Assembly: GCF_012843435.1 (NCBI RefSeq) | Contig: NZ_JABAFC010000006.1 | Coordinates: forward strand, 1 to 64,000 | DNA: 64,000 bases | Reading direction: 5' to 3' | Source of the DNA: Psychrobacillus sp. BL-248-WT-3 | GTDB lineage: Bacteria; Bacillota; Bacilli; Bacillales_A; Planococcaceae | Shown: positions 1 through 64,000 of the stretch, one piece after another | How the letters are laid out: each line of letters starts with the position of its first letter | Position numbering within the stretch: position 1 is the first letter of the stretch | Notes under the pieces: model-generated | What the model was told of the DNA's origin: nothing | Databases searched by the model: none | What the model saw: only the letters and a program-made list of their open reading frames with translations | Translations under genes and position numbers: made by a program

Positions 1-219
1 AGGCAAATGGGAAAAAGCGAGGAGGCAGCTCCTCAGCCACCGGAGCTTTTATCCATTTGACGCCGAGGGGCAAGGCGATGGAGCTAGACATCAAGAAAAG
101 CGCAAGCGCCTATGTCTGCCCCGACAGGCAAATGGGAAAAAGCGAGGAGGCAGCTCCTCAGCCACCGGAGCTTTTATCCATTTGACGCCGAGGGGCAAGG
201 CGGTGGAGCTAGACATCAA
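1..219. repeat. Tandem GC-rich intergenic repeat, period 125 bp
   Basis: A 94-base unit (1-94) recurs at 126-219 with one visible mismatch (A at 77, G at 202). The units are joined by a GC-rich linker at 95-125. The unit is much richer in G+C than the AT-rich DNA around it and has no convincing reading frame. It resembles the short dispersed REP-like elements seen between genes in many Bacillales genomes. The left edge of the window may cut a longer array. Confidence 0.8.
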
Positions 220-264
220 TTTTTCCACAGGTTCAGAACTTTATAATTTCTTAACAATAAAAAA

Positions 265-290
265 ATCGTGATATCGACTACTATCACGAT
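265..290 (-). terminator. Hairpin terminator, minus strand
   Basis: A nine-base stem (265-273 with 282-290) is followed, reading the minus strand, by a run of seven T. It lies 47 bases past the stop of the small minus-strand frame at 337-564 and is the main reason to take that frame seriously. Confidence 0.65.
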
Positions 291-336
291 GAGGTCTACT
301 AATAGCCACGGCTAAAAGAAACTAGAAAATGGTTCC

Positions 337-564
337 TTACTTATGTTTTGACGGAATAGAGTTCCGTCTGGGGATTGCTATGTATTTGTGCTTGGGTGGT
401 CGCGTTTTCTTTAAAATCATCCACTGTAACGTTAGTTGAATTTTTTGTTTTACATGGGTAATACGCATAGAATGTAACCTTTTGTCTGAATTCTTCATTG
501 TTACATGTTGATCGTTTAACCCCAATAAGATCGCTCCTTTACGATTGAATGTCTCTACATTCAT
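337..564 (-). CDS. Possible small basic protein, 75 aa, unknown
   Basis: A 75-residue, strongly basic reading frame rich in Lys, Arg and His, with no recognisable domain, signal peptide or membrane segment. Against it, the ATG lacks a good ribosome site (only a weak ATAAG immediately upstream). For it, a rho-independent terminator follows on the same strand at 265-290, and a possible promoter (TTTACA, 18-base spacer, TATATT) lies upstream. It sits alone between the left-edge repeat and the Rgg-like regulator. It may be a chance frame. Confidence 0.25.
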   Translation of the reverse strand: MNVETFNRKGAILLGLNDQHVTMKNSDKRLHSMRITHVKQKIQLTLQWMILKKTRPPKHKYIAIPRRNSIPSKHK

Positions 565-692
565 CTTATAAAGATATTATGAAAATAATATAGGCGTTAT
601 GTTTAGAGTTTGTAAATGTTTTCTTTAGCCAATTTTATTGTAAAAGCAATGTGCGAATTAAAACGCATCAAGATAGTTCAAAATGCACTAAA

Positions 693-727
693 AAAATGAG
701 CTGAGATATTTTCTCCAAGCTCATTTT
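693..727 (-). terminator. Terminator of the Rgg-like regulator gene
   Basis: A ten-base stem (693-702 with 718-727) is followed on the minus strand by seven T. It ends the transcript of the regulator at 786-1646. Confidence 0.75.
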
Positions 728-785
728 AATATGATTTCCTTTTTACTAAATTAACCTCCATTAGTTGAAAAAGGATATATATTTT

Positions 786-1646
786 TTAAGATTTTTTGGT
801 TAAAAGTGCGAATTCTTTATATAATAGTTCTTTAGTATCCTCATCTTTATAGATGGTCAGCAATTGTTGTATTCTTTCTAATTCACATTCATAGGGGCGC
901 TCCAAATAAAAAAGACAAATTGCTTTTCTTTCAAAAAGGAGTGCGGATGTTTTCGGACGCATTTTATGTAAGAAGTTAATTTCGGTTTCTTCAAGTAAAA
1001 TCAAACACTCTTCAAACATACGCATTTCAATATAATGCAATGAAAGGTCAATGCGAAAATAAACATATAAATATGATACATCGTAAGGAAAATTATTATA
1101 TTTTTCGAGCCTTCGTTCCGCAGTTTTTGTTATCTCTATTGCAATTTCGAACGGAAAAAGAAATAGAATGGCATTTAATAATTCAAAATCGTTAATATAC
1201 CAATCATCTAAAATTTGCAACTGTTCCCATATAGGTGATACCATTTGGCGGGCTTTTGCTAAATCATTTTCTTGTTGTAATACAATAAATGTTTCATAGA
1301 TAATTTGTAAATAGTAAATATATTGATCCTCAGGATATTTTGTTAAGTAACCTTTTACTTCACTTAGCATTTGTTCTAAGTTTGGAGTATTAGCTATTTC
1401 TAAGGAAGTAAAAGCTTGAATAAGTGTTTCTCTATCGGTTAATTGATAGTTATTTAGGATATATGAAAACTCTTGTAAACTAATATTCACTTTTGAGATC
1501 AATGGGATAAATTGATTGAAATTTATGGTTAGTTGCGACTTCTCAATTTTACTGTACGCACTTTGAGTCATAATACCTTTTACAATATTTGCTTGTGTAA
1601 GCTGGCGGCTTTTCCTAATTTTCTGAAGTGTACGACCAATATCCAA
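786..1646 (-). CDS. Rgg/RNPP-like transcriptional regulator
   Basis: 286 residues. An N-terminal XRE-type helix-turn-helix (about 5-60) is followed by a long all-helical region (about 75-280) resembling the TPR-like peptide-binding domain of Rgg/GadR/MutR and PlcR-type regulators. Family members bind short imported signalling peptides and switch a neighbouring promoter. The start is TTG, with a strong GGAGGT eight bases upstream. The gene is divergent from yidC, the starts being 102 bp apart, so it probably controls itself and/or yidC. No obvious cognate peptide gene is adjacent. The family call is by architecture; the target is inferred. Confidence 0.7.
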   Translation of the reverse strand: MDIGRTLQKIRKSRQLTQANIVKGIMTQSAYSKIEKSQLTINFNQFIPLISKVNISLQEFSYILNNYQLTDRETLIQAFTSLEIANTPNLEQMLSEVKGYLTKYPEDQYIYYLQIIYETFIVLQQENDLAKARQMVSPIWEQLQILDDWYINDFELLNAILFLFPFEIAIEITKTAERRLEKYNNFPYDVSYLYVYFRIDLSLHYIEMRMFEECLILLEETEINFLHKMRPKTSALLFERKAICLFYLERPYECELERIQQLLTIYKDEDTKELLYKEFALLTKKS

Positions 1647-1748
1647 TTATCCACCTCCAATATTCTATATGGAATAAATTGCTTTAAGTCTATTGAACAA
1701 CCTTATACTAAAAATGTAAAGAGAATTCAATAGAAACAAGGTGAGCAA

Positions 1749-2507
1749 ATGAGAAAGTACATTTTATTGTTAGGGAGCGTTTTATTATTAGCGGGATGTT
1801 CAGAATTTAATCAACCTATTTCAAGTGAGCATGGAGGTATTTGGAATCAATATATAGTGTGGCCGATTGTAAGTGTAATTCAAATTGTAGCAGAGTTTAC
1901 AGGCAGTTATGCGGGGGGCATAATACTCGTTACAGTGCTAGTGAGAATTTGTATATTACCGTTATCATTAAAACAAATGAAAAGTTCGCGAGCTATGCAG
2001 GCATTGCAACCTCAATTAAGGGAACTTCAAAAGACCTATTCACCCAAGAATGAAGAGACGCAGCGACAATACCAACAGGAAATGATGAAGTTAATGCAAA
2101 GTACAGGTGCTAATCCAATAGCTGGGTGTTTGCCAGTACTTATTCAAATGCCGGTATTACTTGGTCTTTATCATGCAATTAGTCGAATGAACGTCACACC
2201 TATGTATGAGTTAGGTTCTATTTTTAATGTTCCTTTAGCAACCTCAAGCATCATTTTTGCGATTTTAGCAGGAGTTATGCAATATATAGTAGTGAAAACG
2301 GGACCAACATTAAAGGCAAATTCTCAAATGTCTTTTATGCAATATCTACTACCAATCATGATTATGATATTTGGTTTTATAGCTCCAGTAGCAATCACAT
2401 TATATTGGATTATAAGTAGTTTCATTTCAGTCTTACAGAATCTTTATCTATACAAAATTCTTTATCGTGAAAACAAAGATGTATCTTTAATAAGTGAAAC
2501 TAAATAG
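1749..2507 (+). CDS. yidC: Membrane protein insertase YidC/Oxa1 family, lipoprotein type
   Basis: 252 residues, the usual length for Gram-positive YidC (SpoIIIJ/YqjG). A lipobox ending LLLAGC (Cys17) marks a lipoprotein signal. A conserved Arg lies in the first core membrane helix (R66 in LVRICILPL), and the Met-rich cytoplasmic hairpin and remaining helices follow. The protein inserts and helps fold membrane proteins with or without SecYEG. Most Bacillales carry two paralogues; here the neighbour is a divergent Rgg-like regulator rather than rnpA/jag, so this is probably the accessory copy. The ribosome site is AAGGTGA, and a terminator follows at 2521. No MifM-like leader is evident in the short upstream gap. 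Confidence 0.93.
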   Translation: MRKYILLLGSVLLLAGCSEFNQPISSEHGGIWNQYIVWPIVSVIQIVAEFTGSYAGGIILVTVLVRICILPLSLKQMKSSRAMQALQPQLRELQKTYSPKNEETQRQYQQEMMKLMQSTGANPIAGCLPVLIQMPVLLGLYHAISRMNVTPMYELGSIFNVPLATSSIIFAILAGVMQYIVVKTGPTLKANSQMSFMQYLLPIMIMIFGFIAPVAITLYWIISSFISVLQNLYLYKILYRENKDVSLISETK

Positions 2508-2520
2508 CATAATAAGTATG

Positions 2521-2559
2521 AAAAATAGTCGTTTTAGAAAGTTTTCAAAGACTATTTTT
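2521..2559 (+). terminator. yidC terminator
   Basis: A ten-base stem (2521-2530 with 2550-2559) ends in a T-rich run, 14 bases after the yidC stop. Confidence 0.7.
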
Positions 2560-2749
2560 CTTTATTAGAGATTCTATAATTTGTGGAATTTTTTCAAACC
2601 CTCGTGTGGTAATATGTCATTACTTACTGTTGTTAATCTAACGTTAGTCCTTGTTGCACTAACTGCGTAATTTAGTTCAAGTGAACATTCATAAACAATA
2701 CAACCTCGCGAAATATCCATCCTAGTTCTCTAACATATCCATAAAAAAA
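2560..2749. other. Intergenic stretch with no recognised gene
   Basis: AT-rich DNA between the yidC terminator and the terminator of the acetyltransferase/ABC cluster. Neither strand shows a start with a ribosome site or an open frame of useful length, and no repeat family was recognised. Confidence 0.5.
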
Positions 2750-2792
2750 AGATTGTAGACATCTCGAATTTCTCCAGAGCTGTCTACAATCT
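2750..2792 (-). terminator. Terminator of the acetyltransferase/ABC exporter operon
   Basis: A perfect twelve-base stem (2750-2761 with 2781-2792) is followed on the minus strand by eight T. It lies 82 bases past the stop of the GNAT gene. Confidence 0.85.
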
Positions 2793-2874
2793 AAATATTT
2801 TCCCACCTTTAAATCTGGTGGCTTTAAGACTATTATCTCCTACCTCATTAAAACTAACAAAATACAAAATATAT

Positions 2875-3771
2875 CTAGTTTTCTTCTGACTCCACCACGT
2901 CATTCCTTCTATAAAACAACGTATTAGCTACTGTTTGGAAGCCTTGTTTTTCGTAAATAGAGAAGGCAATATCATTGTCCGTTTCTACGTCCAAATAGAC
3001 TTGTGTCTTCCCAAGTTTATAAGCTTCATGCTTACACCAGCTCAATAGTGCTTTGGCTACTCCTTTGCCCTGCGCCTCTTTATGCACACCTAAGCCAGTT
3101 ATCCAAAGCTGATCTTCATTTTCTACAATAGTAGTTGTGCCTAAAACCTTTCCTTCTTGTTTAGCAAGCATTAGCTTACGGTTCGGTGTTTGCAGGTTAA
3201 ATGCAATCATTTCCTTTGCCTCTTCAGCTGTATCCCCGAAAGCATTTTCTAGAACTTCTATTAGCTCTTCACCTTCATTTTGAAAAGGCGTCACTTCAAA
3301 TGGACTATCCACTTGTATTGAATCTGCATTAGCAACCATCGTAATTTCGGAAAGCTCGTATGAATAACCCCGAGTTGTCAGCATATATTGTCCCGTCTTT
3401 GCAACGCTTGCAACTAACGCTATATCTCTAGAGGCGCCTCTTAGCTCTAAATTTCTTTGTAGTTCTTGCAGCAGTTTTTCTCCAATGCCTAATTTGCGGG
3501 CACTTGGAAGAACGACAGCGCTCCATTCGTAATCTAAAGTAGCTAATCTATCAACAGCAGTTAATACTCCAACCAATTGATCCGATTCGTCGCTATATGC
3601 TAAAATACAAAATCCCTTTAAGAAATAATCTGTTAGCTCTGACGTATTTAATAAATGATTGTAATCAATTAAATCGATATGAGCAGCTTCCTCTATTAAG
3701 TTTTCCATCTCTTCCCGTGTTTCCATATCAATTGGAATCGACACAGTCATGACTGATATGTCCAAGTCCAT
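2875..3771 (-). CDS. Tandem-domain GNAT N-acetyltransferase
   Basis: 298 residues. Two GNAT folds appear to be fused: an N-terminal half (about 1-150) with a motif-A-like stretch (SARKLGIGEKLL), and a C-terminal half (about 160-290) with a clear acetyl-CoA loop (EAQGKGVAKALL) followed by the usual VETDNDIAFSIYEKQGF segment. Such proteins transfer an acetyl group from acetyl-CoA to an amine; the substrate cannot be read from sequence. It starts nine bases after the ABC exporter subunit and is probably co-transcribed with it, which may mean a shared resistance or detoxification role. The ribosome site is weak (AAGGGAAG). Confidence 0.85.
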   Translation of the reverse strand: MDLDISVMTVSIPIDMETREEMENLIEEAAHIDLIDYNHLLNTSELTDYFLKGFCILAYSDESDQLVGVLTAVDRLATLDYEWSAVVLPSARKLGIGEKLLQELQRNLELRGASRDIALVASVAKTGQYMLTTRGYSYELSEITMVANADSIQVDSPFEVTPFQNEGEELIEVLENAFGDTAEEAKEMIAFNLQTPNRKLMLAKQEGKVLGTTTIVENEDQLWITGLGVHKEAQGKGVAKALLSWCKHEAYKLGKTQVYLDVETDNDIAFSIYEKQGFQTVANTLFYRRNDVVESEEN

Positions 3772-3780
3772 ACTTCCCTT

Positions 3781-5601
3781 CTAAATCTTTGAATTCATAA
3801 GCATACTATAAAAACGACCTTGCGCATTTATAAGATCCTCTTGTGAACCTGATTCTATCAGCTTTCCATTTTCCATGACAAATATTAAGTCTGCTTTTCT
3901 TACCGTATTTAATCGGTGTGCAATCACAAAGCTTGTTCTGCCTTCCATTAATCTCTCAAGAGCCTCTTGTATTTTCAATTCTGTAACTGTATCAATACTT
4001 GAGGTTGCCTCATCCAACAGCAAAATTGCTGGATCTGCGACTAATGCTCGTGCAATAGAAAGTAGCTGTTTTTGACCTTGACTGATTTCTCCACCGTCTG
4101 CCGAAAGAATTGTATCATATCCATTTGGAAGCTTGGCAATAAACTCATGAGCATTTGCTTCTTTAGCAGCCTGGATAATTTCTTCATCTGTAGCATTAAG
4201 TTTTCCATAACGAATATTTTCTTTTACACTCATTTCAAAAAGGAAAGGGTCCTGCAATACAAAAGCCGTTTGGCTACGTAACGTATAGCGAGGCATTTGG
4301 TCGATTGCGATACCATCAATTATAATTTTCCCTTCATTTGTCTCGTAGAAGCGGGCTAACAGCTGCATAATAGTTGTTTTCCCTGCTCCGGTGGCTCCAA
4401 CTAGCGCCGCTGTCTTTCCTGCCTCTACATGAAAGGAAACTTTTTCAATCGTAGGCTTTTCATCTTTTGTATTGTATTTAAAAGTTACATTCTCAAAAGT
4501 TACATTACCCTTCAATTTCAAGTCTTTATTTTCCATTACTGTATCCTGCTCTTCTGGCTCATCAATAATAGCAAAAACACGCTCCGCACCAGCAATTGCA
4601 GAAAGTACAGTGTTGAATTGATTGGCTAAATCGTTTAGAGGTCTTGTAAATTGGCGGGCATACTCTGTAAAAATAACTATCTCCCCGATTGAAACATATC
4701 CGTGGTATGCAAGGACACCCCCAGCAGCGGCAACTAATGTAAAACTTGTATTGTTCAGCAGGTTCATTACTTTAGGTATGAATCCTGAGTATGTAAGCGC
4801 CCAAAACCCTGTTCTTTTCAAGCGTTCACTTTTTAAAGCAAAATCCTCTAGCATCCGCTGCTCCTGTGAAAAGGCTTTGACGATTCGCTGGCCAGAGATT
4901 GTTTCTTCAATCATCCCATTCAATTCTCCAACCGCCTGCTGCTGCTCCTTAAATAATTTGGATGTTCGTTTAGTAATCCATTTCATTGCAAAGAACATCA
5001 CTGGAACAATAATTAGCGTAACCAAGGTTAGTAATGGACTCAACATGAGCATCACCACAGTTGTTCCTACTAATGTTAGTAAACTAGAAAATACTTGGAT
5101 AAAGGAAGAGTTTAAGGTTTGGCTGACATTTTCAATATCATTTGTCATTCGACTCATCAGCTCTCCGTGCTGACGCTTATCAAAAAAAGAAACAGGTAGC
5201 TTCTGAAGCTTATTGAATAGTATAGTTCGTAGACGATAAATAGTTTGCTGCGCTACACCAATCATCCAATAACTTTGTAAGTACATAGAAATAGATAAGA
5301 ATATATAAACAACAATTAGAATGCCTATTAAGCGTGCTAAGCCTTCAAATACACTTACTGTAATATATTCATCAATAATTCTCCCTACTAAATAAGGGCC
5401 TAACAAGGATAATGCAGAACTTACTACTACTAATAGCAAGACAACGATTAGTAAAAATCGTTGTTCATCTACTAGCTTCCATAACCTGCTAAGTACCCCT
5501 TTCCAATCAGATACCTTTTCTACTTTCTTTTTGTTATTTTTCTTCAAATCTTCCTTTGTAATAACCGGTTCATAGCCAAAAGGTTTACGAATGAAGCTCA
5601 T
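3781..5601 (-). CDS. ABC exporter subunit, fused membrane and ATPase domains (YfiC/YheH-like)
   Basis: 606 residues from the chosen ATG at 5601, which has AGGAGG upstream; an in-frame ATG at 5634 lacks one and deepens the overlap with the upstream gene. A six-helix type-1 exporter domain (about 40-330) is followed by an ATPase (about 360-600) with Walker A GATGAGKTT, signature SQGQKQ (degenerate at its first residues, LSGGQ being the norm), Walker B ILLLDEATS and H-loop IAHR. It pairs with the overlapping gene upstream to form a heterodimeric multidrug or lipid exporter of the YfiBC/YheIH/LmrCD kind. Substrate unknown. Confidence 0.92.
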   Translation of the reverse strand: MSFIRKPFGYEPVITKEDLKKNNKKKVEKVSDWKGVLSRLWKLVDEQRFLLIVVLLLVVVSSALSLLGPYLVGRIIDEYITVSVFEGLARLIGILIVVYIFLSISMYLQSYWMIGVAQQTIYRLRTILFNKLQKLPVSFFDKRQHGELMSRMTNDIENVSQTLNSSFIQVFSSLLTLVGTTVVMLMLSPLLTLVTLIIVPVMFFAMKWITKRTSKLFKEQQQAVGELNGMIEETISGQRIVKAFSQEQRMLEDFALKSERLKRTGFWALTYSGFIPKVMNLLNNTSFTLVAAAGGVLAYHGYVSIGEIVIFTEYARQFTRPLNDLANQFNTVLSAIAGAERVFAIIDEPEEQDTVMENKDLKLKGNVTFENVTFKYNTKDEKPTIEKVSFHVEAGKTAALVGATGAGKTTIMQLLARFYETNEGKIIIDGIAIDQMPRYTLRSQTAFVLQDPFLFEMSVKENIRYGKLNATDEEIIQAAKEANAHEFIAKLPNGYDTILSADGGEISQGQKQLLSIARALVADPAILLLDEATSSIDTVTELKIQEALERLMEGRTSFVIAHRLNTVRKADLIFVMENGKLIESGSQEDLINAQGRFYSMLMNSKI

Positions 5602-7321
5602 CTTGTTCGTCCACCTCCTGTTGCGATTCTGCAATCTCTCTGTACAGCGAAGATTTTTTCATAAGCTCCTCATGCGTACCATATGCCGATACCTCTCCAT
5701 TCTCTAAAAGAAGAATTTGATCTGCTCCTTTAGCAGTTCTAATTTTTTGAGTAATTACGAGCATAGTGGCATTTTCTCCTTCTAATGCTTCCCACAATGC
5801 ATTTTCTGTAGCAATATCCAATGCACTAGTACTATCATCTAATAGTAAAATTTCTGGTTTACGTACTAAGGCCCGCGCAATAGAAAGTCTTTGCTTTTGC
5901 CCTCCAGACAGATTAACGCCTTTTTGACCAACTCTAGTGTTGTATTGCTCTGGGAAGCGTTCAATCGAATTGTGTATCTGTGCTTGCTTTGCAGCTTCCC
6001 TCAATAGATCCTCCGTAGCAGTGGAGTCTCCCCATCCAAGATTTTCCTCTATACTACCGGTAAAGAGAATAGATTGCTGAGGAACTAACCCAATCACCTG
6101 TCTAAGTTCTTTTAATGGCCATTCCTGTACTTCTTTTTCATTGATAAGAATTCGGCCTTCTGTTGCATCAAAGAAGCGAGGAATTAGATTTAGCAGGGTC
6201 GTTTTTCCCGAGCCAGTGGCTCCCATAATGGCAAGTTTAGATCCTGGTTCAACAGTAAAGGAAACGTTTTTAAGTACTGGTGCGTTCGTTCCTGGGTATG
6301 TAAAGGAAACGTTTTGAAATTCTAGCTTACCAATAGTAGAAAGATGCTCAGTCATTCCACCTTCAAAATTTTCTATCCCTTCATTCACCAGCAGTACCTC
6401 CTCCATCCGTTCTGAAGAAGCTTTTGCTCGGGAAAAGAATATAATGATGAAAGAAAACATAGAGAATGCACCTGTCATTCGCATAGCGTAATTGACGATC
6501 GCTACTAACTCTCCAATTTGTGCTCCACCCGTTTGGATTTCCTTAGCGCCAAACCAGAGAACTGCCATTAAGCTTATATTCATAACAAATAGCAGGACTG
6601 GGAGGATCAATTCCATAATTCTAAAGGCCTTCACATTATCCACCTTTAAAATGTTAGCTACCTTTCCAAAACGACTAGCTTCAAAATCTCCTCTTAAATA
6701 AGCTTTAATCAATCTTACTGCTTGTAAGTTTTCTTGAATCTTACGAGTTACATTATCTACACTTTTTTGTACCTTAGAGAACAAGGTCAGTCCTTTTCTG
6801 CTCATAAAATAAAGAAAAATTAATAGAAAAGGAGCACCAATTACTAGATATAGGGCAAGCTTTGGATGAACAATGAACGACATGATAATACTTCCTATTA
6901 CTAACAACGGTGCTCTAAGCATGATCCGAAGACCCATAAAGATAAGATTCTGAGTAATAGTAACATCACTTGTTAATCTAGTAATTAAACTAGAAGTCGG
7001 AAACTTTAAGAATGTAGTCATTGTAAAAGATTGAACTTTTCTAAACAAAGCCTGTCGAATATCAAAGCCATAGCTCTGTACAGCATGCGAAGCTATAAAA
7101 GTATTAATGATACCAGCTAAAAAGGCAACGAAAGAAAGCCCTAGCATGATACTTCCCCAGAAAATAATAGATGATTGATCTCTTCCAACAATTCCTTCAT
7201 CTATAATAACTGCAATTAACAGTGGCTGAATGAGCTCTACGGACAACTCAATCAACATAAAAAGTAAAGCTGTTACTACAAGCCATTTATAAGGCTTTAA
7301 ATAAGAAAATATGGTCTTCAC
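5585..7321 (-). CDS. ABC exporter subunit, partner half (YfiB/YheI-like)
   Basis: 578 residues from a GTG at 7321, chosen because AGGAG lies eight bases upstream and the protein then begins with the family-typical KTIFSYLKPYK; a GTG nine codons earlier has no ribosome site. Membrane domain about 5-320, ATPase about 335-570, with Walker A GATGSGKTT, signature LSGGQKQ and Walker B ILLLDDSTS. The residue after the Walker B Asp is Asp instead of the catalytic Glu, and the H-loop His is replaced (VITQK). Heterodimeric exporters normally have one such degenerate ATP site, so this is the non-catalytic-site half of the pair. Confidence 0.92.
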   Translation of the reverse strand: MKTIFSYLKPYKWLVVTALLFMLIELSVELIQPLLIAVIIDEGIVGRDQSSIIFWGSIMLGLSFVAFLAGIINTFIASHAVQSYGFDIRQALFRKVQSFTMTTFLKFPTSSLITRLTSDVTITQNLIFMGLRIMLRAPLLVIGSIIMSFIVHPKLALYLVIGAPFLLIFLYFMSRKGLTLFSKVQKSVDNVTRKIQENLQAVRLIKAYLRGDFEASRFGKVANILKVDNVKAFRIMELILPVLLFVMNISLMAVLWFGAKEIQTGGAQIGELVAIVNYAMRMTGAFSMFSFIIIFFSRAKASSERMEEVLLVNEGIENFEGGMTEHLSTIGKLEFQNVSFTYPGTNAPVLKNVSFTVEPGSKLAIMGATGSGKTTLLNLIPRFFDATEGRILINEKEVQEWPLKELRQVIGLVPQQSILFTGSIEENLGWGDSTATEDLLREAAKQAQIHNSIERFPEQYNTRVGQKGVNLSGGQKQRLSIARALVRKPEILLLDDSTSALDIATENALWEALEGENATMLVITQKIRTAKGADQILLLENGEVSAYGTHEELMKKSSLYREIAESQQEVDEQDELHS

Positions 7322-7461
7322 ATAAAACACTCCTAAATTCTTCGTCACTCGAACTAATTACTGTAAAACCTATTATGCCACATCCCTACTATAATAAATA
7401 GAAAAAAATTAATAATCTGTTTATTTTAAAGATAGGGTACTGTAATACCCTAATGTTAGAT

Positions 7462-8379
7462 TTATTTCTTCTTTTTAAAACGATCCCACTTAAGATCACC
7501 TGCTACTGAGAGCCAAGTCACAAATAATAGCATGACTAATACCCCAGTATACTGCCAGCCTCCTAATATTTGCCCAAACCAAAATACCGAGATAATCATT
7601 GCTGTCAAAGGCTCTATGCTGGATAAAATACTCGTTTCTACCGCTGTTATGTATCTCATACTTGATAGGAACATAACAAAAGCAATCGTTCCCATTAAAA
7701 CTATAAGTACTACAAATATGATAATAGGATAACTCACCAATTCGCTCCATTCATTACTATTCCAACCTTGAGAGAGTAATGCTAAAACAATACCTCCAAT
7801 AAGCATTCCCCAGCCTACTACAACTAGTACCCCCCACTCCTTCATAAGTCTTGCTGGATATACCGTGTATATAGAAAAGGTAACCCCCAGCAGCAGTCCC
7901 CAAAACAATGCTTCATTACTTATTAACAGCTGGTTTATGTTCGCATTGGTCAGCAATAAAAATAAGCCTAGCAATGTTCCTATTATTCCAACCACCTGGT
8001 ATTTCGGAGGAAAAGTCTTACCCTTCCAGGAAACATATATGATGATGTAAATAGGTCCAAGAAATTGAAGCAGGGTTGCTATAGATGCATTACTGGCTTC
8101 AATCGCAGCTATAAAAGTATATTGCACTCCGAGCATCCCCAGTAAAGCGAAGATAAACAATTGCTTCAACCAGACGGGTTCTTTCCATATAATAAATACC
8201 TTTTTCTTTTGAAATTTTAAAAATACTAAAATACTAGTCCCTGCAACAATTAACCTTACAGTTAAGAAAAAAGACACACTTAATTCGCTATTATGTAGGA
8301 CCCATTCCATCATGGGACCTGTTGCGCCCCAAAGAATAGACCCAATAATAATTAAAATTATTCCCTTTGACCTTTTCAT
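7462..8379 (-). CDS. EamA-family (drug/metabolite) transporter
   Basis: 305 residues with about ten hydrophobic segments arranged as two EamA repeats (about 5-140 and 155-295), a family that exports or imports small metabolites and amino acids across the inner membrane. Helix ends show the typical G-x-x-W-G, QFLGPIY and SSIEPL features. A perfect AAGGAGG lies upstream of the ATG. It stands alone on the minus strand, diverging from the PAS-GGDEF-EAL gene. The C-terminus is short and basic (WDRFKKKK). Substrate not deducible. Confidence 0.88.
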   Translation of the reverse strand: MKRSKGIILIIIGSILWGATGPMMEWVLHNSELSVSFFLTVRLIVAGTSILVFLKFQKKKVFIIWKEPVWLKQLFIFALLGMLGVQYTFIAAIEASNASIATLLQFLGPIYIIIYVSWKGKTFPPKYQVVGIIGTLLGLFLLLTNANINQLLISNEALFWGLLLGVTFSIYTVYPARLMKEWGVLVVVGWGMLIGGIVLALLSQGWNSNEWSELVSYPIIIFVVLIVLMGTIAFVMFLSSMRYITAVETSILSSIEPLTAMIISVFWFGQILGGWQYTGVLVMLLFVTWLSVAGDLKWDRFKKKK

Positions 8380-8525
8380 ATTGATTTCCTCCTTTATAAC
8401 TCAAATATTTAGTAGGTATTTTAGTCTATATTTAATTATTTTGTGAATATATTGTTCTATGCTAATGACTATATTATCTATATTCTGTATAATTACTATT
8501 AGATAATTTTTATGGGGGACTGACG

Positions 8526-10556
8526 ATGTATCTGCAGGAAAAACAACTGGATTTAAGTGAAGCTGTGTTAAATCATATACCATACCCAACCTTTCTAACA
8601 GATGAGGATGGTCATATCGTTTGGTGGAGCCAAGAAGCAGAAAAGCACTTTGGATATACTTCTGAAGAAGTAAAGGGTTCAAATTTACCGTTTTTTAATG
8701 ATTATACTCATGGTCACCTTATTGCCAAATGGGACAAAATTATCGCGAAAGAAGAACCAATTCGCATTAATTCAGTAACATTGTATAAAAAAGATAAACA
8801 ATTATTAAAAACATCGCTTATACTAAAATCCCTAACTATTCATGATATAACGTACGTCTTATTTCAATTTGATACCGATCAAATAAAAAGTTCAGATCAA
8901 ACAGCATCATTTGAACTTGAAATCTTGAAGAAAGCTTTATCCCATAGCTTTATGGTTCTCTACCTTGATAAGGAAGGATTGATCATGCACGCAAACGATC
9001 TTTTTCTTAAAAAGAGTAATTGGACCCCTAAAAGAATCGTGGGTAAATCCTTTTGGCAGCTCTTTCCTAACACGTCTGAGCATATTGCCGTAGCAGATGA
9101 AATAATGAACTCGATTCAAAAAGGCAGTACTTATCAAGGTACAGTAGAAAAAATGACTAAAGACGGGCTCAGCTATTGGGTCGACCTTATAGCCATTCCA
9201 ATTACGGATATTGAAAATAATACGCTTTACTATATTCTTTTGGAAGAAGAAGTTACAGAAAAAAAATTACTACAAACCCGCCTAGAAGAAATTGCTTATG
9301 TAGATGCAGAAACAGGTCTGATGAGTAGACATCGTTTAGAACAAGTTGTTAACGAGCATATCGAGGAACAAAAGAACTTTTCATTTGTTTTTATAAGCAT
9401 CAATCAATTTTATACGTTAAAAGAAATACTAGATGTTGAAACAGAATCCTTCCTAATGATAGAGCTAACAAAAAGATTAAAAATCTACTTTGAAGATTCT
9501 ATTATAGCTCGAGCGGGCAGAGATGACTTTGCCGTAATCACTCCACTAAGCGATTGGTATATTGAAGGGTTCATACATTTCTTAAAACAAAACCCAATTT
9601 ATGTGGAGAACAAGGTTATTCCAATAACCGTAAGTGGAGCAATCACTAGATTCCCTGAAGACCAACAGACCTATTTACATCTTTTAAAAGCAACAAATAC
9701 AACGCTTCAAAAAGTAAAATTAGAGGGCGGGGGAATCATTTCATCCCTTTCTCAATCGGATCATCATAAGCTTACCAGATCCCTACAAATTGAAAAAAGA
9801 TTAATAGAAGCACTCAACCATAATGACTTTCATGTTATGTATTTACCTCAACGTGAAGTGACTTCTGGGAAAGTTACTTCCGTAGAAGCTTTAGTTCGTT
9901 GGGAAGATGAAGTTCTTGGAGTTATTAACCCAGACGAGTTGATCCCAATAGCAGAGGAAACCGGACTTATAAATGAAATAGGTATGTTTATGCTAGAAAA
10001 ATCCTGCGAACAAGCTGCAATCTGGCAAGAAAAAGGCTTATCCGTTAAGGTAAGCTATAACTCTTCCATAAGAGAATTTAGAGATAAAAATATGGTCAAA
10101 GCGATACGTGCTGCGTTAAAAAAATATAATTGTTCCCCAGAATTATTACAATTAGAGTTTACAGAGAAGTTTGCCTTGGAAGCTGAGGCAGAAAAAAATA
10201 TTGTGAAGCAAATGCAGACGCTCCATCAAGAAGGAATAACTTTTGCATTAGACGATTTTGGTACGGGCTATGCTTCCTTAAGATATTTACAGTTGCTACC
10301 AATAGGCAAACTGAAAATAGATAAATCTTTTGTAAATTCCATCATGCAACAAGAAAAACTTCAGCAACTGATCCAAGGTTTAATCCATTTTGGACAGTCT
10401 CTTGGCGTGAAGGTTGTTGCAGAAGGCGTAGAATCTAAGGAACAATATAATGCACTAAAGGATATGGGTTGTGATGCAGTTCAGGGCTACTATATTAGCG
10501 AACCAATTACTGCAGATCAAGTTGAAAAGTTAATTAGATCTACAGAAAATGTATAA
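8526..10556 (+). CDS. PAS-PAS-GGDEF-EAL protein, predicted c-di-GMP phosphodiesterase
   Basis: 676 residues without membrane segments. Two PAS sensor domains (about 8-120 and 128-245), a GGDEF domain (about 255-405) and an EAL domain (about 420-670). The cyclase signature is degenerate (GRDDF in place of GGDEF), so synthesis is unlikely. The EAL domain keeps its key features: VEALVRW, EFTEK, DDFGTGYASLRYL, KLKID, AEGVE and QGYY. The likely activity is hydrolysis of cyclic di-GMP, tuned by PAS ligands and perhaps by GTP binding to the GGDEF remnant. It is monocistronic, with its own terminator. Confidence 0.92.
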   Translation: MYLQEKQLDLSEAVLNHIPYPTFLTDEDGHIVWWSQEAEKHFGYTSEEVKGSNLPFFNDYTHGHLIAKWDKIIAKEEPIRINSVTLYKKDKQLLKTSLILKSLTIHDITYVLFQFDTDQIKSSDQTASFELEILKKALSHSFMVLYLDKEGLIMHANDLFLKKSNWTPKRIVGKSFWQLFPNTSEHIAVADEIMNSIQKGSTYQGTVEKMTKDGLSYWVDLIAIPITDIENNTLYYILLEEEVTEKKLLQTRLEEIAYVDAETGLMSRHRLEQVVNEHIEEQKNFSFVFISINQFYTLKEILDVETESFLMIELTKRLKIYFEDSIIARAGRDDFAVITPLSDWYIEGFIHFLKQNPIYVENKVIPITVSGAITRFPEDQQTYLHLLKATNTTLQKVKLEGGGIISSLSQSDHHKLTRSLQIEKRLIEALNHNDFHVMYLPQREVTSGKVTSVEALVRWEDEVLGVINPDELIPIAEETGLINEIGMFMLEKSCEQAAIWQEKGLSVKVSYNSSIREFRDKNMVKAIRAALKKYNCSPELLQLEFTEKFALEAEAEKNIVKQMQTLHQEGITFALDDFGTGYASLRYLQLLPIGKLKIDKSFVNSIMQQEKLQQLIQGLIHFGQSLGVKVVAEGVESKEQYNALKDMGCDAVQGYYISEPITADQVEKLIRSTENV

Positions 10557-10569
10557 TAGTAAATATAAA

Positions 10570-10600
10570 GAAGAGGTCTTGAATTGCTCAGGACCTCTTC
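10570..10600 (+). terminator. Terminator of the GGDEF-EAL gene
   Basis: A perfect nine-base GC-rich stem (10570-10578 with 10592-10600) followed by TTCT, 14 bases after the stop codon. Confidence 0.75.
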
Positions 10601-10669
10601 TTCTATAGTATAGCAACATAGATAATTACACCTTAACCTTATTATATGGATCGTCATACGCTCCCCTAC

Positions 10670-11401
10670 TTACAGCTCTATAAGCATTCCAGAGGTAGCT
10701 AGATCAATATTTTCATTTCCTTCATTTCTAGCACTTTTCAGTAGGTTTTCTAAATCTCCGTAGTGTGGAAGATGTGTTAAGATCACTTTTTTTGCTTTAG
10801 ATTGACTAGCTAGAAGCCCTGCCTCCTTTGAATTCATATGTCCAGATGAACTTCCATCCATATCCTCATATAAACTACTTTCTACAATTAGTAAATCAGC
10901 TTCCTCAGCAAAATCAATTAGCTCCTTCATATAACTTGTATCTGATGTATACACTATTTTTGTATTTTCACTTTCAATTTTGATGCTATATGTTTCGACC
11001 GGATGGATATTTCTCAAAAAGGTGAAAATAAAAGGTCCAATCTGTAGCTTACTTCTTTCATCAAATGAGGAGAATTTCGAGTATTCTACCTCCTCTACTC
11101 TTCTTTTCATCTCCTCATCATAAGGTCCATAAATTTGCAAATGCTCATTTGCTCTACCAATCTTCGTGTTAACTAATCTTGAAAACAAATACGCACCAAG
11201 ATCACTATAATGATCATAATGATAATGAGACAAAACGACATGATTTATATCATTGAGGTTTATATATTTCTGAACTTCCATTAATACTCCACTTCCACAG
11301 TCTACTAGCACAGAAAAATCGTCTTGTTCAATCAGATAGCCTGAGCAAGGTCCATTTTCTTTTGGAAACCCTCCCCACATTCCAATTATTCTACATCTCA
11401 T
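10670..11401 (-). CDS. Metallo-beta-lactamase-fold hydrolase (YhfI-like)
   Basis: 243 residues. The metal-binding signature H-x-H-x-D-H is intact (SHYHYDHYSD, about 58-67), with further ligands in DTSYM (Asp) and THLPH (His). The fold and length match the YhfI/ribonuclease Z-like branch of the superfamily, soluble Zn-dependent phosphodiesterases or hydrolases whose substrate is often unknown. A GGGGGAG ribosome site precedes the ATG. It is a single gene, separated by a terminator from the ThrE pair. Confidence 0.88.
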   Translation of the reverse strand: MRCRIIGMWGGFPKENGPCSGYLIEQDDFSVLVDCGSGVLMEVQKYINLNDINHVVLSHYHYDHYSDLGAYLFSRLVNTKIGRANEHLQIYGPYDEEMKRRVEEVEYSKFSSFDERSKLQIGPFIFTFLRNIHPVETYSIKIESENTKIVYTSDTSYMKELIDFAEEADLLIVESSLYEDMDGSSSGHMNSKEAGLLASQSKAKKVILTHLPHYGDLENLLKSARNEGNENIDLATSGMLIEL

Positions 11402-11474
11402 ATGAAGCTCCCCCGTTTCTTTTTCGTCCTATACTTTTTCGTCACTTCTCCTCACACTTCCTCTTTTATAAAAA

Positions 11475-11512
11475 AAAGCAGCTCCCAAATATATAATCTC
11501 GGGAGCTGCTTT
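11475..11512 (-). terminator. Terminator of the ThrE pair
   Basis: A perfect twelve-base stem (11475-11486 with 11501-11512) followed on the minus strand by a run of T. Confidence 0.85.
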
Positions 11513-11559
11513 GAGTAATCTTCTTATCCACGCCCTTACAAACTGGATGGATTATTGGT

Positions 11560-12012
11560 TCAGCTAGGGTTTACTTTCTTCTTCCTCAAAGTCTGTAGCC
11601 ATATTTGCGTTATGATTTCAGCGAACACAAGCCCCATTGCAACCGCTCCGGAAATCATTAAGGCAAGCGCAGCATATTCAACAGCTGTTCCGTAATCTTC
11701 CTCGACTACATTTCTCATTGCGTTATAAGCAGAACCACCTGGAACAAGCGGTATAATACCCGCAACACTAAATATAATCATTGGCATTTTAAATTTTTTC
11801 GCCATTATATGCGCAACAAATGCAATAGAGAATGCACCTGCAAAGGTAGAAACAATGGGATCATCGTTGTAATATCTCATAGTCGAGAATACAAGCCAAC
11901 CTACCATACCAACTAATCCACAGTAGATGAGGGATTTTCTCGGCGCATTAAAAATCACCCCAAATGCAGCAGCTGCTATAAAACTTATGATACCTTGTAG
12001 AACAAAAGTCAT
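11560..12012 (-). CDS. Threonine/serine exporter family, small subunit (YjjB/ThrE C-domain)
   Basis: 150 residues, four or five membrane helices, with the PLVPGGSAYNAMR motif of the ThrE family's second domain. In Corynebacterium ThrE the two domains form one protein; in Bacillales and E. coli (YjjP/YjjB) they are two genes, as here. The role is probably export of threonine, serine or small organic acids. It starts 12 bases after its partner, with an AAGGAGGG ribosome site, so the two are co-transcribed. Confidence 0.88.
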   Translation of the reverse strand: MTFVLQGIISFIAAAAFGVIFNAPRKSLIYCGLVGMVGWLVFSTMRYYNDDPIVSTFAGAFSIAFVAHIMAKKFKMPMIIFSVAGIIPLVPGGSAYNAMRNVVEEDYGTAVEYAALALMISGAVAMGLVFAEIITQIWLQTLRKKKVNPS

Positions 12013-12024
12013 CTCGATCCCTCC

Positions 12025-12768
12025 TTATAAAGATAATATAAACGCCACTCCTGCTCCAATAGCGAAAGCAGTTAAAAAAGCCTCTGCTCCCTTGGATAGT
12101 CCCGACATAAAATGTCCTGCCATTAAGTCTCTGACTGCGTTTGTTATAAGTAAACCTGGAACAAGAGGCATTACCGAGCCAATAATAATCTTGTCGATTT
12201 CAACGCCATATCCATACCGAACGGAAAGTGTGGCAATCGTACTAATAATGAGTGCAGCAAAAAATTCGGCAAAGAATTTGACTCGCGTTTTTCTCTCCAA
12301 TAAATCAGCAACGGCAAAACCTATTCCTCCAGCAACCATCGCATGAGGCACATCTATTAAAGACGCCCCAAATAACCATAGGAACGCTCCTGATGCAACG
12401 GCCGATGCTGCAATTCGAATCCAAAAAGCAATCATTTTATGATCTTCATCTATCCTTTTTAATTCTTTATATGCTTCTTCCAAGCTTATTTCTGCCGTGG
12501 CCAATTTACGAGAAACGGCATTTACAAGAGCAATCTTTTCCAAATCTGTTGTTCTATTATTCACTCTAACTAATCGTGTTGGAAGATTGTCTTTTCCACT
12601 AAAGAGGATTCCAGTTGGGGTAACGAAACTTTGGGATTGGGTTAAATCCTGAGACAAGGCCATTCTGTCCATTGTATCCTCTGCTCGGTATGTCTCTGCC
12701 CCACTTTCCATCATCAATTTACCAGCAAGTAAACAGCATTCTACCGCTAGCTCATAATCCGTTTTCAT
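12025..12768 (-). CDS. Threonine/serine exporter family, large subunit (YjjP/ThrE N-domain)
   Basis: 247 residues. A soluble N-terminal part (about 1-110) carries the family signature around ESGAETYRAEDTM, and about five membrane helices follow (about 115-245) with the PLVPGLLITNAVRD motif that mirrors the one in the partner. The matching motifs suggest the two proteins make equivalent halves of one channel. First gene of a two-gene operon, with an AAGGAAGG ribosome site. The transported molecule is inferred from the family only. Confidence 0.88.
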   Translation of the reverse strand: MKTDYELAVECCLLAGKLMMESGAETYRAEDTMDRMALSQDLTQSQSFVTPTGILFSGKDNLPTRLVRVNNRTTDLEKIALVNAVSRKLATAEISLEEAYKELKRIDEDHKMIAFWIRIAASAVASGAFLWLFGASLIDVPHAMVAGGIGFAVADLLERKTRVKFFAEFFAALIISTIATLSVRYGYGVEIDKIIIGSVMPLVPGLLITNAVRDLMAGHFMSGLSKGAEAFLTAFAIGAGVAFILSL

Positions 12769-12931
12769 TGCCGTTCACCTTCCTTTGTCTTCAAACCTTT
12801 TTTTGTTATTTATTTCCCTTATAAGAAATGTTTAATCTAATATAACATTTACCTTAGTTAATTTCATAAATAGCCTACTAATTCTTTCAACTTGGAGGGC
12901 ATTACTTCATAAAAAAATGAAGTAGGCCAAA

Positions 12932-12974
12932 GAAAAAAGTGTTAAATTGACTAATGTCGACTTAACACTTTTTT
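12932..12974 (-). terminator. Terminator of the beta-propeller gene
   Basis: A 13-14-base stem (12932-12945 with 12961-12974) flanked by A and T runs, so usable in either direction. On the minus strand it lies 68 bases past the stop of the propeller gene. Confidence 0.75.
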
Positions 12975-13042
12975 CTATTTTACCACCACTATGCACCACA
13001 TTAGAGCCACAATTTGTGAAGGTATTACACCATTTATTAAAT

Positions 13043-15145
13043 TTAATAAGAAAGAACACCCGTTTCTTTGAATGTATCCAATTGATAGCTTTTCATTTCC
13101 TTCATTCCAATTGTAAAGATGGAGTTATTCGAGTAAATCAGTCTGTGGATCATCGTTCCCCATTCCTCATATTGCTGTGCTTGGTTATCCTTGTTAAGTA
13201 AACTTGCCTTTAGAACAATTCCTTTTTCGGGCGTTATTTCATAGATGAATGCCCCATCCTGTTTATAGCTACTATATTCCTGACCTTCTTCTTTTTCATA
13301 AATAGTCACTGGGAAACCATAAAGATTCTTTTCATTATGTTGGAACAAGGCATGGTGATCATATTGAATAGGAGAATAAGTTCCTTGTCCTCCAATCACC
13401 TCTGTATCTACTTCCTTAGGGCTGTCAAAATCACTAACATCAAATAAAGAGATTTTCATACCTTCCGTTTGTATAATAGGCTCCTTACTACCAACAGGTA
13501 CTATAGATGAAGTTTCGTAACCAAAGCCGATTAAATGCTTTTCCCCTAGAGGGTGTAAATAATTACTAAATCCAGGAATCTTTAATTCACCTAGCACTTT
13601 TGGGTTAGTAGGATTGGCAACATCAATCACAAACAATGGGTCCGTTTCTCTAAATGTCACCATGTATGCTTTGTCCCCCATAAACCTTGCCGAATAAATT
13701 CTTTCTTCCTTTGCTAACCCTGTAATAGACCCTACCATGTTCATTGTTTCATCTAAAATGAATATATTATTCTCGGAGGGATTATTTTGATCCCAAAGGT
13801 TTCCTGTCGTGGTAACTGTTCTAAAGTAACCGTTATGCTCATCCATCGAAAATTGGTTAAGAATTGTTCCGGTTAACGTAGCAGATCCTACAAAATCAAC
13901 TATCGTATCTTTAATCGAAAATTTATATACCATTGTATCCAGTTGCCCTGGTCCCCATAACCTTTTACTCATAGTAGTGGCCTCGTCATTCTTATAAATG
14001 GCAGAAGTTAGAAACAGGCTTTCCGTGGACATATATAATTCCTGGCTACCTCCAAGAAAGCTCCTTGTTTTAACCTCGTTCACCAATGGTTCCGAAATGT
14101 TTAGAGCTGTAATAACGGTGTAGTTACCATCCAATGAATCAGGTAATATCGATATTTGCTCATAATCCAACGGTTGAGCTTCTTTGTCAGTCTTTGAATC
14201 ATACGTAAATGGTCTTAACTCCATATCATCATTTTCTTCCATCGCCCAATATCTAGGCATAATAGTAGAAACGATATAAAGCATATTTCCCTTTAAACGA
14301 ACCCCATTCGTATATCCCTCAGAGGCTAGCTCCCTGATTAGCTTAGGAGCTTTAGGATTAGAAATATCATAAAGAAAAACCCCTGTCATACTTTCCCAAT
14401 CAGGCTCTATTCGTGGTGCCGAATCTGTAGCTTCCAATGTATGGTACATGTTCTTTTGTCCAATCACTAATAACAGTTCTTCTTTTAATAATAGCTGACT
14501 TGGATAAAAGGATTCTGTAAATTGGATTTTACTTTCTTGCTTCATATTAGAAGGATTTTCAATATTATTAATAACAACTTTGTTTTCACTAATTACAAAC
14601 ACATGAGAACCGTTTGTCTGAACAATATCCGCCTCTTCCACTCCTTTTACCTGGTTATTAGTAGTGGAGTAGTCTGCAGTTCCACTAGATTTGTCTTCTG
14701 CTGCTGACATTTCCATGGTTTCTTCCGTGACTACATTTTCTCTTGTACTCATAACTAGCTTAAAATAATCCTCAAGCTCTCCTCGCGAATGTACCACTGG
14801 GAGGCTTTCTTGCACCTCAAATGTGTATTTGCTTTTTCCTAGACTAAACTTTTCATCGACATGGAGTGTATACTTTCCGTTTGATAGTCCGGATATTTCA
14901 AGGGACTTCCCATTGTTTTTTAGCTGAAAGTCTGCCTCTATCCTAGCATTCTTATCATCGGTTACATACACCTCTCCTTTTTCCAATACATCTTTACTTA
15001 CACCCTTTGAAAATTCTGCTCTAAAAACCTGATTGGATAACACAAAGCTTTGTGCCAATACTTTTTGATTGGAAAAATAAACCCAAGCCGAACCCGCTGT
15101 TAGACAAAGGGCAATAGCTATAAATGTCACGATCCACCTTCTCAT
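13043..15145 (-). CDS. Secreted or membrane-anchored beta-propeller protein
   Basis: About 700 residues. A short basic N-terminus and hydrophobic segment (about 5-25) form an uncleaved anchor or signal peptide. Residues about 35-110 look like an SbsA-type Ig-like domain, and the rest matches the 'beta propeller domain' family common in Bacillales and archaea. It contains repeated strands of the form LYIVSTIM, VFLYDISNPKAPKLI and LFVIDVANPTNPKVLGEL, the DxxNPxxPK repeat being typical. Function unknown; extracellular binding or quinoprotein-like roles are suggested for relatives. ATG at 15145 chosen over a TTG two codons earlier because AAAGGAAG is then well spaced. Confidence 0.82.
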   Translation of the reverse strand: MRRWIVTFIAIALCLTAGSAWVYFSNQKVLAQSFVLSNQVFRAEFSKGVSKDVLEKGEVYVTDDKNARIEADFQLKNNGKSLEISGLSNGKYTLHVDEKFSLGKSKYTFEVQESLPVVHSRGELEDYFKLVMSTRENVVTEETMEMSAAEDKSSGTADYSTTNNQVKGVEEADIVQTNGSHVFVISENKVVINNIENPSNMKQESKIQFTESFYPSQLLLKEELLLVIGQKNMYHTLEATDSAPRIEPDWESMTGVFLYDISNPKAPKLIRELASEGYTNGVRLKGNMLYIVSTIMPRYWAMEENDDMELRPFTYDSKTDKEAQPLDYEQISILPDSLDGNYTVITALNISEPLVNEVKTRSFLGGSQELYMSTESLFLTSAIYKNDEATTMSKRLWGPGQLDTMVYKFSIKDTIVDFVGSATLTGTILNQFSMDEHNGYFRTVTTTGNLWDQNNPSENNIFILDETMNMVGSITGLAKEERIYSARFMGDKAYMVTFRETDPLFVIDVANPTNPKVLGELKIPGFSNYLHPLGEKHLIGFGYETSSIVPVGSKEPIIQTEGMKISLFDVSDFDSPKEVDTEVIGGQGTYSPIQYDHHALFQHNEKNLYGFPVTIYEKEEGQEYSSYKQDGAFIYEITPEKGIVLKASLLNKDNQAQQYEEWGTMIHRLIYSNNSIFTIGMKEMKSYQLDTFKETGVLSY

Positions 15146-15321
15146 TTTCAACTTCCTTTCTTTTACATTAATTAATATATTAGACCGTTTTTCTGGTTAT
15201 TAGTTACAGGTCATGTTTTAGTATTTTTTGTCGAAAAATGTTAATTAAAATATAGAGAATTTTCTCTCTTTCCTATAACATAGATTAATAGGGGATGTAA
15301 AAAAACAAAGGGGGAAATAAA

Positions 15322-16638
15322 TTGAAAGCGTTAACAAGATTTTCAAACACTTTAATGGTCAGATTCTTACCTGATCCATACATATTTGTTGCAATACTTA
15401 CTCTACTTGTATTTTTACTAGGGGTGTTCTTAACTGATTCCACACCATTAGAAATGGCAACCTACTGGGGAGATGGTTTTTGGGGTTTACTATCGTTCAC
15501 TATGCAAATGGTTGTTGTTCTCTTGGCAGGTCATGTATTAGCAAGCAGCCCGTTTTTTAAAAAAGTATTAAGTTCCTTAGCAGGAATAGCTAAGACACCT
15601 GGTTCAGCCATTCTATTAGTTTCTGTTGTTTCTTTAATCGGATGCTGGATTAACTGGGGGTTTGGTTTAGTAATTGGTGCTCTTTTCGCAAAGGAAATTG
15701 CCAAGCAGGTTAAAAATGTGGATTACCGCCTATTAATTGCTAGTGCTTATTCAGGCTTTATCATATGGCATGGTGGCCTCGCAGGTTCAATACCACTTTC
15801 TATTGCAACCGAGGGACATCCATTTGCTGATATCATGGGAGTCGTTCCAACTTCTGAAACATTATTTACACCGTACAATTTAATTATTGTTATTGCACTA
15901 TTTATCTCCGTACCTCTTTTAAACAGATGGATGATGCCAAGTAAGGAGGATACTTTCTCGATAGACCCAGCTTTGTTAGAAGAGGAAAAGGTTGAGGAAA
16001 AATCAATAGAAAAGCCCACTCCTACGCAAAGACTGGAAGGAAGCTATATATTGACCGGTTTAATCGGACTACTTGGTTTAGTTTATTTAGTTAACCACTT
16101 TGTCACTAAAGGTTTTGACTTAAACTTAAATATCGTTAATTTGATCTTCGTGACACTTGGAATTATCTGTCACGGCACACCAAAAAACTTTTTATTAGCC
16201 GTTAAAAATGCTGCTAGCACAGTTGGGGACATTGTTATCCAATTTCCCTTTTATGCAGGAATCATGGGCATGATGGTTGCTTCTGGTTTAGCTGGAGTTG
16301 TTTCTGAGGCATTTATTAGTATATCGAATGAGCACACGTTTTACTTGTTCACGTTTTATGCGGCTGGAATTGTTAACTTCTTTGTTCCTTCTGGAGGAGG
16401 ACAATGGACAGTACAGGCACCAATCATGATAGAGGCTGCATCTGCGCTTAACCTTAGCTATGCAAAAACTGCCATGGCTATTGCATGGGGAGATGCTTGG
16501 ACGAATATGATTCAACCTTTCTGGGCATTGCCAGCACTTGCTATCGCAGGTCTAAAGGCGAAGGACATTATGGGTTACTGTGTGTTCGTCCTGTTATTAA
16601 GTGGTGTCATTATTAGTATCGGCTTGTTCTTTTTCTAA
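15322..16638 (+). CDS. atoE: Short-chain fatty acid transporter (AtoE family)
   Basis: 438 residues, about eleven membrane helices, with family motifs SLIGCWINWGFGLV, WHGGLAGSIPL, FVPSGGGQW and WTNMIQPFWALP. AtoE-type permeases take up short-chain fatty acids such as acetoacetate or butyrate. The start is TTG, fixed by AAAGGGGG eight bases upstream. No ato catabolic genes are adjacent; it is a single-gene unit followed by a hairpin. Residues about 205-235 form a charged cytoplasmic loop rich in Glu and Lys. Confidence 0.9.
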   Translation: MKALTRFSNTLMVRFLPDPYIFVAILTLLVFLLGVFLTDSTPLEMATYWGDGFWGLLSFTMQMVVVLLAGHVLASSPFFKKVLSSLAGIAKTPGSAILLVSVVSLIGCWINWGFGLVIGALFAKEIAKQVKNVDYRLLIASAYSGFIIWHGGLAGSIPLSIATEGHPFADIMGVVPTSETLFTPYNLIIVIALFISVPLLNRWMMPSKEDTFSIDPALLEEEKVEEKSIEKPTPTQRLEGSYILTGLIGLLGLVYLVNHFVTKGFDLNLNIVNLIFVTLGIICHGTPKNFLLAVKNAASTVGDIVIQFPFYAGIMGMMVASGLAGVVSEAFISISNEHTFYLFTFYAAGIVNFFVPSGGGQWTVQAPIMIEAASALNLSYAKTAMAIAWGDAWTNMIQPFWALPALAIAGLKAKDIMGYCVFVLLLSGVIISIGLFFF

Positions 16639-16672
16639 ATAAATTTTATTATACATTCCCTGAAATATGAAA

Positions 16673-16699
16673 GAGAACCCTTCTCATAAAGGGGGTCTC
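16673..16699 (+). terminator. atoE terminator
   Basis: An eight-base stem with one mismatch (16673-16680 with 16691-16699) 35 bases after the stop; the T tract is weak (CCTTCTTT). Confidence 0.5.
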
Positions 16700-16764
16700 C
16701 TTCTTTAGAAAAACGCAATAATATAGACGCAAATGATGCTGGGACATAACTAGAGAATAATTAG

Positions 16765-16798
16765 AAAACGTGAAATCGACAAATTGATTTCATGTTTT
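16765..16798. repeat. ACGTGAAATC hairpin element, copy 1
   Basis: A 13-base near-perfect stem (16765-16777 with 16786-16798) ending in a T run, so it may act as a terminator. The same arm sequence recurs at 56118 and 56808. This copy is preceded by a tract (around 16738-16754, containing GCTGGGACATAACTAG) partly shared with the DNA before the 56118 copy. Confidence 0.6.
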
Positions 16799-17031
16799 TT
16801 TATTTTCACGAAAAATATTCTGTATAAAATAATTATTCTATTAATGGAATGATTTACATGAGATTTCTGAAATGATAAACTTTAGGAACCATTTAATATC
16901 GGATTGCAAAGTTTGATGCATCCTTTACTTTGGATTAAATGTAACGGGAGTAGCTGCCAATAATATATACCTATTTTAAAATTTGTGTCTGTCTATAAAA
17001 TGACGTACAAAATTATGATAGGAGTGTAATA

Positions 17032-17535
17032 ATGATTGAATTAGACACAGAAAGATTAAGATTAATTCCACTAAGTGCAGAAAATCTAAGATTACTAATT
17101 GATAATCCACAGAAAATGGAACTAAGGTTATCTTTAAACGATTCAGACAGATTTCTTAGTCCAGAACTTAAACAAGCTATGGAAATAAGACTTTCAAAGT
17201 TGTTAGGTGATGAGGAAAATTATGTATGGTATACCAATTGGTTAATCGTGTCGAAAGACAAAAACTGTAGTGTTGGAGGAATAATGATAAAAGGTCTTCC
17301 TAATGAAAATGGTGAAGTAGTAATAGGTTACTATACTCTCCCTGAATTTCAAGGTAACGGCTATATGACGGAAACCATTAATAATTTGAAAAACTGGTTG
17401 TTAAATCAGCCCGATGTTATGTTTGTTATTGCTGATACAGATAAAGATAATATTCCATCACACAGGGTTTTAGAAAAATCAGGGGCGAAAATGTATAAAG
17501 AAACAGATGAATTATACTTTTGGAGATTTGTCTGA
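17032..17535 (+). CDS. GNAT N-acetyltransferase, RimJ/RimL type
   Basis: 167 residues. It begins with the RimJ/RimL-type opening IELDTERLRLIPLS and contains the acetyl-CoA-binding stretch LPEFQGNGYMTETI (about 103-116) and the C-terminal DKDNIPSHRVLEKSGAK. Members acetylate protein N-termini or small amines; the substrate is unknown. AGGAG is well placed before the ATG. It is flanked by long intergenic stretches with repeats and has no obvious operon partner. Confidence 0.87.
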   Translation: MIELDTERLRLIPLSAENLRLLIDNPQKMELRLSLNDSDRFLSPELKQAMEIRLSKLLGDEENYVWYTNWLIVSKDKNCSVGGIMIKGLPNENGEVVIGYYTLPEFQGNGYMTETINNLKNWLLNQPDVMFVIADTDKDNIPSHRVLEKSGAKMYKETDELYFWRFV

Positions 17536-17704
17536 GATTAATCTCTGAATAAAAGTCATCATTTTATTATGGTGTCTTGTTTTTCTGTATAGGTACAATG
17601 TTACCCAGAGAGTGCAAATCCTTCTTCAACTGACTGGTACTTTAATGAAAGATTGTTGAGCTGCTTAGGTAGCTTTTTTTCTTATCGAACTAATCTATTT
17701 GTTG
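17536..17704. other. Intergenic stretch, no gene seen
   Basis: AT-rich sequence between the GNAT gene and a REP-like element. It contains a weak hairpin with T run (about 17658-17686) that could end transcription. No frame with a ribosome site. Confidence 0.45.
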
Positions 17705-17820
17705 TTTGAAGTGGAAGCGGCGACTCCTGGGGGAACAAGCGAGCGCAAAAGCCCCGCAGGAGCAAAGCGACGAGGAAATTGAAGCCTCCCCCGGAAAGCG
17801 TCCGCTGGAACGGAAAACAA
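17705..17820 (-). repeat. REP-like GC-rich element, copy 1 (inverted)
   Basis: About 116 bases, GC-rich. Read on the minus strand it shows the same frame as the copies at 22901 and 56176: a TTG-TTTCCG start, CGGACGCTTTCC near one end, GGAGTCGCCG near the other, then CTTCAA. The interior differs between copies. Confidence 0.7.
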
Positions 17821-17914
17821 CTTCAGGAATTTAAATAGAAGCCTCAAAAACTTTACCAGATTGTAAAATTTTCAAGGTTTATTATTTGGAGGAGATTTTT
17901 GTCCCAAAATATTC

Positions 17915-18691
17915 TTAATATCCGCCCCAAAAACTATACTCATATTTATCAAAATCCATCCTATGCTTCAAAAATGATTGGAAGAAATTTATTTGATTTT
18001 TATTTACAATAAAAGAGCCAATCACTGGATGTTCTTGGGTCAAATCGAAAATCCTCTGATACTCATTTAGTGGAACATTTTTAAGTTCCTCTTCACCGAC
18101 AATTATTTTCGTTTCATCCCCAATCTCACTCCATTGAATTTGCCTTGTAGTCTCTTCTTCAGAGAAATAATATGGTGACGCACATTGTTCAACAAACAAT
18201 CCATTGTTAGAGGCAAACTCGATAGCGGAAAGACAATTTACTTTGGACCCAATATACATATAGTAATCCCAACCAAAATGTACAAAGAAATTGTTCTTAC
18301 TATATAATTGACACCATATAAAATTTCTCAAAATCATTTTGCAAATTAAGCGTATATCGTTTTTGTTTACCAGTGCATCTTCTTTAAGAACCAGTGTTTC
18401 AAATTCTTTTTCGTATAAAGAAGAAGTCTTGTCTTCTTCTGAAATAGTGCATTCTAACTGTAAGGTTCGCAATGAATCAATGCTGGTTTCCTCTATAAAT
18501 TTGATTACCGAATTAATATAAGCAGCCTCAACTTGGAGATATTCATTCAAAGTGAATTCATTTCCGTTAATGATCTTTCCGATTTCAGAAGGACAAGTCC
18601 ATTCCTCCCTTAACGTATAGTAACCATTTTCATCCCTAAATTCAGGGTTGTACTTTGTGACTCGCCACTGAAAATCTATGTAAATACTCAA
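17915..18691 (-). CDS. Hypothetical protein, 258 aa
   Basis: Not recognised. 258 residues, acidic, soluble, without signal peptide or membrane helix, rich in aromatic residues (FIWCQLYSKNNFFVHFGWDYYMYIG in the middle gives the flavour, about 138-162, shown only in part as key features). The start is TTG with AGGGG upstream. This size and composition are common among immunity-like or orphan proteins of Bacillales. It stands between a REP-like element and the lysine-degradation operon on the same strand, but with its own 184-base upstream gap, so it is probably transcribed separately. Confidence 0.6.
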   Translation of the reverse strand: MSIYIDFQWRVTKYNPEFRDENGYYTLREEWTCPSEIGKIINGNEFTLNEYLQVEAAYINSVIKFIEETSIDSLRTLQLECTISEEDKTSSLYEKEFETLVLKEDALVNKNDIRLICKMILRNFIWCQLYSKNNFFVHFGWDYYMYIGSKVNCLSAIEFASNNGLFVEQCASPYYFSEEETTRQIQWSEIGDETKIIVGEEELKNVPLNEYQRIFDLTQEHPVIGSFIVNKNQINFFQSFLKHRMDFDKYEYSFWGGY

Positions 18692-18803
18692 CCAATCTAC
18701 CCCTTCATCTAGCTTATGTATATGATTTTCTTACTTGTATCTTAACGCTAATTTTCATTCATTATTAAAAGGATTTCAACATAAAACTTATATACAACAA
18801 AAA

Positions 18804-18834
18804 GACAGACCAGTAAATAGCTAATTGGTCTGCC
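18804..18834 (-). terminator. Terminator of the lysine-degradation operon
   Basis: A nine-base stem with one mismatch (18804-18812 with 18826-18834) followed on the minus strand by TCTTTTTG; 42 bases beyond the acyl-CoA dehydrogenase stop. Confidence 0.75.
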
Positions 18835-18875
18835 TTAATAGTGTATTTTTGAGGATAACCTAATCCTCTTTTTGG

Positions 18876-20069
18876 TTATTCTTCAAAAGGCCAGTTTGGA
18901 AGCATTTTGTTCAATTTTTTATCTTCTCGATATCCGAGGACATATTCCGCTTGCATAACGGTATGGATTTCTCTCGTTCCTTCATAAATGACCGGAGCCT
19001 TTGAATTCCTTAAATAACGTGCTACCGGGTATTCATCTGAATAACCATACGCACCGTGGATTTGAACCGCATCATCTGCAGCTTTATTCGCAAAATCACA
19101 AGCTTGCCATTTTGCTAAGGATGTCTCTCGTGTATTCCGGACTCCTTTGTTCTTTAGCTCACCAACACGATAAACTAGCAAACGACTCATTTGAAGTCCC
19201 GCTTCCATCTTTGCAATCATTTGCTGTACAAGCTGGTGACGTCCTATTTCTTTACCAAAGGTTTCACGTTCCTTGGCATACTTTACACTCGCTTCAAGAC
19301 AAGCAAGTGAAAGACCTGCTGCTCCAGCAGCCACAGTGAATCTACCATTATCTAAAGCAGACATGGCAATTTTAAACCCTTCTCCTTCTTCTCCTAGAAG
19401 GTTTTCCTTTGGAACCTTCATGTTTTCAAAGAAAATTTCTCCGGTATTCCCGGATTTTATACCATATTTGCCTTTAATCGCTTTAGAAGAAAAGCCTGGC
19501 ATGGAACGCTCCACGATAAATGCGCTTATTCCATGGTGCTTTTTAGCCTTGTCCGTATAAGCAAATACAATAAAATGATCAGCAGCATCACATAAAGAAA
19601 TCCATGTTTTTTGTCCATTTAACATATAATGATCTCCATCTGCAACGGCAACTGTCGACATCGCTGCTACATCTGAACCTGCTCCAGGCTCAGTTAGACC
19701 GAACGCACCAATTTTTTCTCCCTTTGCTTGAGGCTCCAGGTATTTTTTCTTTTGCTCCTCAGTACCCCATTGTAGTATGGTCATGGAGTTTAAGCCTGTA
19801 TGAACGGAGACAGCCGTTCGAAAAGCGGTGTCTCCTCTTTCTAGCTCTTCACAAACAATAGCAAGAGAATTATAGTCCATACCGCTACCGCCATACTTCT
19901 CCGGTATACATACTCCCATTAATCCTAAGCTAGCAAGTCTCTCCCAAATGATAGGGTCAAATGCCCCTTTTGCCTCCCACTCTGCAATGTGAGGAATAAT
20001 CTCGTTATCAACAAATTGTCTTACTGTTTTTCGTAGAAGCACCTGCTCCTCAGAGAATTCAAAATTCAA
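18876..20069 (-). CDS. Acyl-CoA dehydrogenase, glutaryl-CoA-dehydrogenase-like candidate
   Basis: 397 residues, the standard length. Signatures: [14 protein letters not shown] (flavin/substrate region, about 135-148), [30 protein letters not shown] and the C-terminal [15 protein letters not shown]. The catalytic base is the Glu in [10 protein letters not shown] (about residue 367), the position used by short-chain and glutaryl-CoA dehydrogenases. FAD-dependent oxidation of an acyl-CoA. The TTG start overlaps the lysine dehydrogenase stop by four bases (TTGA), showing translational coupling. In that setting glutaryl-CoA is a plausible substrate, but this is inferred from context. Confidence 0.9.
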
Positions 20070-21229
20070 ACTGTTTCACCTCTTGTTACATATTCTTTTA
20101 TCTCAACGCCTCTAGCAGACATTTCCTTAATATATAATTCACCTGGCACAATTAGCTCCGGTGTAGAAACGCCTGGTTTTGTAATTACACCATTGCCAAT
20201 CATTTGTGCAACAACTGAAATGGTATTTGCAGTGGCACGAGCCATAGCAGTTTCACCAGATAAAGGATCCTTTTGAGTTGCCATTTCATACGTGTAAATT
20301 GTTTCGTTTCCATCCTTTTCACCTTTAACGATAACTCTTAGTAGCACTGCGTCCTCTTTGTCGCCTAGGAGAAGGGACGGTGTCAGCACTTCTTTCAGGA
20401 CCTCTCGAACGTTTACAATATTTCCTCCAGCGTTGACTGTTTTATTTTTATCCGTAAGACCTAAATCTACCAGTAGCTTAAATTTCTCTGCATGGCCTTT
20501 ATAGCGAATCGTCTTATATTCTAATGTTTGAACATTTGGAAATGATTTAGTTAGAGTGGACGTCCCCCCTGCTGTATGGAACGCCTCTAATTCCTCATAT
20601 CCGTCAAACTCGATTGGCTCAACCTCTGTTAACGAATCTATCTCCTCTAATTGACCATCTCTTATTACATGAGAAGGATCAGTATAGTGATCAAATACTC
20701 CTTCTAATGAAAACACGATATTATACTTGAATATCCCTTCTGGTTCTACAGGTATTCCCCCAACATATAGGTGAATATCTGTAACTTCATCTAATTTACT
20801 AGCACCATAGCCTGCAAGAATATTGATCATCCCAGGAGCGACTCCTAGGTCCGGAATAATCGTTACCCCTTTCGCTTGTGCCTTTTCATCCAACGAAAGC
20901 ACAGCATCTGTAGCACCTCCAATATGACCACCAAGATCAATGGAATGGACTCCAACATCTACCGCAGTTCTAGCCACTTTCTCATTGAATGAGTAAAACA
21001 GCGCATTGATCACGACATCTGCCTTTTTCATAACTTCTATTAAATTGGCATCATCATTTGCATCTAATCTTAAAACCTCAATTTTAGAGTTCTGCATTTT
21101 TTCCTTAAACATATTGGCTTGCCCAACGTCCAGGTCACATAAATATACTTTCTCCACATTTGGACTCAAGATTAAATCTCTTGCCGCTTCCTTCCCCATT
21201 AAACCTGCACCTAATACAGCTACCTTCAT
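20066..21229 (-). CDS. lysDH: L-lysine 6-dehydrogenase (saccharopine-dehydrogenase-like)
   Basis: 387 residues. The N-terminal Rossmann motif GAGLMG (7-12) opens an NAD(P)-binding domain; DLGGHIGG and the [17 protein letters not shown] segment (about 126-142) are typical of the saccharopine dehydrogenase-like family. Length and N-terminus fit the Geobacillus lysine 6-dehydrogenase, which oxidatively deaminates the epsilon-amino group of lysine to allysine (cyclising to piperideine-6-carboxylate). The neighbouring semialdehyde-type dehydrogenase and acyl-CoA dehydrogenase support lysine catabolism. Good ribosome site (GGGGGAAG). A different amino-acid substrate cannot be excluded. Confidence 0.82.
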
Positions 21230-21242
21230 ATCGACTTCCCCC

Positions 21243-22718
21243 TTATTCTGTGTCTATTTGAGCTCTTTGTAACTTCCCGCTGTAATCTATATAAATACTC
21301 TTCCACTCTGTATAAACGTCTAGAGCCGCAACTCCAGAATCTCTGTGGCCATTCCCTGTACCCTTTGTTCCTCCAAACGGAAGATGTATTTCAGCACCGG
21401 TCGTTCCAGCATTAACATAGACAATCCCCGTATCTAAATCTCGTTGCGCTCTAAATATTTTATTGATATCTCTAGAGAAAATAGAACTGGATAACCCGAA
21501 TTTCACTCCATTGTTCACTTCAATTGCTTCTTCTAATGATTCCACTTCAATTAATGAAACAACCGGACCAAATATCTCTTCTTGAGCAATTCTCATATTC
21601 GGTTTTACATCTGTAAAAAGAGTGGGAGCATAGTAATTTCCTTTAGCTAAATCACCATCCTGAAGGATCGTACCACCTACAACAAGGTTAGCCCCCTCCT
21701 CTTTTCCAATTTGAATGTAGGAGTGGATTTTCTCTAATGCTGCCTTATTGATAACTGGACCAACCTTGACAGTCTCATCCATCCCATCACCAATTGTCAG
21801 CTTCTCCATACGTTCTAGAAGCATTTTCTCCAGTTCCTTCTTCACATCTTTATGCACAATCACTCGACTACATGCTGTGCAGCGCTGTCCAGCTGTACCA
21901 AAGGCACTCCAAAGAATTCCGTCTACTGCAAGATTTAAATCTGCATCCTCCATAACGATGACGGCATTTTTTCCGCCCATTTCTAAGGAGACCTTCTTTA
22001 AATGTCTACCGCCAAGCTCAGCAACCTTACTTCCCGTATCTGTTGAGCCAGTAAACGAAATAACTTTTACGTCCTTATGCTCAATCATCGCTGTTCCCAC
22101 CTCTGATCCGGAACCAAATACGACGTTTGCAACACCACTTGGCAGACCAACCTCTTCAAATATTTTAGCCATCTCAAACGCCATCATTGGTGTCTCTGTA
22201 GCAGGCTTCCAGATAAATGCATTGCCCGCCACTAAAGCAGGAAATGACTTCCAAGTAGCAATGGCCACAGGGAAATTCCAAGGTGTAATCAGTCCGACTA
22301 CTCCTATTGGTGCTCGAACACTCATGGCAAACTTGTCTGCTAGCTCAGAAGGGGTCGTTTCTCCGAAAAGTCTTCTTCCTTCACCTGCCATGTAAAAGGC
22401 CATATCTATGCCTTCCTGAACCTCTCCACGTCCCTCTTCTATTACCTTCCCCATCTCTTTTGTCAGTACTTGAGCTAAATGCTCCTTTCTTTCTTTCATC
22501 AGTCTGCCAATTTCATATAAATAGTCCGCTCGTTTCGGAGCCGGAACTAATGCCCATTTCTTTTGTGCCTTCACTGCAGCCTCTACTGCAACGTCTACAT
22601 CCTCTTTTGTAGACATTCTTACTTCTGCTAGCTGCTCACCGTTTGCTGGATTCAAAACAGCAGTATACGAAGCCTCTCCCTCTTGCCACTTTCCATTAAT
22701 AAAATTTGTTAGTTTCAT
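21243..22718 (-). CDS. NAD(P)-dependent aldehyde dehydrogenase, probable allysine dehydrogenase
   Basis: 491 residues, a full-length aldehyde dehydrogenase: TPWNFPVAI cofactor motif, GSTDTGSK, catalytic Glu in LEMGGKNA (about 250) and nucleophilic Cys in [10 protein letters not shown] (about 287). First gene of the three-gene operon. Placed before lysine 6-dehydrogenase, it most likely oxidises allysine/piperideine-6-carboxylate to 2-aminoadipate; alpha-ketoglutarate semialdehyde dehydrogenases look alike, so the exact substrate is inference. AGAGGTAAGG ribosome site; a perfect cre box lies 25 bases upstream of the start. Confidence 0.9.
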
Positions 22719-22742
22719 ATCCTTACCTCTCTCTCTTAAAAT

Positions 22743-22756
22743 TGAAAACGTTTACA
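22743..22756. promoter_or_regulatory. Catabolite response element (CcpA cre box)
   Basis: The 14 bases TGAAAACGTTTACA match the Bacillus cre consensus TGWNANCGNTNWCA at every defined position. The site lies just before the first gene of the lysine-degradation operon, where bound CcpA would block transcription, so the operon is predicted to be repressed when preferred sugars are present. Confidence 0.85.
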
Positions 22757-22900
22757 TATATAATAAATTCTATAATTACTAATAAAACCCTTTAAAAATT
22801 TTAAAATTAAGAAAAATTTAATAAAATTCTTTTATAAAAGGCCATGTTAAAGGGTAGGGTTGATTTATGATGCAAAGAAAACTTAGATCAGAGAGTAAAA

Positions 22901-23032
22901 TTGATTTCCGCACCAGCCGGTCGCTTTCCTCGGGGTGAGCGATAAGCCATCACCCATCGCTTACGCGCGTGGTTGTGATGTCTTATCTGTCTCACTCATC
23001 CCGTAGGAGTCGCCGTCTGGTGCTTCAATCAA
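22901..23032 (+). repeat. REP-like GC-rich element, copy 2
   Basis: 132 bases bounded by short inverted ends (TTGATT and AATCAA). Inside are CGGTCGCTTTCC near the left and GGAGTCGCCG near the right, as in the copies at 17705 and 56176; the middle is different and contains its own inverted repeats (GTGAGCGATAAGCCATCAC region). It lies between the lysine operon promoter and the AIM24-family gene. Confidence 0.75.
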
Positions 23033-23394
23033 TAAATGGAACAGCTTTTGCATCGATAAAGCATAAAAAAAATTTACTCGCATTAACAAAGCTAAAAACT
23101 GTCACCAAACCCAATTTCATCATCTATTTATGTTCTTAATAGCCATTTGAATGTTCCTTTGTTTATGTTTACAGTCACTTTAAAAAAGAATGGTTAGTCA
23201 AAATCAACCAATAACCTTAACAAAGCTTTATAAAACTAGAACCACTATGCAGGAAATCATGAAACTACGAATACAAAAGCCTAATAAGTGGCTTCCACAC
23301 GTCGTAGTAATGAAGGTGTTGCTCTATAAAAAAACAGGAACCTTTTATTTTATCATTCGTATAGTTATTTAATTACACCGAGGAGGAAAAAAGA
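23033..23394. other. Upstream region of the AIM24-family gene
   Basis: About 360 bases. A 60-residue plus-strand frame (23190-23372) has no ribosome site and no family resemblance, so I do not call it. The promoter of the AIM24-family gene must lie here, but no clear -35/-10 pair stands out. Confidence 0.4.
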
Positions 23395-24192
23395 ATGAAT
23401 AATCATGAAATAGATTACAAGTTGTATGGGGACGATATGCAGTTTGTTGAAATTGAACTGGATCCACAGGAAACGGTTGTAGCTGAGGCTGGCAGCTTAA
23501 TGATGATGGAGGATGGCATTTCTATGGAAACTATCTTTGGAGATGGCTCCGGGGGTAGTGGCGGTGGGATTATGGGTAAATTAATGGGCGCAGGAAAACG
23601 GTTAATCACAGGTGAGAGCCTGTTTATGACTACTTTTACGAACGTAGGTAGTGGTAAAAAACACGTTTCCTTCGCTTCCCCTTATCCAGGAAAAATAATC
23701 CCAATGGATTTAAGCGAGTATAGAGGAAAAATTATTTGCCAAAAGGATGCATTTTTGGCCGCGGCTAAAGGAGTTTCCGTGGGAGTTGAATTCCAACGTA
23801 AGTTAGGTACTGGATTCTTTGGCGGTGAAGGATTCATCATGCAAAAGCTTGAAGGAGATGGTCTTGCATTTGTGCATGCCGGAGGAACGATTCACCAAAA
23901 GGTTTTACGACCTGGAGAAGTATTACGAGTGGACACGGGTTGTCTAGTAGCTATGACTTCAGATGTTGACTATAACATTGAAATGGTTAAAGGAGTTAAA
24001 ACAGCTCTATTTGGTGGTGAAGGATTATTCTTCGCTACTCTTCGTGGCCCTGGAACAGTGTGGATTCAATCCCTTCCATTTAGCCGTTTAGCGAGTCGAG
24101 TGTTTGCTGCTGCTCCCCAAACTCCAGGTGGAGGATCTAAAGGTGAAGGAAGCATAACTGGTGGGCTTTTTGATCTTTTAGGCGGGAAATAA
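23395..24192 (+). CDS. AIM24/TIGR00266 family protein
   Basis: 265 residues. A beta-rich protein of the AIM24 family (TIGR00266), conserved in bacteria and mitochondria but without a settled biochemical function. Visible signatures are the [19 protein letters not shown] opening (about 17-35), a Gly/Ser-rich loop (about 49-60), [11 protein letters not shown] and the C-terminal [25 protein letters not shown] precedes the ATG. A strong hairpin terminator follows, so the gene is monocistronic. Confidence 0.88.
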
Positions 24193-24212
24193 TATAAGTC
24201 TATCTCTTATGG

Positions 24213-24246
24213 ACTGAAGACAAATTAAAAGAAATTTGTCTTCAGT
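24213..24246 (+). terminator. Terminator of the AIM24-family gene
   Basis: A 14-base stem (24213-24226 with 24232-24246) followed by TCTTTTTTAT. Confidence 0.85.
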
Positions 24247-24467
24247 TCTTTTTTATATCGAAAAAAAACTAGAAAACTCATCGATTTAATATTACACGTG
24301 CTATACCCTTTACGGGCATGGCTCTATCGCTATACCTATTTAATGGTCTTACTAGAAAGACCCCTAGCATATTGCTCAACAGTCTTAGTATCCCCCTTCA
24401 TATACTAGTTTATAAGAACAGCTGTGTAGTTCGTTCTCATAACACGACATGATAAGGAGGGTATAAA

Positions 24468-24668
24468 ATGGTTAATAACGCAGGATTATGGATAGGGCTT
24501 CTTGGTATCGTGCTAGCAATCGTAGGCTTTTTCTTCTACCCAATTTGGCTAGGCTTAGCTGCAATTGTTTTAGGATTCGTAGCATTGTATCACTACAAGC
24601 AGCTTATTGTAGGATGGCTTTCCATTATTTTAGGTGTAATTGTGCTCATACTTTATTTTTTCTTCTAA
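24468..24668 (+). CDS. Small membrane protein, 66 aa
   Basis: 66 residues, almost wholly hydrophobic: two or three membrane helices (about 7-24, 26-42, 47-65) separated by short turns, resembling the small DUF4190-like membrane proteins of Bacillales. An AAGGAGGG ribosome site eight bases before the ATG and a terminator right after make it a real gene. No function can be assigned. Confidence 0.75.
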   Translation: MVNNAGLWIGLLGIVLAIVGFFFYPIWLGLAAIVLGFVALYHYKQLIVGWLSIILGVIVLILYFFF

Positions 24669-24688
24669 GCTATTGTTGATAATTATTG

Positions 24689-24727
24689 AAAAAGGCAACT
24701 GGATCGTAGAAACCAGGTGCCTTTTTT
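24689..24727 (+). terminator. Terminator of the small membrane protein gene
   Basis: Stem AAAAAGGCA-CTGG with its complement (24689-24702 with 24713-24727, one mismatch) ending in a T run. It may also stop the convergent anti-sigma transcript. Confidence 0.8.
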
Positions 24728-24788
24728 ATATGCAGAAATAATAATTGGATACTTACATACGTTACCAGTAAAAGAGATAGTGTAAAAA

Positions 24789-25940
24789 TTAATCTGGATA
24801 TTGTTCCATCGCTTCAAGAAAATTTGGAATTTCATAGAGGCTAGGATCAGCATTCGATAGATAGAGATGTAGCTCCTGGTTAGGAGTTTGTGTTGTTGCT
24901 TTTATTATGTTATTCGTCTTTTTCGAGTAGATAAAACAATCCTTATCGTCTTCACTAGAAGCAGAAACAAATTTAAATCCTTCATAGCCATTAAATAATT
25001 GATCAAAGTAGTCTTTATCAACTTTTGTTAGTGCTACTGATATTAGTTTATCTTCGTAAAAAGAGAAGCTCGCTTGCTTACCATAATCTAAAACGAAGTC
25101 GGAGCCACCTCCATCCACTCGACCGATTAGATAATTATTACCAAAGCGTTCAATTACTTCTGATGATGAGTCACCCAATGTTACTCCATTAAGGTGAAGG
25201 TGACCTTGCTCCTCGAAGATTGTTGGATTAACTAAATCTATTTTAATGCTTGATGGAGAATGGCGTTGATTATTAAGTTTCTTTTCTATCCTATATAGAT
25301 ATTCAGCATTTAGGTAATTCGGATCGTTATAGGACAAGGATAATTGAAATTTCCCTTCAGAAGTCCCCGTTATGGCTTCTATTATTTGTTTTGTCTCATT
25401 CGAGTAGAAATAATGACCATCATAGTCTGTATAAATAGAAGTGAAGAACTTAAATCCATCGTAATCTTTAAATACTTGGTTGAAATATTTTTTATCTACA
25501 TTCATGAAAACTGCTGAATTCAATTTATCATCATCGAAGTAGAATCTGGACTGACCGCCATAGTCCATGATGAGGTCTGCTTCGCTATCATCCTCTTGTA
25601 CAATTGTATAATTTTCGCCTAAGACCCCTTTAACCTTTTTATGCGAGTCACCTAACGTTATACCCTGAAGAAAAATGGTTCCTTGTTCATCTGTAAATAT
25701 AGGCTTTGCTAAATCTAAATGGTGCTCTATTGGAGCCTGTAGTTTGTTTGATGGTAGTTCATTTTCAATGTTAAAGAAAAAAAGCGGTGTACTCACTAGT
25801 AAAACAAAAGAAACCGCAACAAATCGCCATTGATGTTTTGGTCGTTTGGAGTTGTTTTCAATATCATTTACTACGTTTTGCATCACCTGTTGTTTACTTT
25901 TGGTTAAATCTCGCATTTTAGTTGGGATAAATTTCTTCAT
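24789..25940 (-). CDS. Probable membrane anti-sigma factor with duplicated extracellular domain
   Basis: 383 residues. A cytoplasmic basic N-terminus (1-38), one membrane helix (about 39-58), then two tandem homologous domains outside the cell (about 73-215 and 228-378). Each contains an L-x-G-[IV]-TLGDS motif, a D-Y-G-x-Q segment and a K-Y/D-YF-x-Q-[VL]-F stretch. It overlaps the ECF sigma gene upstream by 23 bases, the usual layout for sigma/anti-sigma pairs, so it is likely to sequester the sigma factor and sense an envelope signal. The anti-sigma role is by context; the repeated domain resembles the DUF4309/YjgB-like GDS-containing proteins only loosely. Confidence 0.65.
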   Translation of the reverse strand: MKKFIPTKMRDLTKSKQQVMQNVVNDIENNSKRPKHQWRFVAVSFVLLVSTPLFFFNIENELPSNKLQAPIEHHLDLAKPIFTDEQGTIFLQGITLGDSHKKVKGVLGENYTIVQEDDSEADLIMDYGGQSRFYFDDDKLNSAVFMNVDKKYFNQVFKDYDGFKFFTSIYTDYDGHYFYSNETKQIIEAITGTSEGKFQLSLSYNDPNYLNAEYLYRIEKKLNNQRHSPSSIKIDLVNPTIFEEQGHLHLNGVTLGDSSSEVIERFGNNYLIGRVDGGGSDFVLDYGKQASFSFYEDKLISVALTKVDKDYFDQLFNGYEGFKFVSASSEDDKDCFIYSKKTNNIIKATTQTPNQELHLYLSNADPSLYEIPNFLEAMEQYPD

Positions 25941-26448
25941 TTAATAGCGCCTCCCATTCTATTCCTTTCAGTTGATTTCTTAATAGATCTCTTCCACGAC
26001 TTAACCGAGTTTTTACTGTACTTTCAGGAATGGATAATAAATGTGCTACTTCCGAAATTGTCATTTCATTAAAATAAAAGTGTATGAGAACTTCCCTATG
26101 TTTGAAGGGCAGTTCAAGAATTGCATCTCCAATAATGGCTTCTTCATCTTTTTTCACGAATTCGTCCACATATTGTTTGCCTGCTGTTGAGAAGATTTTG
26201 CTCTGTATGCGAACTTTCCGATAGGTCCAACTTTTTAAATAGTCTTTGCTTTTATTAACAGTCATCTTCATTAAATAAGCTTTTAGCTCCCCACGTTCTT
26301 CATAATAATTCTGATGATAAAATTTGATGAAAACTTCTTGTACAATATCTTCTGCCGCTTGAAGATCCTTTACATAACCATAAGCTAAACGTATTAAAGA
26401 CTCTGTATATTGAAACATTAATTCTCTTAATTCATAAACAGTTAACAA
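25918..26448 (-). CDS. ECF-type RNA polymerase sigma factor
   Basis: 176 residues. Region 2 (about 10-75) contains the DLQAAEDIVQEVFIKFY stretch that contacts core polymerase and the -10 element; region 4 (about 115-165) contains LPFKHREVLIHFYFNEMTISEVAHLL and PESTVKTRLSRGRD, a helix-turn-helix for the -35 element. The TTG start has AGGAG nine bases upstream. It is co-transcribed with the membrane protein downstream. A TCAAAC/CGTT-like element at 26475-26504 suggests autoregulation. Confidence 0.92.
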   Translation of the reverse strand: MLTVYELRELMFQYTESLIRLAYGYVKDLQAAEDIVQEVFIKFYHQNYYEERGELKAYLMKMTVNKSKDYLKSWTYRKVRIQSKIFSTAGKQYVDEFVKKDEEAIIGDAILELPFKHREVLIHFYFNEMTISEVAHLLSIPESTVKTRLSRGRDLLRNQLKGIEWEALLNEEIYPN

Positions 26449-26474
26449 AATCGCAAGCTCCTCTCTCTATATAG

Positions 26475-26504
26475 TAAACGATTCCCAAACACTCAAAGTT
26501 TGAA
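26475..26504 (-). promoter_or_regulatory. Candidate ECF-sigma promoter (autoregulatory)
   Basis: Reading the minus strand, TTCAAAC (-35 like, 26498-26504) and CGTTTA (-10 like, 26475-26480) are 17 bases apart, close to the Bacillus ECF consensus TGAAAC/CGTC. The start of transcription would fall just before the ribosome site of the sigma gene. Confidence 0.45.
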
Positions 26505-26771
26505 TTTCCCTAAAAATGTTTTAAATAGTCGAAGAGGACACGTGGGTCTTTGTAAGCTTATATATTTGAAGGAGGATAATAGCTTGATCGAAAAAGATTT
26601 GTAAATTTTTAGTCTCCGTAATACAGTTGTATCTTTTAGGACAAAATATAGCTTATCCTATGTGAAAAAAAATAGGATTTAATCGGTGGATATTAGTAGA
26701 AAAATAATCAGCAACAAATTGGGATGTGAAGCTACTGAGATACAATCTTGTACATAATATTCAGAAATATG
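26505..26771. other. Intergenic region before the small-peptide locus
   Basis: About 270 AT-rich bases with no convincing gene. An AAGGAGG near 26571 is followed by a TTG frame of only six codons, perhaps a remnant. Confidence 0.4.
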
Positions 26772-26798
26772 TTGACATTCAGAAATAAACAATGATAT
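26772..26798 (+). promoter_or_regulatory. Sigma-A-like promoter of the 25-aa peptide gene
   Basis: A perfect -35 TTGACA (26772-26777) is followed by TGATAT (26793-26798, 15-base spacer) or by the overlapping GATATC/ATATCC at 16-17. The transcript would start near 26805, about 25 bases before the GGAGG of the peptide gene. Confidence 0.55.
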
Positions 26799-26842
26799 CC
26801 TCAAGTAGTTAGATATTTAAATTAGAAATGGAGGTACGGAAA

Positions 26843-26920
26843 ATGACTACATTTAAAACTTCAAAAAATAATCGTATATTGATTTCGTGCCCAACCGCTA
26901 ATTATTATTTTTGTAAATAA
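26843..26920 (+). CDS. Candidate 25-aa peptide gene with two cysteines
   Basis: A frame of 25 codons with GGAGG eight bases before the ATG, its own TTGACA promoter upstream and two tandem terminators beginning nine bases after the stop. The peptide has a basic N-terminal half (KTSKNNR) and an aromatic C-terminus, SCPTANYYFCK, whose two Cys (16 and 24) could close a nine-residue loop. No known family is recognised. It could be a secreted or signalling peptide, a small toxin, or a leader peptide whose translation controls the hairpins. The complete gene-like context is what supports it. Confidence 0.55.
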   Translation: MTTFKTSKNNRILISCPTANYYFCK

Positions 26921-26929
26921 TTAATACTG

Positions 26930-26952
26930 ACGGCATGTTATGCCGTTTTTTT
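26930..26952 (+). terminator. First terminator after the 25-aa peptide gene
   Basis: A seven-base stem ACGGCAT/ATGCCGT with a three-base loop and seven T. Confidence 0.85.
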
Positions 26953-26956
26953 CTAT

Positions 26957-26994
26957 GAGCCCACGCTTATGTAAAGAAGCGTGGGCTCTTTTTT
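26957..26994 (+). terminator. Second terminator after the 25-aa peptide gene
   Basis: A perfect twelve-base GC-rich stem (26957-26968 with 26977-26988) followed by six T. The tandem arrangement implies a need to stop read-through completely. Confidence 0.9.
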
Positions 26995-27075
26995 GTGCAT
27001 TTTTAATTACTTTGGTGTTTTCACGCATTGCGTGTTGCATATATAAACAAAATAATAAGAAAAGGAGTGCTGGTG

Positions 27076-27135
27076 ATGATGATCATGGAACAGCGAAGAA
27101 AGTTATTAAAAAAGGATTCTCTCGAAAGTGGATAG
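27076..27135 (+). CDS. Possible 19-aa basic peptide
   Basis: A tiny frame (MMIMEQRRKLLKKDSLESG) with AAAGGAG about ten bases upstream. Too short for codon or family evidence. It belongs to a run of very small basic frames between 27.07 and 27.56 kb, which is the only reason to list it. It may be noise or a decayed gene: a longer overlapping frame (26940-27188) reads through in another phase. Confidence 0.25.
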   Translation: MMIMEQRRKLLKKDSLESG

Positions 27136-27220
27136 CAATGGTTGGGGAGAGAAAACCCCAGTCGACTAAAATGATGCTATTGGTTTAATCGGAAAAATAA
27201 TAAATGAAGGAGGAAAAGAA

Positions 27221-27316
27221 ATGATGATACCAAAAAAGATTGGTAAGCAGGTTAATAAATTTGTAGGTAAAAATAAATTGGAGTTGCCAACACACTATTT
27301 AAGTAAAAGTGGCTAA
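27221..27316 (+). CDS. Candidate 31-aa basic peptide
   Basis: 31 codons, with one of the best ribosome sites in the window (GAAGGAGG, eight bases before the ATG). The product is lysine-rich and hydrophilic (IPKKIGKQVNKFVGKNKLE at its start), with no Cys or membrane segment. The stop lies inside a small inverted repeat (GTGGCTA/TAGCCAC, 27309-27335). It could be a small spore or regulatory peptide; no family recognised. Confidence 0.45.
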   Translation: MMIPKKIGKQVNKFVGKNKLELPTHYLSKSG

Positions 27317-27377
27317 CCGGAATGGTGCTAGCCACACCTTAACAATATAATTGGACTTCTCCTTAAGGAGAAAAATA

Positions 27378-27560
27378 ATGATTACGATTAATGATATAGA
27401 ATATGCAAAGCAACGGATGGCTGACTTGGAAAAGGAAGTAAGACAATCTAAACTAGGACATAACTACCTATCTAGAAAAAAGAAAGTCCAAAAACCTTTT
27501 TTGAAAAGAGTCTTGAGTTCTTTTACACGCGTAAATTTAAAAGGCTCTGTTAAAAGCTAA
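27378..27560 (+). CDS. Small basic protein, 60 aa, unknown
   Basis: 60 residues from the ATG at 27378, chosen because AAGGAG lies six bases upstream; an earlier in-frame ATG at 27351 has none. The N-terminal half is a likely amphipathic helix (NDIEYAKQRMADLEKEVRQS), the C-terminal half is highly basic (SRKKKVQKPFLKR). It resembles the small helical hydrophilic proteins of spores or phage-like regulators in general make-up but no family is recognised. Last of the small frames before the ABC transporter operon, which is on the other strand. Confidence 0.5.
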   Translation: MITINDIEYAKQRMADLEKEVRQSKLGHNYLSRKKKVQKPFLKRVLSSFTRVNLKGSVKS

Positions 27561-27698
27561 AGTTGATTTTTTATGAGATTAGTTTTTGTTTTTGAAATGT
27601 TACACCTAAACTAACTGTTGTGTTAGTTAAAAACAATGTCAAAGGAACATGAGTCAGGAGAAAATATCCTAGCTCAATTTTAAAAATAAAGTTAACAA

Positions 27699-27732
27699 AA
27701 AAGGCATACCCGCTTACACGAGTATGCCTTTT
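27699..27732 (-). terminator. Terminator of the peptide ABC transporter operon
   Basis: A perfect eleven-base stem (27699-27709 with 27722-27732), nine bases after the binding-protein stop, with T-rich sequence on the minus strand. Confidence 0.85.
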
Positions 27733-27740
27733 ATATTATT

Positions 27741-29555
27741 TTATTTACCAGCTTTAAAAGCCTCTAAGTACTCATCTACCTTGGCAGCATCTGCCTTAAG
27801 CTCGTTACCCGTTTCTACAAGAGGACTTACAGTTGATACTGCTTTTTTCTTGTTTCCTTGGTAATAGTTAATGATTTCATCCTGGTTGATCGAGTACAGA
27901 ATCGCTTTACGTAAAGATTCGCTTTCTGATACATCACGATCTTTTGTATTAAATAGCAGATAACTTACAGCATTGCTATCGTTTTTCTGAAGAGTTAGCT
28001 TGCTATCATCTTCTACTAATTTGTACTTTGTTTCAGGAACTCCATTAAATATATGAATCTCTCCGTTGCGAAGAGCCGATAGCGCGCTATCTGCATCTGC
28101 AATGAAACGAACAGTTACGTTTGCGATCTTCGGCTCGTTTTCAGTTCCTGGCATATAAGCTGGGTTTTTTACGAATACTGCCTCATAATCATTTTTGTGG
28201 GATAAGATGTAAGGCCCACTAGCATATAACGTATTATTGTAAGAAGCACCTTCCGTTACCGTATTTTGATCCCCGTAAGGAATATCTTTGTTTACATCGA
28301 AGGTAGCAACATCATAAGTGTTGATGCTCTCCACTTGTTTTTTAGACACAATCCCTGCAGATTGATGAGCCAAATAATTTAAAACTTGTGGGAATGGATT
28401 AGTTGTTGTAATTTTAACTACTTGATATTTCCCTTTCGCTGCATCTGCTTGTGTTTTATCTGTCACTAGCTCTGAAATTGCTGTATCAACATTATTTTCT
28501 AGAGCTTCCTTCACAGTAGCATCACTACCCGATTGCTTCACGTCAAGCTCTGAAAGATCTGAAACGATTTCAATGTTTTCCATGCTTTCGTGTAAGCTAT
28601 ATGTGCGATGATCTGGAACTGATTTACTGTCTTTTGCACGGTTCATCGAGAATACAACATCCTCTGCCCCTACGCGTTCTCCCGTATCAACTGCTTTTTT
28701 ATCTGTTACGGCTGCAAAGTTAATATCATCTCTTAGTAAGAAGTAATAATCTTTATTGCCATCTGCGATTGCATGGTTCAGTGAAAGAGAACCATCGGAA
28801 ACAACTTTATCATCGTCTGTTAAGTTAACTAAACGAACATACATATTTGTATTTAGTGTATTAATAGAACCATCATTTCCTTTAATAGGATCTAATGAAG
28901 TTAAGGATGCAATCCCTTGTTGCATGATCAGTGGTGCAGAATCTCTTTTAGAAGCATCTACAAAGTCAATTGTTTCCCAAGCGATTGCACGAGATTTAGC
29001 CAATCTCACAGTATCCGCATTCAATACTTCTTTATTTACTCCTTGCGCTTTAAAAGAATTATATAACGGTGCAATATATGCTTTTTCTAGGACTAAAAGA
29101 TCCTCGAACTCTTTATATGTTTTTGTGTACTCTTCCGGTGTTTCTGTGCTAGCCTCTTCGATTAGCTCATCGATTTTCTTGTCAGACATAATGCTGTTAT
29201 CACCGTCTGTTTTGAAAAGCGCACGTACTGCATAGTCGGGGTTACCCGTTACAGTCGTCCAGCTAGATAAAGCTAAATCATAGTTTCCTGCATCTTTTTG
29301 CGCAGTGAAGCTACCGTAGTCTGGTTGAATATTTAATTTCACATCAAAGCCATTTTTGATTAACTGGTCACGTACAATATTCATGTCCGCTTCCCCAGTG
29401 CTCATCCCTAACAGCTCAATTTCTACCTTACCCTGCTCTGTTTTAGAATCAGATTTGTCTGTTGCTTTATCCACGTCTGATTTTGTGTTTACACAACCTG
29501 CCAAGATTAAAACTAGCGTTAACAATAAAGCTAATAATCCTTTTGTATTCTTCAT
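27741..29555 (-). CDS. Peptide-type ABC transporter binding lipoprotein, apparently circularly permuted
   Basis: 604 residues with a lipoprotein signal (LILAGC, Cys about 21). It belongs to solute-binding family 5 (DppA/OppA), but the order is wrong. Residues about 45-200 match the usual C-terminal lobe (an IVRDQLIKNGFDVKL helix, NYDLALSSW, DKKIDELIEEAS, AYIAPLYNSF). Residues about 205-604 match the usual N-terminal and middle parts (SLTSLDPIKG, MYVRLVNL, YYFLLRDDINF, AEDVVFSMNRA, YLLFNTKDRD, LRKAILYSINQDEII) and stop where the C-lobe would begin. Last gene of a three-gene operon with two permeases. The substrate is probably a peptide or another oligomer. Confidence 0.85.
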   Translation of the reverse strand: MKNTKGLLALLLTLVLILAGCVNTKSDVDKATDKSDSKTEQGKVEIELLGMSTGEADMNIVRDQLIKNGFDVKLNIQPDYGSFTAQKDAGNYDLALSSWTTVTGNPDYAVRALFKTDGDNSIMSDKKIDELIEEASTETPEEYTKTYKEFEDLLVLEKAYIAPLYNSFKAQGVNKEVLNADTVRLAKSRAIAWETIDFVDASKRDSAPLIMQQGIASLTSLDPIKGNDGSINTLNTNMYVRLVNLTDDDKVVSDGSLSLNHAIADGNKDYYFLLRDDINFAAVTDKKAVDTGERVGAEDVVFSMNRAKDSKSVPDHRTYSLHESMENIEIVSDLSELDVKQSGSDATVKEALENNVDTAISELVTDKTQADAAKGKYQVVKITTTNPFPQVLNYLAHQSAGIVSKKQVESINTYDVATFDVNKDIPYGDQNTVTEGASYNNTLYASGPYILSHKNDYEAVFVKNPAYMPGTENEPKIANVTVRFIADADSALSALRNGEIHIFNGVPETKYKLVEDDSKLTLQKNDSNAVSYLLFNTKDRDVSESESLRKAILYSINQDEIINYYQGNKKKAVSTVSPLVETGNELKADAAKVDEYLEAFKAGK

Positions 29556-29582
29556 TACTTCTTCCTCCTTGTTGAGCTTGCT

Positions 29583-31073
29583 TTAATCCATTCTCGGATC
29601 AAATGCATCTCTAAGTCCATCGCCTAAAAAGTTAAAAGATAATACGAGACCTATAATTGCAAGGCCAGGTATAATCGCCAAATAGGAATTAGACTCTAAA
29701 TAAGTACTACCTATTTTTAAAATATTGCCCCATTCAGGTATATGTGGCTCTACTCCAAGACCTAAGAAGCTCAAGCTACTCGTTGCAATTACTGCCGTAC
29801 CTATTGTAAGTGTAGCTTTGACAATCATAGGTGCAAGGGAATTTGGAACAATTTGCTTAAAGATGATCGATAGATTGGAAGCCCCTAAAGCCCGGGCAGA
29901 ATCTACATATTCGTAATTCGAGACCATCATCACATTCGCTCGCATTGTTCGAGCATATGTCGGAATAGAACCAACACTCAAAGCTAGTATAAGATTCGTA
30001 GTATTTGCTCCGAATGCTGCAATAATAGCAATGGCAAGTAATATTCCTGGAATTGCGTACAAGATATCAAGCAAACGCATAATGATGTTATCTGTACGTT
30101 TGCTGTAATATCCAGCCAACGCTCCTAATGCCCCTCCCACTATGAATGGTATTAACGTAGAAGCAAAGCCTACAATTAGAGAAATTCTCGCCCCGAAGAT
30201 AATTCGAGAAAATACATCTCTGCCATAATTATCTGTACCGAACGGATATTCCAAGCTTGGCGACTGAAGCAGTGCCTCATAGTTATTCTCTACAGCCATA
30301 TCATAGTCAAAAGTAAAACGGCTAGACACAGATAACGCGAACATAAGAACGATAAAGAACATTCCTAGTATAGCTGTAGAATTACGAGTGATTTTATCCC
30401 ACATTGTGTTCCACTTCACTATTCGTGACAGACTGTTACTACGCGTTTTAATGATTAAGCTAACGCCAAGCAGTAAGTTGAAAATATTACCTGTCAACGA
30501 AGTGATAATTAATACAATCGCTATGCCCTGCATCCACCCAGGCGCGCCTTCATCACTGACGTACCTAGCTACAGCCACCAAAGTAAACACTTGGATAATT
30601 AAAATGACGAGTAGAGCGCCCATTGCGGGTAAAAAAGTGTCCGACACATACGGTTTAAAGAGATTTAATGCAGAAATAACTAGAATAAAAAGCTGGGTGA
30701 AAATCATCCAAATGCTGAAAGTGTATTCTGGTGTTTTCTTCTCCTTGATCAAATTAAAACCGAATGATGCTACGAAAATATTACCAATTAATAGAGCGGT
30801 TACTTGGATATAGCCAAGCCTTCTAGTAGCATTTTTTAAATGCCCTAAACTCAAAAGCTCTCGTTTCATTTTCCAGATTATAAAATACTGAAACGCTGTA
30901 AAAAATGCATATATAGCTGAAATACTACCAGCAATTGGCTTTAACGTACCCATATCAAAATTAAAGCTATTAAACAATAAAACTATTGTCAGTAGAATAG
31001 ATAATACTCCAGCAAAGTTAGCCTGAGTATATTCTCGTGACAGCTTTAGTGCATGTTGTTTTTTAGATACCAC
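29583..31073 (-). CDS. Peptide-type ABC transporter permease (DppC-like) with long N-terminal membrane extension
   Basis: 496 residues; ordinary DppC/OppC proteins have about 300. The C-terminal part (about 225-496) is typical: FGTDNYGRDVFSRI, GALAGYY, LDILYAIPGILLAIA and the ATPase-coupling stretch SARALGASNLSIIFKQIVPNSLAP. The first 220 residues add about six membrane helices of no recognised family. The GTG start has AGGTG five bases upstream. It lies between the other permease and the binding-protein gene with short gaps, so one operon. Confidence 0.88.
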   Translation of the reverse strand: MVSKKQHALKLSREYTQANFAGVLSILLTIVLLFNSFNFDMGTLKPIAGSISAIYAFFTAFQYFIIWKMKRELLSLGHLKNATRRLGYIQVTALLIGNIFVASFGFNLIKEKKTPEYTFSIWMIFTQLFILVISALNLFKPYVSDTFLPAMGALLVILIIQVFTLVAVARYVSDEGAPGWMQGIAIVLIITSLTGNIFNLLLGVSLIIKTRSNSLSRIVKWNTMWDKITRNSTAILGMFFIVLMFALSVSSRFTFDYDMAVENNYEALLQSPSLEYPFGTDNYGRDVFSRIIFGARISLIVGFASTLIPFIVGGALGALAGYYSKRTDNIIMRLLDILYAIPGILLAIAIIAAFGANTTNLILALSVGSIPTYARTMRANVMMVSNYEYVDSARALGASNLSIIFKQIVPNSLAPMIVKATLTIGTAVIATSSLSFLGLGVEPHIPEWGNILKIGSTYLESNSYLAIIPGLAIIGLVLSFNFLGDGLRDAFDPRMD

Positions 31074-31088
31074 TTTTACACCTACTTC

Positions 31089-32513
31089 TTACAGTTGCTT
31101 CATCTTAGATTTTATACGCGGATCAAAAAATGCATATAAAATGTCGATGAGCACGTTCACTAAGGAAATGGTTATTGCAATATAAATAACTCCACCCATA
31201 ATGGCTGGGATATCGGGTATAAACTGTTTGTCGACAATATAACTCCCAATACCACTAATATTGAATACTTTCTCTGTAACAGCTGCTCCACCTAGCATCC
31301 CACCAAACAGTAGACCGATAACCGTAATGATTGGAATCATTGCATTTCCTATTGCATGCTTCCACAGCACTTGGCGTTGGTTTAAGCCTTTTGCTTTTGC
31401 AGTAATTATATAATCCTCATTTATAATTTCTAATACGGATGAACGTGTCATTCTCGCTACCGAAGCAGTAAGACCTGTTCCGAGCACAACTACAGGCATT
31501 ATAATCGACAAATAGTTTTGAGGACTATAGGTTGCTGGAAGCCATTGTAGCTTAATAGAAAAGTTCAAGATAAAGATAAGCCCCTGCCAGAAGTTAGGAA
31601 TGGACAAGCCGATTAAAGCAATGAACATAAATGAATAATCTAAGAACGAGTTTTGTCTTGTTGCAGATATAATCCCTACTGGTATCGCGATTACTACAGC
31701 CATCACTAAAGAAAAGATAGCAATCATTAGCGTAACTGGAAACTTGTTCGCAATACTTGTTGCGACATCTTCATTTCCCGTAAAGGATGCTCCTAAATCA
31801 AATGTTACGATGCCTTTTACCGAGTTCCATAACTGATGTAAATAAGGTAAGTCTAACCCGTGCATTTGGTTGAATGCAGCAATCTGATCCTTCGTTGCAC
31901 TTTCCCCTAAAAGATTGGCAGCTGGATCAAATGGTGACAGGTATAAAATAGTAAATACTAGAATGGAAACACCCGTTATCACAAAGACACTCATAATAAG
32001 TCTCTCAAAAATAAATTTACTGAACGCATTACTATATATACCTAACAAAAGGTACATCAGTAAGCCTGGTATAAATGAAATAATGAGAAATGTTGTATTT
32101 TCTAACAGACTTTGAAAATAGGATGTATAAGTAAGAGGCTTCGTGCCTTTTAACTGATGTATTTCTTCCATTTCAGTAGATACAAGCTTTTCTATTCGAT
32201 CTTCTACTAGTTTATTTACTTCCGCCGTCATTTTTTCTTTATTAATTTTTTCATTAAAAAAGGTATGCTTTCGTTCATATTGTTCCTTATACTCTTCGTA
32301 CAGTTCCTCTCGCACTCCCCTTGCCTCTAGTGCAGACTTTAAATCGCTTTTTAAGGAAGAATGAGGATCCTTCTGTTTTTTTAAATAAAAGAGTATAAAA
32401 GTAATTATATGAACCGGCAAACCAAGTAAAAATAACAAAATACTATAGAAGGAATGATGTTGTAGTCTTCCGTAGGTAAAACTAAATGCGTTGGAAGAAA
32501 GTTTTCTTCCCAT
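31089..32513 (-). CDS. Peptide-type ABC transporter permease (DppB-like) with N-terminal extension
   Basis: 474 residues against about 310 for ordinary DppB. Residues about 165-474 carry the family features (LSPFDPAANLLG, LGASFTGNEDVATSI, ARMTRSSVLEI, AKAKGLNQRQVLWKHAIGNAMIP, FFDPRIKSK). The first 160 residues hold one hydrophobic segment (about 22-44), a charged, probably coiled stretch (about 48-125) and another membrane helix (about 135-155). First gene of the operon, starting ATG after GGGGGAT. It diverges from the fused ATPase gene, sharing an intergenic promoter region. Confidence 0.88.
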   Translation of the reverse strand: MGRKLSSNAFSFTYGRLQHHSFYSILLFLLGLPVHIITFILFYLKKQKDPHSSLKSDLKSALEARGVREELYEEYKEQYERKHTFFNEKINKEKMTAEVNKLVEDRIEKLVSTEMEEIHQLKGTKPLTYTSYFQSLLENTTFLIISFIPGLLMYLLLGIYSNAFSKFIFERLIMSVFVITGVSILVFTILYLSPFDPAANLLGESATKDQIAAFNQMHGLDLPYLHQLWNSVKGIVTFDLGASFTGNEDVATSIANKFPVTLMIAIFSLVMAVVIAIPVGIISATRQNSFLDYSFMFIALIGLSIPNFWQGLIFILNFSIKLQWLPATYSPQNYLSIIMPVVVLGTGLTASVARMTRSSVLEIINEDYIITAKAKGLNQRQVLWKHAIGNAMIPIITVIGLLFGGMLGGAAVTEKVFNISGIGSYIVDKQFIPDIPAIMGGVIYIAITISLVNVLIDILYAFFDPRIKSKMKQL

Positions 32514-32754
32514 ACTAAATCCCCCCTCTCCATATTGTATAAATCCGAGTGGTATAGTATAGTATAGATTCGAACTACCATTAAGTCAACGCAAATTATT
32601 TAGTCTATTTAGAGTAGGGTTAAATGCGCCACTAATGTGCGTGTTTAGTCTTCTTTTTTGTAGAAACCGCTCATATTACTTTAAATATACGCTCTCTAAC
32701 AACAGAGCATGAATCATAAACAATACGAAGATTTCATTCAGATAGGTGGTTTTC

Positions 32755-34491
32755 ATGGAAACTATTTTAAAAGTAGAGGATTTACAGATTTCATTTTTAA
32801 CAAATGATAATGAATTTGAGGCTGTTCGAGGTGTTAGCTTTGAGGTTAAAAAAGGAGAAACATTGGGCATAGTCGGAGAATCTGGAAGTGGAAAAAGCGT
32901 CACGGCCCGTTCCATTATGCGCCTTTTACCTTCTCCTCCTTCCTTCATGAAAAATGGTTCCATTGAGTTTTTAGGGGAACAACTCCACACAAAAACAGAG
33001 AAGGAAATGGAAGCTATTAGAGGAAGAGATATCAGTATGATTTTCCAGGATCCGATGACCTCTTTAAATCCAACCATTCGTATCGGCATTCAAATAGCAG
33101 AAAGCCTTATTAAGCACCAAAAGCTCTCGAAAAAAGAGGGAAAGGCACAAGCCATTGAGATACTCAAGCTTGTAGGAATTAAAAATAGTGAAGAACGTTA
33201 TAACCAATATCCGCATGAGTTTTCTGGTGGTATGCGTCAAAGAGTTATGATTGCCATTGCTTTAGCATGTAAGCCTACTCTACTTATTGCAGATGAGCCA
33301 ACTACTGCGTTAGACGTGACCATTCAAGCTCAAATACTAAATCTAATGAAGGATATGCAGAAGCGCTTTGGGACCTCAATTATTTTAATTACTCATGACC
33401 TTGGAGTTGTCGCTGGAATGTGTGACCGTGTAGCTGTGATGAAAAATGGAGAAATCGTTGAAACAGGAACTACCGAAGAAATTTTTGCTAACCCAAAGCA
33501 TGACTATACGAAAAAACTATTAAATGCCTTACCTCGTTTAGACGAGAAGAAAAGGCCGAAGAAACCTCCTCTTCGTTCTATTGGATTAGAAAATGGAAAG
33601 CCACTGCTGGAAGTTAAATCTTTAAAACAGCATTTTCAAGTAAGTCGCGGGAATGTCTTAAAAGCGGTTGACGATATTAGCTTCTTTATAAAGCCCGGGG
33701 AAACTCTTGGTCTTGTAGGAGAATCAGGCTCAGGTAAATCTACTACCGGTCGGGCGATTCTTCGATTGCATGAACCTACAGATGGAGATGTGCTATATCA
33801 AGGAATGGCCATTAATCGTTTAAGTAAAAATGAGCTTAAAACGATGCGTCGGCATATGCAAATCATCTTCCAAGACCCCTACTCTTCCTTAAATCCTCGT
33901 TTAAAGGTGCTAGACATTATTGGGCAGGCGTTAGATATTCATCGTCTGAGCAAAAATGCAGAGGAGAGAAAGAATCGGGTAGAGGAATTACTAGAATTGG
34001 TAGGCTTAGAGCCCTCGCATGCATTACGTTATCCACATGAGTTCTCTGGTGGACAGCGACAACGTATAGGTATCGCTCGTGCACTTGCGGTTGAGCCTGA
34101 TTTTATCGTCTGTGACGAACCTCTATCGGCTTTAGATGTTTCTATACAAGCACAGATTGTAGAGCTCCTGGAGGATTTACAGCACAGACTTGGCTTAACA
34201 TACTTATTTATCGCACATGATCTGTCCATGGTAAAACATATAAGTGATCGCGTTGCTGTCATGTATTCTGGAAAAATTGTAGAGCTAGCAGAAAGTGAAG
34301 AGCTTTATACGAATCCACAGCATCCGTACACTAAGTCTCTCTTAGCAGCCATTCCAATCCCTGACCCAAAAGTAGAGGCCAAGAAAAAGCGTGTGCTCAT
34401 GGAAGAGTCTAATGTTACTGACAAGTATCAATTAAAGAATTCCGAGCTTGTTGAGGTATCCAACGGTCACTGGGTAGCTATCCCTAAGTAA
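32755..34491 (+). CDS. Fused double ABC ATPase (DppD-DppF type)
   Basis: 578 residues with two complete ATPases: the first about 1-260 (Walker [11 protein letters not shown], signature [20 protein letters not shown]), the second about 285-560 ([30 protein letters not shown]). Each is followed by the peptide-transporter C-terminal segment ([20 protein letters not shown]). It powers the divergent permease pair. ATG at 32755 chosen over a GTG three codons earlier, since AGGTGG is then correctly spaced. GsiA-like fusions are known in other bacteria. Confidence 0.93.
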
Positions 34492-34565
34492 GGTAGCCCT
34501 TGAAATTGTTTAAAGCCCATGTTAAACTTATTTTTATTATATTTAGATAATTTAATATTTTATTT

Positions 34566-34664
34566 CTTATCAAGAGAGACGGAGGGATTGGCCCTATGAT
34601 GTCTCAGCAACCAGCCTTTAAGGTGTGGTGCTAAATCCAATAGACATTAAGTCTTGAAGATAAG
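34566..34664 (+). promoter_or_regulatory. SAM-I riboswitch (S-box)
   Basis: The S-box landmarks appear in order: CTTATC-AAGAG at the 5' side, GGAGGGATTGGCCCTATGA, CAGCAACC, AAGGTG, GTGCTAAATCC and the closing GAAGATAAG. The 3' strand of P1 with following bases (ATAAGAAGA, 34660-34668) can instead pair with TCTTCTTAT (34695-34703) to form an antiterminator. High S-adenosylmethionine should favour the terminator at 34687 and switch off the gene at 34782. Confidence 0.95.
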
Positions 34665-34686
34665 AAGAATGACTTCAATATATATT

Positions 34687-34722
34687 GAGGGTTCTCTTCT
34701 TATGAAGCGAGCCCTCTTTTTA
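34687..34722 (+). terminator. S-box-controlled terminator
   Basis: A hairpin with GAGGG/CCCTC closing stem (34687-34691 with 34712-34716) and T run, sharing TCTTCTTAT with the predicted antiterminator. Confidence 0.85.
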
Positions 34723-34781
34723 TTTGATTTTATAGACAGTAGTAATCGCAATATAATATAAATAGAAGGTAGGAATTTAAT

Positions 34782-35888
34782 ATGACAAATCAATTACTTG
34801 TAAAAACACCTTTCAAAGCAGATCACGTTGGAAGCTTCCTGAGACCGGAACGTTTAAAGCAAGCAAGGGCTCAATTTGAACAAAAAGAAATTTCCCAAGA
34901 GCAGCTAACTCAAGTGGAAAATGAAGAGATTATTAAACTCATAGAAAAACAGAAGGAAGCTGGATTACTTTCTATTACAGATGGAGAATTTCGTCGAAAA
35001 TGGTGGCATTTCGATTTTTTAAGCGGACTAGATGGCGTTGAATTTTATGAAACCGATCAAGGACTCTCCTTTAAAGGGGTGCAAACAAAAGCTCATGGTA
35101 TTAAGGTGACAGGAAAGATTGGCTATAGTACCCATTACATGATTGAGCATTTCAAGTTTTTAAAAGAAGCAGCTGGGGATGCTGTTGTAAAATTTACTAT
35201 TCCTAGTCCGAACATGCTTTATTATCGAGCTGCAATTGAGGAAGGTGTGTATAACAATGATGAGGAATTATTTTCTGACTTAATCACAGCTTATCAAGGG
35301 TTTATCCAAGCAATTTATGATGAAGGCTGTCGTTATCTTCAAATTGACGATACTTCATGGGCTACCTCCTTTTCCGAGGAAGGCCTCGCTTCCTTAAAGG
35401 ACAGGGGGTTATCGCTAGAGCAAGCCTTATCCCTTTCTGCAAGGGCTATTAATGAGTCTATCTCTAAAAGACCAGCCGATATGCTAGTGACCATGCATAT
35501 TTGTCGGGGAAATTTCCGATCCACTTATATTACAAGCGGAAGCTATGAGTTAGTATCAGAAACTATATTCGGTGGATTACATGTGGATGGTTTATTTTTA
35601 GAATTTGACGATGAGCGCTCTGGTGGTTTCGAGCCGTTACGACATGTTAATCGAAAGGATTTAAATATTGTCCTAGGGCTGATTACGTCTAAGCATGGAG
35701 ACCTAGAGGAAGAAGAATTAGTTAAAGCTCGCATCGAAGAAGCTACTAAATATGTACCAAAAGAACAGCTTTGCTTAAGTCCTCAATGTGGATTTTCTTC
35801 TACTGAGGAAGGAAACATATTAACTGAAGAGGAACAATGGGCAAAAATTCGCCATGTAGTCCAAATAGCAAAGGATGTCTGGAACTGA
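34782..35888 (+). CDS. yxjG: Cobalamin-independent methionine synthase-like protein (YxjG/YxjH type)
   Basis: 368 residues, corresponding to the C-terminal catalytic barrel of MetE. The zinc ligands are visible: His in TMHICRGN and Cys in SPQCGFSS near the C-terminus, with FRADHVGSFLRP-like opening (PFKADHVGSFLRPERL). B. subtilis YxjG and YxjH are of this size and also S-box controlled. It probably methylates homocysteine, or a related thiol, to form methionine; the methyl donor of this short class is not certain. Ribosome site AGGTAGGA. Confidence 0.9.
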   Translation: MTNQLLVKTPFKADHVGSFLRPERLKQARAQFEQKEISQEQLTQVENEEIIKLIEKQKEAGLLSITDGEFRRKWWHFDFLSGLDGVEFYETDQGLSFKGVQTKAHGIKVTGKIGYSTHYMIEHFKFLKEAAGDAVVKFTIPSPNMLYYRAAIEEGVYNNDEELFSDLITAYQGFIQAIYDEGCRYLQIDDTSWATSFSEEGLASLKDRGLSLEQALSLSARAINESISKRPADMLVTMHICRGNFRSTYITSGSYELVSETIFGGLHVDGLFLEFDDERSGGFEPLRHVNRKDLNIVLGLITSKHGDLEEEELVKARIEEATKYVPKEQLCLSPQCGFSSTEEGNILTEEEQWAKIRHVVQIAKDVWN

Positions 35889-35985
35889 CTTACCAACATG
35901 TGAATAACGTTAGTAGAAATGTTTTTACATTTGCCTGTTAGGGTATCTATTTAAATAAGATATCAGTTCTATATGGGAGGAATGT

Positions 35986-36288
35986 ATGATGAGTAAAGTT
36001 TATGAATATACAACAGATGATGTCGTAGAAGAAACCGGTAATTATACGTGTGAGTCTGGGACAACTAGAACTTTAGAAAAGGGTTCAAAATTCCCTTCTT
36101 GCCCCGACACGGAAGTAGTTACGTATTGGAAACGCTCTGAAAGTCTTACCCACAGCTCAGGGCAGGAAGTATTAACATCTGGTCGTTATGTGGATGAAGA
36201 TGGAGATGAAGCTTTTCTAGAGGCTGGCTCTAATTTTCCAAACTGCCCAAAAGCAGGAACCCCTACTATATGGTCCCATGCAGGATAA
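35986..36288 (+). CDS. YjzC-like small protein with duplicated motif
   Basis: 100 residues made of two related halves. Each has G-x-Y, then C/D-rich E-x-G, then a LE-[KA]-G-S-x-FP-x-CP motif (KGSKFPSCPD and AGSNFPNCPK), a pattern seen once or twice in YjzC-family proteins of Bacillales. The paired Cys suggest metal binding or disulfides. GGGAGGAATGT precedes two adjacent ATG codons, and a terminator follows. Function unknown. Confidence 0.75.
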   Translation: MMSKVYEYTTDDVVEETGNYTCESGTTRTLEKGSKFPSCPDTEVVTYWKRSESLTHSSGQEVLTSGRYVDEDGDEAFLEAGSNFPNCPKAGTPTIWSHAG

Positions 36289-36297
36289 CTAAGTTGC

Positions 36298-36336
36298 TGA
36301 TACTTGTCTTATTTTATAGACAGGTATCAGTTTTTA
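36298..36336 (+). terminator. Terminator of the YjzC-like gene
   Basis: Stem CTGATAC-GTC with its complement (36298-36310 with 36319-36330) followed by TTTTTATTTT. Confidence 0.8.
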
Positions 36337-36427
36337 TTTTAACAAACAAACAGCGAGCAAGTATAAAAAGATAAGCCATCATGGCTGCTTGGATTTCTGT
36401 GGTGGTGGCTTACCGAAATAAGAAATC

Positions 36428-36610
36428 TTAGATCTTTAAATCGTCTATGGACCTTTGCACCTTGTCTTCTTGTTCTTGTCGATATTTCCCTCTAGCTTCC
36501 TCTGAGACTAACATAGATTCATTAATACCATTTTTTACTCCCCACTTGATAATAAAATATAAAAGTATAGATAAACCTATTATCCATAAAAGCAATTGTC
36601 CCGTTGTCAT
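36428..36610 (-). CDS. Small membrane protein (DUF6019-like), 60 aa
   Basis: 60 residues: one membrane helix (about 5-24) followed by a charged cytoplasmic tail (KYRQEQEDKVQRSIDDL). Size and pattern agree with DUF6019-type proteins that accompany DUF3169/XRE modules in Bacillales. AAGGAGG before the ATG; it starts 14 bases after the DUF3169 gene and is the third gene of that operon. Function unknown. Confidence 0.75.
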   Translation of the reverse strand: MTTGQLLLWIIGLSILLYFIIKWGVKNGINESMLVSEEARGKYRQEQEDKVQRSIDDLKI

Positions 36611-36624
36611 TTTTAAAATCCTCC

Positions 36625-37323
36625 TTATTTATTGCGTACAACTACTAAATAGCTTGTGTTCACTACCAGCAAGACTAAGCACATTACTGCTATAGAAAAA
36701 ATTTGCGATTGCTCGCTAAAGTAAGAAAATGCAACAGCTAAACTAATACCAGTGAGCATAAACAGGTTAAATAATCGGTAAGATTTATAAAGTCCTTGTA
36801 AAGTCACGTACTTCTCCCCATCATCCATAGAGTCCATAAGCCGTTGCTCATAGTCCTTTGATTGGATGCGCGGAAGATTTCTTTCTGGATAACTTGTCTT
36901 TATAAAATTTGCACTAAACATCGGAATGGTCCAGCTAGCTATGAACAAAAGTATAAAACCAATTTGTAAAATTGTATTGTTTGTCATTAGAATAGAAACT
37001 GCAACCGCTAATATAGATAAGACCTGTGAAATATTAGCAGCTATACCCAAATCAGCGACCTTTTTGTATTTGTACTCTTCCATTAAATCCTCTTGTTCCC
37101 CATCAAATGTTTGGGAATTAACTATTTTTATATTCTTTATAAACACAAGAACGATTACTAAAAGAGTTAGAATCGTAGCCAAAACAATATATAAAATCAG
37201 ATTTACAGGATGGTCCCATGCCTCGCGACCCTGATCTTTGCCCATCATGATAGCATAAGTGATCGTAAAACCAGCTACCCCTCCGAACAGTAAACTAACA
37301 ATTGTTGTGAACATCTTTTTCAT
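36625..37323 (-). CDS. DUF3169-family membrane protein
   Basis: 232 residues with about six membrane helices in three pairs (about 5-60, 95-135, 175-228) and a soluble loop (about 138-172) containing SYPERNLPRIQSKDYEQRLMD, features of the DUF3169 family. These proteins are normally encoded next to a small XRE repressor, as here; the genes share a TAATG overlap. A role in response to membrane-active peptides has been suspected for such modules, but nothing in the sequence proves it. Ribosome site GGGGAGGAAG. Confidence 0.83.
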   Translation of the reverse strand: MKKMFTTIVSLLFGGVAGFTITYAIMMGKDQGREAWDHPVNLILYIVLATILTLLVIVLVFIKNIKIVNSQTFDGEQEDLMEEYKYKKVADLGIAANISQVLSILAVAVSILMTNNTILQIGFILLFIASWTIPMFSANFIKTSYPERNLPRIQSKDYEQRLMDSMDDGEKYVTLQGLYKSYRLFNLFMLTGISLAVAFSYFSEQSQIFSIAVMCLVLLVVNTSYLVVVRNK

Positions 37324-37526
37324 TATTCTTCCTCCCCTATTAAAAAGACATTTTCTACAGGCTCATTAAAAATTCTAGCTATACGCACAGCTATTAATAA
37401 AGAAGGCATATATTCTTCTCGCTCTATTAAGCTAATAGTTTGCCTAGAAATTTTAGCTAACTTGGCAAGTTCAGTCTGATTGAGTCCATCTCTTGCTCTT
37501 AACTCCTTTAAACGGCTTTTCACCAT
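37323..37526 (-). CDS. XRE-family repressor, small (67 aa)
   Basis: 67 residues, a single helix-turn-helix: LKELRARDGLNQTELAKLAKISRQTISLIE followed by the EEYMPSLLIAVRIARIF dimer-type tail (quoted in part; about residues 5-60). The start at 37526 is set by GAGGAGG six bases upstream; the in-frame ATG ten codons earlier has no such site. It is the first gene of the XRE-DUF3169-DUF6019 operon and very probably binds the 40-base palindrome just upstream. Confidence 0.88.
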   Translation of the reverse strand: MVKSRLKELRARDGLNQTELAKLAKISRQTISLIEREEYMPSLLIAVRIARIFNEPVENVFLIGEEE

Positions 37527-37557
37527 TCCCCGCCTCCTCTTTTCCAATATATACAAT

Positions 37558-37597
37558 TATAGTCATTTTGACAACTATAATTGTCAAAATGACTATA
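37558..37597. promoter_or_regulatory. Perfect 40-bp inverted repeat, operator candidate
   Basis: Two 17-base arms (37558-37574 and 37581-37597) are exact reverse complements around a six-base centre. On the minus strand the palindrome contains a TTGTCA -35-like box spaced 17 bases from TATATT, so a bound protein would block the XRE operon promoter. It is followed outward by further AT-rich partial repeats. Confidence 0.8.
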
Positions 37598-37629
37598 AAA
37601 AATGTCAATTGATTCAAATGTGTTTTTGT

Positions 37630-38379
37630 CTACAATTCTTTTGCAATTTCTTTTAGTTTATTCAAAACAAGCGCTTCCTCATTTGCCACCTGTGCTGTAG
37701 CAATCTTAATTAGCTCTTCATAATTTCCAATGCAAACAGAGCTTTGTGCCTGGAGAAACATAGGAATATCATTTGCATCATTTCCGAATGCTATAAATTG
37801 CTTACTTAGGACTCCAAGCTTTTGGAGTCCATTCCATTTATCAACACCCAATGGACTTATATCTAAAATTCCTTCCCGGCCATGGTTACAAATTTCTACT
37901 GGGAGCTGTTTAAGTTCATGTAATAGGTTTTCTTGATTGTTGCTATGTAAAATGACTACTTTTACTACTTTATTCAACTTATGTAATTCCACTTTTTCAG
38001 CTTGTTGTAATGTATCTAAATTCATCCTAATTGGATGGTTTTCGTCTCCTGTATAGGCGTAGTCCCACTCGCTGTCCACTAGGTACTGAGCTTTATATTT
38101 TTCTATGAGCTGAATAATTTTTTCCGATGTTTGCTTATCAAAATGAGTACTTGAAATGATTTGTCCCTCCTTGGCTACAAAAGCTCCATTTCCTCCTACC
38201 ATAGGCAACTGATAGAAATGCCTAGGAAGTATCGGCAGTAAATCTCGGATCGGTCTTGCTGAGGCTAGAATTACCTCATGCCCCTTTTCCAATAATTCTT
38301 CCAATGCCTGTACCATCGCATTAGATAAAGGCTTCCCTTGAAAGCATATCGTTCCATCTAAATCAAAAATAAACTTCAT
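37630..38379 (-). CDS. HAD-superfamily phosphatase, Cof type
   Basis: 249 residues from the ATG at 38379 (GGGGG upstream; the longer frame to 38439 has no ribosome site). HAD motifs: DLDGT (nucleophile Asp, about 4-8), ASAR (motif II), a Lys and GNDANDIPM (motif III/IV, about 205-213). The large C2B cap domain between them marks the Cof/YbiV group that dephosphorylates sugar phosphates, nucleotides or flavin precursors. It diverges from the Crp/Fnr-type regulator gene. Confidence 0.9.
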   Translation of the reverse strand: MKFIFDLDGTICFQGKPLSNAMVQALEELLEKGHEVILASARPIRDLLPILPRHFYQLPMVGGNGAFVAKEGQIISSTHFDKQTSEKIIQLIEKYKAQYLVDSEWDYAYTGDENHPIRMNLDTLQQAEKVELHKLNKVVKVVILHSNNQENLLHELKQLPVEICNHGREGILDISPLGVDKWNGLQKLGVLSKQFIAFGNDANDIPMFLQAQSSVCIGNYEELIKIATAQVANEEALVLNKLKEIAKEL

Positions 38380-38460
38380 TTCATTAACCCCCTCTATAAA
38401 ATAATCATATCGCTTTGCTATATAATTAAAAAAGGACATATGTCCAAAAAGGAGGAAAAG

Positions 38461-39153
38461 ATGAAAATTATCAAGACCTTAGAAATCATTGATCAGTATT
38501 TATCCCAATTTAATATGCAGGAGAAAGTTACGTCTCTCCAAAATCTGTCCTTTCACCTTCGTTCCTATAGTCCCAGTGAAGTTATTCTTAAAGAAGAAGA
38601 TGAATTGGATGGAATTTATTTTCAAGTAAGTGGTAAGACAAAGGTCACCACTAGCTTAGAAAATGGAAAATCATTATTATTACGCTTTTGTCATCCTCAA
38701 GCAATTTTTGGAGATATAGAACTCTTTCAAAAGGTAGAAATACAATCACAGGTGGAAGCAGTAGAAGAAACCTCTTTATTATTTTTAGACAAGCAAACGA
38801 TAGAATTATATTTAATGGAGGATCCTTTATTTTTAAGGGAATTATCGAAGCATTTAGCCTATAAACTACAAACGTGTACAACAGCTTCTAGAGTAAACTT
38901 GTTAGCTACAGTAGAAGCTCGGTTTGCAAGCTACTTATTAACTACTAGAGATAACCATAATCATTTTGGTAGAGAGATAACGACCAACCAAACAGAGGAA
39001 ATTGCCTCCCTTATTGGAACAACTCAACGGCATTTAAATCGTATAATCCATTCATTCATAAAGAAAAAAATAATTGTAAAAGAAAACAAAACTTTTATAG
39101 TATTAGATTGGGGTATATTAGCAGTTCTTTCTAATGGTGTTCGATATGAATGA
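38461..39153 (+). CDS. Crp/Fnr-family regulator (YeiL-like)
   Basis: 230 residues from the ATG at 38461, which has AAAGGAGG five bases before it. An N-terminal cyclic-nucleotide-binding-like barrel (about 20-125; KTKVTTSLENGKSLLLRF, HPQAIFGDIELF) and a C-terminal winged helix (about 140-225; TNQTEEIASLIGTTQRHLNRI). The layout matches YeiL-type regulators. No Cys cluster typical of Fnr is visible, and the cAMP-binding Arg is not obvious. Targets unknown. Confidence 0.85.
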   Translation: MKIIKTLEIIDQYLSQFNMQEKVTSLQNLSFHLRSYSPSEVILKEEDELDGIYFQVSGKTKVTTSLENGKSLLLRFCHPQAIFGDIELFQKVEIQSQVEAVEETSLLFLDKQTIELYLMEDPLFLRELSKHLAYKLQTCTTASRVNLLATVEARFASYLLTTRDNHNHFGREITTNQTEEIASLIGTTQRHLNRIIHSFIKKKIIVKENKTFIVLDWGILAVLSNGVRYE

Positions 39154-39178
39154 GGGGCTGGTTTAACACCAGCCTCTC
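39152..39178. terminator. Bidirectional terminator between convergent genes
   Basis: An eleven-base stem with one mismatch (39152-39162 with 39168-39178) overlapping the stop codon of the YeiL-like gene and ending two bases before the DUF3147 stop. Confidence 0.65.
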
Positions 39179-39179
39179 A

Positions 39180-39527
39180 TTAGACGATGTGCTTAATGTA
39201 AGTAACCACGGTTTCTTGTATGTATAAGAAGAACAGCCACCCAGCAATCCCTAGCAAAATGGAAACAAAAAGATGCAACGAATTTTGTAATGCCAGATAT
39301 ACAATCAGTAGCATTACAGCGGTGGCTGGGAATCCCCAAAGCACTCCTAAAGCGAACTTGCTCAGCGTAGAGGATTGCTCTCCTTGAACATACAACCAAA
39401 CAATACTAAGTAAGCTCACTAAAGGCAATGCTGCAATAATACCTCCATAGGTGGGGAATCTCCTCGAAATCTCCGTTACCATAGCTATGATAATAGCGGA
39501 TATAATAACCTTCATTAAAATGTACAT
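39180..39527 (-). CDS. DUF3147-family membrane protein
   Basis: 115 residues with four membrane helices (about 2-19, 26-44, 57-78, 84-108); the EISRRFPTYGGIIAALPLVSLL stretch (in part) is typical of DUF3147. Ribosome site GAGGTAG eight bases before the ATG. It overlaps the MarR gene by 13 bases and is co-transcribed with it, suggesting a MarR-controlled transport or membrane-stress function. Unknown otherwise. Confidence 0.8.
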   Translation of the reverse strand: MYILMKVIISAIIIAMVTEISRRFPTYGGIIAALPLVSLLSIVWLYVQGEQSSTLSKFALGVLWGFPATAVMLLIVYLALQNSLHLFVSILLGIAGWLFFLYIQETVVTYIKHIV

Positions 39528-39934
39528 TTTTTTGCTACCTCACTTAAGGTTTGAAATGCTTTTTCAATTATTATTTTTTCTTCCTGCGATAGTTGATCTA
39601 AGACTTTCGATAATTTTTGATCATCCAGACTTGTGTTTCGATATAAAACATCGGATCCTAATCCGGTCAATCGAAGAATAACTCTTCTCTGGTCCTCTCC
39701 ACTTCTCTCTTTAACTATGTAATTTTTCTCAATTAGCCTTTTGACATGCTCGGAGGCCGTGTTATGTGAAATCTTTAAAAGCTTTGCTACCTCATTAATT
39801 CCAGCGTCCGAATGTTTATCCAGAAGTTGAAGTATTCGTACTGCTTGATGAGTTATTTTATCCACATGTGGATAATGTAAATAAAAATAAATGTCAGTCC
39901 AATATTCATTTAGCTGATTTGATTGTATACTCAT
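39515..39934 (-). CDS. MarR-family transcriptional regulator
   Basis: 139 residues. A winged helix at about 35-100 (LDKHSDAGINEVAKLLKIS, EHVKRLIEKNYIVKERSGEDQRRVILRLT read through the recognition helix and wing) between N- and C-terminal dimer helices. MarR proteins repress their own operon and release DNA on binding a small ligand. A perfect inverted repeat at 39951-39973, just upstream of its GGGGGAT ribosome site, is the probable operator. Confidence 0.92.
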   Translation of the reverse strand: MSIQSNQLNEYWTDIYFYLHYPHVDKITHQAVRILQLLDKHSDAGINEVAKLLKISHNTASEHVKRLIEKNYIVKERSGEDQRRVILRLTGLGSDVLYRNTSLDDQKLSKVLDQLSQEEKIIIEKAFQTLSEVAKKCTF

Positions 39935-39950
39935 TTTTTATCCCCCGTTT

Positions 39951-39973
39951 TTATATCGTATAATACGATATAA
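39951..39973. promoter_or_regulatory. Inverted repeat upstream of marR, operator candidate
   Basis: Perfect ten-base arms TTATATCGTA and TACGATATAA with a three-base centre, ending 17 bases before the MarR start codon. The location and symmetry fit an autoregulatory MarR site. Confidence 0.7.
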
Positions 39974-40044
39974 TTTTATCATAACCATAAAACTATTTCA
40001 GAAAAAAGATTCCACAAATGATATAGTTATATATATTACGGATA

Positions 40045-40118
40045 CCGGACTAGTTTTTTTATTTTTTGTCTTTGTTTTGTTTTTGCTTTGTCTTGTTTTT
40101 TTTGTTTTTGTTTGTTTA
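40045..40118. repeat. T/G-rich low-complexity tract
   Basis: About 75 bases built almost only of T runs separated by single G (TTTTG, TTTG, TTTTTG units), with a few C and A. It lies just upstream of a palindromic element and the AEC transporter gene. No coding frame fits it. Confidence 0.7.
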
Positions 40119-40120
40119 TG

Positions 40121-40143
40121 TTACAAGTGCCTGGCACCTGTAA
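40121..40143. repeat. GTGCCTGGCAC palindrome, copy 1
   Basis: TTACA-AGTGCCTGGCACCT-GTAA, almost perfectly symmetrical about the central T. The shortest of four copies in 40-46.3 kb, 32 bases before the AEC transporter start. Confidence 0.8.
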
Positions 40144-40174
40144 TATTTGAGAAATGGTTAAGGGGTGGGTTTGG

Positions 40175-41080
40175 ATGGATTTATTGCTGATTATTTTGCC
40201 GGTTTTTATTATCTTTTTTATTGGTTTTATAGGACAGAGGTTGATAGGGTTTGATATTAAATCTATTTCTTCTGCTGCGCTTTATCTTATGTCTCCTTTC
40301 TTAGCATTTCGTACGTTTTATACGCATGAGTTGTCGATTGATTATGTATATATTCTAGGAGCATGTCTCCTTTTAACCTTTTGCTTATTGGGAGTCGTGT
40401 GGCTTTCTTCGCTTTTTATGCAGACTACTCGTCCTCAGTTAGCAGCATTAATTTTAGGGAGTGTTTTTCCTAATAGCGGGAACTACGGAGCACCAGTTGT
40501 TCTCTTTGCTTTAGGGGCTGTTGGATTTGATTATGCTGTTGTGATAATGGTTTTCCACGGTTTGATCATGAACACCATTGGAATCTTTTTTGCCTCTTTA
40601 GGTGGAGAGGAGAAAGCTACCTGGCAGCAGGCTGTACATAAGGTTTTAAGAATGCCATTAGTTTATGCATCCTTACTGGGAGTTCTCCTTCAAGTGCTAC
40701 ATGTGACTGTGCCTCAGTCCGTAATGGAAGGTGTGGGACTAGCTGCAGATGCTTCTATTCCGACCGTCATGCTTGTGCTCGGTATGCAATTGGCAGTAAT
40801 CTCAAGAAAAAAAGTTGCATATCGATTTGTTACGACAGCAACGGTTGTTCGAATGTTTGTTTCACCTTTACTGGCAGCAGCCATTATGTTTTTTCTACCG
40901 GTAAATGACTTACTTAAAACGGTTTTTATCATTCAAGCTGCCATGCCAACAGCTGCAAACACCACGATGCTTTCTTTACAATTTGGAACTGAACCAGATT
41001 TAGTATCCTTTACAACCTTTATAACTACTATTCTCAGTATCCTTACCATTCCATTCGTTTTGTTTTTTCTCGGAATTTAA
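40175..41080 (+). CDS. AEC-family (auxin efflux carrier) transporter
   Basis: 301 residues, ten membrane helices in two groups of five separated by a short loop (about 150-165). Family features include GSVFPNSGNYGAPVV in helix 4 and QAAMPTAANTTML near the C-terminus. Bacterial AEC proteins move small organic acids such as malate or malonate. ATG at 40175 chosen since GGGTGGG lies five bases upstream; an ATG seven codons earlier has no site. Substrate unknown. Confidence 0.9.
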   Translation: MDLLLIILPVFIIFFIGFIGQRLIGFDIKSISSAALYLMSPFLAFRTFYTHELSIDYVYILGACLLLTFCLLGVVWLSSLFMQTTRPQLAALILGSVFPNSGNYGAPVVLFALGAVGFDYAVVIMVFHGLIMNTIGIFFASLGGEEKATWQQAVHKVLRMPLVYASLLGVLLQVLHVTVPQSVMEGVGLAADASIPTVMLVLGMQLAVISRKKVAYRFVTTATVVRMFVSPLLAAAIMFFLPVNDLLKTVFIIQAAMPTAANTTMLSLQFGTEPDLVSFTTFITTILSILTIPFVLFFLGI

Positions 41081-41110
41081 ATTCTAAAGCTTTTCTAAAG
41101 CCCGTTTACC

Positions 41111-41137
41111 GACTACCTTTCTTAGGTGGTCTTTTTT
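41111..41137 (+). terminator. AEC transporter terminator
   Basis: An eight-base stem (41111-41118 with 41124-41131, one G-U pair) followed by six T. Confidence 0.7.
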
Positions 41138-41160
41138 GTAAAAGTATCTAAAGAATCGAG

Positions 41161-41191
41161 AATGTTACAGGTGCCAGGCACCTGTAACATT
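41161..41191. repeat. GTGCCTGGCAC palindrome, copy 2
   Basis: A 31-base perfect palindrome with the core AGGTGCCAGGCACCT and outer arms AATGTTAC/GTAACATT, followed by a T run, so it could also stop transcription from the AEC gene. Confidence 0.85.
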
Positions 41192-41309
41192 TTTTATATC
41201 CCTTGCCTCACCGAGACCTGCAGTGGTTATTAAAAATTGTTTTTTGGGTTGTCCCTCTAGTCTTATTTCATTTTTTTTTACATAGGTTGGTTTGAAGGAG
41301 TGATTAAAG

Positions 41310-41528
41310 ATGGAAAATTGGCAGTTTCGGGGTAGTTATAAGCCATACGTTTCTCCACGGGATCCTTGCCCCCCTATTTTAGTTAGAAAGTTTGTGCTTC
41401 CTCCACAGCTATTCACTAATTTTCAACAACCAGGATTACCGCAAAATACACCAGCAGATGCATTAATGCAAGGCTCTTTATGGCCACAGTTTGTCGACGG
41501 ATTTTATAGGGAGGAGGGAATATCATGA
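41310..41528 (+). CDS. cotJA: Spore coat-associated protein CotJA
   Basis: 72 residues, Pro- and Phe-rich, containing YKPYVSPRDPCPPI and the conserved end LMQGSLWPQFVDGFY. CotJA is part of the inner spore coat and is needed for CotJC assembly in B. subtilis. GAAGGAG before the ATG. First of three overlapping genes. A CATAGGTT sequence at 41281 resembles a sigma-E -10 box, fitting mother-cell expression, though the -35 is not clear. Confidence 0.95.
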   Translation: MENWQFRGSYKPYVSPRDPCPPILVRKFVLPPQLFTNFQQPGLPQNTPADALMQGSLWPQFVDGFYREEGIS

Positions 41529-41791
41529 CATCCAGCGATCACCAGTGGAATCTATTAAAACAAGTACAGCAAATGGATTTTGTTGTCGTAGAGCTGACTC
41601 TCTACACCGATACACATCCAGATGATTTAGATGCTTTGGAGCAATGGCGTATGGCTATAAAAAATGCAGCTGCAGTAAGGAAGAAATATGAAGCTCAGTA
41701 TGGTCCGCTTTCATTAATGACTACTCCCTCCAAGCAAGCATTAGATGTTGGCTGGCGCTGGAACTCTACTCCATGGCCATGGCAAATTTGA
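41525..41791 (+). CDS. cotJB: Spore coat protein CotJB
   Basis: 88 residues; features include LLKQVQQMDFVVVELTLYTDTHPDDLDAL and the C-terminal PWPWQI (both partial). Its ATG overlaps the CotJA stop (ATGA), with GGGAGGAGGG upstream. CotJB is a coat component expressed under sigma-E with CotJA and CotJC; its exact role is unknown. Confidence 0.95.
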   Translation: MTSSDHQWNLLKQVQQMDFVVVELTLYTDTHPDDLDALEQWRMAIKNAAAVRKKYEAQYGPLSLMTTPSKQALDVGWRWNSTPWPWQI

Positions 41792-41804
41792 AAGGAGAAA
41801 ACTA

Positions 41805-42374
41805 ATGTGGGTTTATGAGAAAAAACTGCTTTATCCTGTAGAAGTTACGACATGCAACCCAATGCTTGCTAGATATCTTATGGAACAGTACGGTGGAGCC
41901 GATGGAGAGCTCGCCGCTGCTTTGCGCTATATGAACCAGCGATACACGGTTCCTGATAAAGTAATTGGAATTCTTACCGACATTTCAACAGAAGAGTTTT
42001 CTCACCTAGAAATGCTTGCTACCATGATTTATAAATTAACTAAGGATGCAACTCCTGAGCAATTAGAAAAAGCTGGCCTTGGACCTCATTTTGTTAATCA
42101 TGGACACTCTTTATTCTATGAAAATGCTGGTAACGTTCCTTTTACCGCTGCATACATTCAATCTAAGGGTGACCCAATTGCAGACTTATATGAGGATATT
42201 GCCGCAGAAGAAAAAGCTCGTGCCACCTATCAATGGTTAATCGACATTTGTGATGATCCAGGTGTAAGTGATGCTCTTCGTTTCCTTAGAGAAAGGGAAA
42301 ATATTCACTCCTTAAGATTTAGAGAATCGGTAGAGCTACTTATAGAGGAAAGAGACCAGAAAAAAATATTCTAA
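41805..42374 (+). CDS. cotJC: Manganese catalase-type spore coat protein CotJC
   Basis: 189 residues from the ATG at 41805 (AAAGGAG upstream); the longer frame starting at 41745 overlaps CotJB and lacks a ribosome site. A four-helix di-manganese catalase fold with ligand motifs E-x-x-H (STEEFSHLEML) and EDIAAEEKAR, RERENIHSLRF. It is thought to remove hydrogen peroxide in the developing spore. A terminator follows at 42382. Confidence 0.95.
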   Translation: MWVYEKKLLYPVEVTTCNPMLARYLMEQYGGADGELAAALRYMNQRYTVPDKVIGILTDISTEEFSHLEMLATMIYKLTKDATPEQLEKAGLGPHFVNHGHSLFYENAGNVPFTAAYIQSKGDPIADLYEDIAAEEKARATYQWLIDICDDPGVSDALRFLRERENIHSLRFRESVELLIEERDQKKIF

Positions 42375-42381
42375 ATAGAAA

Positions 42382-42420
42382 TGCTTGGTGACTAGTCAAA
42401 TCTAGTTCCCAAGCTTTTTC
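42382..42420 (+). terminator. cotJ operon terminator
   Basis: Stem GCTTGG/CCAAGC with an inner CTAG pair (42383-42414) followed by TTTTTC. Confidence 0.75.
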
Positions 42421-42427
42421 TATTTAG

Positions 42428-42474
42428 GTTACATAATGATTACAGGTGCCTGGCACCTGTAATCATTATGTAAC
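42428..42474. repeat. GTGCCTGGCAC palindrome, copy 3 (47-bp perfect)
   Basis: 23-base arms (42428-42450 and 42452-42474) are exact reverse complements around a central T. The core is shared with the other copies, while the outer ten bases of each arm (TACATAATGA and complement) are unique to this copy. Confidence 0.9.
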
Positions 42475-42620
42475 GCTCGAACTTGTAAGCATTATAAAAT
42501 CATCGTACCTGTAGTCATCTTGCATTTAATGGGAGTGTTTGGTCTGGTATATTCTTATTTGCTAGGGCAACAATAACTTAAATAATACTTCCGCCAAATA
42601 TGCTACAAGGAGGAATATAA

Positions 42621-43349
42621 ATGAAGTCACTTGTCATTAAAATTGGAGTAATATTCCTTGTGCTTTTTGGCATTGGTTATACTACCTCCGCCATGGATAA
42701 GGGTCGACCTTATTACGAAGAGAAGGGCTATGTTATGTGGGAGATAAAAACAGATGAGAAGGTGATCGCCCTTACCTTTGATGATGGTCCCCATCCTACA
42801 TATACACCGCAGGTTTTAGATTTATTAAAAAAATATGATGCAAAAGCAACTTTTTTTGTTATCGGTGAAAGAGTTGAGAAGTATCCAGAGGTTGTTTCTA
42901 GAATGGGGACAGATGAACATGAGATTGCCAACCATACGTATACACATCCACTAACTATTTCCCCAGCTAAGCTAAAGGAAGAATTAGAAAAGACAAATGA
43001 TATCATTCATAAAATAACAGGAACCTATCCCATTTTTTATCGGCCAGTAGGTGGCCAGTATAATGACAAAATTATTAACACTGCGATTGATGAAGGTTAT
43101 AAAGTAATTATGTGGTCTTGGCATCAGGATACAGAGGATTGGAAAAGACCAGGTACAAAGAAAATTGTTAAAAAGGTATTATCAGGTGTTAAGCCAGGCA
43201 ACATTGTTTTATTCCACGATTCTGGAGGGGACCGTTCTCAAACTATTAAAGCACTGGAAGAAATACTTCCTGAGCTTCAGCGTCAGGGATATCGGTTTGT
43301 AACTGTCTCAGAGCTTATTGAAATACACTCAATGTCTTTGCATCCATAA
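42621..43349 (+). CDS. Polysaccharide deacetylase (NodB domain)
   Basis: 242 residues. A membrane anchor or signal segment (about 5-24), then a NodB domain (about 45-235): TFDDGPHPTYT (metal Asp and base), HTYTHP (metal His pair), RPVGGQYN and WSWHQDTEDW, LFHDSG. It removes acetyl groups from cell-wall glycan or chitin-like polymers outside the membrane. Position next to cotJABC hints at a spore-cortex role as for PdaA/PdaB, but the sequence alone does not say which. Ribosome site AAGGAGG. Confidence 0.92.
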   Translation: MKSLVIKIGVIFLVLFGIGYTTSAMDKGRPYYEEKGYVMWEIKTDEKVIALTFDDGPHPTYTPQVLDLLKKYDAKATFFVIGERVEKYPEVVSRMGTDEHEIANHTYTHPLTISPAKLKEELEKTNDIIHKITGTYPIFYRPVGGQYNDKIINTAIDEGYKVIMWSWHQDTEDWKRPGTKKIVKKVLSGVKPGNIVLFHDSGGDRSQTIKALEEILPELQRQGYRFVTVSELIEIHSMSLHP

Positions 43350-43400
43350 GTGTCTATAGTATGGGTAAGGATGATTTTTTTACTCCTCCATCCATGTAAA

Positions 43401-43437
43401 AAGCTTGAACCATTAGAATCCCTAACGGTTCAAGCTT
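43401..43437. terminator. Bidirectional terminator between convergent genes
   Basis: A 16-base stem with one mismatch (43401-43416 with 43422-43437), A-rich before and T-rich after, between the deacetylase and the MMPL gene. Confidence 0.85.
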
Positions 43438-43450
43438 TCATTATTTCTAC

Positions 43451-45547
43451 TTATTCTTTTTTATCCTTTTCAAACAAGACAATTAAAGCCGGTAATAAAA
43501 TACCTCGAATTAAGAAGGTATCGAGAATAATACCTACCGCAACAATGAAGCCGAATACGAACAATAATTGAATTGGCTGAGTCATTAAGACAGCAAATGT
43601 AGCTGCCAATAAAATCCCGGCAGAGGAAATTACTCCTCCTGTATGAGAAACTGCAATTTGAACAGCATCCTTTACTGAATGCTTTTGACGTTCCTCCATA
43701 AAACGAGATATTAAAATGATATTGTAATCTATACCAAGCGCAACTAGGAACACAAAGGAATACAATGGAACTCGATTACTGATAGTATCAATATCAAAGA
43801 ATAAGTTAGATAAGAACATTCCTAAGCCCAATGCAGCTAAGAATGATAAAAGAATGGTTCCCATCATGTAAATAGGCATTTTAATAGACTTTGTCAACAC
43901 GATTAATAGAATGAAGATCAAGATCGTTTCTAATACAACGATAATGATTAAATCACGATCATTAACTGCTCGATCATCCACTTGAGCAGCTGTCTCACCT
44001 GCAAAATAAAGATCACCACTAGCATCCGATGCAGAAATGATATCCTCTTTCTCTTCTATCATTTTCTCGAGAGCATCCATTGATTCAGTAGAATATGGAC
44101 TGTCCTTAAAGGTTAATTGGTATTGCACTGCTAACCCATCCTCTGATACACCAGTAGGACGTACTGAGTTTACAAGTTCTTGATTTTGAAGCTGCTCCAA
44201 AATACTTGCTTGAACTTCCTCCGTTACTTCTTCCTCTGATTCAAAAAGAACAGTTGTTGGTGCTAAATCACCTTTCGCAAACTCTTCCTCTATAATCTCA
44301 TAGCCCATACGTGATGGCATATCCTCTGGGAAGGACTTCATCGTATCGAACTCATACTTAAGGTTAAACATATTTAAAGCAGATCCCACTAAAATAACAA
44401 GTATGATTAGAGCCGCTACAATTGGTTTCCCTACAACGAATGAACCAATTTTGCTCCATAGTTTACTGACCTTCTCTTCCCCTTCACCGTACTTAGGAAT
44501 GCGTGGCCAGAACGACTTGCGACCAAATAATGTGAACAATGCAGGTATTAATGTTACAGAAGCAAACATAATAACAAACATCGTAGTACCAAAGATAGGA
44601 GCGAAGTTTCTATAATCTCCGAAGCTCGCAAAGAACAATACTAGCATTGCTGCAAGAACAGTACCACCTGCAAAGAATACAGGTATTCCTGTTTCTCTCA
44701 TTGCCCACTTCATCGAATCGAACTTACTCTCATAATTCTTCAGTTCCTCACGATAACGAGAGAAAACAAATAAAGAATAATCAATGGTAGCTGCAAACAA
44801 TAGAATAGACATAATAGACAATGACTGAGCTGCTAAATCTAGACCTCCTGCTCCGAGAATACCTAACAATTGATTAACTACCTGATATACAATCCCTGCA
44901 GCCAATAATGGAATAATTGCTAATAAAGGAGATCGATAAATGACGATTAATAGAATTAAAATGATACCAACAGTAGCTAAAATCAATACTAAATCTGCTC
45001 TTTCAAACAAATTAGTCGTGTCTACCGCAATACCAGCTGGGCCAGTAATATAAACATCTGCTCCCGTATCTTCCAAAACTATATCTCTTATTTCTTCTAG
45101 TGATTTTTCTAATTCAGCAGTTTCTAAAGAGGTTATAAAATTTAACGGAACAACGGCTGTCTTTTGGTCTTCTGAGAAGAAACCAGCTAGAGCTTGAGGT
45201 GGCAGGCTGCTAAAAGGAACAACTTCCTTTACACCTTTAATATTTGCTGCACTTACTTTATCTAATGCTTCTCCAAGGGCTTTTACATCAATTTCTGTAT
45301 CCTTGGATTGTAGTACTAAAATAGCTGGAAGACTTTCTGCATCCTTAAAGTGCTCGTCAATATGCTTTTGAGCCACTACGGATTGAACATCCTCAGGAAG
45401 AGACGTGACGCTTGATACTTTATGGTCTCCCGCTCCAGGTGCAAATATTGTTAGTAAGACCGTAATCGCTATCCATGCACCGATTGTAATCCACATACCC
45501 TTTTTAGTGGCTACAAAATCAGTGACACTTCCTAATAACTTTTTCAA
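43451..45547 (-). CDS. MMPL/RND-family transporter (YdfJ-like)
   Basis: About 700 residues with the duplicated RND layout: one helix, an extracellular domain (about 40-165), five helices, then a repeat of the same pattern. Motifs include FAATIDYSLFVFSRYREEL and FLVALGIDYNIILISRFMEER (in part), where the D-Y pair is the proton relay. Exports lipids, fatty acids or drugs. TTG at 45547 chosen because GGGAG is eight bases upstream; a GTG three codons earlier is too close to it. Controlled by the TetR gene next to it. Confidence 0.9.
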   Translation of the reverse strand: MKKLLGSVTDFVATKKGMWITIGAWIAITVLLTIFAPGAGDHKVSSVTSLPEDVQSVVAQKHIDEHFKDAESLPAILVLQSKDTEIDVKALGEALDKVSAANIKGVKEVVPFSSLPPQALAGFFSEDQKTAVVPLNFITSLETAELEKSLEEIRDIVLEDTGADVYITGPAGIAVDTTNLFERADLVLILATVGIILILLIVIYRSPLLAIIPLLAAGIVYQVVNQLLGILGAGGLDLAAQSLSIMSILLFAATIDYSLFVFSRYREELKNYESKFDSMKWAMRETGIPVFFAGGTVLAAMLVLFFASFGDYRNFAPIFGTTMFVIMFASVTLIPALFTLFGRKSFWPRIPKYGEGEEKVSKLWSKIGSFVVGKPIVAALIILVILVGSALNMFNLKYEFDTMKSFPEDMPSRMGYEIIEEEFAKGDLAPTTVLFESEEEVTEEVQASILEQLQNQELVNSVRPTGVSEDGLAVQYQLTFKDSPYSTESMDALEKMIEEKEDIISASDASGDLYFAGETAAQVDDRAVNDRDLIIIVVLETILIFILLIVLTKSIKMPIYMMGTILLSFLAALGLGMFLSNLFFDIDTISNRVPLYSFVFLVALGIDYNIILISRFMEERQKHSVKDAVQIAVSHTGGVISSAGILLAATFAVLMTQPIQLLFVFGFIVAVGIILDTFLIRGILLPALIVLFEKDKKE

Positions 45548-45573
45548 CAATTCCACTCCCTACTCGGTTTATT

Positions 45574-45593
45574 AAGTGACACTAGTGTCACTT
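45574..45593. promoter_or_regulatory. 20-bp perfect palindrome, TetR operator candidate
   Basis: AAGTGACACTAGTGTCACTT is fully symmetrical and sits between the TetR stop and the MMPL start, 26 bases before the latter. The spacing fits an operator overlapping the MMPL promoter. Confidence 0.8.
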
Positions 45594-45633
45594 TGGATAA
45601 AAAAACATTTTACTTTTTCATTATCCTTTTCTA

Positions 45634-46224
45634 TCATTTTCCTGTCAATGAATCGACCTTGAACATTCCACTGCTCAAGATTTCCTTAATAGAAGCCACC
45701 CACTCGCCTTCAGGAATATTAAAATGGTTGGGGATTGCGATAATTTGAAAGATCATCCCAAGTAAAACTGCTGTAGGCAAATGCTCCTTAATAAGACCTT
45801 CTTTTCTCCCTAGTTCAATAAACCCTTCAAATTGCTGGTACATACTAATATAGTATTCGCTTATTCTAGATTTATTATTCAATGCCCGTTTTGTCGTCGG
45901 TGCAGGAATTTGACCAATGATATCCAGTATCTCGTAAATATTATTATGCGCAAAAATAAAATCAATCAGCTCATTAAACTGAGTTTGGAAATCAGCACTT
46001 TTATTCAACTTATCAAAATCCGATAAAAACCTAGCCATCTCATACATCAGAAACTCAGAAATTAACTCATCCTTATTATCATAATATTTATAGAGACTTC
46101 CTCTTGAAACACCCAGACGTGAAGCCAGCTTACTAAACGTAAAAGCCTCATAGCCATCATGAATAATTAATTCCTTTGTTTCCTTAAACAAATGCTCATC
46201 AGTAAATTTTCTTTCACGAGCCAT
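45634..46224 (-). CDS. TetR/AcrR-family regulator
   Basis: 196 residues from the ATG at 46224, six bases after GAGGTG. The N-terminal helix-turn-helix (about 10-55; FTFSKLASRLGVSRGSLYKYY) is followed by an all-helical ligand domain. It lies directly upstream of the MMPL transporter on the same strand, with a perfect 20-base palindrome between them, so it most likely represses that exporter until a substrate binds. Confidence 0.92.
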   Translation of the reverse strand: MARERKFTDEHLFKETKELIIHDGYEAFTFSKLASRLGVSRGSLYKYYDNKDELISEFLMYEMARFLSDFDKLNKSADFQTQFNELIDFIFAHNNIYEILDIIGQIPAPTTKRALNNKSRISEYYISMYQQFEGFIELGRKEGLIKEHLPTAVLLGMIFQIIAIPNHFNIPEGEWVASIKEILSSGMFKVDSLTGK

Positions 46225-46277
46225 ATCCAACACCTCACTATCCCACTCATTATATTACAAAAACCAACCTACACAAA

Positions 46278-46326
46278 ATGACAGCAATGTTACAGGTGCC
46301 TGGCACCCGTAACATTACTGTCATTG
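46278..46326. repeat. GTGCCTGGCAC palindrome, copy 4
   Basis: A 49-base near-perfect palindrome (two mismatched pairs) with core GGTGCCTGGCACC. The outer arm AATGACAGCAATGTT and its complement are specific to this copy. Overlaps the 3' flank of the dacC-like gene and could serve as its terminator. Confidence 0.85.
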
Positions 46327-46328
46327 TT

Positions 46329-47813
46329 TTATTTGTGGTTTGTTATGGCAGTTGCTATTTGGTCAATAGAAGGTACGGTGCTCGCTTTATTGTCTTCTGT
46401 AAGGACTGTGAATATGAGTAGCTCTCCGTCCTTTGTTTTCGCATAGCCTGCAAGTGCTTTAATGTTTTTAAGGCTCCCGGTTTTCGCCATTACGTTTCCA
46501 GCAGCTGGTGCTGTTCCTAGTCTGTGGCGCAGTGTACCACCAACGTAGCGATCTTTAGATCCAGCGATAGGCAGACTCTTATAATAAGTGTTGTACCAAG
46601 GCTCTTTTCTGATTACATACAATAATTGTGAAAGCTCTCTTGACGTAATTTTGTTGGAGTAGGATAGCCCAGAAGCATCCTCGAACTTCCATTGGGACGT
46701 GTCTATGCCAACAGAGAAAGCATAATCTCGCATGACTTGAAGTCCTGCATCCCAGCTTCCTTCACCATAAACCTTTTTTCCCATTTCCTTCGCTAAAATC
46801 TCAGCGTGTACATTGTTGCTCAGCTTCATGAATGGAATGATTAAATCCTTTAAAGGTTGTGACTTTCTTGAAAGGAGGGTCTTAGCAGTAGCTGGTGTTT
46901 TTCCTTTAACTAATTTACTAGATTTCCCAACGGTAATCCCCTTCTCTGCTAAGGATCGCTTGAAAATGTCCAGTGCATACATCGTTGGATCTGTGACGGC
47001 AATCCATTCCTTGGATCCAGAAGTCCCTATAGGAGAGTTTCCAGTAATAATGACTTTGTTTGTTCCAACCTCACGAGTGATTTTCAACGTGTTTTTACTT
47101 CCTTTTGGAACTGTCTTAGATTTATTGACTACCTTTAGTACATTTGTATTCGGAGATAGCGTTACTCTGGCTGCTTTTCCATTGCTTGTCGGTTTAGCTT
47201 CCACAATGACAGACCCTGCATCAAAATCTCCATTTGGAGATAAGGTCAATGCCGAAATAGGGGCTGCATAATAATAAGGAACGTCCTCCGCCATAATCCC
47301 CGAGGACAACCCAACGCTGTCATACCATGTATCATCTCCAATTAGGTTACCTGATATATGCTTAATACCTTGTTTGGATAGTCCTGTGGCAAAATTGTCA
47401 AAATGGCTTTTTAATAAAGTCGGATCCCCTTGCCCTTTAAGATAGAGATTACCATTCAAGGTACCCTTACTTACCTTTCCATTCGTTAATACAGCAGTAG
47501 AAAACCGGAAATCCTCTCCCAAAGTTTCTAACGCTGTAGCTCCGGTCAATAGCTTTAAGGACGATGCAGGAGTAATTCCTTTATTTCCATTGCGTTCATA
47601 GATGATTTCTCCTGTAGAAGCCTTGCGAACTGTAATACTGGAAGTTGCATTTTTCATTCGATTGTCTGCCATTATTGTATTTAATTTATTCGTTAAACTA
47701 GTATAGGTTGAAGCAGCCTCAACCGATGAAATGGACGGATTAGGTACAAATATAGCGCTTCCTGTTAAGATGATAGCTACTAATGTAATAAGTACTTTTC
47801 TGCAAGCCTTCAA
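46329..47813 (-). CDS. dacC: D-alanyl-D-alanine carboxypeptidase/endopeptidase, peptidase S13 (DacC/PBP4-like)
   Basis: 494 residues. An N-terminal signal peptide (cleavage near 35, SSVEAAS) is followed by the penicillin-binding fold: SxxK in PASSLKLLTG (Ser nucleophile about 83), SxN in KLSNNVHAE (about 335) and KTG in MAKTGSLKN (about 446). The large insert between SxxK and SxN is typical of S13 enzymes, which trim peptidoglycan peptides. TTG start with GGAGGT six bases upstream. Single gene. Confidence 0.93.
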   Translation of the reverse strand: MKACRKVLITLVAIILTGSAIFVPNPSISSVEAASTYTSLTNKLNTIMADNRMKNATSSITVRKASTGEIIYERNGNKGITPASSLKLLTGATALETLGEDFRFSTAVLTNGKVSKGTLNGNLYLKGQGDPTLLKSHFDNFATGLSKQGIKHISGNLIGDDTWYDSVGLSSGIMAEDVPYYYAAPISALTLSPNGDFDAGSVIVEAKPTSNGKAARVTLSPNTNVLKVVNKSKTVPKGSKNTLKITREVGTNKVIITGNSPIGTSGSKEWIAVTDPTMYALDIFKRSLAEKGITVGKSSKLVKGKTPATAKTLLSRKSQPLKDLIIPFMKLSNNVHAEILAKEMGKKVYGEGSWDAGLQVMRDYAFSVGIDTSQWKFEDASGLSYSNKITSRELSQLLYVIRKEPWYNTYYKSLPIAGSKDRYVGGTLRHRLGTAPAAGNVMAKTGSLKNIKALAGYAKTKDGELLIFTVLTEDNKASTVPSIDQIATAITNHK

Positions 47814-47928
47814 TTCTCTACCTCCAAATTATCTATTTTTTGTTAGTTTAACATGAAATAGTAAAATAATAAGTTCAAAATGTATATCTTTCTAAAAACC
47901 TGTCTTTTTTCCTACTACAAAATAAAAC

Positions 47929-47958
47929 GAGGTGTAAAGTCACTGACCTTATCACCTC
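47929..47958 (-). terminator. Terminator of the erythromycin-esterase-like gene
   Basis: GAGGTG/CACCTC stem (47929-47934 with 47953-47958) strengthened by inner pairs, followed on the minus strand by TTTTATTTTG. Confidence 0.65.
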
Positions 47959-47968
47959 TTCTAACTTT

Positions 47969-49213
47969 CTACTTTAAAGGTTTCAAAGCATTTGTTTGCT
48001 CTAAGTAAATAAACGCATCATATCTTTCACTTATTTTAGAAGGAACATAATTACCATAGGCCTCAAAAGAGGGATTATAAACGACTCCTATGGCTCGATG
48101 ACCTATCCACTCATTGAACAGAGCACGATTATCTTTATTAAAGAGTAATAGCTTGTCTCCACCTCCAGCATCGTGGAGCACATCCTCCCAGGAATCCTTC
48201 CTCGCTGGAGGAACTTTTTCTTTTTTGTAGGGGGTGTCCCATTCATCTGCAGCTATTACTGTTCCTGAATGAGTACCAAAGCCTAACGCAAATACATTGT
48301 CTCTTCTATTTTGAAGACGAAGGATTTGTCCAACATTCAACATACCTGCATCCTTCATATCTGTAGCTGACGCATCACCAATATGCGTATTATGCTCCCA
48401 AATAATGATTTTTGCATCTTTTCCATGGTAATCCATTATTTCATTAATGGCCTCTACCATATGCTCATCTCGGACATTCCATGACAAATCATCACTTCGA
48501 ACCATTGCTCGGTAATATTCCTCTGCATTTTGGGCCACTAAAGCGTTTATCTTCAAATTTAAGTCATTTTCTCCTTCGTCTTTAAAGTTATCCTCGTGTT
48601 CTCTGATGGACTTGATAAGCTTTGATACCTCTTCTATACAAGCCTCTGAAATGTCTAACGTGGAAAGTGCGTATGTTTCCGGATGTCGATTAAATGGTTC
48701 AAAGCAAGAAATAGCTCTTTGTGCAAATTGTAATTCCGTTCCGTTTGGATCGGTTTCCTTTAAATATCGAATGACCTCATCCAAAGATTCCCATAGGCTA
48801 TATACATCGATTCCATAAAAGCCAATTTTATCTTCCTTATGGCCATTATAGTCCTTTAACCATGTAGAAAATTCAGCAATTTCTTCGTTGGCCCACATCC
48901 AGGTTGGCCAACGCTCAAATGCAGCCTTAAGCATTTCTTTAGCATCCGAGTACTTACTATAACCCTTTATGAATCGATTAATGTGCTGTGTGGATGGCCA
49001 ATCTCCCTCAACCGCTATTAAAGTAAAACCCTTTTCCTTTATTAATCTTTTCGAAATTTCAGCTCTTACCTTATAAAACTCCGAGGTACCATGACTCGCC
49101 TCGCCAAGTAAAACAATGTTAGCTCCCCCAATTGCTTCTAATAAAGGATTTAAATCTTCATCCGTGGACATCGGCAACGCAAATTGCTGAATAGACTCCT
49201 TTAATTTCTTCAA
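47969..49213 (-). CDS. Erythromycin-esterase-family protein
   Basis: 414 residues from a TTG at 49213, eight bases after GAGAGGAG; an ATG six codons earlier overlaps that ribosome site. Family motifs: LLGEASHGTSEFY (catalytic His), FYGIDVYSLW, IIWEHNTHIGDA, VFALGFGTHSGTV. EreA/EreB relatives open the macrolide ring, but most Bacillales members with this length, such as those of B. cereus, do not confer resistance and have unknown substrates. Terminator at 47929. Confidence 0.9.
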   Translation of the reverse strand: MKKLKESIQQFALPMSTDEDLNPLLEAIGGANIVLLGEASHGTSEFYKVRAEISKRLIKEKGFTLIAVEGDWPSTQHINRFIKGYSKYSDAKEMLKAAFERWPTWMWANEEIAEFSTWLKDYNGHKEDKIGFYGIDVYSLWESLDEVIRYLKETDPNGTELQFAQRAISCFEPFNRHPETYALSTLDISEACIEEVSKLIKSIREHEDNFKDEGENDLNLKINALVAQNAEEYYRAMVRSDDLSWNVRDEHMVEAINEIMDYHGKDAKIIIWEHNTHIGDASATDMKDAGMLNVGQILRLQNRRDNVFALGFGTHSGTVIAADEWDTPYKKEKVPPARKDSWEDVLHDAGGGDKLLLFNKDNRALFNEWIGHRAIGVVYNPSFEAYGNYVPSKISERYDAFIYLEQTNALKPLK

Positions 49214-49321
49214 TAATTGCACTCCTCTCATATAAAGTTTGAGTAATCTAAATTATTTTTATTCTATTTTATATGCCGAGCTAGAAATTAACCAAATATA
49301 TGGTATGATATTGTAAATTAA

Positions 49322-49608
49322 ATGCGATGAAGAGAAGAGTAAGTAATTTAAAGTCTTCCAAAAGAGAGTCCTGGTAGCTGAAAAGGGATGAAGAAGGAAT
49401 TACTGAAACAAGCCTCTGAGCTTCACATAGGACTCGTATAAAACGGGGTATGATGTGACGGGTGCTCCTGTTATAGAGCTAAAGTATAAGCATTTTCTAT
49501 GCCGTACTTGAAAAGGCTCTTTTGGTGACAATGGGGCAAACTGGGGTGGCACCACGACATGTTAATCTCGTCCCCAAGACAATCGTCTTGGGGGTGGGAT
49601 TTTTTTAT
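49322..49608 (+). promoter_or_regulatory. T-box leader with terminator
   Basis: A tRNA-sensing T-box: stem I with AGAGAGTCC and GGACTC, the T-box sequence GGGTGGCACCACG (49544-49556) and a final terminator CCCCAAGAC/GTCTTGGGG (49572-49591) with T run. In stem I, AGTA and GAA (49405-49407) flank complementary AGTAATT/AATTACT, which places the specifier at 49408-49410, ACA (Thr); a one-base shift would give AAC (Asn). Uncharged tRNA should switch on the MFS gene that follows. Confidence 0.93.
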
Positions 49609-49640
49609 TTGTAGTAATAAACATGTCGGGAGGAATATAA

Positions 49641-50846
49641 ATGAATAAGCGGAAAGTTAGAGCTCTTTATTTAGGTGTAGTCGGACTAGCTAACATTGGA
49701 GGGTGGATTTATTTACTTGCCCTTAATCTAATTATTTTGGACAAAACAGGGTCTGTATTAGCTGTAACTGGATTATATATAATTAAACCCTTCGCTAGTA
49801 TGTTAATTGGACCTTGGGCTGGAAGTATGATTGACCGTGTTTCTACTAAGCATTTGATGATATTTTTAGATATTATCCGGGCTATTCTCGTAGCCTCTCT
49901 GCTTTTTGTAGATTCCTTATGGGTTATCTATTTGCTGGTGTTATTTATACAAATGGCAGGTGCCATATTTGAAACAAGCTCATTTACTTATATGACTTTA
50001 TTGTTACCAGAAGAGGATCGAAACAAGTTTAATGCTGTGTTAACCTTTGTTCATTCGGGAGCCTTTGTGACAGGACCTTTTCTGGCAGGTATATTATTTA
50101 TGCTTGCACCACTTGAATTTTCATTAGTAATAAATGTATTAATCTTTATTTGCTGCGGTATATGGACTATATTCCTGCCTAATATACTTAATACGATCCC
50201 TGAGGTGAAAAAACACCTCCACGTAAAGGAGGTGCGAGAAGATTGGTATGCTGTTTGGAACTTCAGTAAAAAATACTTATCCTTTTTCTTCATTTATATG
50301 ACCTTCCAAGGGACGATGCTAGTAACTGCAGCATTAGATTCCACAGAAGTTGCTTTTGCAAAGGAGGTGCTCTTATTGACGGATGCTGCCTATGGATCCC
50401 TTGTTAGTATAGCTGGACTGGGATTTTTATTAGGCGCAATATGTACAAATTTGTTGGTAAGGTTTCTATCAGCTAAAGCAATGATGGGTGTAGGGACATT
50501 TTTTGTAGCAAGTGGATATTTTATTTATAGTCTCTCAACTTCCTATTTTGCAGCAAGTATTGGGTTTTTCGCATTATCATTCAGTCTTTCCATAGCCAAT
50601 ACTGGTTTTATGACATATATCCAATCACGAATTCATTCTAATATGATGGGACGCATCACTAGTTTATATGAGATGATTTCTAGTTTTGTTCAAATAGTAA
50701 CAGTCCTTCTATTCGGACTAGTTGCTAGCTTGGTATCCGTCAAAGTAGTGGTCATAGGCGGCTCCATTCTCATGCTACTTGGTTCATGTTATTTAATCCT
50801 TATTACATGGAGAATATCTAAAACAAGAGGTTTTGAAGCCCTTTAA
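49641..50846 (+). CDS. MFS transporter, T-box controlled
   Basis: 401 residues, twelve membrane helices. Between helices 2 and 3 lies the MFS loop GSMIDRVSTKHLM. The protein resembles the MefA/YxlH-like MFS_3 subgroup often labelled macrolide efflux. Its control by an amino-acid-sensing T-box, however, argues for movement of an amino acid or a precursor. Ribosome site GGGAGGAA six bases before the ATG. It ends adjacent to the convergent methyltransferase gene. Confidence 0.9.
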   Translation: MNKRKVRALYLGVVGLANIGGWIYLLALNLIILDKTGSVLAVTGLYIIKPFASMLIGPWAGSMIDRVSTKHLMIFLDIIRAILVASLLFVDSLWVIYLLVLFIQMAGAIFETSSFTYMTLLLPEEDRNKFNAVLTFVHSGAFVTGPFLAGILFMLAPLEFSLVINVLIFICCGIWTIFLPNILNTIPEVKKHLHVKEVREDWYAVWNFSKKYLSFFFIYMTFQGTMLVTAALDSTEVAFAKEVLLLTDAAYGSLVSIAGLGFLLGAICTNLLVRFLSAKAMMGVGTFFVASGYFIYSLSTSYFAASIGFFALSFSLSIANTGFMTYIQSRIHSNMMGRITSLYEMISSFVQIVTVLLFGLVASLVSVKVVVIGGSILMLLGSCYLILITWRISKTRGFEAL

Positions 50847-51584
50847 CTATTTACTTTTCTCACAGGCAAACGCTAAGACAACAGGAATCCTTTGTCTTCG
50901 TTTAAATTCTTCTTCACTAGAAAAGTGTTGTCGTTTAGGATTACCTTCACGCAATTCTAAAATAGTAAAGCCATTGTCTCGTAATGCTGTAAAGTATTGC
51001 TCAATTGTACGGTGAAATTTTACAACTATGTGATCGATCCAAGGTTCTTCTCTTTCTCCATCTAGAAAATAATTGTCCACTATCCAATTCTCACGTTTCT
51101 CTCCAGATTGCTTGCTTAAAAAGGAAGAAGTCGTGAGAGGATGCTGGACACTAAATATGAATTTACCATTATCCTTTAAACTATTATGTATAGAGTCGAA
51201 TAGCTGATTTATATCAGACACATAATGTATAGCAAACCTAGAAGTCACTATGTCATACGCTTTGTCTGGGTAAGGATATGACTCCATTGTATCCATAATC
51301 ACCTTGCCATTTAACGTCTTTAAATTCGCTTTGGCTGCTTCCACCATTTTTTCGGAGCCTTCCACACCTATATATTCAGTAGCTCCATTCTGTATCAAAT
51401 CCTTACCAAATGAGCCATCACCACAACCTAAATCTAGTATGGAATTACCAGTAATATCTCCTAGCATTTCAAAAATCATAGGTCCTTCAATCGCATTATT
51501 CGGGCTGTCCGAACGTTCTCTCCTCTTAAAGTAATTCGTGAAAAATTGTTCTTGGTTGTAGGCGTTAAATCCTTTATGTGACAT
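50847..51584 (-). CDS. Class I SAM-dependent methyltransferase
   Basis: 245 residues. SAM-binding motif I ILDLGCGDGSFG (about 54-65) with the acidic end of strand 2 (YIGVEGSE) and motif II/III IVTSRFAIHYV. The fold is that of small-molecule methyltransferases (UbiE/BioC-like). The C-terminal part ends NPKRQHFSSEEEFKRRQRIP (in part), probably closing over the substrate. Substrate unknown. AAATGGAGG before the ATG; convergent with the MFS gene with no gap. Confidence 0.9.
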   Translation of the reverse strand: MSHKGFNAYNQEQFFTNYFKRRERSDSPNNAIEGPMIFEMLGDITGNSILDLGCGDGSFGKDLIQNGATEYIGVEGSEKMVEAAKANLKTLNGKVIMDTMESYPYPDKAYDIVTSRFAIHYVSDINQLFDSIHNSLKDNGKFIFSVQHPLTTSSFLSKQSGEKRENWIVDNYFLDGEREEPWIDHIVVKFHRTIEQYFTALRDNGFTILELREGNPKRQHFSSEEEFKRRQRIPVVLAFACEKSK

Positions 51585-51711
51585 TAAATAACCTCCATTT
51601 AGTTATAGTTATAGTAATATAGCGATGCATCAAAGTGTTGAGAATAGGCAAAGAATGATACCATAAAAGAATAAAATATCAGCACTTCGAGTTAGAAAGA
51701 ACAGGTGAGTT

Positions 51712-52398
51712 ATGAAAAAAAAGAAAACTACTCTCTCCAAAAAACAATGGATCTTAATCGGTGGATTTCTGTTCCTTATATTCTTTTTCTTAATAAACCA
51801 AGACCTAATTAGTATCCTTTTAGATGGAGATGTAGATAAAGCCAAAACATTTCTAGATAAAAATATTGCTTATGCATTGTTTTTTATGGCATTGGTCATG
51901 GTGATACAAAACTCTTTTACTGTTTTTCCGCTAATATTAGTAATTACTATAAATATTGCATTGTTTGGTTTTGTAAATGGCTTTTTATGGAGCTGGTTTA
52001 CTAGTGTTCTCGCTTCTATTATCGTTTTTTATGGCGTTCGCTACATATTCCAAAGCATGATTATTCATAAGTTTGATGCGAAAATAATCGAAAAAGTAGA
52101 TGCAAATGGCTTTGCTTACGTATTCCAAGCAAGACTCTTTCCTTTTGTCCCAACTAGCCTCGTAAATATTTTAGCTGGACTTAGTACGATCCGAATTTTG
52201 CCTTTTACAGTTGCTACTACTATGGGCAACTTCATATACTTCTTTATCCTTGCATTAATCCCTGCTGGTATCTTATCCTCTGATTTAGATGAATATTTGA
52301 TTTTAAGCATTATTTTTGTGACTATTGCTCTTTATTACGTTATAAAACTCATTAAACATAAACGTAAGCCTGTTTCGGATTCTGAAAATGTAAAATAA
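51712..52398 (+). CDS. TVP38/TMEM64 (DedA-like) membrane protein
   Basis: 228 residues, about six hydrophobic segments, with the SNARE-associated/TVP38 features FGFVNGFLWSW, ARLFPFVPTSLVNILAGLS and TMGNFIYFF. These proteins are thought to move lipids between leaflets. A basic N-terminus (KKKKTTLSKKQ) precedes the first helix. AGGTGAG ribosome site; followed by a strong bidirectional terminator. Confidence 0.87.
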   Translation: MKKKKTTLSKKQWILIGGFLFLIFFFLINQDLISILLDGDVDKAKTFLDKNIAYALFFMALVMVIQNSFTVFPLILVITINIALFGFVNGFLWSWFTSVLASIIVFYGVRYIFQSMIIHKFDAKIIEKVDANGFAYVFQARLFPFVPTSLVNILAGLSTIRILPFTVATTMGNFIYFFILALIPAGILSSDLDEYLILSIIFVTIALYYVIKLIKHKRKPVSDSENVK

Positions 52399-52426
52399 CT
52401 TAGCCACCAATATATATGCATCACTT

Positions 52427-52461
52427 GAGGATGGTCCCTCCTATTTCCTGAGACCATCCTC
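52427..52461. terminator. Bidirectional terminator
   Basis: A perfect ten-base stem (52427-52436 with 52452-52461) between the TVP38 gene and the minus-strand unit at 52573. Confidence 0.85.
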
Positions 52462-52572
52462 TTATTTAATTTCCTTGTGCTGCAATAGAAACTGCCTTAT
52501 TACAAAGCCGAGGCAAAAATGGCTCTTCCGTGAGATAGGATCACCACACAATGTATCCAAGGCTATCACGAC

Positions 52573-52759
52573 CTAGCTTCTTTTCCAGGATCCTTCTTCA
52601 GCAGTTAATAAGAGAGGCTCCTTCTGGAATTTGCTTAATTGTTCAAAAGATAAGTAATCTATACTTACATATTCTTCAATCTTTAGAAAGCACAATATTA
52701 ATTGGTTGCAAACTTTCTTTGAATTCCTCTTTTTGCTGAGTTGAGTTAAACATGAACAT
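52573..52759 (-). pseudogene. Frameshifted small gene, about 61 codons
   Basis: An ATG at 52759 has a good GGAGG eight bases upstream and opens a frame (FMFNSTQQKEEFKESLQPIN...) that stops after about 25 codons at SKD. If one base near 52680 is skipped the reading continues in a protein-like way (IEEYVSIDYLSFEQLSKF, KEPLLLTAEEGSWKRS) to a stop at 52573. The total length is one base over a multiple of three, as expected for a single insertion. It starts 26 bases past the upstream gene and looks like the second gene of that operon. A sequencing error or programmed shift is also possible. Confidence 0.5.
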
Positions 52760-52784
52760 TAGAATGTCCTCCATTTTATAACCT

Positions 52785-53900
52785 TTAAACCGTGGAAATA
52801 TACATATTCCAATAAGCTTCAAGCTGCTTTTCCTGGAAGATGGTTAAGCTACTCATACTAAGTATCTCTTCTTTTAAGACCTGAACCTTGTCTTGCTGCT
52901 TTATGTTATAAAAACTCTTACCAAGTTCAACTCGTAATCTATTTTTTACCGATAAATTGCCAAAAGGATCGAAATAAGAGTCAATTCTAGATTTATCTTT
53001 TACACCTGTGTAGGTAAATCGTTGGTAGTAATTTAACCCCTTCTCTAGCTCAATATATCTTTTAATAGCTTCGGTATCCGTGATTGTTTCCTTTAAAAGC
53101 TCTAGCTTAACTTCTAACAGCTTTACTTCACTTGTATAATCATGTTCTCTTAACGTATCTAGATTTTCTTCTACCCATTTCATATCTATTTCATGATTAG
53201 CCTGCAAACCTAGTATATTAAAGGAACATACGGCGTAAGCGTCATTAACTTCTTTGTGCTGACTAATTTCCTCATTAGTTGGATAACCAAATTTAGATGG
53301 CTGTATAATTTCCATGGAAGCGTTATTGGATAATATACTTTCAATATCTACCTTGTGCTTATGCTCAACTATGATTAATATAGTTTTTCCTGGATGACTC
53401 TCAGCAATTGACTTAATACTCATCGCTTGCATATAGGTTCTATATTGAAATAATCGTCTCGCAAAATCCTTTTCCCCTGATGATTTCGTTTGTATCCATT
53501 CATTATTTTGTTTTATAACTTCTTTGCGTTCTGAGTAAAAGAAATCTTCCTGTAAATTAGAGAAAAAAGTGAATTTCTTGAGGGAGTTTTCTCCTCTAAA
53601 AAAGGCTGGCTGATCACTATCATTTATACCGTATGCTAATAGTTGATCATTCGAAGATGCATTCCAATCAAACGGAAAAATAGGTACGCCTTTTTGAAGT
53701 GCATAGGGTAATATTATTTCTTTTTGCTCGTAAGCATATTCCTGTAAATCCATACGCGCATATTTTTCAGGGGTTCTTTGAATCCCTATTAAATCTGGAT
53801 TTACTCTATCAAAAAATGCTCGATAAACGGCAGGTTGACAATCTCTAGAAACGAGCTGATAAGCATGATTTACCCCTAGTATGATTAAATTAGATTTCAA
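52785..53900 (-). CDS. Hypothetical protein, TraB/TIKI-like
   Basis: 371 residues, soluble. The start LIILGVNHAYQLVS and the later block R-x-x-YMQAMSIKSIAESHPGKTILIIVEHKHKVDIESIL (in part, about 153-190) recall the TraB/PrgY/GumN (TIKI) superfamily, where G-x-xH near the N-terminus and R-x-x-x-M ... VVGA-x-H mark the active site. The match is by eye and distant. The C-terminal half is helical. TTG start with AAGGAGGT eight bases upstream. No function is known; a frameshifted small gene follows. Confidence 0.5.
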   Translation of the reverse strand: MKSNLIILGVNHAYQLVSRDCQPAVYRAFFDRVNPDLIGIQRTPEKYARMDLQEYAYEQKEIILPYALQKGVPIFPFDWNASSNDQLLAYGINDSDQPAFFRGENSLKKFTFFSNLQEDFFYSERKEVIKQNNEWIQTKSSGEKDFARRLFQYRTYMQAMSIKSIAESHPGKTILIIVEHKHKVDIESILSNNASMEIIQPSKFGYPTNEEISQHKEVNDAYAVCSFNILGLQANHEIDMKWVEENLDTLREHDYTSEVKLLEVKLELLKETITDTEAIKRYIELEKGLNYYQRFTYTGVKDKSRIDSYFDPFGNLSVKNRLRVELGKSFYNIKQQDKVQVLKEEILSMSSLTIFQEKQLEAYWNMYISTV

Positions 53901-54094
53901 TGAGCCCTACCTCCTTCACAATTACATTACTTAAATATTCAGTAAATTTTTGGAATATACTTATTTTAACATGTTTTTGTTAACTATTTAGATTCAATTT
54001 ATTTTATTTTTTATAAGTGTAGATTTTCCTTTTCCAACCATTTACTATAATAAAAAAGAAGGAAAAATCCAATCGAATATAGGAGATTATAGCT

Positions 54095-54832
54095 ATGAAA
54101 CTTGCCATAATTACAGATATCCATGGAAATGAACTTGCCTTAAAGGCAGTTTTAGAGGAAATTGATAGACAACACGATATCGATGAGATTTGGTGCCTTG
54201 GTGATATGATTGCCATGGGTCCTGATACGAACGAAGTATTAAATTTATTATTTTCTCGACCAGATATCCAAATGATTACAGGCAACCATGATGAAGCCAT
54301 ACTTTCGCTCAAAAAAGGGGAGGGTCATCCGGAAAGCTATAGCCATACGTTCGAACATCATTCATGGATTGCTAATCAGTTAAGCCAAAAAAATGTTGAA
54401 AGACTTACAAGCCTCCCACGTGTACTGGAAAAAAATTTAAATGGTATTCGTATACTCGGCATCCATTATCATATCGAAGAAGAAAAAAGATGTGCTCATA
54501 TTAAGGACGAACCTTTTCATAGTATCTTAGAAGGCACTTTAGAAAATATGGAGAAAATGTATTCTACCTATCCCGCAGATATTATCTGCTTTGGTCACCA
54601 TCATCCACAGCATCTTTTTTCAAATGAAAAACAAATCTACTTAAACCCTGGTGCTTTGGGGGTGTCAAAAGATACTACAGCTCCTTTTGCAATTTTAGAT
54701 GCTTCCTCTAAAGAACCATCTATATTAATCCGTCATGTAAAATATGATAAAAAAGCCTTTCTGAAAAAGTTTGAGGAATTAGAGGTTCCTCAAAGAGAAA
54801 TTCTATTTAAGTTGTTTTATGTGAATCAATAA
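54095..54832 (+). CDS. Calcineurin-like metallophosphoesterase (YfcE-like)
   Basis: 245 residues with the five metal blocks of the family: DIHGN (about 8-12), GDMIAMGPD, GNHDE (about 68-72), a His in HYHI and the FGHHHPQ plus NPGALG pair. Binds two metal ions and hydrolyses phosphodiesters or phosphomonoesters; relatives act on 2',3'-cyclic nucleotides or diadenosine tetraphosphate. AGGAG upstream of the ATG; monocistronic. Confidence 0.9.
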   Translation: MKLAIITDIHGNELALKAVLEEIDRQHDIDEIWCLGDMIAMGPDTNEVLNLLFSRPDIQMITGNHDEAILSLKKGEGHPESYSHTFEHHSWIANQLSQKNVERLTSLPRVLEKNLNGIRILGIHYHIEEEKRCAHIKDEPFHSILEGTLENMEKMYSTYPADIICFGHHHPQHLFSNEKQIYLNPGALGVSKDTTAPFAILDASSKEPSILIRHVKYDKKAFLKKFEELEVPQREILFKLFYVNQ

Positions 54833-54856
54833 ATATTAACTATACTGAAAGGCCTT

Positions 54857-54888
54857 AATCTCCTGAACTACTGTTTAGGGGATTTTTA
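54857..54888 (+). terminator. Phosphoesterase gene terminator
   Basis: An eleven-base stem with G-U pairs (54857-54867 with 54874-54884) ending in a T run. Confidence 0.65.
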
Positions 54889-54892
54889 TATA

Positions 54893-54925
54893 TCATTTTA
54901 TTATTAAAAAATAATAATAAAATGA
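54893..54925. promoter_or_regulatory. Perfect inverted repeat upstream of the PTS IIC gene
   Basis: Thirteen-base arms TCATTTTATTATT and AATAATAAAATGA with a seven-base centre. It is too AT-rich for a strong terminator and lies about 100 bases before the IIC gene, so it may be a protein-binding site. Confidence 0.45.
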
Positions 54926-55027
54926 TTAACTTTTGTTATATATCACTTTAAAGTAATAAAGTGTATTGACCCTATTCTGAATAGTTTTTATAATTAACAC
55001 CAATCTGTAAGGATGGAGGAAAGAGAA

Positions 55028-56065
55028 ATGAAAGAATTTATGAGTAAACTACTTACTGGGATGAGCATTGGAATTGTTGTAGCTCTTATACCAAATGCTT
55101 TACTTGGAGAGATATTAAAACTATTAATACCACATTTTCCGTTTTTACAGCCATTATTTGATATAACCGTTTACTTAATGAGTATGCTTTCTATTTTAAT
55201 CGGGATTATGGTAGGTATTACTTTTAAACTAACCCCTATTCAGACAGCTAGCGTTGGGTTAGCAGCAATGGTCGGTAGTGGGGCAGTCATGAAAACTGCT
55301 GACGGTCTTTTTGCATTGAATGGGATCGGGGTTGTTCTTAATACAGGAATTACGGCAGCTTTAGCAGTATTATTTGTGACAATGATTGGAGATAAACTAA
55401 AAGCCTATGCAATTCTTCTCATACCAACCCTTACTATTATGATTCCAGGAATGGTCGGTTATCTTATATTGCCATTCATGAAGAAGTCTACTGGTTTATT
55501 AGGCGAAGGAATTGCTTATTTGACTACCTTACAGCCGGTAGTGATGGGCGCAGTAATTGCTGTGGCATTCTGTCTAATTATTTTATCGCCTATTTCGACG
55601 GTCGGTGTTGCGACTGTTATCATGCTCTCTGGAGTCGGTTCAGGTGCAGCCAACTTAGGGATAGTGGCAACCGGGGTCGGATTGGCAATTGCAAGCTACA
55701 AAGCAAATAATTTAGGGACTGCATTAGCACATGTACTCGGTTCCCCTAAAATCCAAATGCGTAACTTTTTTATGAAGCCAAAAATTGTTTTTCCGATGGT
55801 TATTAGTGCCGCCATATTGGGAGGATTAGCAGGTGTCTTAAATATACAGGGTACTCCCATGAGTGCAGGCTTTGGCCTATCTGGTCTCGTAGGTCCACTA
55901 AATTATATTAATCTAGCCGAAGGAGGTTGGAACCTTAAGAATATCACTATTATGCTTAGTACCTTTCTTATTCTTCCGATTGCATTAAATGTAGGATTGA
56001 TATACTTATTCTCACGTAAACTTAAAATGATTAAAGCCCAGGATTACAAGCTGGATTTCGAATAA
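55028..56065 (+). CDS. PTS sugar transporter IIC-like protein (PTS_EIIC_2)
   Basis: 345 residues, nine or ten membrane helices, matching the PTS_EIIC_2 family. ATG at 55028 chosen for GGAGG eight bases upstream; an ATG five codons earlier lies within it. The Gly- and Ala-rich helices (VGLAAMVGSGAVMK, GVGSGAANLGIVATGVGLAI) are typical. No IIA or IIB gene is adjacent, so either it works with distant partners or it is a non-PTS transporter of the same fold. Confidence 0.85.
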   Translation: MKEFMSKLLTGMSIGIVVALIPNALLGEILKLLIPHFPFLQPLFDITVYLMSMLSILIGIMVGITFKLTPIQTASVGLAAMVGSGAVMKTADGLFALNGIGVVLNTGITAALAVLFVTMIGDKLKAYAILLIPTLTIMIPGMVGYLILPFMKKSTGLLGEGIAYLTTLQPVVMGAVIAVAFCLIILSPISTVGVATVIMLSGVGSGAANLGIVATGVGLAIASYKANNLGTALAHVLGSPKIQMRNFFMKPKIVFPMVISAAILGGLAGVLNIQGTPMSAGFGLSGLVGPLNYINLAEGGWNLKNITIMLSTFLILPIALNVGLIYLFSRKLKMIKAQDYKLDFE

Positions 56066-56117
56066 GTGAGTTTGCGATGAATAAGACGCTGGTAAATAAC
56101 TAGTCAGTAATTTAAAA

Positions 56118-56146
56118 GACGTGAAATCAATATAAGATTTCACGTC
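56118..56146. repeat. ACGTGAAATC hairpin element, copy 2
   Basis: Perfect eleven-base arms GACGTGAAATC and GATTTCACGTC with a seven-base loop. It marks the left end of the repeat/IS block and may terminate the IIC gene. Confidence 0.7.
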
Positions 56147-56175
56147 ATTTAAAATAGAAGTAACGCGAGGAAGAG

Positions 56176-56300
56176 TTGATTTCCGCTACGAACGGACGCT
56201 TTCCGCGGGCACGGCTTCAGCCGCTTCCCTCGCTGCGCTCAGTCCAGGGTCTTCAGCTCGCGCTGTTCCCGCTGGAGTCGCCGTTCTTCGCTTCAATCAA
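56176..56300 (+). repeat. REP-like GC-rich element, copy 3
   Basis: 125 bases with ends TTGATT and AATCAA, inner CGGACGCTTTCC and GGAGTCGCCG. The middle is GC-rich and specific to this copy, with CTTCAGCCGC and GCTGCGCTCAG tracts. It lies directly upstream of the transposase remnant. Confidence 0.8.
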
Positions 56301-56333
56301 CGGAGCCTCCTGTAAAATGAATGAGGTAGGGAT

Positions 56334-56703
56334 ATGATGACGAAAAATCAAACCAATGAACTCGAACAATTAGAAATCTTGACTATTAAACAGTTGGTAC
56401 CACAAGACCATCTTGTTCGTAAGTTAGATGCGGCAATTAATTTTTTCTTTATCTACCCACTGGTTGAAAACCTTTATTCGACAATAGGGAGACCTAGTAT
56501 CGACACAGGTAGGACGCCCAGTCGTTGTTGCCGCTGATGAGCCTACAAGACACCAGCTATTGCGAATTTCCTTTTAGAGAATCATATCTTTCCTGCACTT
56601 CCGTACAAACGACCAATGACAAAAGAAGACTTCTTTCTTTTGCTGCCTTAAATCTTAAGAAGTTGGCCAGCTGGACCTGGAAAACGCCAAAAATGGCGTA
56701 AAA
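56334..56703 (+). pseudogene. Decayed IS1182-family transposase
   Basis: Three pieces of one transposase survive. The N-terminus (56334 to about 56510) reads EILTIKQLVPQDHLVRKLDAAI and FFIYPLVENLYS, followed by GRPSIDT. A middle piece (about 56535-56636) reads AYKTPAIANFLLENHIFPAL and PYKRPMTKEDFF. A short C-terminal piece (about 56640-56703) reads NLKKLASWTWK. Most of the protein, including the catalytic core, is deleted and frames are broken, so it is inactive. No clear terminal inverted repeats of the original element are seen. Confidence 0.9.
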
Positions 56704-56760
56704 CAAACAAAATCGAGAGCTGAGTTAGCTCTTTTTCCAGAATGTAAACTGTGATAATAG

Positions 56761-56795
56761 CAAAAGGGTTGGAAATCGTTTTTCCAACCCTTTTG
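56761..56795. terminator. Bidirectional hairpin terminator
   Basis: A 14-base stem AAAAGGGTTGGAAA with its complement (56762-56775 with 56781-56794). It lies 50 bases past the stop of the polysaccharide operon on the minus strand and may have been the IS terminator. Confidence 0.8.
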
Positions 56796-56807
56796 TCTAC
56801 ACTCTGA

Positions 56808-56834
56808 GACGTGAAATCAATAAGGTTTCACGTC
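56808..56834. repeat. ACGTGAAATC hairpin element, copy 3
   Basis: Arms GACGTGAAATC and GGTTTCACGTC (one G-U/mismatch) around AATAA. Near-identical to the copy at 56118, so the two bracket the REP-like element and the transposase remnant. Confidence 0.7.
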
Positions 56835-56843
56835 TTTACTAAA

Positions 56844-59800
56844 TTATTTATATCGACCAAATAGATCTTGTACGATGGTATAAGACTCTTTTAAGCGCTC
56901 TTCGTATTCAGGTAAATCCCACTTATCCCAAGTATAGCTACTTAGCTTTGGTAAAACACTTGCTTCCATGGAGGGAAACGTATCCTGAAGAATGTCTTGC
57001 TCATTCAGTAACAAGGCACCTACAAATATTTCATCCACAAACTTGCTGGCCTCTATTCCGTCCTTGTATAAATCCCCCATGAACTCTTTTTGACTAGGGT
57101 CTTTGGCACGTAGTAATAGCCAAGGAATTCTAAGCTCGATTTTACCATCGGCTATGTAATAATCCGCTAGTGAATTATAATCACTAGCTTCTGGATTTCC
57201 ATTTCCCCGTTTTAGCTTTCCTGCTTCATAGGATTCAAAGGGAAGCGTTGTTTTTTGTTGTGGCAAGTATAGTTCCTTATTTAAGGCATATTGCTCTTTT
57301 ACAAATTTCCCGCTATCCAAAGAAGGAGTTGCTGGCTTTGGCTTTAGTAAGTTTAATACATGACCATATTGATAGGAGAAAAAGTCGTAATATTGATCGA
57401 CGAGTAAACGAGATTCACTTTCCTTTAAATTTACTATAAAGTCTATCCCGTTTGTAAAAGATATATTAGGCAAGCCTTCAAACTTAGTATTTCCTTGATC
57501 CGGAACGACATCTAGAAGAATCATAGGGTATCCAGTAAATGACGTATCATAATCTAATCTTATATATAAATATCTTTCATCATGGTCTACATATAAAGAT
57601 TGTATACTTCCGTCTTTCTTTTCATAGATCGGCTTCCCCTTCCATTCCTCTGTTTTTCCATCGACTCTAATCTTATGGCGATCAAAGCTCAAAAGACCAA
57701 ACTGTTGCTCATTAGTTTGCGCATTGGACCAGTAAGGGCGTCTATCTGGATTATCATAGTCCACGGTATTCCACGTACGCTTAAACCATTCATCTTGCCA
57801 GGTGAAAACTAAGCCTCCTAAGAGCTTTTCTGCCATAATATCTTCAAATAGACGGCTAATTATTTTACCCTGCTCCTCTTCGGAATGAAAACCTTGATTC
57901 CAACCAAATGGATTTTTATGCGTTAGCCCCCTAGAGCCTGGCACTCCAAATTCCGCAATTAGTATTGGCATACGATGCACCTCGTGTAGCTCTTTTAAGT
58001 AAGCAGCATAGCTATTAAATTCACCACGGTGATCTACAAATTTTTGATAGGACTCCTCATAATTAAAGAAGTCAGGATAATAGGGGTAGACATGGTAGGA
58101 AGCGAATTGCTCAGTTAGCTTCATTTCATTTTTTGTGTAGATGACGTTAGGATCTACACCTACCAGATCCTCCTGTTCAGCTGGCTCTGCGGGATGCTCT
58201 AAAATATCCGTTGTCACCCAGTTGGTAAAGCTCATTGGTCTTACCCAGTTATAGCTCGCTTTTTCATACTTAACGATAGTATCCATTTGCTCTGCCAACC
58301 AATATTCAAACGGCCTTGCTCCCTTCGTCTCAAAATATGTACCGTCATACTCTCCTATGGAGCTGTGCTTTTCATTTGTATTTAGTACCATGTAAGGGTA
58401 CCATTCGATGCCTAGAACCCATCCTGCGATATACTCAGACACATCAGCGTTGTAAACACCCGAAGCATGCCCTGGCCTTTCTTTGACTATTTTGTTTCCA
58501 TGGATAACATCGACAATTGTCTTCATTTCCGTTTGAAAATCTTTCAAATTTTCTTCCTCAAAAGCGTCTAATGATTCCTCCAGCTTTTCTTCATTGATCC
58601 AAACGCCATGAAGAACATAAATTTTATTTTCATGTTCCTCGTTATAGCGTTTCAAGGCATTATAAAAGCCGGGAGGATGTAATGTATAAACGCGCACCAT
58701 GTTAGCGCGCATCTCCCCTATTTGTTTGAACCAGCGATAATATTCTTCCTCGGTAATAGCTGCTTCACCGGGAAAATAGCCTGGTTTTCCCATACCGATG
58801 TTTACCCCTTTAATGGTTAAGGGCTTCCACTGGTCATTCTCATACACTTCAAATGTTTCGCCTTTTACTCTAGCGTTATAGCCCAAGCCATCTTCCATGT
58901 TGGTCCCCTCACTTGTATGGAAATCTTCCAATATTACCTCCATCATAGGAGCATACGTAGACCAGTAAAAAGCATTATCAGCAAATCTCTCAGCAAATTT
59001 ATAGATGTTTGCTAGCCCCTTTAGCTGATAAAAAGCAGGAACCTTTGCTACATCATTGAAGTCACCTGCAAAATAATAACTAGATGAATTTGACTGTTCT
59101 CTTGCCAAAACTGCAGCAAATTCTGTTGGGATTGAATACTCCTCAAGTAAACTCTTACCCGCCTCTGTTAAATCCCATTGATAATTAGCTAAAACCTTTG
59201 TTCCCTCTTGCGGCACTACTATGTCAAACCAATATTTGTAATCCGCACTTTTCTCGAGATCAAATTTGGCTTTTCCATCCTTCGTAAAGGATACTTGAAT
59301 TCCTTTTTCGCCAAAATGCTGATCACTTTCTAAAACAATGACATCATTTTTGTCGTTTACTAACACAAATCCTTCTCCGGTGTAGCTCCAATCTTCTACA
59401 GAGTCATACACCCAATTTGGAATCTCTTCATTGCTAGTTGGATCCAAATCTTCAAAATATCTTCCTGTCCAGCCAGTCCACTGGAGTCCTAAATAATTTT
59501 CCACACTCTCTCTAACTGGAGGTTCAGTAGGATAGGCAAAAGTATTAAATTCCGCGATTAACATGCTTTTGTCTCGATCATTTAATCTCTTTAGAATATT
59601 GTTCCACTCTTCTTGCTCCAGTCCGCCATAAGCTTCGCTACTACCCTCATGAACACCGTAAGTATCAGCCAAGTAAATGACATCATAATTCGAATAGTCA
59701 TCAGGCAATGCCCGTATTTTTTCCTTATTATTTGGCGTAAACCCAAAGTAATCGGATGATGCATCATATGCTTCATCACCATTCGAATATTTTAGATGAT

Positions 59801-59963
59801 TGAGTAGCCAAGTTAGTCCTAAATGCTCTCGGTAAGAATCATCTGATACTGTCTTATCAATAATGGCGATACTCACCTTTTCATTTGGTTCTAAAAACCA
59901 CAGCATAATTGGTAGAAGTAAAATACAGAGGATAGCAATACAAACTAAATAAAATCGTTTCAT
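56844..59963 (-). CDS. Large exported glycoside-hydrolase-like protein
   Basis: 1039 residues. An N-terminal membrane anchor/signal (about 5-24) is followed by an amidotransferase/ThuA-like alpha-beta domain (about 33-290), a TIM-barrel resembling GH2/GH5-type enzymes (about 385-745) and a beta-sandwich resembling CBM9/DOMON (about 765-1000). In the barrel, GWVLGIEWYP carries the likely acid/base Glu and MPILIAEFGVPG the nucleophile Glu. ATG at 59963 chosen over a GTG two codons earlier for spacing from AAAGGA. Last gene of the operon, coupled to the glycosyltransferase. Probably trims or modifies the polymer made by it; the substrate is unknown. Confidence 0.8.
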   Translation of the reverse strand: MKRFYLVCIAILCILLLPIMLWFLEPNEKVSIAIIDKTVSDDSYREHLGLTWLLNHLKYSNGDEAYDASSDYFGFTPNNKEKIRALPDDYSNYDVIYLADTYGVHEGSSEAYGGLEQEEWNNILKRLNDRDKSMLIAEFNTFAYPTEPPVRESVENYLGLQWTGWTGRYFEDLDPTSNEEIPNWVYDSVEDWSYTGEGFVLVNDKNDVIVLESDQHFGEKGIQVSFTKDGKAKFDLEKSADYKYWFDIVVPQEGTKVLANYQWDLTEAGKSLLEEYSIPTEFAAVLAREQSNSSSYYFAGDFNDVAKVPAFYQLKGLANIYKFAERFADNAFYWSTYAPMMEVILEDFHTSEGTNMEDGLGYNARVKGETFEVYENDQWKPLTIKGVNIGMGKPGYFPGEAAITEEEYYRWFKQIGEMRANMVRVYTLHPPGFYNALKRYNEEHENKIYVLHGVWINEEKLEESLDAFEEENLKDFQTEMKTIVDVIHGNKIVKERPGHASGVYNADVSEYIAGWVLGIEWYPYMVLNTNEKHSSIGEYDGTYFETKGARPFEYWLAEQMDTIVKYEKASYNWVRPMSFTNWVTTDILEHPAEPAEQEDLVGVDPNVIYTKNEMKLTEQFASYHVYPYYPDFFNYEESYQKFVDHRGEFNSYAAYLKELHEVHRMPILIAEFGVPGSRGLTHKNPFGWNQGFHSEEEQGKIISRLFEDIMAEKLLGGLVFTWQDEWFKRTWNTVDYDNPDRRPYWSNAQTNEQQFGLLSFDRHKIRVDGKTEEWKGKPIYEKKDGSIQSLYVDHDERYLYIRLDYDTSFTGYPMILLDVVPDQGNTKFEGLPNISFTNGIDFIVNLKESESRLLVDQYYDFFSYQYGHVLNLLKPKPATPSLDSGKFVKEQYALNKELYLPQQKTTLPFESYEAGKLKRGNGNPEASDYNSLADYYIADGKIELRIPWLLLRAKDPSQKEFMGDLYKDGIEASKFVDEIFVGALLLNEQDILQDTFPSMEASVLPKLSSYTWDKWDLPEYEERLKESYTIVQDLFGRYK

Positions 59964-59968
59964 CTCCA

Positions 59969-61390
59969 CTATCCTTTCTGCGATAAGCCTTTACGCTGCA
60001 TAGTTCCCCATACGTTTTTACCTAGTATAAAATGGAGCAGCCCTTCACATCTCCAAAATAACGTTAACGGCTTGTACCAAAAGATTTCCGAAAGGGATAC
60101 AACGATTAACCTAAATACATCTCTAACTTTCGGGAATGCATTTGTACTCCATGCTTCTAATAATATGGATAACGCTGAAAAAATGGCTCCATAAACAACA
60201 AATAACAGCGCAAGAAGTATAGCAATCTCGTAATAGATATCTCCTAAAAAGAAGGCAATAACAATATAAATATATCCTCCCAATTCAATAACAGGTCCCA
60301 AGCATTCGACAATCCAGAAGTAAGGAAAAGAAATCATACCGATTCCTCCGTACTTTGGATTAAAGGTCATTTTTCTATGCTTCCATAAGCTTGTTATTAA
60401 CCCCTGGTGCCATCTTCTTCTTTGCTTCCTTAACGTTGATAGGTCTTGAGGAGCCTCCGTCCAGCAAACCGGATCAGGCACAAATTCAATGCGTTTCTTT
60501 GATTTTTTTTCTTTAAGTAGGCGGTGAATTTTAACGACCAGCTCCATATCTTCTCCAATATTATGCTTGGAATATCCACCCGCCTCTATGACCCATTGCT
60601 TGGAGAAAACGCTAAAGGCTCCAGATATAATCAGTACTAAATTAAATTTACTAAGTGCAATTCTTCCCATAAGAAAAGCTCTTAAATATTCTACAACCTG
60701 CATCACAACTAAGAAGTTATTCGATAGACCAGTTTTAAATATAGATCCTAATTGAATATCTGATCCATTTGCTATTCGAATATTACCTCCCGTTGCGATA
60801 ACTTCACCGTTAGATAAAATAATAGGTTTCATCACCCGAAGCAAAGAAGTCTCTTCTAGGATAGAATCTCCATCAATAGAGCAAAAGTAAGGGTATCTCG
60901 AGACATTAATGCCTGCATTCAAAGCGTCAGCCTTTCCTCCATTTTTTTTATTTACCAACAGTAAGTTGGGGTGTATAACTGATTGATAAATATCGATTAT
61001 AGGCTCTGTAGACAGCTGATCTCGTATAATTTTTGTTATCTTTTTCATTTTAAATTGTTCAATTACCTTCTGCTGAGTGGCATCGGTAGACCCATCATTT
61101 ACTACAATTAATTCTGTTTGTGGATATCGCAGACTTAAAAGAGAATGGATGCTATCAATCACACCTGCTTCTTCGTTGTAAGCTGGGACAATAATCGAGA
61201 CGGGCTTGGAATAAATCACATCTATATAATCATCGTCTAATTCATCCTTATCGAGTTTGGATTGCTTTTTTAGCTGATGGAAAGCCATGAAAAGCATAAT
61301 ACTATACGTTAAAATAACGATGACCATATAAAACAATATGATTCCGGCAAAAAACAAAAGTATATAATCTAAAATATTGGCTAAGCCCAT
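59969..61390 (-). CDS. Membrane glycosyltransferase, family 2
   Basis: 473 residues. A helix (about 8-35), then a GT-A catalytic domain: SIIVPAYNEEAGV, VVNDGSTD, KNGGKADALNAG, CSIDGDS (DxD-like) and the processive-type QRRRWHQG (about 325-332). Three or four further helices follow (about 350-450). This is the make-up of polysaccharide synthases such as IcaA/PgaC, BcsA and YdaM. It shares one base with the HEAT gene before it (TAATG). It likely polymerises and extrudes a surface glycan. Confidence 0.9.
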   Translation of the reverse strand: MGLANILDYILLFFAGIILFYMVIVILTYSIMLFMAFHQLKKQSKLDKDELDDDYIDVIYSKPVSIIVPAYNEEAGVIDSIHSLLSLRYPQTELIVVNDGSTDATQQKVIEQFKMKKITKIIRDQLSTEPIIDIYQSVIHPNLLLVNKKNGGKADALNAGINVSRYPYFCSIDGDSILEETSLLRVMKPIILSNGEVIATGGNIRIANGSDIQLGSIFKTGLSNNFLVVMQVVEYLRAFLMGRIALSKFNLVLIISGAFSVFSKQWVIEAGGYSKHNIGEDMELVVKIHRLLKEKKSKKRIEFVPDPVCWTEAPQDLSTLRKQRRRWHQGLITSLWKHRKMTFNPKYGGIGMISFPYFWIVECLGPVIELGGYIYIVIAFFLGDIYYEIAILLALLFVVYGAIFSALSILLEAWSTNAFPKVRDVFRLIVVSLSEIFWYKPLTLFWRCEGLLHFILGKNVWGTMQRKGLSQKG

Positions 61391-62433
61391 TATGGTTTAA
61401 GTCCTTTCCCTAGTGCCTCATTGGCCATATCAATTGCATACCGATCACTTGAATGCTCTATATACTCTTCTAGGCTAGTCCTGCCGCTTTTATCCCTCAT
61501 CATTGTTTTGGCAGCCTGAGAGCGGACCCACCACGATTCATCCTCTAAAAGTATTTCTAAATGAGGGAGCGTATAAGAAAGTGGTAAAAGCTGAAACAAT
61601 TTAGCTACCATTAGCCTTTCCTCCCAAACTGGAGATTTCACAAAAGCTAAATAATTTTCTGGATTATTAATAAATCCAATCTCATAGATCGCCCTAAGGG
61701 ATTTTATTCGAATCTCAATATCCTCTTGCTGTAGTTGTACTTCTAGATGAGGCAAATACTCTATATCTCTTTTAAGCCCCAAGGTATCAATTAGGGCATA
61801 GCGGCATGTTTTAGGTAAATCTGTAATTTTATCGGTTAAGGTATCCAAAAGCTCTGCCGGAAGATTTAAAAGTAGTTTTTTATACTCATATTCTGACAGT
61901 TGAACATTACCAATCAGGATATGCTGTAAAAATAAATTCTTATTAAATAGCGAATAGATTCTCAAAAGCTGAAAGTATTCTTCTCTTGAAATCCTCTTTT
62001 TCCCGAGCTTTTCGCAATCTTTTTCAAGAGAATCAATCTTGAAATCTTCTATATGAAACATAGCATTCATTCGTTTACTCCAGCTTTTACTTTGCAGAAG
62101 ATTCAAATAGAAGTCCTTTAAGTATTCATTAGAAAATTGACTAATTTTCTCTTGAATGGATTCGTTAGAGAGATTCTTTAAGTAGGTCGAAAATATTACT
62201 TCTATGCCTATTATCTCTTCTCTACTTTTAGGAATGACCTCCGGATTAAAGGGTACCCCTTCTATTAAGTAGCGACGCCAATTCTCTTCATGCTTGCTGA
62301 CATAAGATGCTATTTTCGCTTTTATCTTTACTTCTTTGACTCTCTTTATAATTAAGTAAAGACCGATAGAAACGAGTAACAATGTTAATAGACAGATCAG
62401 TAGGAGGACAAATTTAATGGAAATTTGAATCAT
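61390..62433 (-). CDS. Membrane-anchored HEAT-repeat protein
   Basis: 347 residues from the ATG at 62433, which overlaps the response-regulator stop as ATGA and has AAAGG eight bases before it. One N-terminal membrane helix (about 5-28), then all-helical cytoplasmic repeats; the C-terminal half shows HEAT units (IDTLGLKRDIEYLPHLEVQL, IRIKSLRAIYEIGF, EERLMVAKLFQLLPLS, WWVRSQAAKTMM). HEAT proteins act as scaffolds, so it may link the regulator to the glycosyltransferase. Known GT2 operons in other bacteria sometimes contain such a gene; the role here is inferred. Confidence 0.8.
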   Translation of the reverse strand: MIQISIKFVLLLICLLTLLLVSIGLYLIIKRVKEVKIKAKIASYVSKHEENWRRYLIEGVPFNPEVIPKSREEIIGIEVIFSTYLKNLSNESIQEKISQFSNEYLKDFYLNLLQSKSWSKRMNAMFHIEDFKIDSLEKDCEKLGKKRISREEYFQLLRIYSLFNKNLFLQHILIGNVQLSEYEYKKLLLNLPAELLDTLTDKITDLPKTCRYALIDTLGLKRDIEYLPHLEVQLQQEDIEIRIKSLRAIYEIGFINNPENYLAFVKSPVWEERLMVAKLFQLLPLSYTLPHLEILLEDESWWVRSQAAKTMMRDKSGRTSLEEYIEHSSDRYAIDMANEALGKGLKP

Positions 62434-63302
62434 AGCCATAACCTTTCGAAAGTCCTTCTTATCTGTGCCTCAAAAAGTCTAATATTAAATGGTTTTATCA
62501 AATACTCATCTACTCCTATTTCGTAGGCATAGAGCATGTCCTCCTCCGATTTCTTCTTGGTCATCATGTACGTTATAAAGCGTTGTTCATTAGGGAGCTG
62601 TTTAACCATATGCAAAACTTCGAGTCCATTTTTTCTAGGTAAAATATCGTTCATAATGATGATATGTGTATGGCTAGAACGATACCAATTAGATTCTAAA
62701 AAATCATACCCATTAGAGAAAGCTTTTATCTCTAATTCGAACATATCAACATTCATATTTTCCATGGAAGAGCTTAGGACATTCCGAAATATTTCATTTT
62801 CCTCTAGAATACTAACCTTAATTTTTTCTATGTCTTTTTCTTTAAATTGTGATATGTATGTTACTTCAAAGGGACTTCCAGTACTAATGACCTCATCTAA
62901 AGCTCTGTTTCCAACCTCTAATAATTCCTCAAACTCTACGCGATTGTTCCCTATCTCTATAATAGTTGCCGATAGAGTCAGAGAAGAGACAATGTTAGTG
63001 TCTGCAAACAACCTATTAAGAAAGGCTTGCGCTTCCTCCTCGCCACTTTGGGATAGTATGATACACCATTTATGAGGCTCCTTAAGCTCAAAAAGAAAAT
63101 CAGTTTTTCTAATTTTGCTTCCAAGATAGGATGTTAAATCCTCTTGCTGAAATCCTAACCTTTTAAAAGAAGCCGATAAAAAAACAGCAGTAATTGTCGT
63201 ACGAGAGCGAACAACATTTGCTTTTAAAACGTTAAAAAAATCTTTTATTTGATTAAAGGCTTGTTTAGAGTCATACTCGCCGTTATGTATAGTTAAGCTC
63301 AT
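62430..63302 (-). CDS. Atypical response regulator: degenerate GGDEF-like plus receiver domain
   Basis: 290 residues from the ATG at 63302 (GGGGG six bases upstream; the longer frame lacks a site). The N-terminal half (about 20-150) has the outline of a GGDEF fold (LGSKIRKTDFLFEL, LSATIIEIG) but no signature motif. The C-terminal half (about 165-290) is a receiver domain with Lys in YLIKPFN and Thr in YMMTKKK, yet the phosphoacceptor position is Asn (IIIMNDILPRKNG) and the acidic pair is EE. It is unlikely to be phosphorylated normally. First gene of the polysaccharide operon, so probably its regulator. Confidence 0.85.
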   Translation of the reverse strand: MSLTIHNGEYDSKQAFNQIKDFFNVLKANVVRSRTTITAVFLSASFKRLGFQQEDLTSYLGSKIRKTDFLFELKEPHKWCIILSQSGEEEAQAFLNRLFADTNIVSSLTLSATIIEIGNNRVEFEELLEVGNRALDEVISTGSPFEVTYISQFKEKDIEKIKVSILEENEIFRNVLSSSMENMNVDMFELEIKAFSNGYDFLESNWYRSSHTHIIIMNDILPRKNGLEVLHMVKQLPNEQRFITYMMTKKKSEEDMLYAYEIGVDEYLIKPFNIRLFEAQIRRTFERLWL

Positions 63303-63348
63303 TTTAATCCCCCTAACTTTTTCCATTATTTTATTTTTGTTTACAAAT

Positions 63349-63376
63349 AATATAATTTTACCATTTATATACCCAA
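63349..63376 (-). promoter_or_regulatory. Candidate promoter of the polysaccharide operon
   Basis: On the minus strand TTGGGT (63371-63376) and TATATT (63349-63354) are 16 bases apart, about 47 bases before the first start codon. A plausible sigma-A promoter only. Confidence 0.4.
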
Positions 63377-63629
63377 TTTATAGAAGATTAGACAATTTAA
63401 AATTTTCAATTGAGTAATTTCTCACAAATGTTATTTAATGATTATATTTAGTAGTCCAAAAGACCTCACGAACTATACCTTTGGTACAGTTTGTGAGGTC
63501 TTTTCTATAGGCTATGTAAGAAACTAATTGAACTGTAAATTATTAGGTTGAAGAAGAAAGTATATCTTGCCTCCATTCAAAAATCCCACTAGTCGTTTTG
63601 GCGTCGACGAATGGGACCTCTATTTCAAA
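63377..63629. other. Intergenic region with terminator
   Basis: About 250 bases without a gene. It holds the terminator at 63458-63503 and a second, weaker hairpin (about 63583-63618, TCCCA-GTCG with complement) near the stop of the GyrI-like gene. Confidence 0.55.
63458..63503 (-). terminator. Terminator of the GyrI-like gene
   Basis: A 16-base stem with one mismatch (63458-63474 with about 63487-63503), rich in A on the left and T on the right, so it can work on either strand. Confidence 0.75.
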
Positions 63630-64000
63630 TTATTTTAATGGAATCCAAATTTCTGAATAGCAATCTGGACTGAATGGATCATCCTCTGTATACCTTTCGA
63701 ACTCTGGAGTTCCTGCATGTTGATATCCGTTAGCAGGGAACCATTCAGAGAAAATTTGTTTCCAAACTTTTGTCATTGCATCAGGCATTGGACCATGTAC
63801 TTCAAAAACACCCCATTTAGAAGCTGGAAGTTCGATTACTTCAAATCCTTCTTTAACGTCACCTGCATATTCTGTAGCAATCCAATAGTCAATTTTCTCA
63901 TGAGGTTTTTCTATACAAATACCGAGCATTCCTTTAATTTGTCCATTATTAATTTGTACTAGCTTGTCAGTAGTGCCATCCCCATTTAATTCATCCCACA
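63630..64000 (-). CDS. GyrI-like/AraC effector-binding domain protein (partial)
   Basis: The reading frame is open from the right edge of the window to the stop at 63630; the first internal ATG at 63929 is probably not the start, because upstream codons (WDELNGDGTTDKLVQIN) continue in family style. The visible part shows GyrI/effector-domain motifs: EVIELPASKWGVFEVHGPMP, KIFSEWFPANGYQHAGTPEFERY-like segment and a final EIWIPLK, where the Glu is the ligand-binding residue. It may be the C-terminal domain of an AraC-type regulator or a stand-alone GyrI-like protein; the N-terminus lies beyond the window. Confidence 0.85.
   Translation of the reverse strand, partial: WDELNGDGTTDKLVQINNGQIKGMLGICIEKPHEKIDYWIATEYAGDVKEGFEVIELPASKWGVFEVHGPMPDAMTKVWKQIFSEWFPANGYQHAGTPEFERYTEDDPFSPDCYSEIWIPLK

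Follow-up and report, generated by a model that had tools for sequence, protein, structure and literature searches.

The window analyzed here is a stretch of 64,000 nucleotides from Psychrobacillus sp. BL-248-WT-3 (contig NZ_JABAFC010000006.1). Three genes follow one another on its minus strand. The GisB-like permease comes first (31089–32513; 474 aa, with a Pfam BPD_transp_1 match at residues 276–468), followed by the GisC-like permease (29583–31073; 496 aa, BPD_transp_1 at residues 314–495). The last of the three is a 604-aa ORF with an ATG start codon (27741–29555) encoding a GisD-like solute-binding lipoprotein of family 5. Its sequence begins with a signal peptide and the lipobox LAGC (residues 1–21; 29493–29555, minus strand), in which Cys21 is the predicted lipid anchor and is invariant in our alignments A1 and A2. 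A GisA-like protein with two ATP-binding cassette domains is transcribed divergently (32746–34491, plus strand). This ATPase gene is adjoined in the window by a gene for a metE-like methionine synthase (34782–35888, plus strand), which is preceded by a SAM riboswitch (34564–34666, plus strand; Rfam, 89.9 bits). The 97 loci scanned contained no metE-like gene within their limited flanks, and we do not count the riboswitch or metE as part of the importer system. Farther along the window, a T-box leader (49318–49578, plus strand; Rfam, 100.3 bits) precedes the gene of an MFS-like transporter of 401 aa (49641–50846).

Just upstream of the GisB-like gene is a conserved imperfect palindrome, a candidate operator (32534–32561, minus strand), and palindromes resembling TATACTATACCnATCGGAATTATACAAT occupy this place in many genera. 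With at most two mismatches, ATACCNNTNGGNWTTA was present at 69 of 95 loci and at 0 of 95 when the sequences were reversed; these loci are related to one another, and two pairs share identical genes. We take the palindrome to resemble CymR boxes. In the window organism's own genome, occurrences with up to one mismatch did not outnumber those of the backwards control (63 versus 70), and a matrix built from the promoters gave no good match at four cysK-like loci. We did not retain CymR-type sulfur control of the operon. The accessible parts of PMC2869319, PMC3519770 and PMC3828012 show no CymR consensus sequence.

The first-pass annotation had claimed that the segments of the binding protein stand in reversed order, with C-terminal-lobe motifs in residues of about 45–200 and N-terminal and middle motifs in residues of about 205–604. 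Searched whole against Pfam SBP_bac_5 (PF00496), the protein scored well above the cut-off (E 8.8e-40, 137.4 bits), giving two matches in swapped order. Residues 42–203 alone (28947–29432, minus strand), the C-terminal segment in canonical family-5 proteins, matched profile positions 301–367 (E 4.9e-7; 29.6 bits, slightly below the curated cut-off of 32.4 bits). Residues 204–604 alone (27744–28946, minus strand), the canonical N-terminal and middle segment, matched positions 12–274 with 118.7 bits. The end of the profile thus matches the N-terminal segment and its start the remainder, just as the split-profile check had anticipated, and the proposed boundaries hold at residues ~42–203 and ~204–604. 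The 604-aa protein does not have the canonical segment order of PF00496 and is therefore a permuted, not a canonical, member of that family.

Rotation of the chain gave the same picture. Our canonical-order profile was built from 10 proteins (E. coli DppA and OppA, seven proteins from the own genome and one from L080), with GsiB held out. One of the seven own-genome proteins, L008 (G000:C1:211870-212289), starts with other sequence: it is a 547-aa protein whose family-5 sequence stands behind an unrelated N-terminal part, presumably a DNA-binding regulator resembling SgrR. The native window protein matched the profile as two domains, positions 379–521 first and 60–365 second (47.6 and 96.3 bits), and when the mature chain was rotated to start near residue 192 these became one domain covering positions 60–521 with 147.8 bits. 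Homologs from G291 and from Brevibacillus (L163) behaved in the same way, and for the control, GsiB, the highest score fell at its native start or right beside it. PDB sequence searches agreed, with split matches for the native protein to 1uqw (22.9 and 14.7 bits) and 5u4o (18.4 and 27.7 bits) and one long stretch each for the rotated protein (46.0 and 50.7 bits, respectively). A MAFFT alignment of the rotated protein with GsiB (512 aa) and DppA (535 aa) was colinear. The longest stretch without a counterpart in these two proteins is about 44 residues (334–377), so of the earlier claim of a reordering at family-normal length, the reordering stands, but the window protein carries extra stretches relative to both.

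AlphaFold2, run with 45 sequences, predicted a single fold for the whole protein (pLDDT 80.9, pTM 0.80), as the first-pass annotation had expected. In this model, the chain is cut between the helix at residues 590–603 and the strand at residues 44–51, and the former termini are joined near residues 194–207. In the 50 rows that VIA-align listed, the part of the model from residues 177–208 to 602–604 was matched to the N-terminal region of known chains, up to positions 321–396, with Z values of 18.6–20.7. In the 50 rows listed for residues 42–203, the C-terminal part of the chains was aligned (Z 3.8–4.7), and all of these were named as ABC-importer or solute-binding proteins. Since these Z values are low, we count them only together with the sequence evidence. 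The cover by the two pieces is complementary: 1–340 and 342–507 of 1dpp, and 3–321 and 322–489 of 1uqw. A separate model of residues 42–203 was poor (pLDDT 61.2, pTM 0.36), which is expected if this segment needs the rest of the protein to fold and is no proof by itself. Foldseek found no match for the isolated segment at E <= 0.001, the best being NikZ at 5.2e-3. The predicted structure is consistent with a two-lobed family-5 fold, weakly so for residues 42–203. Taking sequence and model together, we are practically certain that the 604-aa binding protein is circularly permuted. Its family-5 fold is ordinary; its topology is not.

The permuted order is conserved across several Bacillales families. 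Counting near-full-length colinear homologs, we found the protein in 9 of 19 genomes of the genus (own genome included) and in 103 of 250 genomes of the taxonomic family (106 had a match, less one remnant and two canonical fragments). In the order it was found in 107 of 261 genomes (108 less one remnant, in a sample overlapping that of the family), and in the class in 34 of 398 (35 less one fragment). Only 4 of 398 genomes in the phylum sample had a match, all four within the class. Relatives are encoded by 299 stretches of the named collection; among the best 80 of these 299, which were kept, the protein is near full length in 79, the exception being L115, whose called ORF starts late. Some of these loci repeat one genome, and two pairs have identical genes. 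Carriers among the named loci include Psychrobacillus, Sporosarcina, Lederbergia, Cytobacillus, Neobacillus, Viridibacillus, Planomicrobium, Paenibacillus and Brevibacillus. The closest relatives among the best 80 are from Psychrobacillus (82–84% identity to the window protein); the most distant branch, L071–L073, is near full length at 39–40% identity.

A few cases are irregular. In G189 the gene is interrupted by a TAA. Two other genomes retain mere remnants of the permuted gene: G583 (L075, 8186–8833) has a 215-aa ORF that covers just the last third, and G210 (L086) has a matching stretch of 75 residues. These remnants suggest decay of the permuted gene in some lineages. Separately, a contig labelled Arthrobacter (L100, NZ_JADHDX010000017.1) carries a Bacillales-like operon whose binding protein is 76% identical to the window protein, and this contig is likely mislabelled or contaminated.

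Could the unusual order be an assembly or annotation artefact, or a truncated protein behind an unrelated extra domain? The leading segment, taken alone, does fall just short of the Pfam curated cut-off, as such a reading would have it. Against this stand the E value of that same segment, the exclusively importer-type names among its 50 listed structural rows, with their C-terminal part aligned, and the lack of any canonical order at the window locus among the assemblies examined. Because colinear homologs turn up in so many genomes of the family (103 of 250) and in all but one of the 80 named loci, an assembly artefact is not the explanation; conservation and open frames rule it out along with a pseudogene, and we give this whole reading a negligible probability.

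Fusion is a different matter, in that it would yield the same order of parts by placing the C-lobe fragment of one family-5 gene before the N-lobe of another. The best canonical relatives do differ by segment, L080c for the leading and L003 for the trailing one, all of these segment-wise scores being low, and the accessible text of PMC4990184 shows that the authors of the TpMglB-2 study raised a similar idea for their protein. However, the two segments of the window protein are complementary with almost no gap or overlap (profile positions 60–365 and 379–521), and 5u4o, which is also the top match of the family profile, takes up both pieces in one match. We consider two parent genes improbable and keep to circular permutation of one. 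The permuted order may have arisen once, before the Bacillales families parted, or may have spread between them; duplication and trimming that left the signal peptide before the new start would be a plausible route.

The neighborhood of the gene points to a characterized importer. The four-gene set is present at 94 of 97 loci, and the ATPase gene is divergent, as it is in the window, at 93 of the 94 loci with all four genes. In one f22 genome (L074, 6892–13792), two separate same-strand ATPase genes lie between the permease genes and the binding-protein gene, and there is no divergent fused ATPase. The L071–L073 branch has the layout gisA (divergent), gisB, gisC, binding protein and ggt, with the Ggt Pfam match confirmed in L071. 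As described in the accessible part of PMC10355420, S. aureus SAUSA300_0200-0204 (gisABCD-ggt) has this same arrangement, and mutant growth is poor when GSH or GSSG is the source of sulfur; the portion of PMC12510641 available likewise reports that growth on GSSG depends on Gis. An S. aureus record (L167, NZ_CP077929.1) resembles L071 in its ATPase (78% identical), first permease (75%) and the 5' part of its binding-protein gene (75%), where C-lobe motifs run into PTLDPIR, the start of the N-lobe. This record is rearranged and the gene is broken, so the S. aureus order is seen over the 5' part only. It is a short linear 'plasmid' record that gives the impression of a gis locus assembled as an inverted repeat, with pieces of the ATPase, permease and binding-protein genes recurring in opposite orientation.

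Given the gisA(divergent)-gisBCD-ggt layout of L071–L073 and the same segment order in the S. aureus record, the window protein is most probably orthologous to GisD, the binding protein of the published glutathione importer GisABCD. Features in common with GisD of S. aureus are the gisA(divergent)-gisBCD layout, the permuted order, as seen in the 5' part of the gene in record L167, and the lipoprotein signal. The importer in the window is very probably of the GisABCD type. It differs from GisABCD-Ggt of S. aureus in that ggt is part of the operon there and is absent from the window operon, the own genome's single Ggt gene being on another contig; the window protein is also only about 40% identical to those of L071–L073. 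The available text of PMC10355420 reports a complete Gis system, after a Ggt filter, only in staphylococci related to S. aureus. The word 'circular' is absent from its main text, and permutation is not mentioned in the accessible passages.

Two canonical glutathione-binding proteins bear on the ligand. GsiB of E. coli (1uqw) was the top PDB match in single-sequence searches with both native and rotated protein, and its partners GsiC and GsiD are the nearest permeases among the three E. coli systems compared. It differs from the window protein in being canonical in order, periplasmic and without a lipobox in its sequence, and GsiC and GsiD lack the extensions described below. GbpA of Haemophilus parasuis (3m8u), a family-5 fold with glutathione as ligand, matched residues 206–604 of the window protein with a VIA Z of 19.9 and again has the canonical order. 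According to the accessible part of PMC3295651, DppA Asp408 contacts the ligand's amino group and Asp432 is its equivalent in GbpA. When aligned after rotation, the position of DppA Asp408 (436 in the precursor) and GbpA Asp432 is occupied by Val102 in the window protein. This valine is invariant in A1 and A2, and the family therefore departs from the DppA/GbpA pattern, as does GsiB, which has Ser there. Val102 neither proves nor excludes glutathione.

We lean slightly towards glutathione, GSSG or a close relative as the putative substrate in the window organism. A quite credible competing view, which we hold to be somewhat short of an even chance, accepts the same permuted protein and assigns it another substrate (short peptides or sulfur compounds) outside the ggt branch, with glutathione specificity confined to the staphylococcal branch. 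The rarity of ggt beside the operon (3 of 97 loci, all in the L071–L073 branch), the identity of about 40% between branches and the absence of the DppA/GbpA Asp from the permuted family fit this view. It sits less well with the four-gene set and divergent ATPase common to both branches, with GsiC and GsiD as the nearest of the compared E. coli permeases, and with GsiB, which binds glutathione and likewise lacks that Asp.

Both permeases carry N-terminal extensions. E. coli GsiC, DppB and OppB align to the GisB-like permease from residue 166 only, leaving an extension of ~165 aa with two hydrophobic segments (approximately residues 1–165; 32019–32513, minus strand). GsiD, DppC and OppC align to the GisC-like permease from residues 221–225 only, leaving ~220 aa with about five hydrophobic segments (approximately residues 1–220; 30414–31073, minus strand). 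Extended permeases are also found in L071, related to GisABCD, where the GisC-like extension is about half as long. The GisC-like extension was present in 26 of 299 class genomes, all 26 of which also carry the permuted protein, and in 2 of 299 phylum genomes, both again with the permuted protein. Nine further class genomes positive for the permuted protein in the 398-genome sample are not among the extension matches, which come from the smaller 299-genome sample, and some or all of the nine may lie outside the latter. A canonical-order ancestor with the same extended permease was found in none of the 299 class and 299 phylum genomes; these are samples, so absence is no proof.

Our overall reading is that the protein is very likely a permuted family-5 lipoprotein of a GisABCD-type importer. 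The chain would start inside the C-lobe, reach the old C-terminus, pass through a short linker into the old N-terminus and end in the C-lobe loop where a canonical chain continues. The first-pass annotation had suggested altered tethering and docking; tethering would be changed because the new arrangement puts the lipid anchor in front of the C-lobe, which would be the lobe by which the binding protein is held. The ligand, a small peptide and most probably glutathione, glutathione disulfide or a relative of these, would then be enclosed between the lobes and delivered to the GisBC-like permease, with the divergent GisA-like ATPase supplying the energy. Any functional link between the permease extensions and the permutation is speculation. 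We find it conceivable, if rather doubtful, that GisD-type proteins are a separate permuted branch of the peptide/nickel class in which receptor and permease extensions co-evolved, with the receptor held by its C-lobe and the extensions taking part in tethering or docking. If true, this would be a working arrangement that we have not seen described for Opp/Dpp importers.

A precedent comes from Treponema pallidum, whose sugar-binding lipoprotein TpMglB-2 (Tp0684) is permuted; its crystal structure has been solved, and a 'Cluster Bc' was proposed for it (PMC4990184, accessible text). Like the window protein, it serves an ABC importer and its circular permutation is natural, and permuted relatives are likewise reported there in Gram-positive bacteria, so natural permutation of an importer receptor is already known in kind. 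In contrast to the window protein, which belongs to family 5 and is cut in the C-lobe, TpMglB-2 has the sugar-binding fold of Cluster B, and three strands of its N-lobe have been shifted to the C-terminus. By the available part of the published description (Cluster B fold, N-lobe strands at the C-terminus), the window protein does not belong to Cluster Bc. Our literature search, which reached only a minority of subscription papers, preprints, supplements and database notes, turned up neither an account of the present permutation nor a family-5 case with a different cut site.

After TpMglB-2, the window protein and its relatives are a second case of natural permutation in an ABC-importer receptor; the two cases are independent, and both concern lipid-anchored proteins. 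The TpMglB-2 authors proposed that membrane anchoring may favor permuted topology (PMC4990184, accessible text), and with a second lipid-anchored case, the suggestion that anchoring favors new termini becomes testable. The finding also changes the reading of a genetically characterized nutrient transporter of S. aureus. The GisD and GsiB sequences were said, in the accessible part of PMC10355420, to indicate different recognition mechanisms; this mismatch may partly reflect a comparison made in the same order, and pocket residues need to be mapped after rotation. Homology models and annotation of many Bacillales 'ABC transporter substrate-binding protein' entries of the GisD kind would be affected as well.
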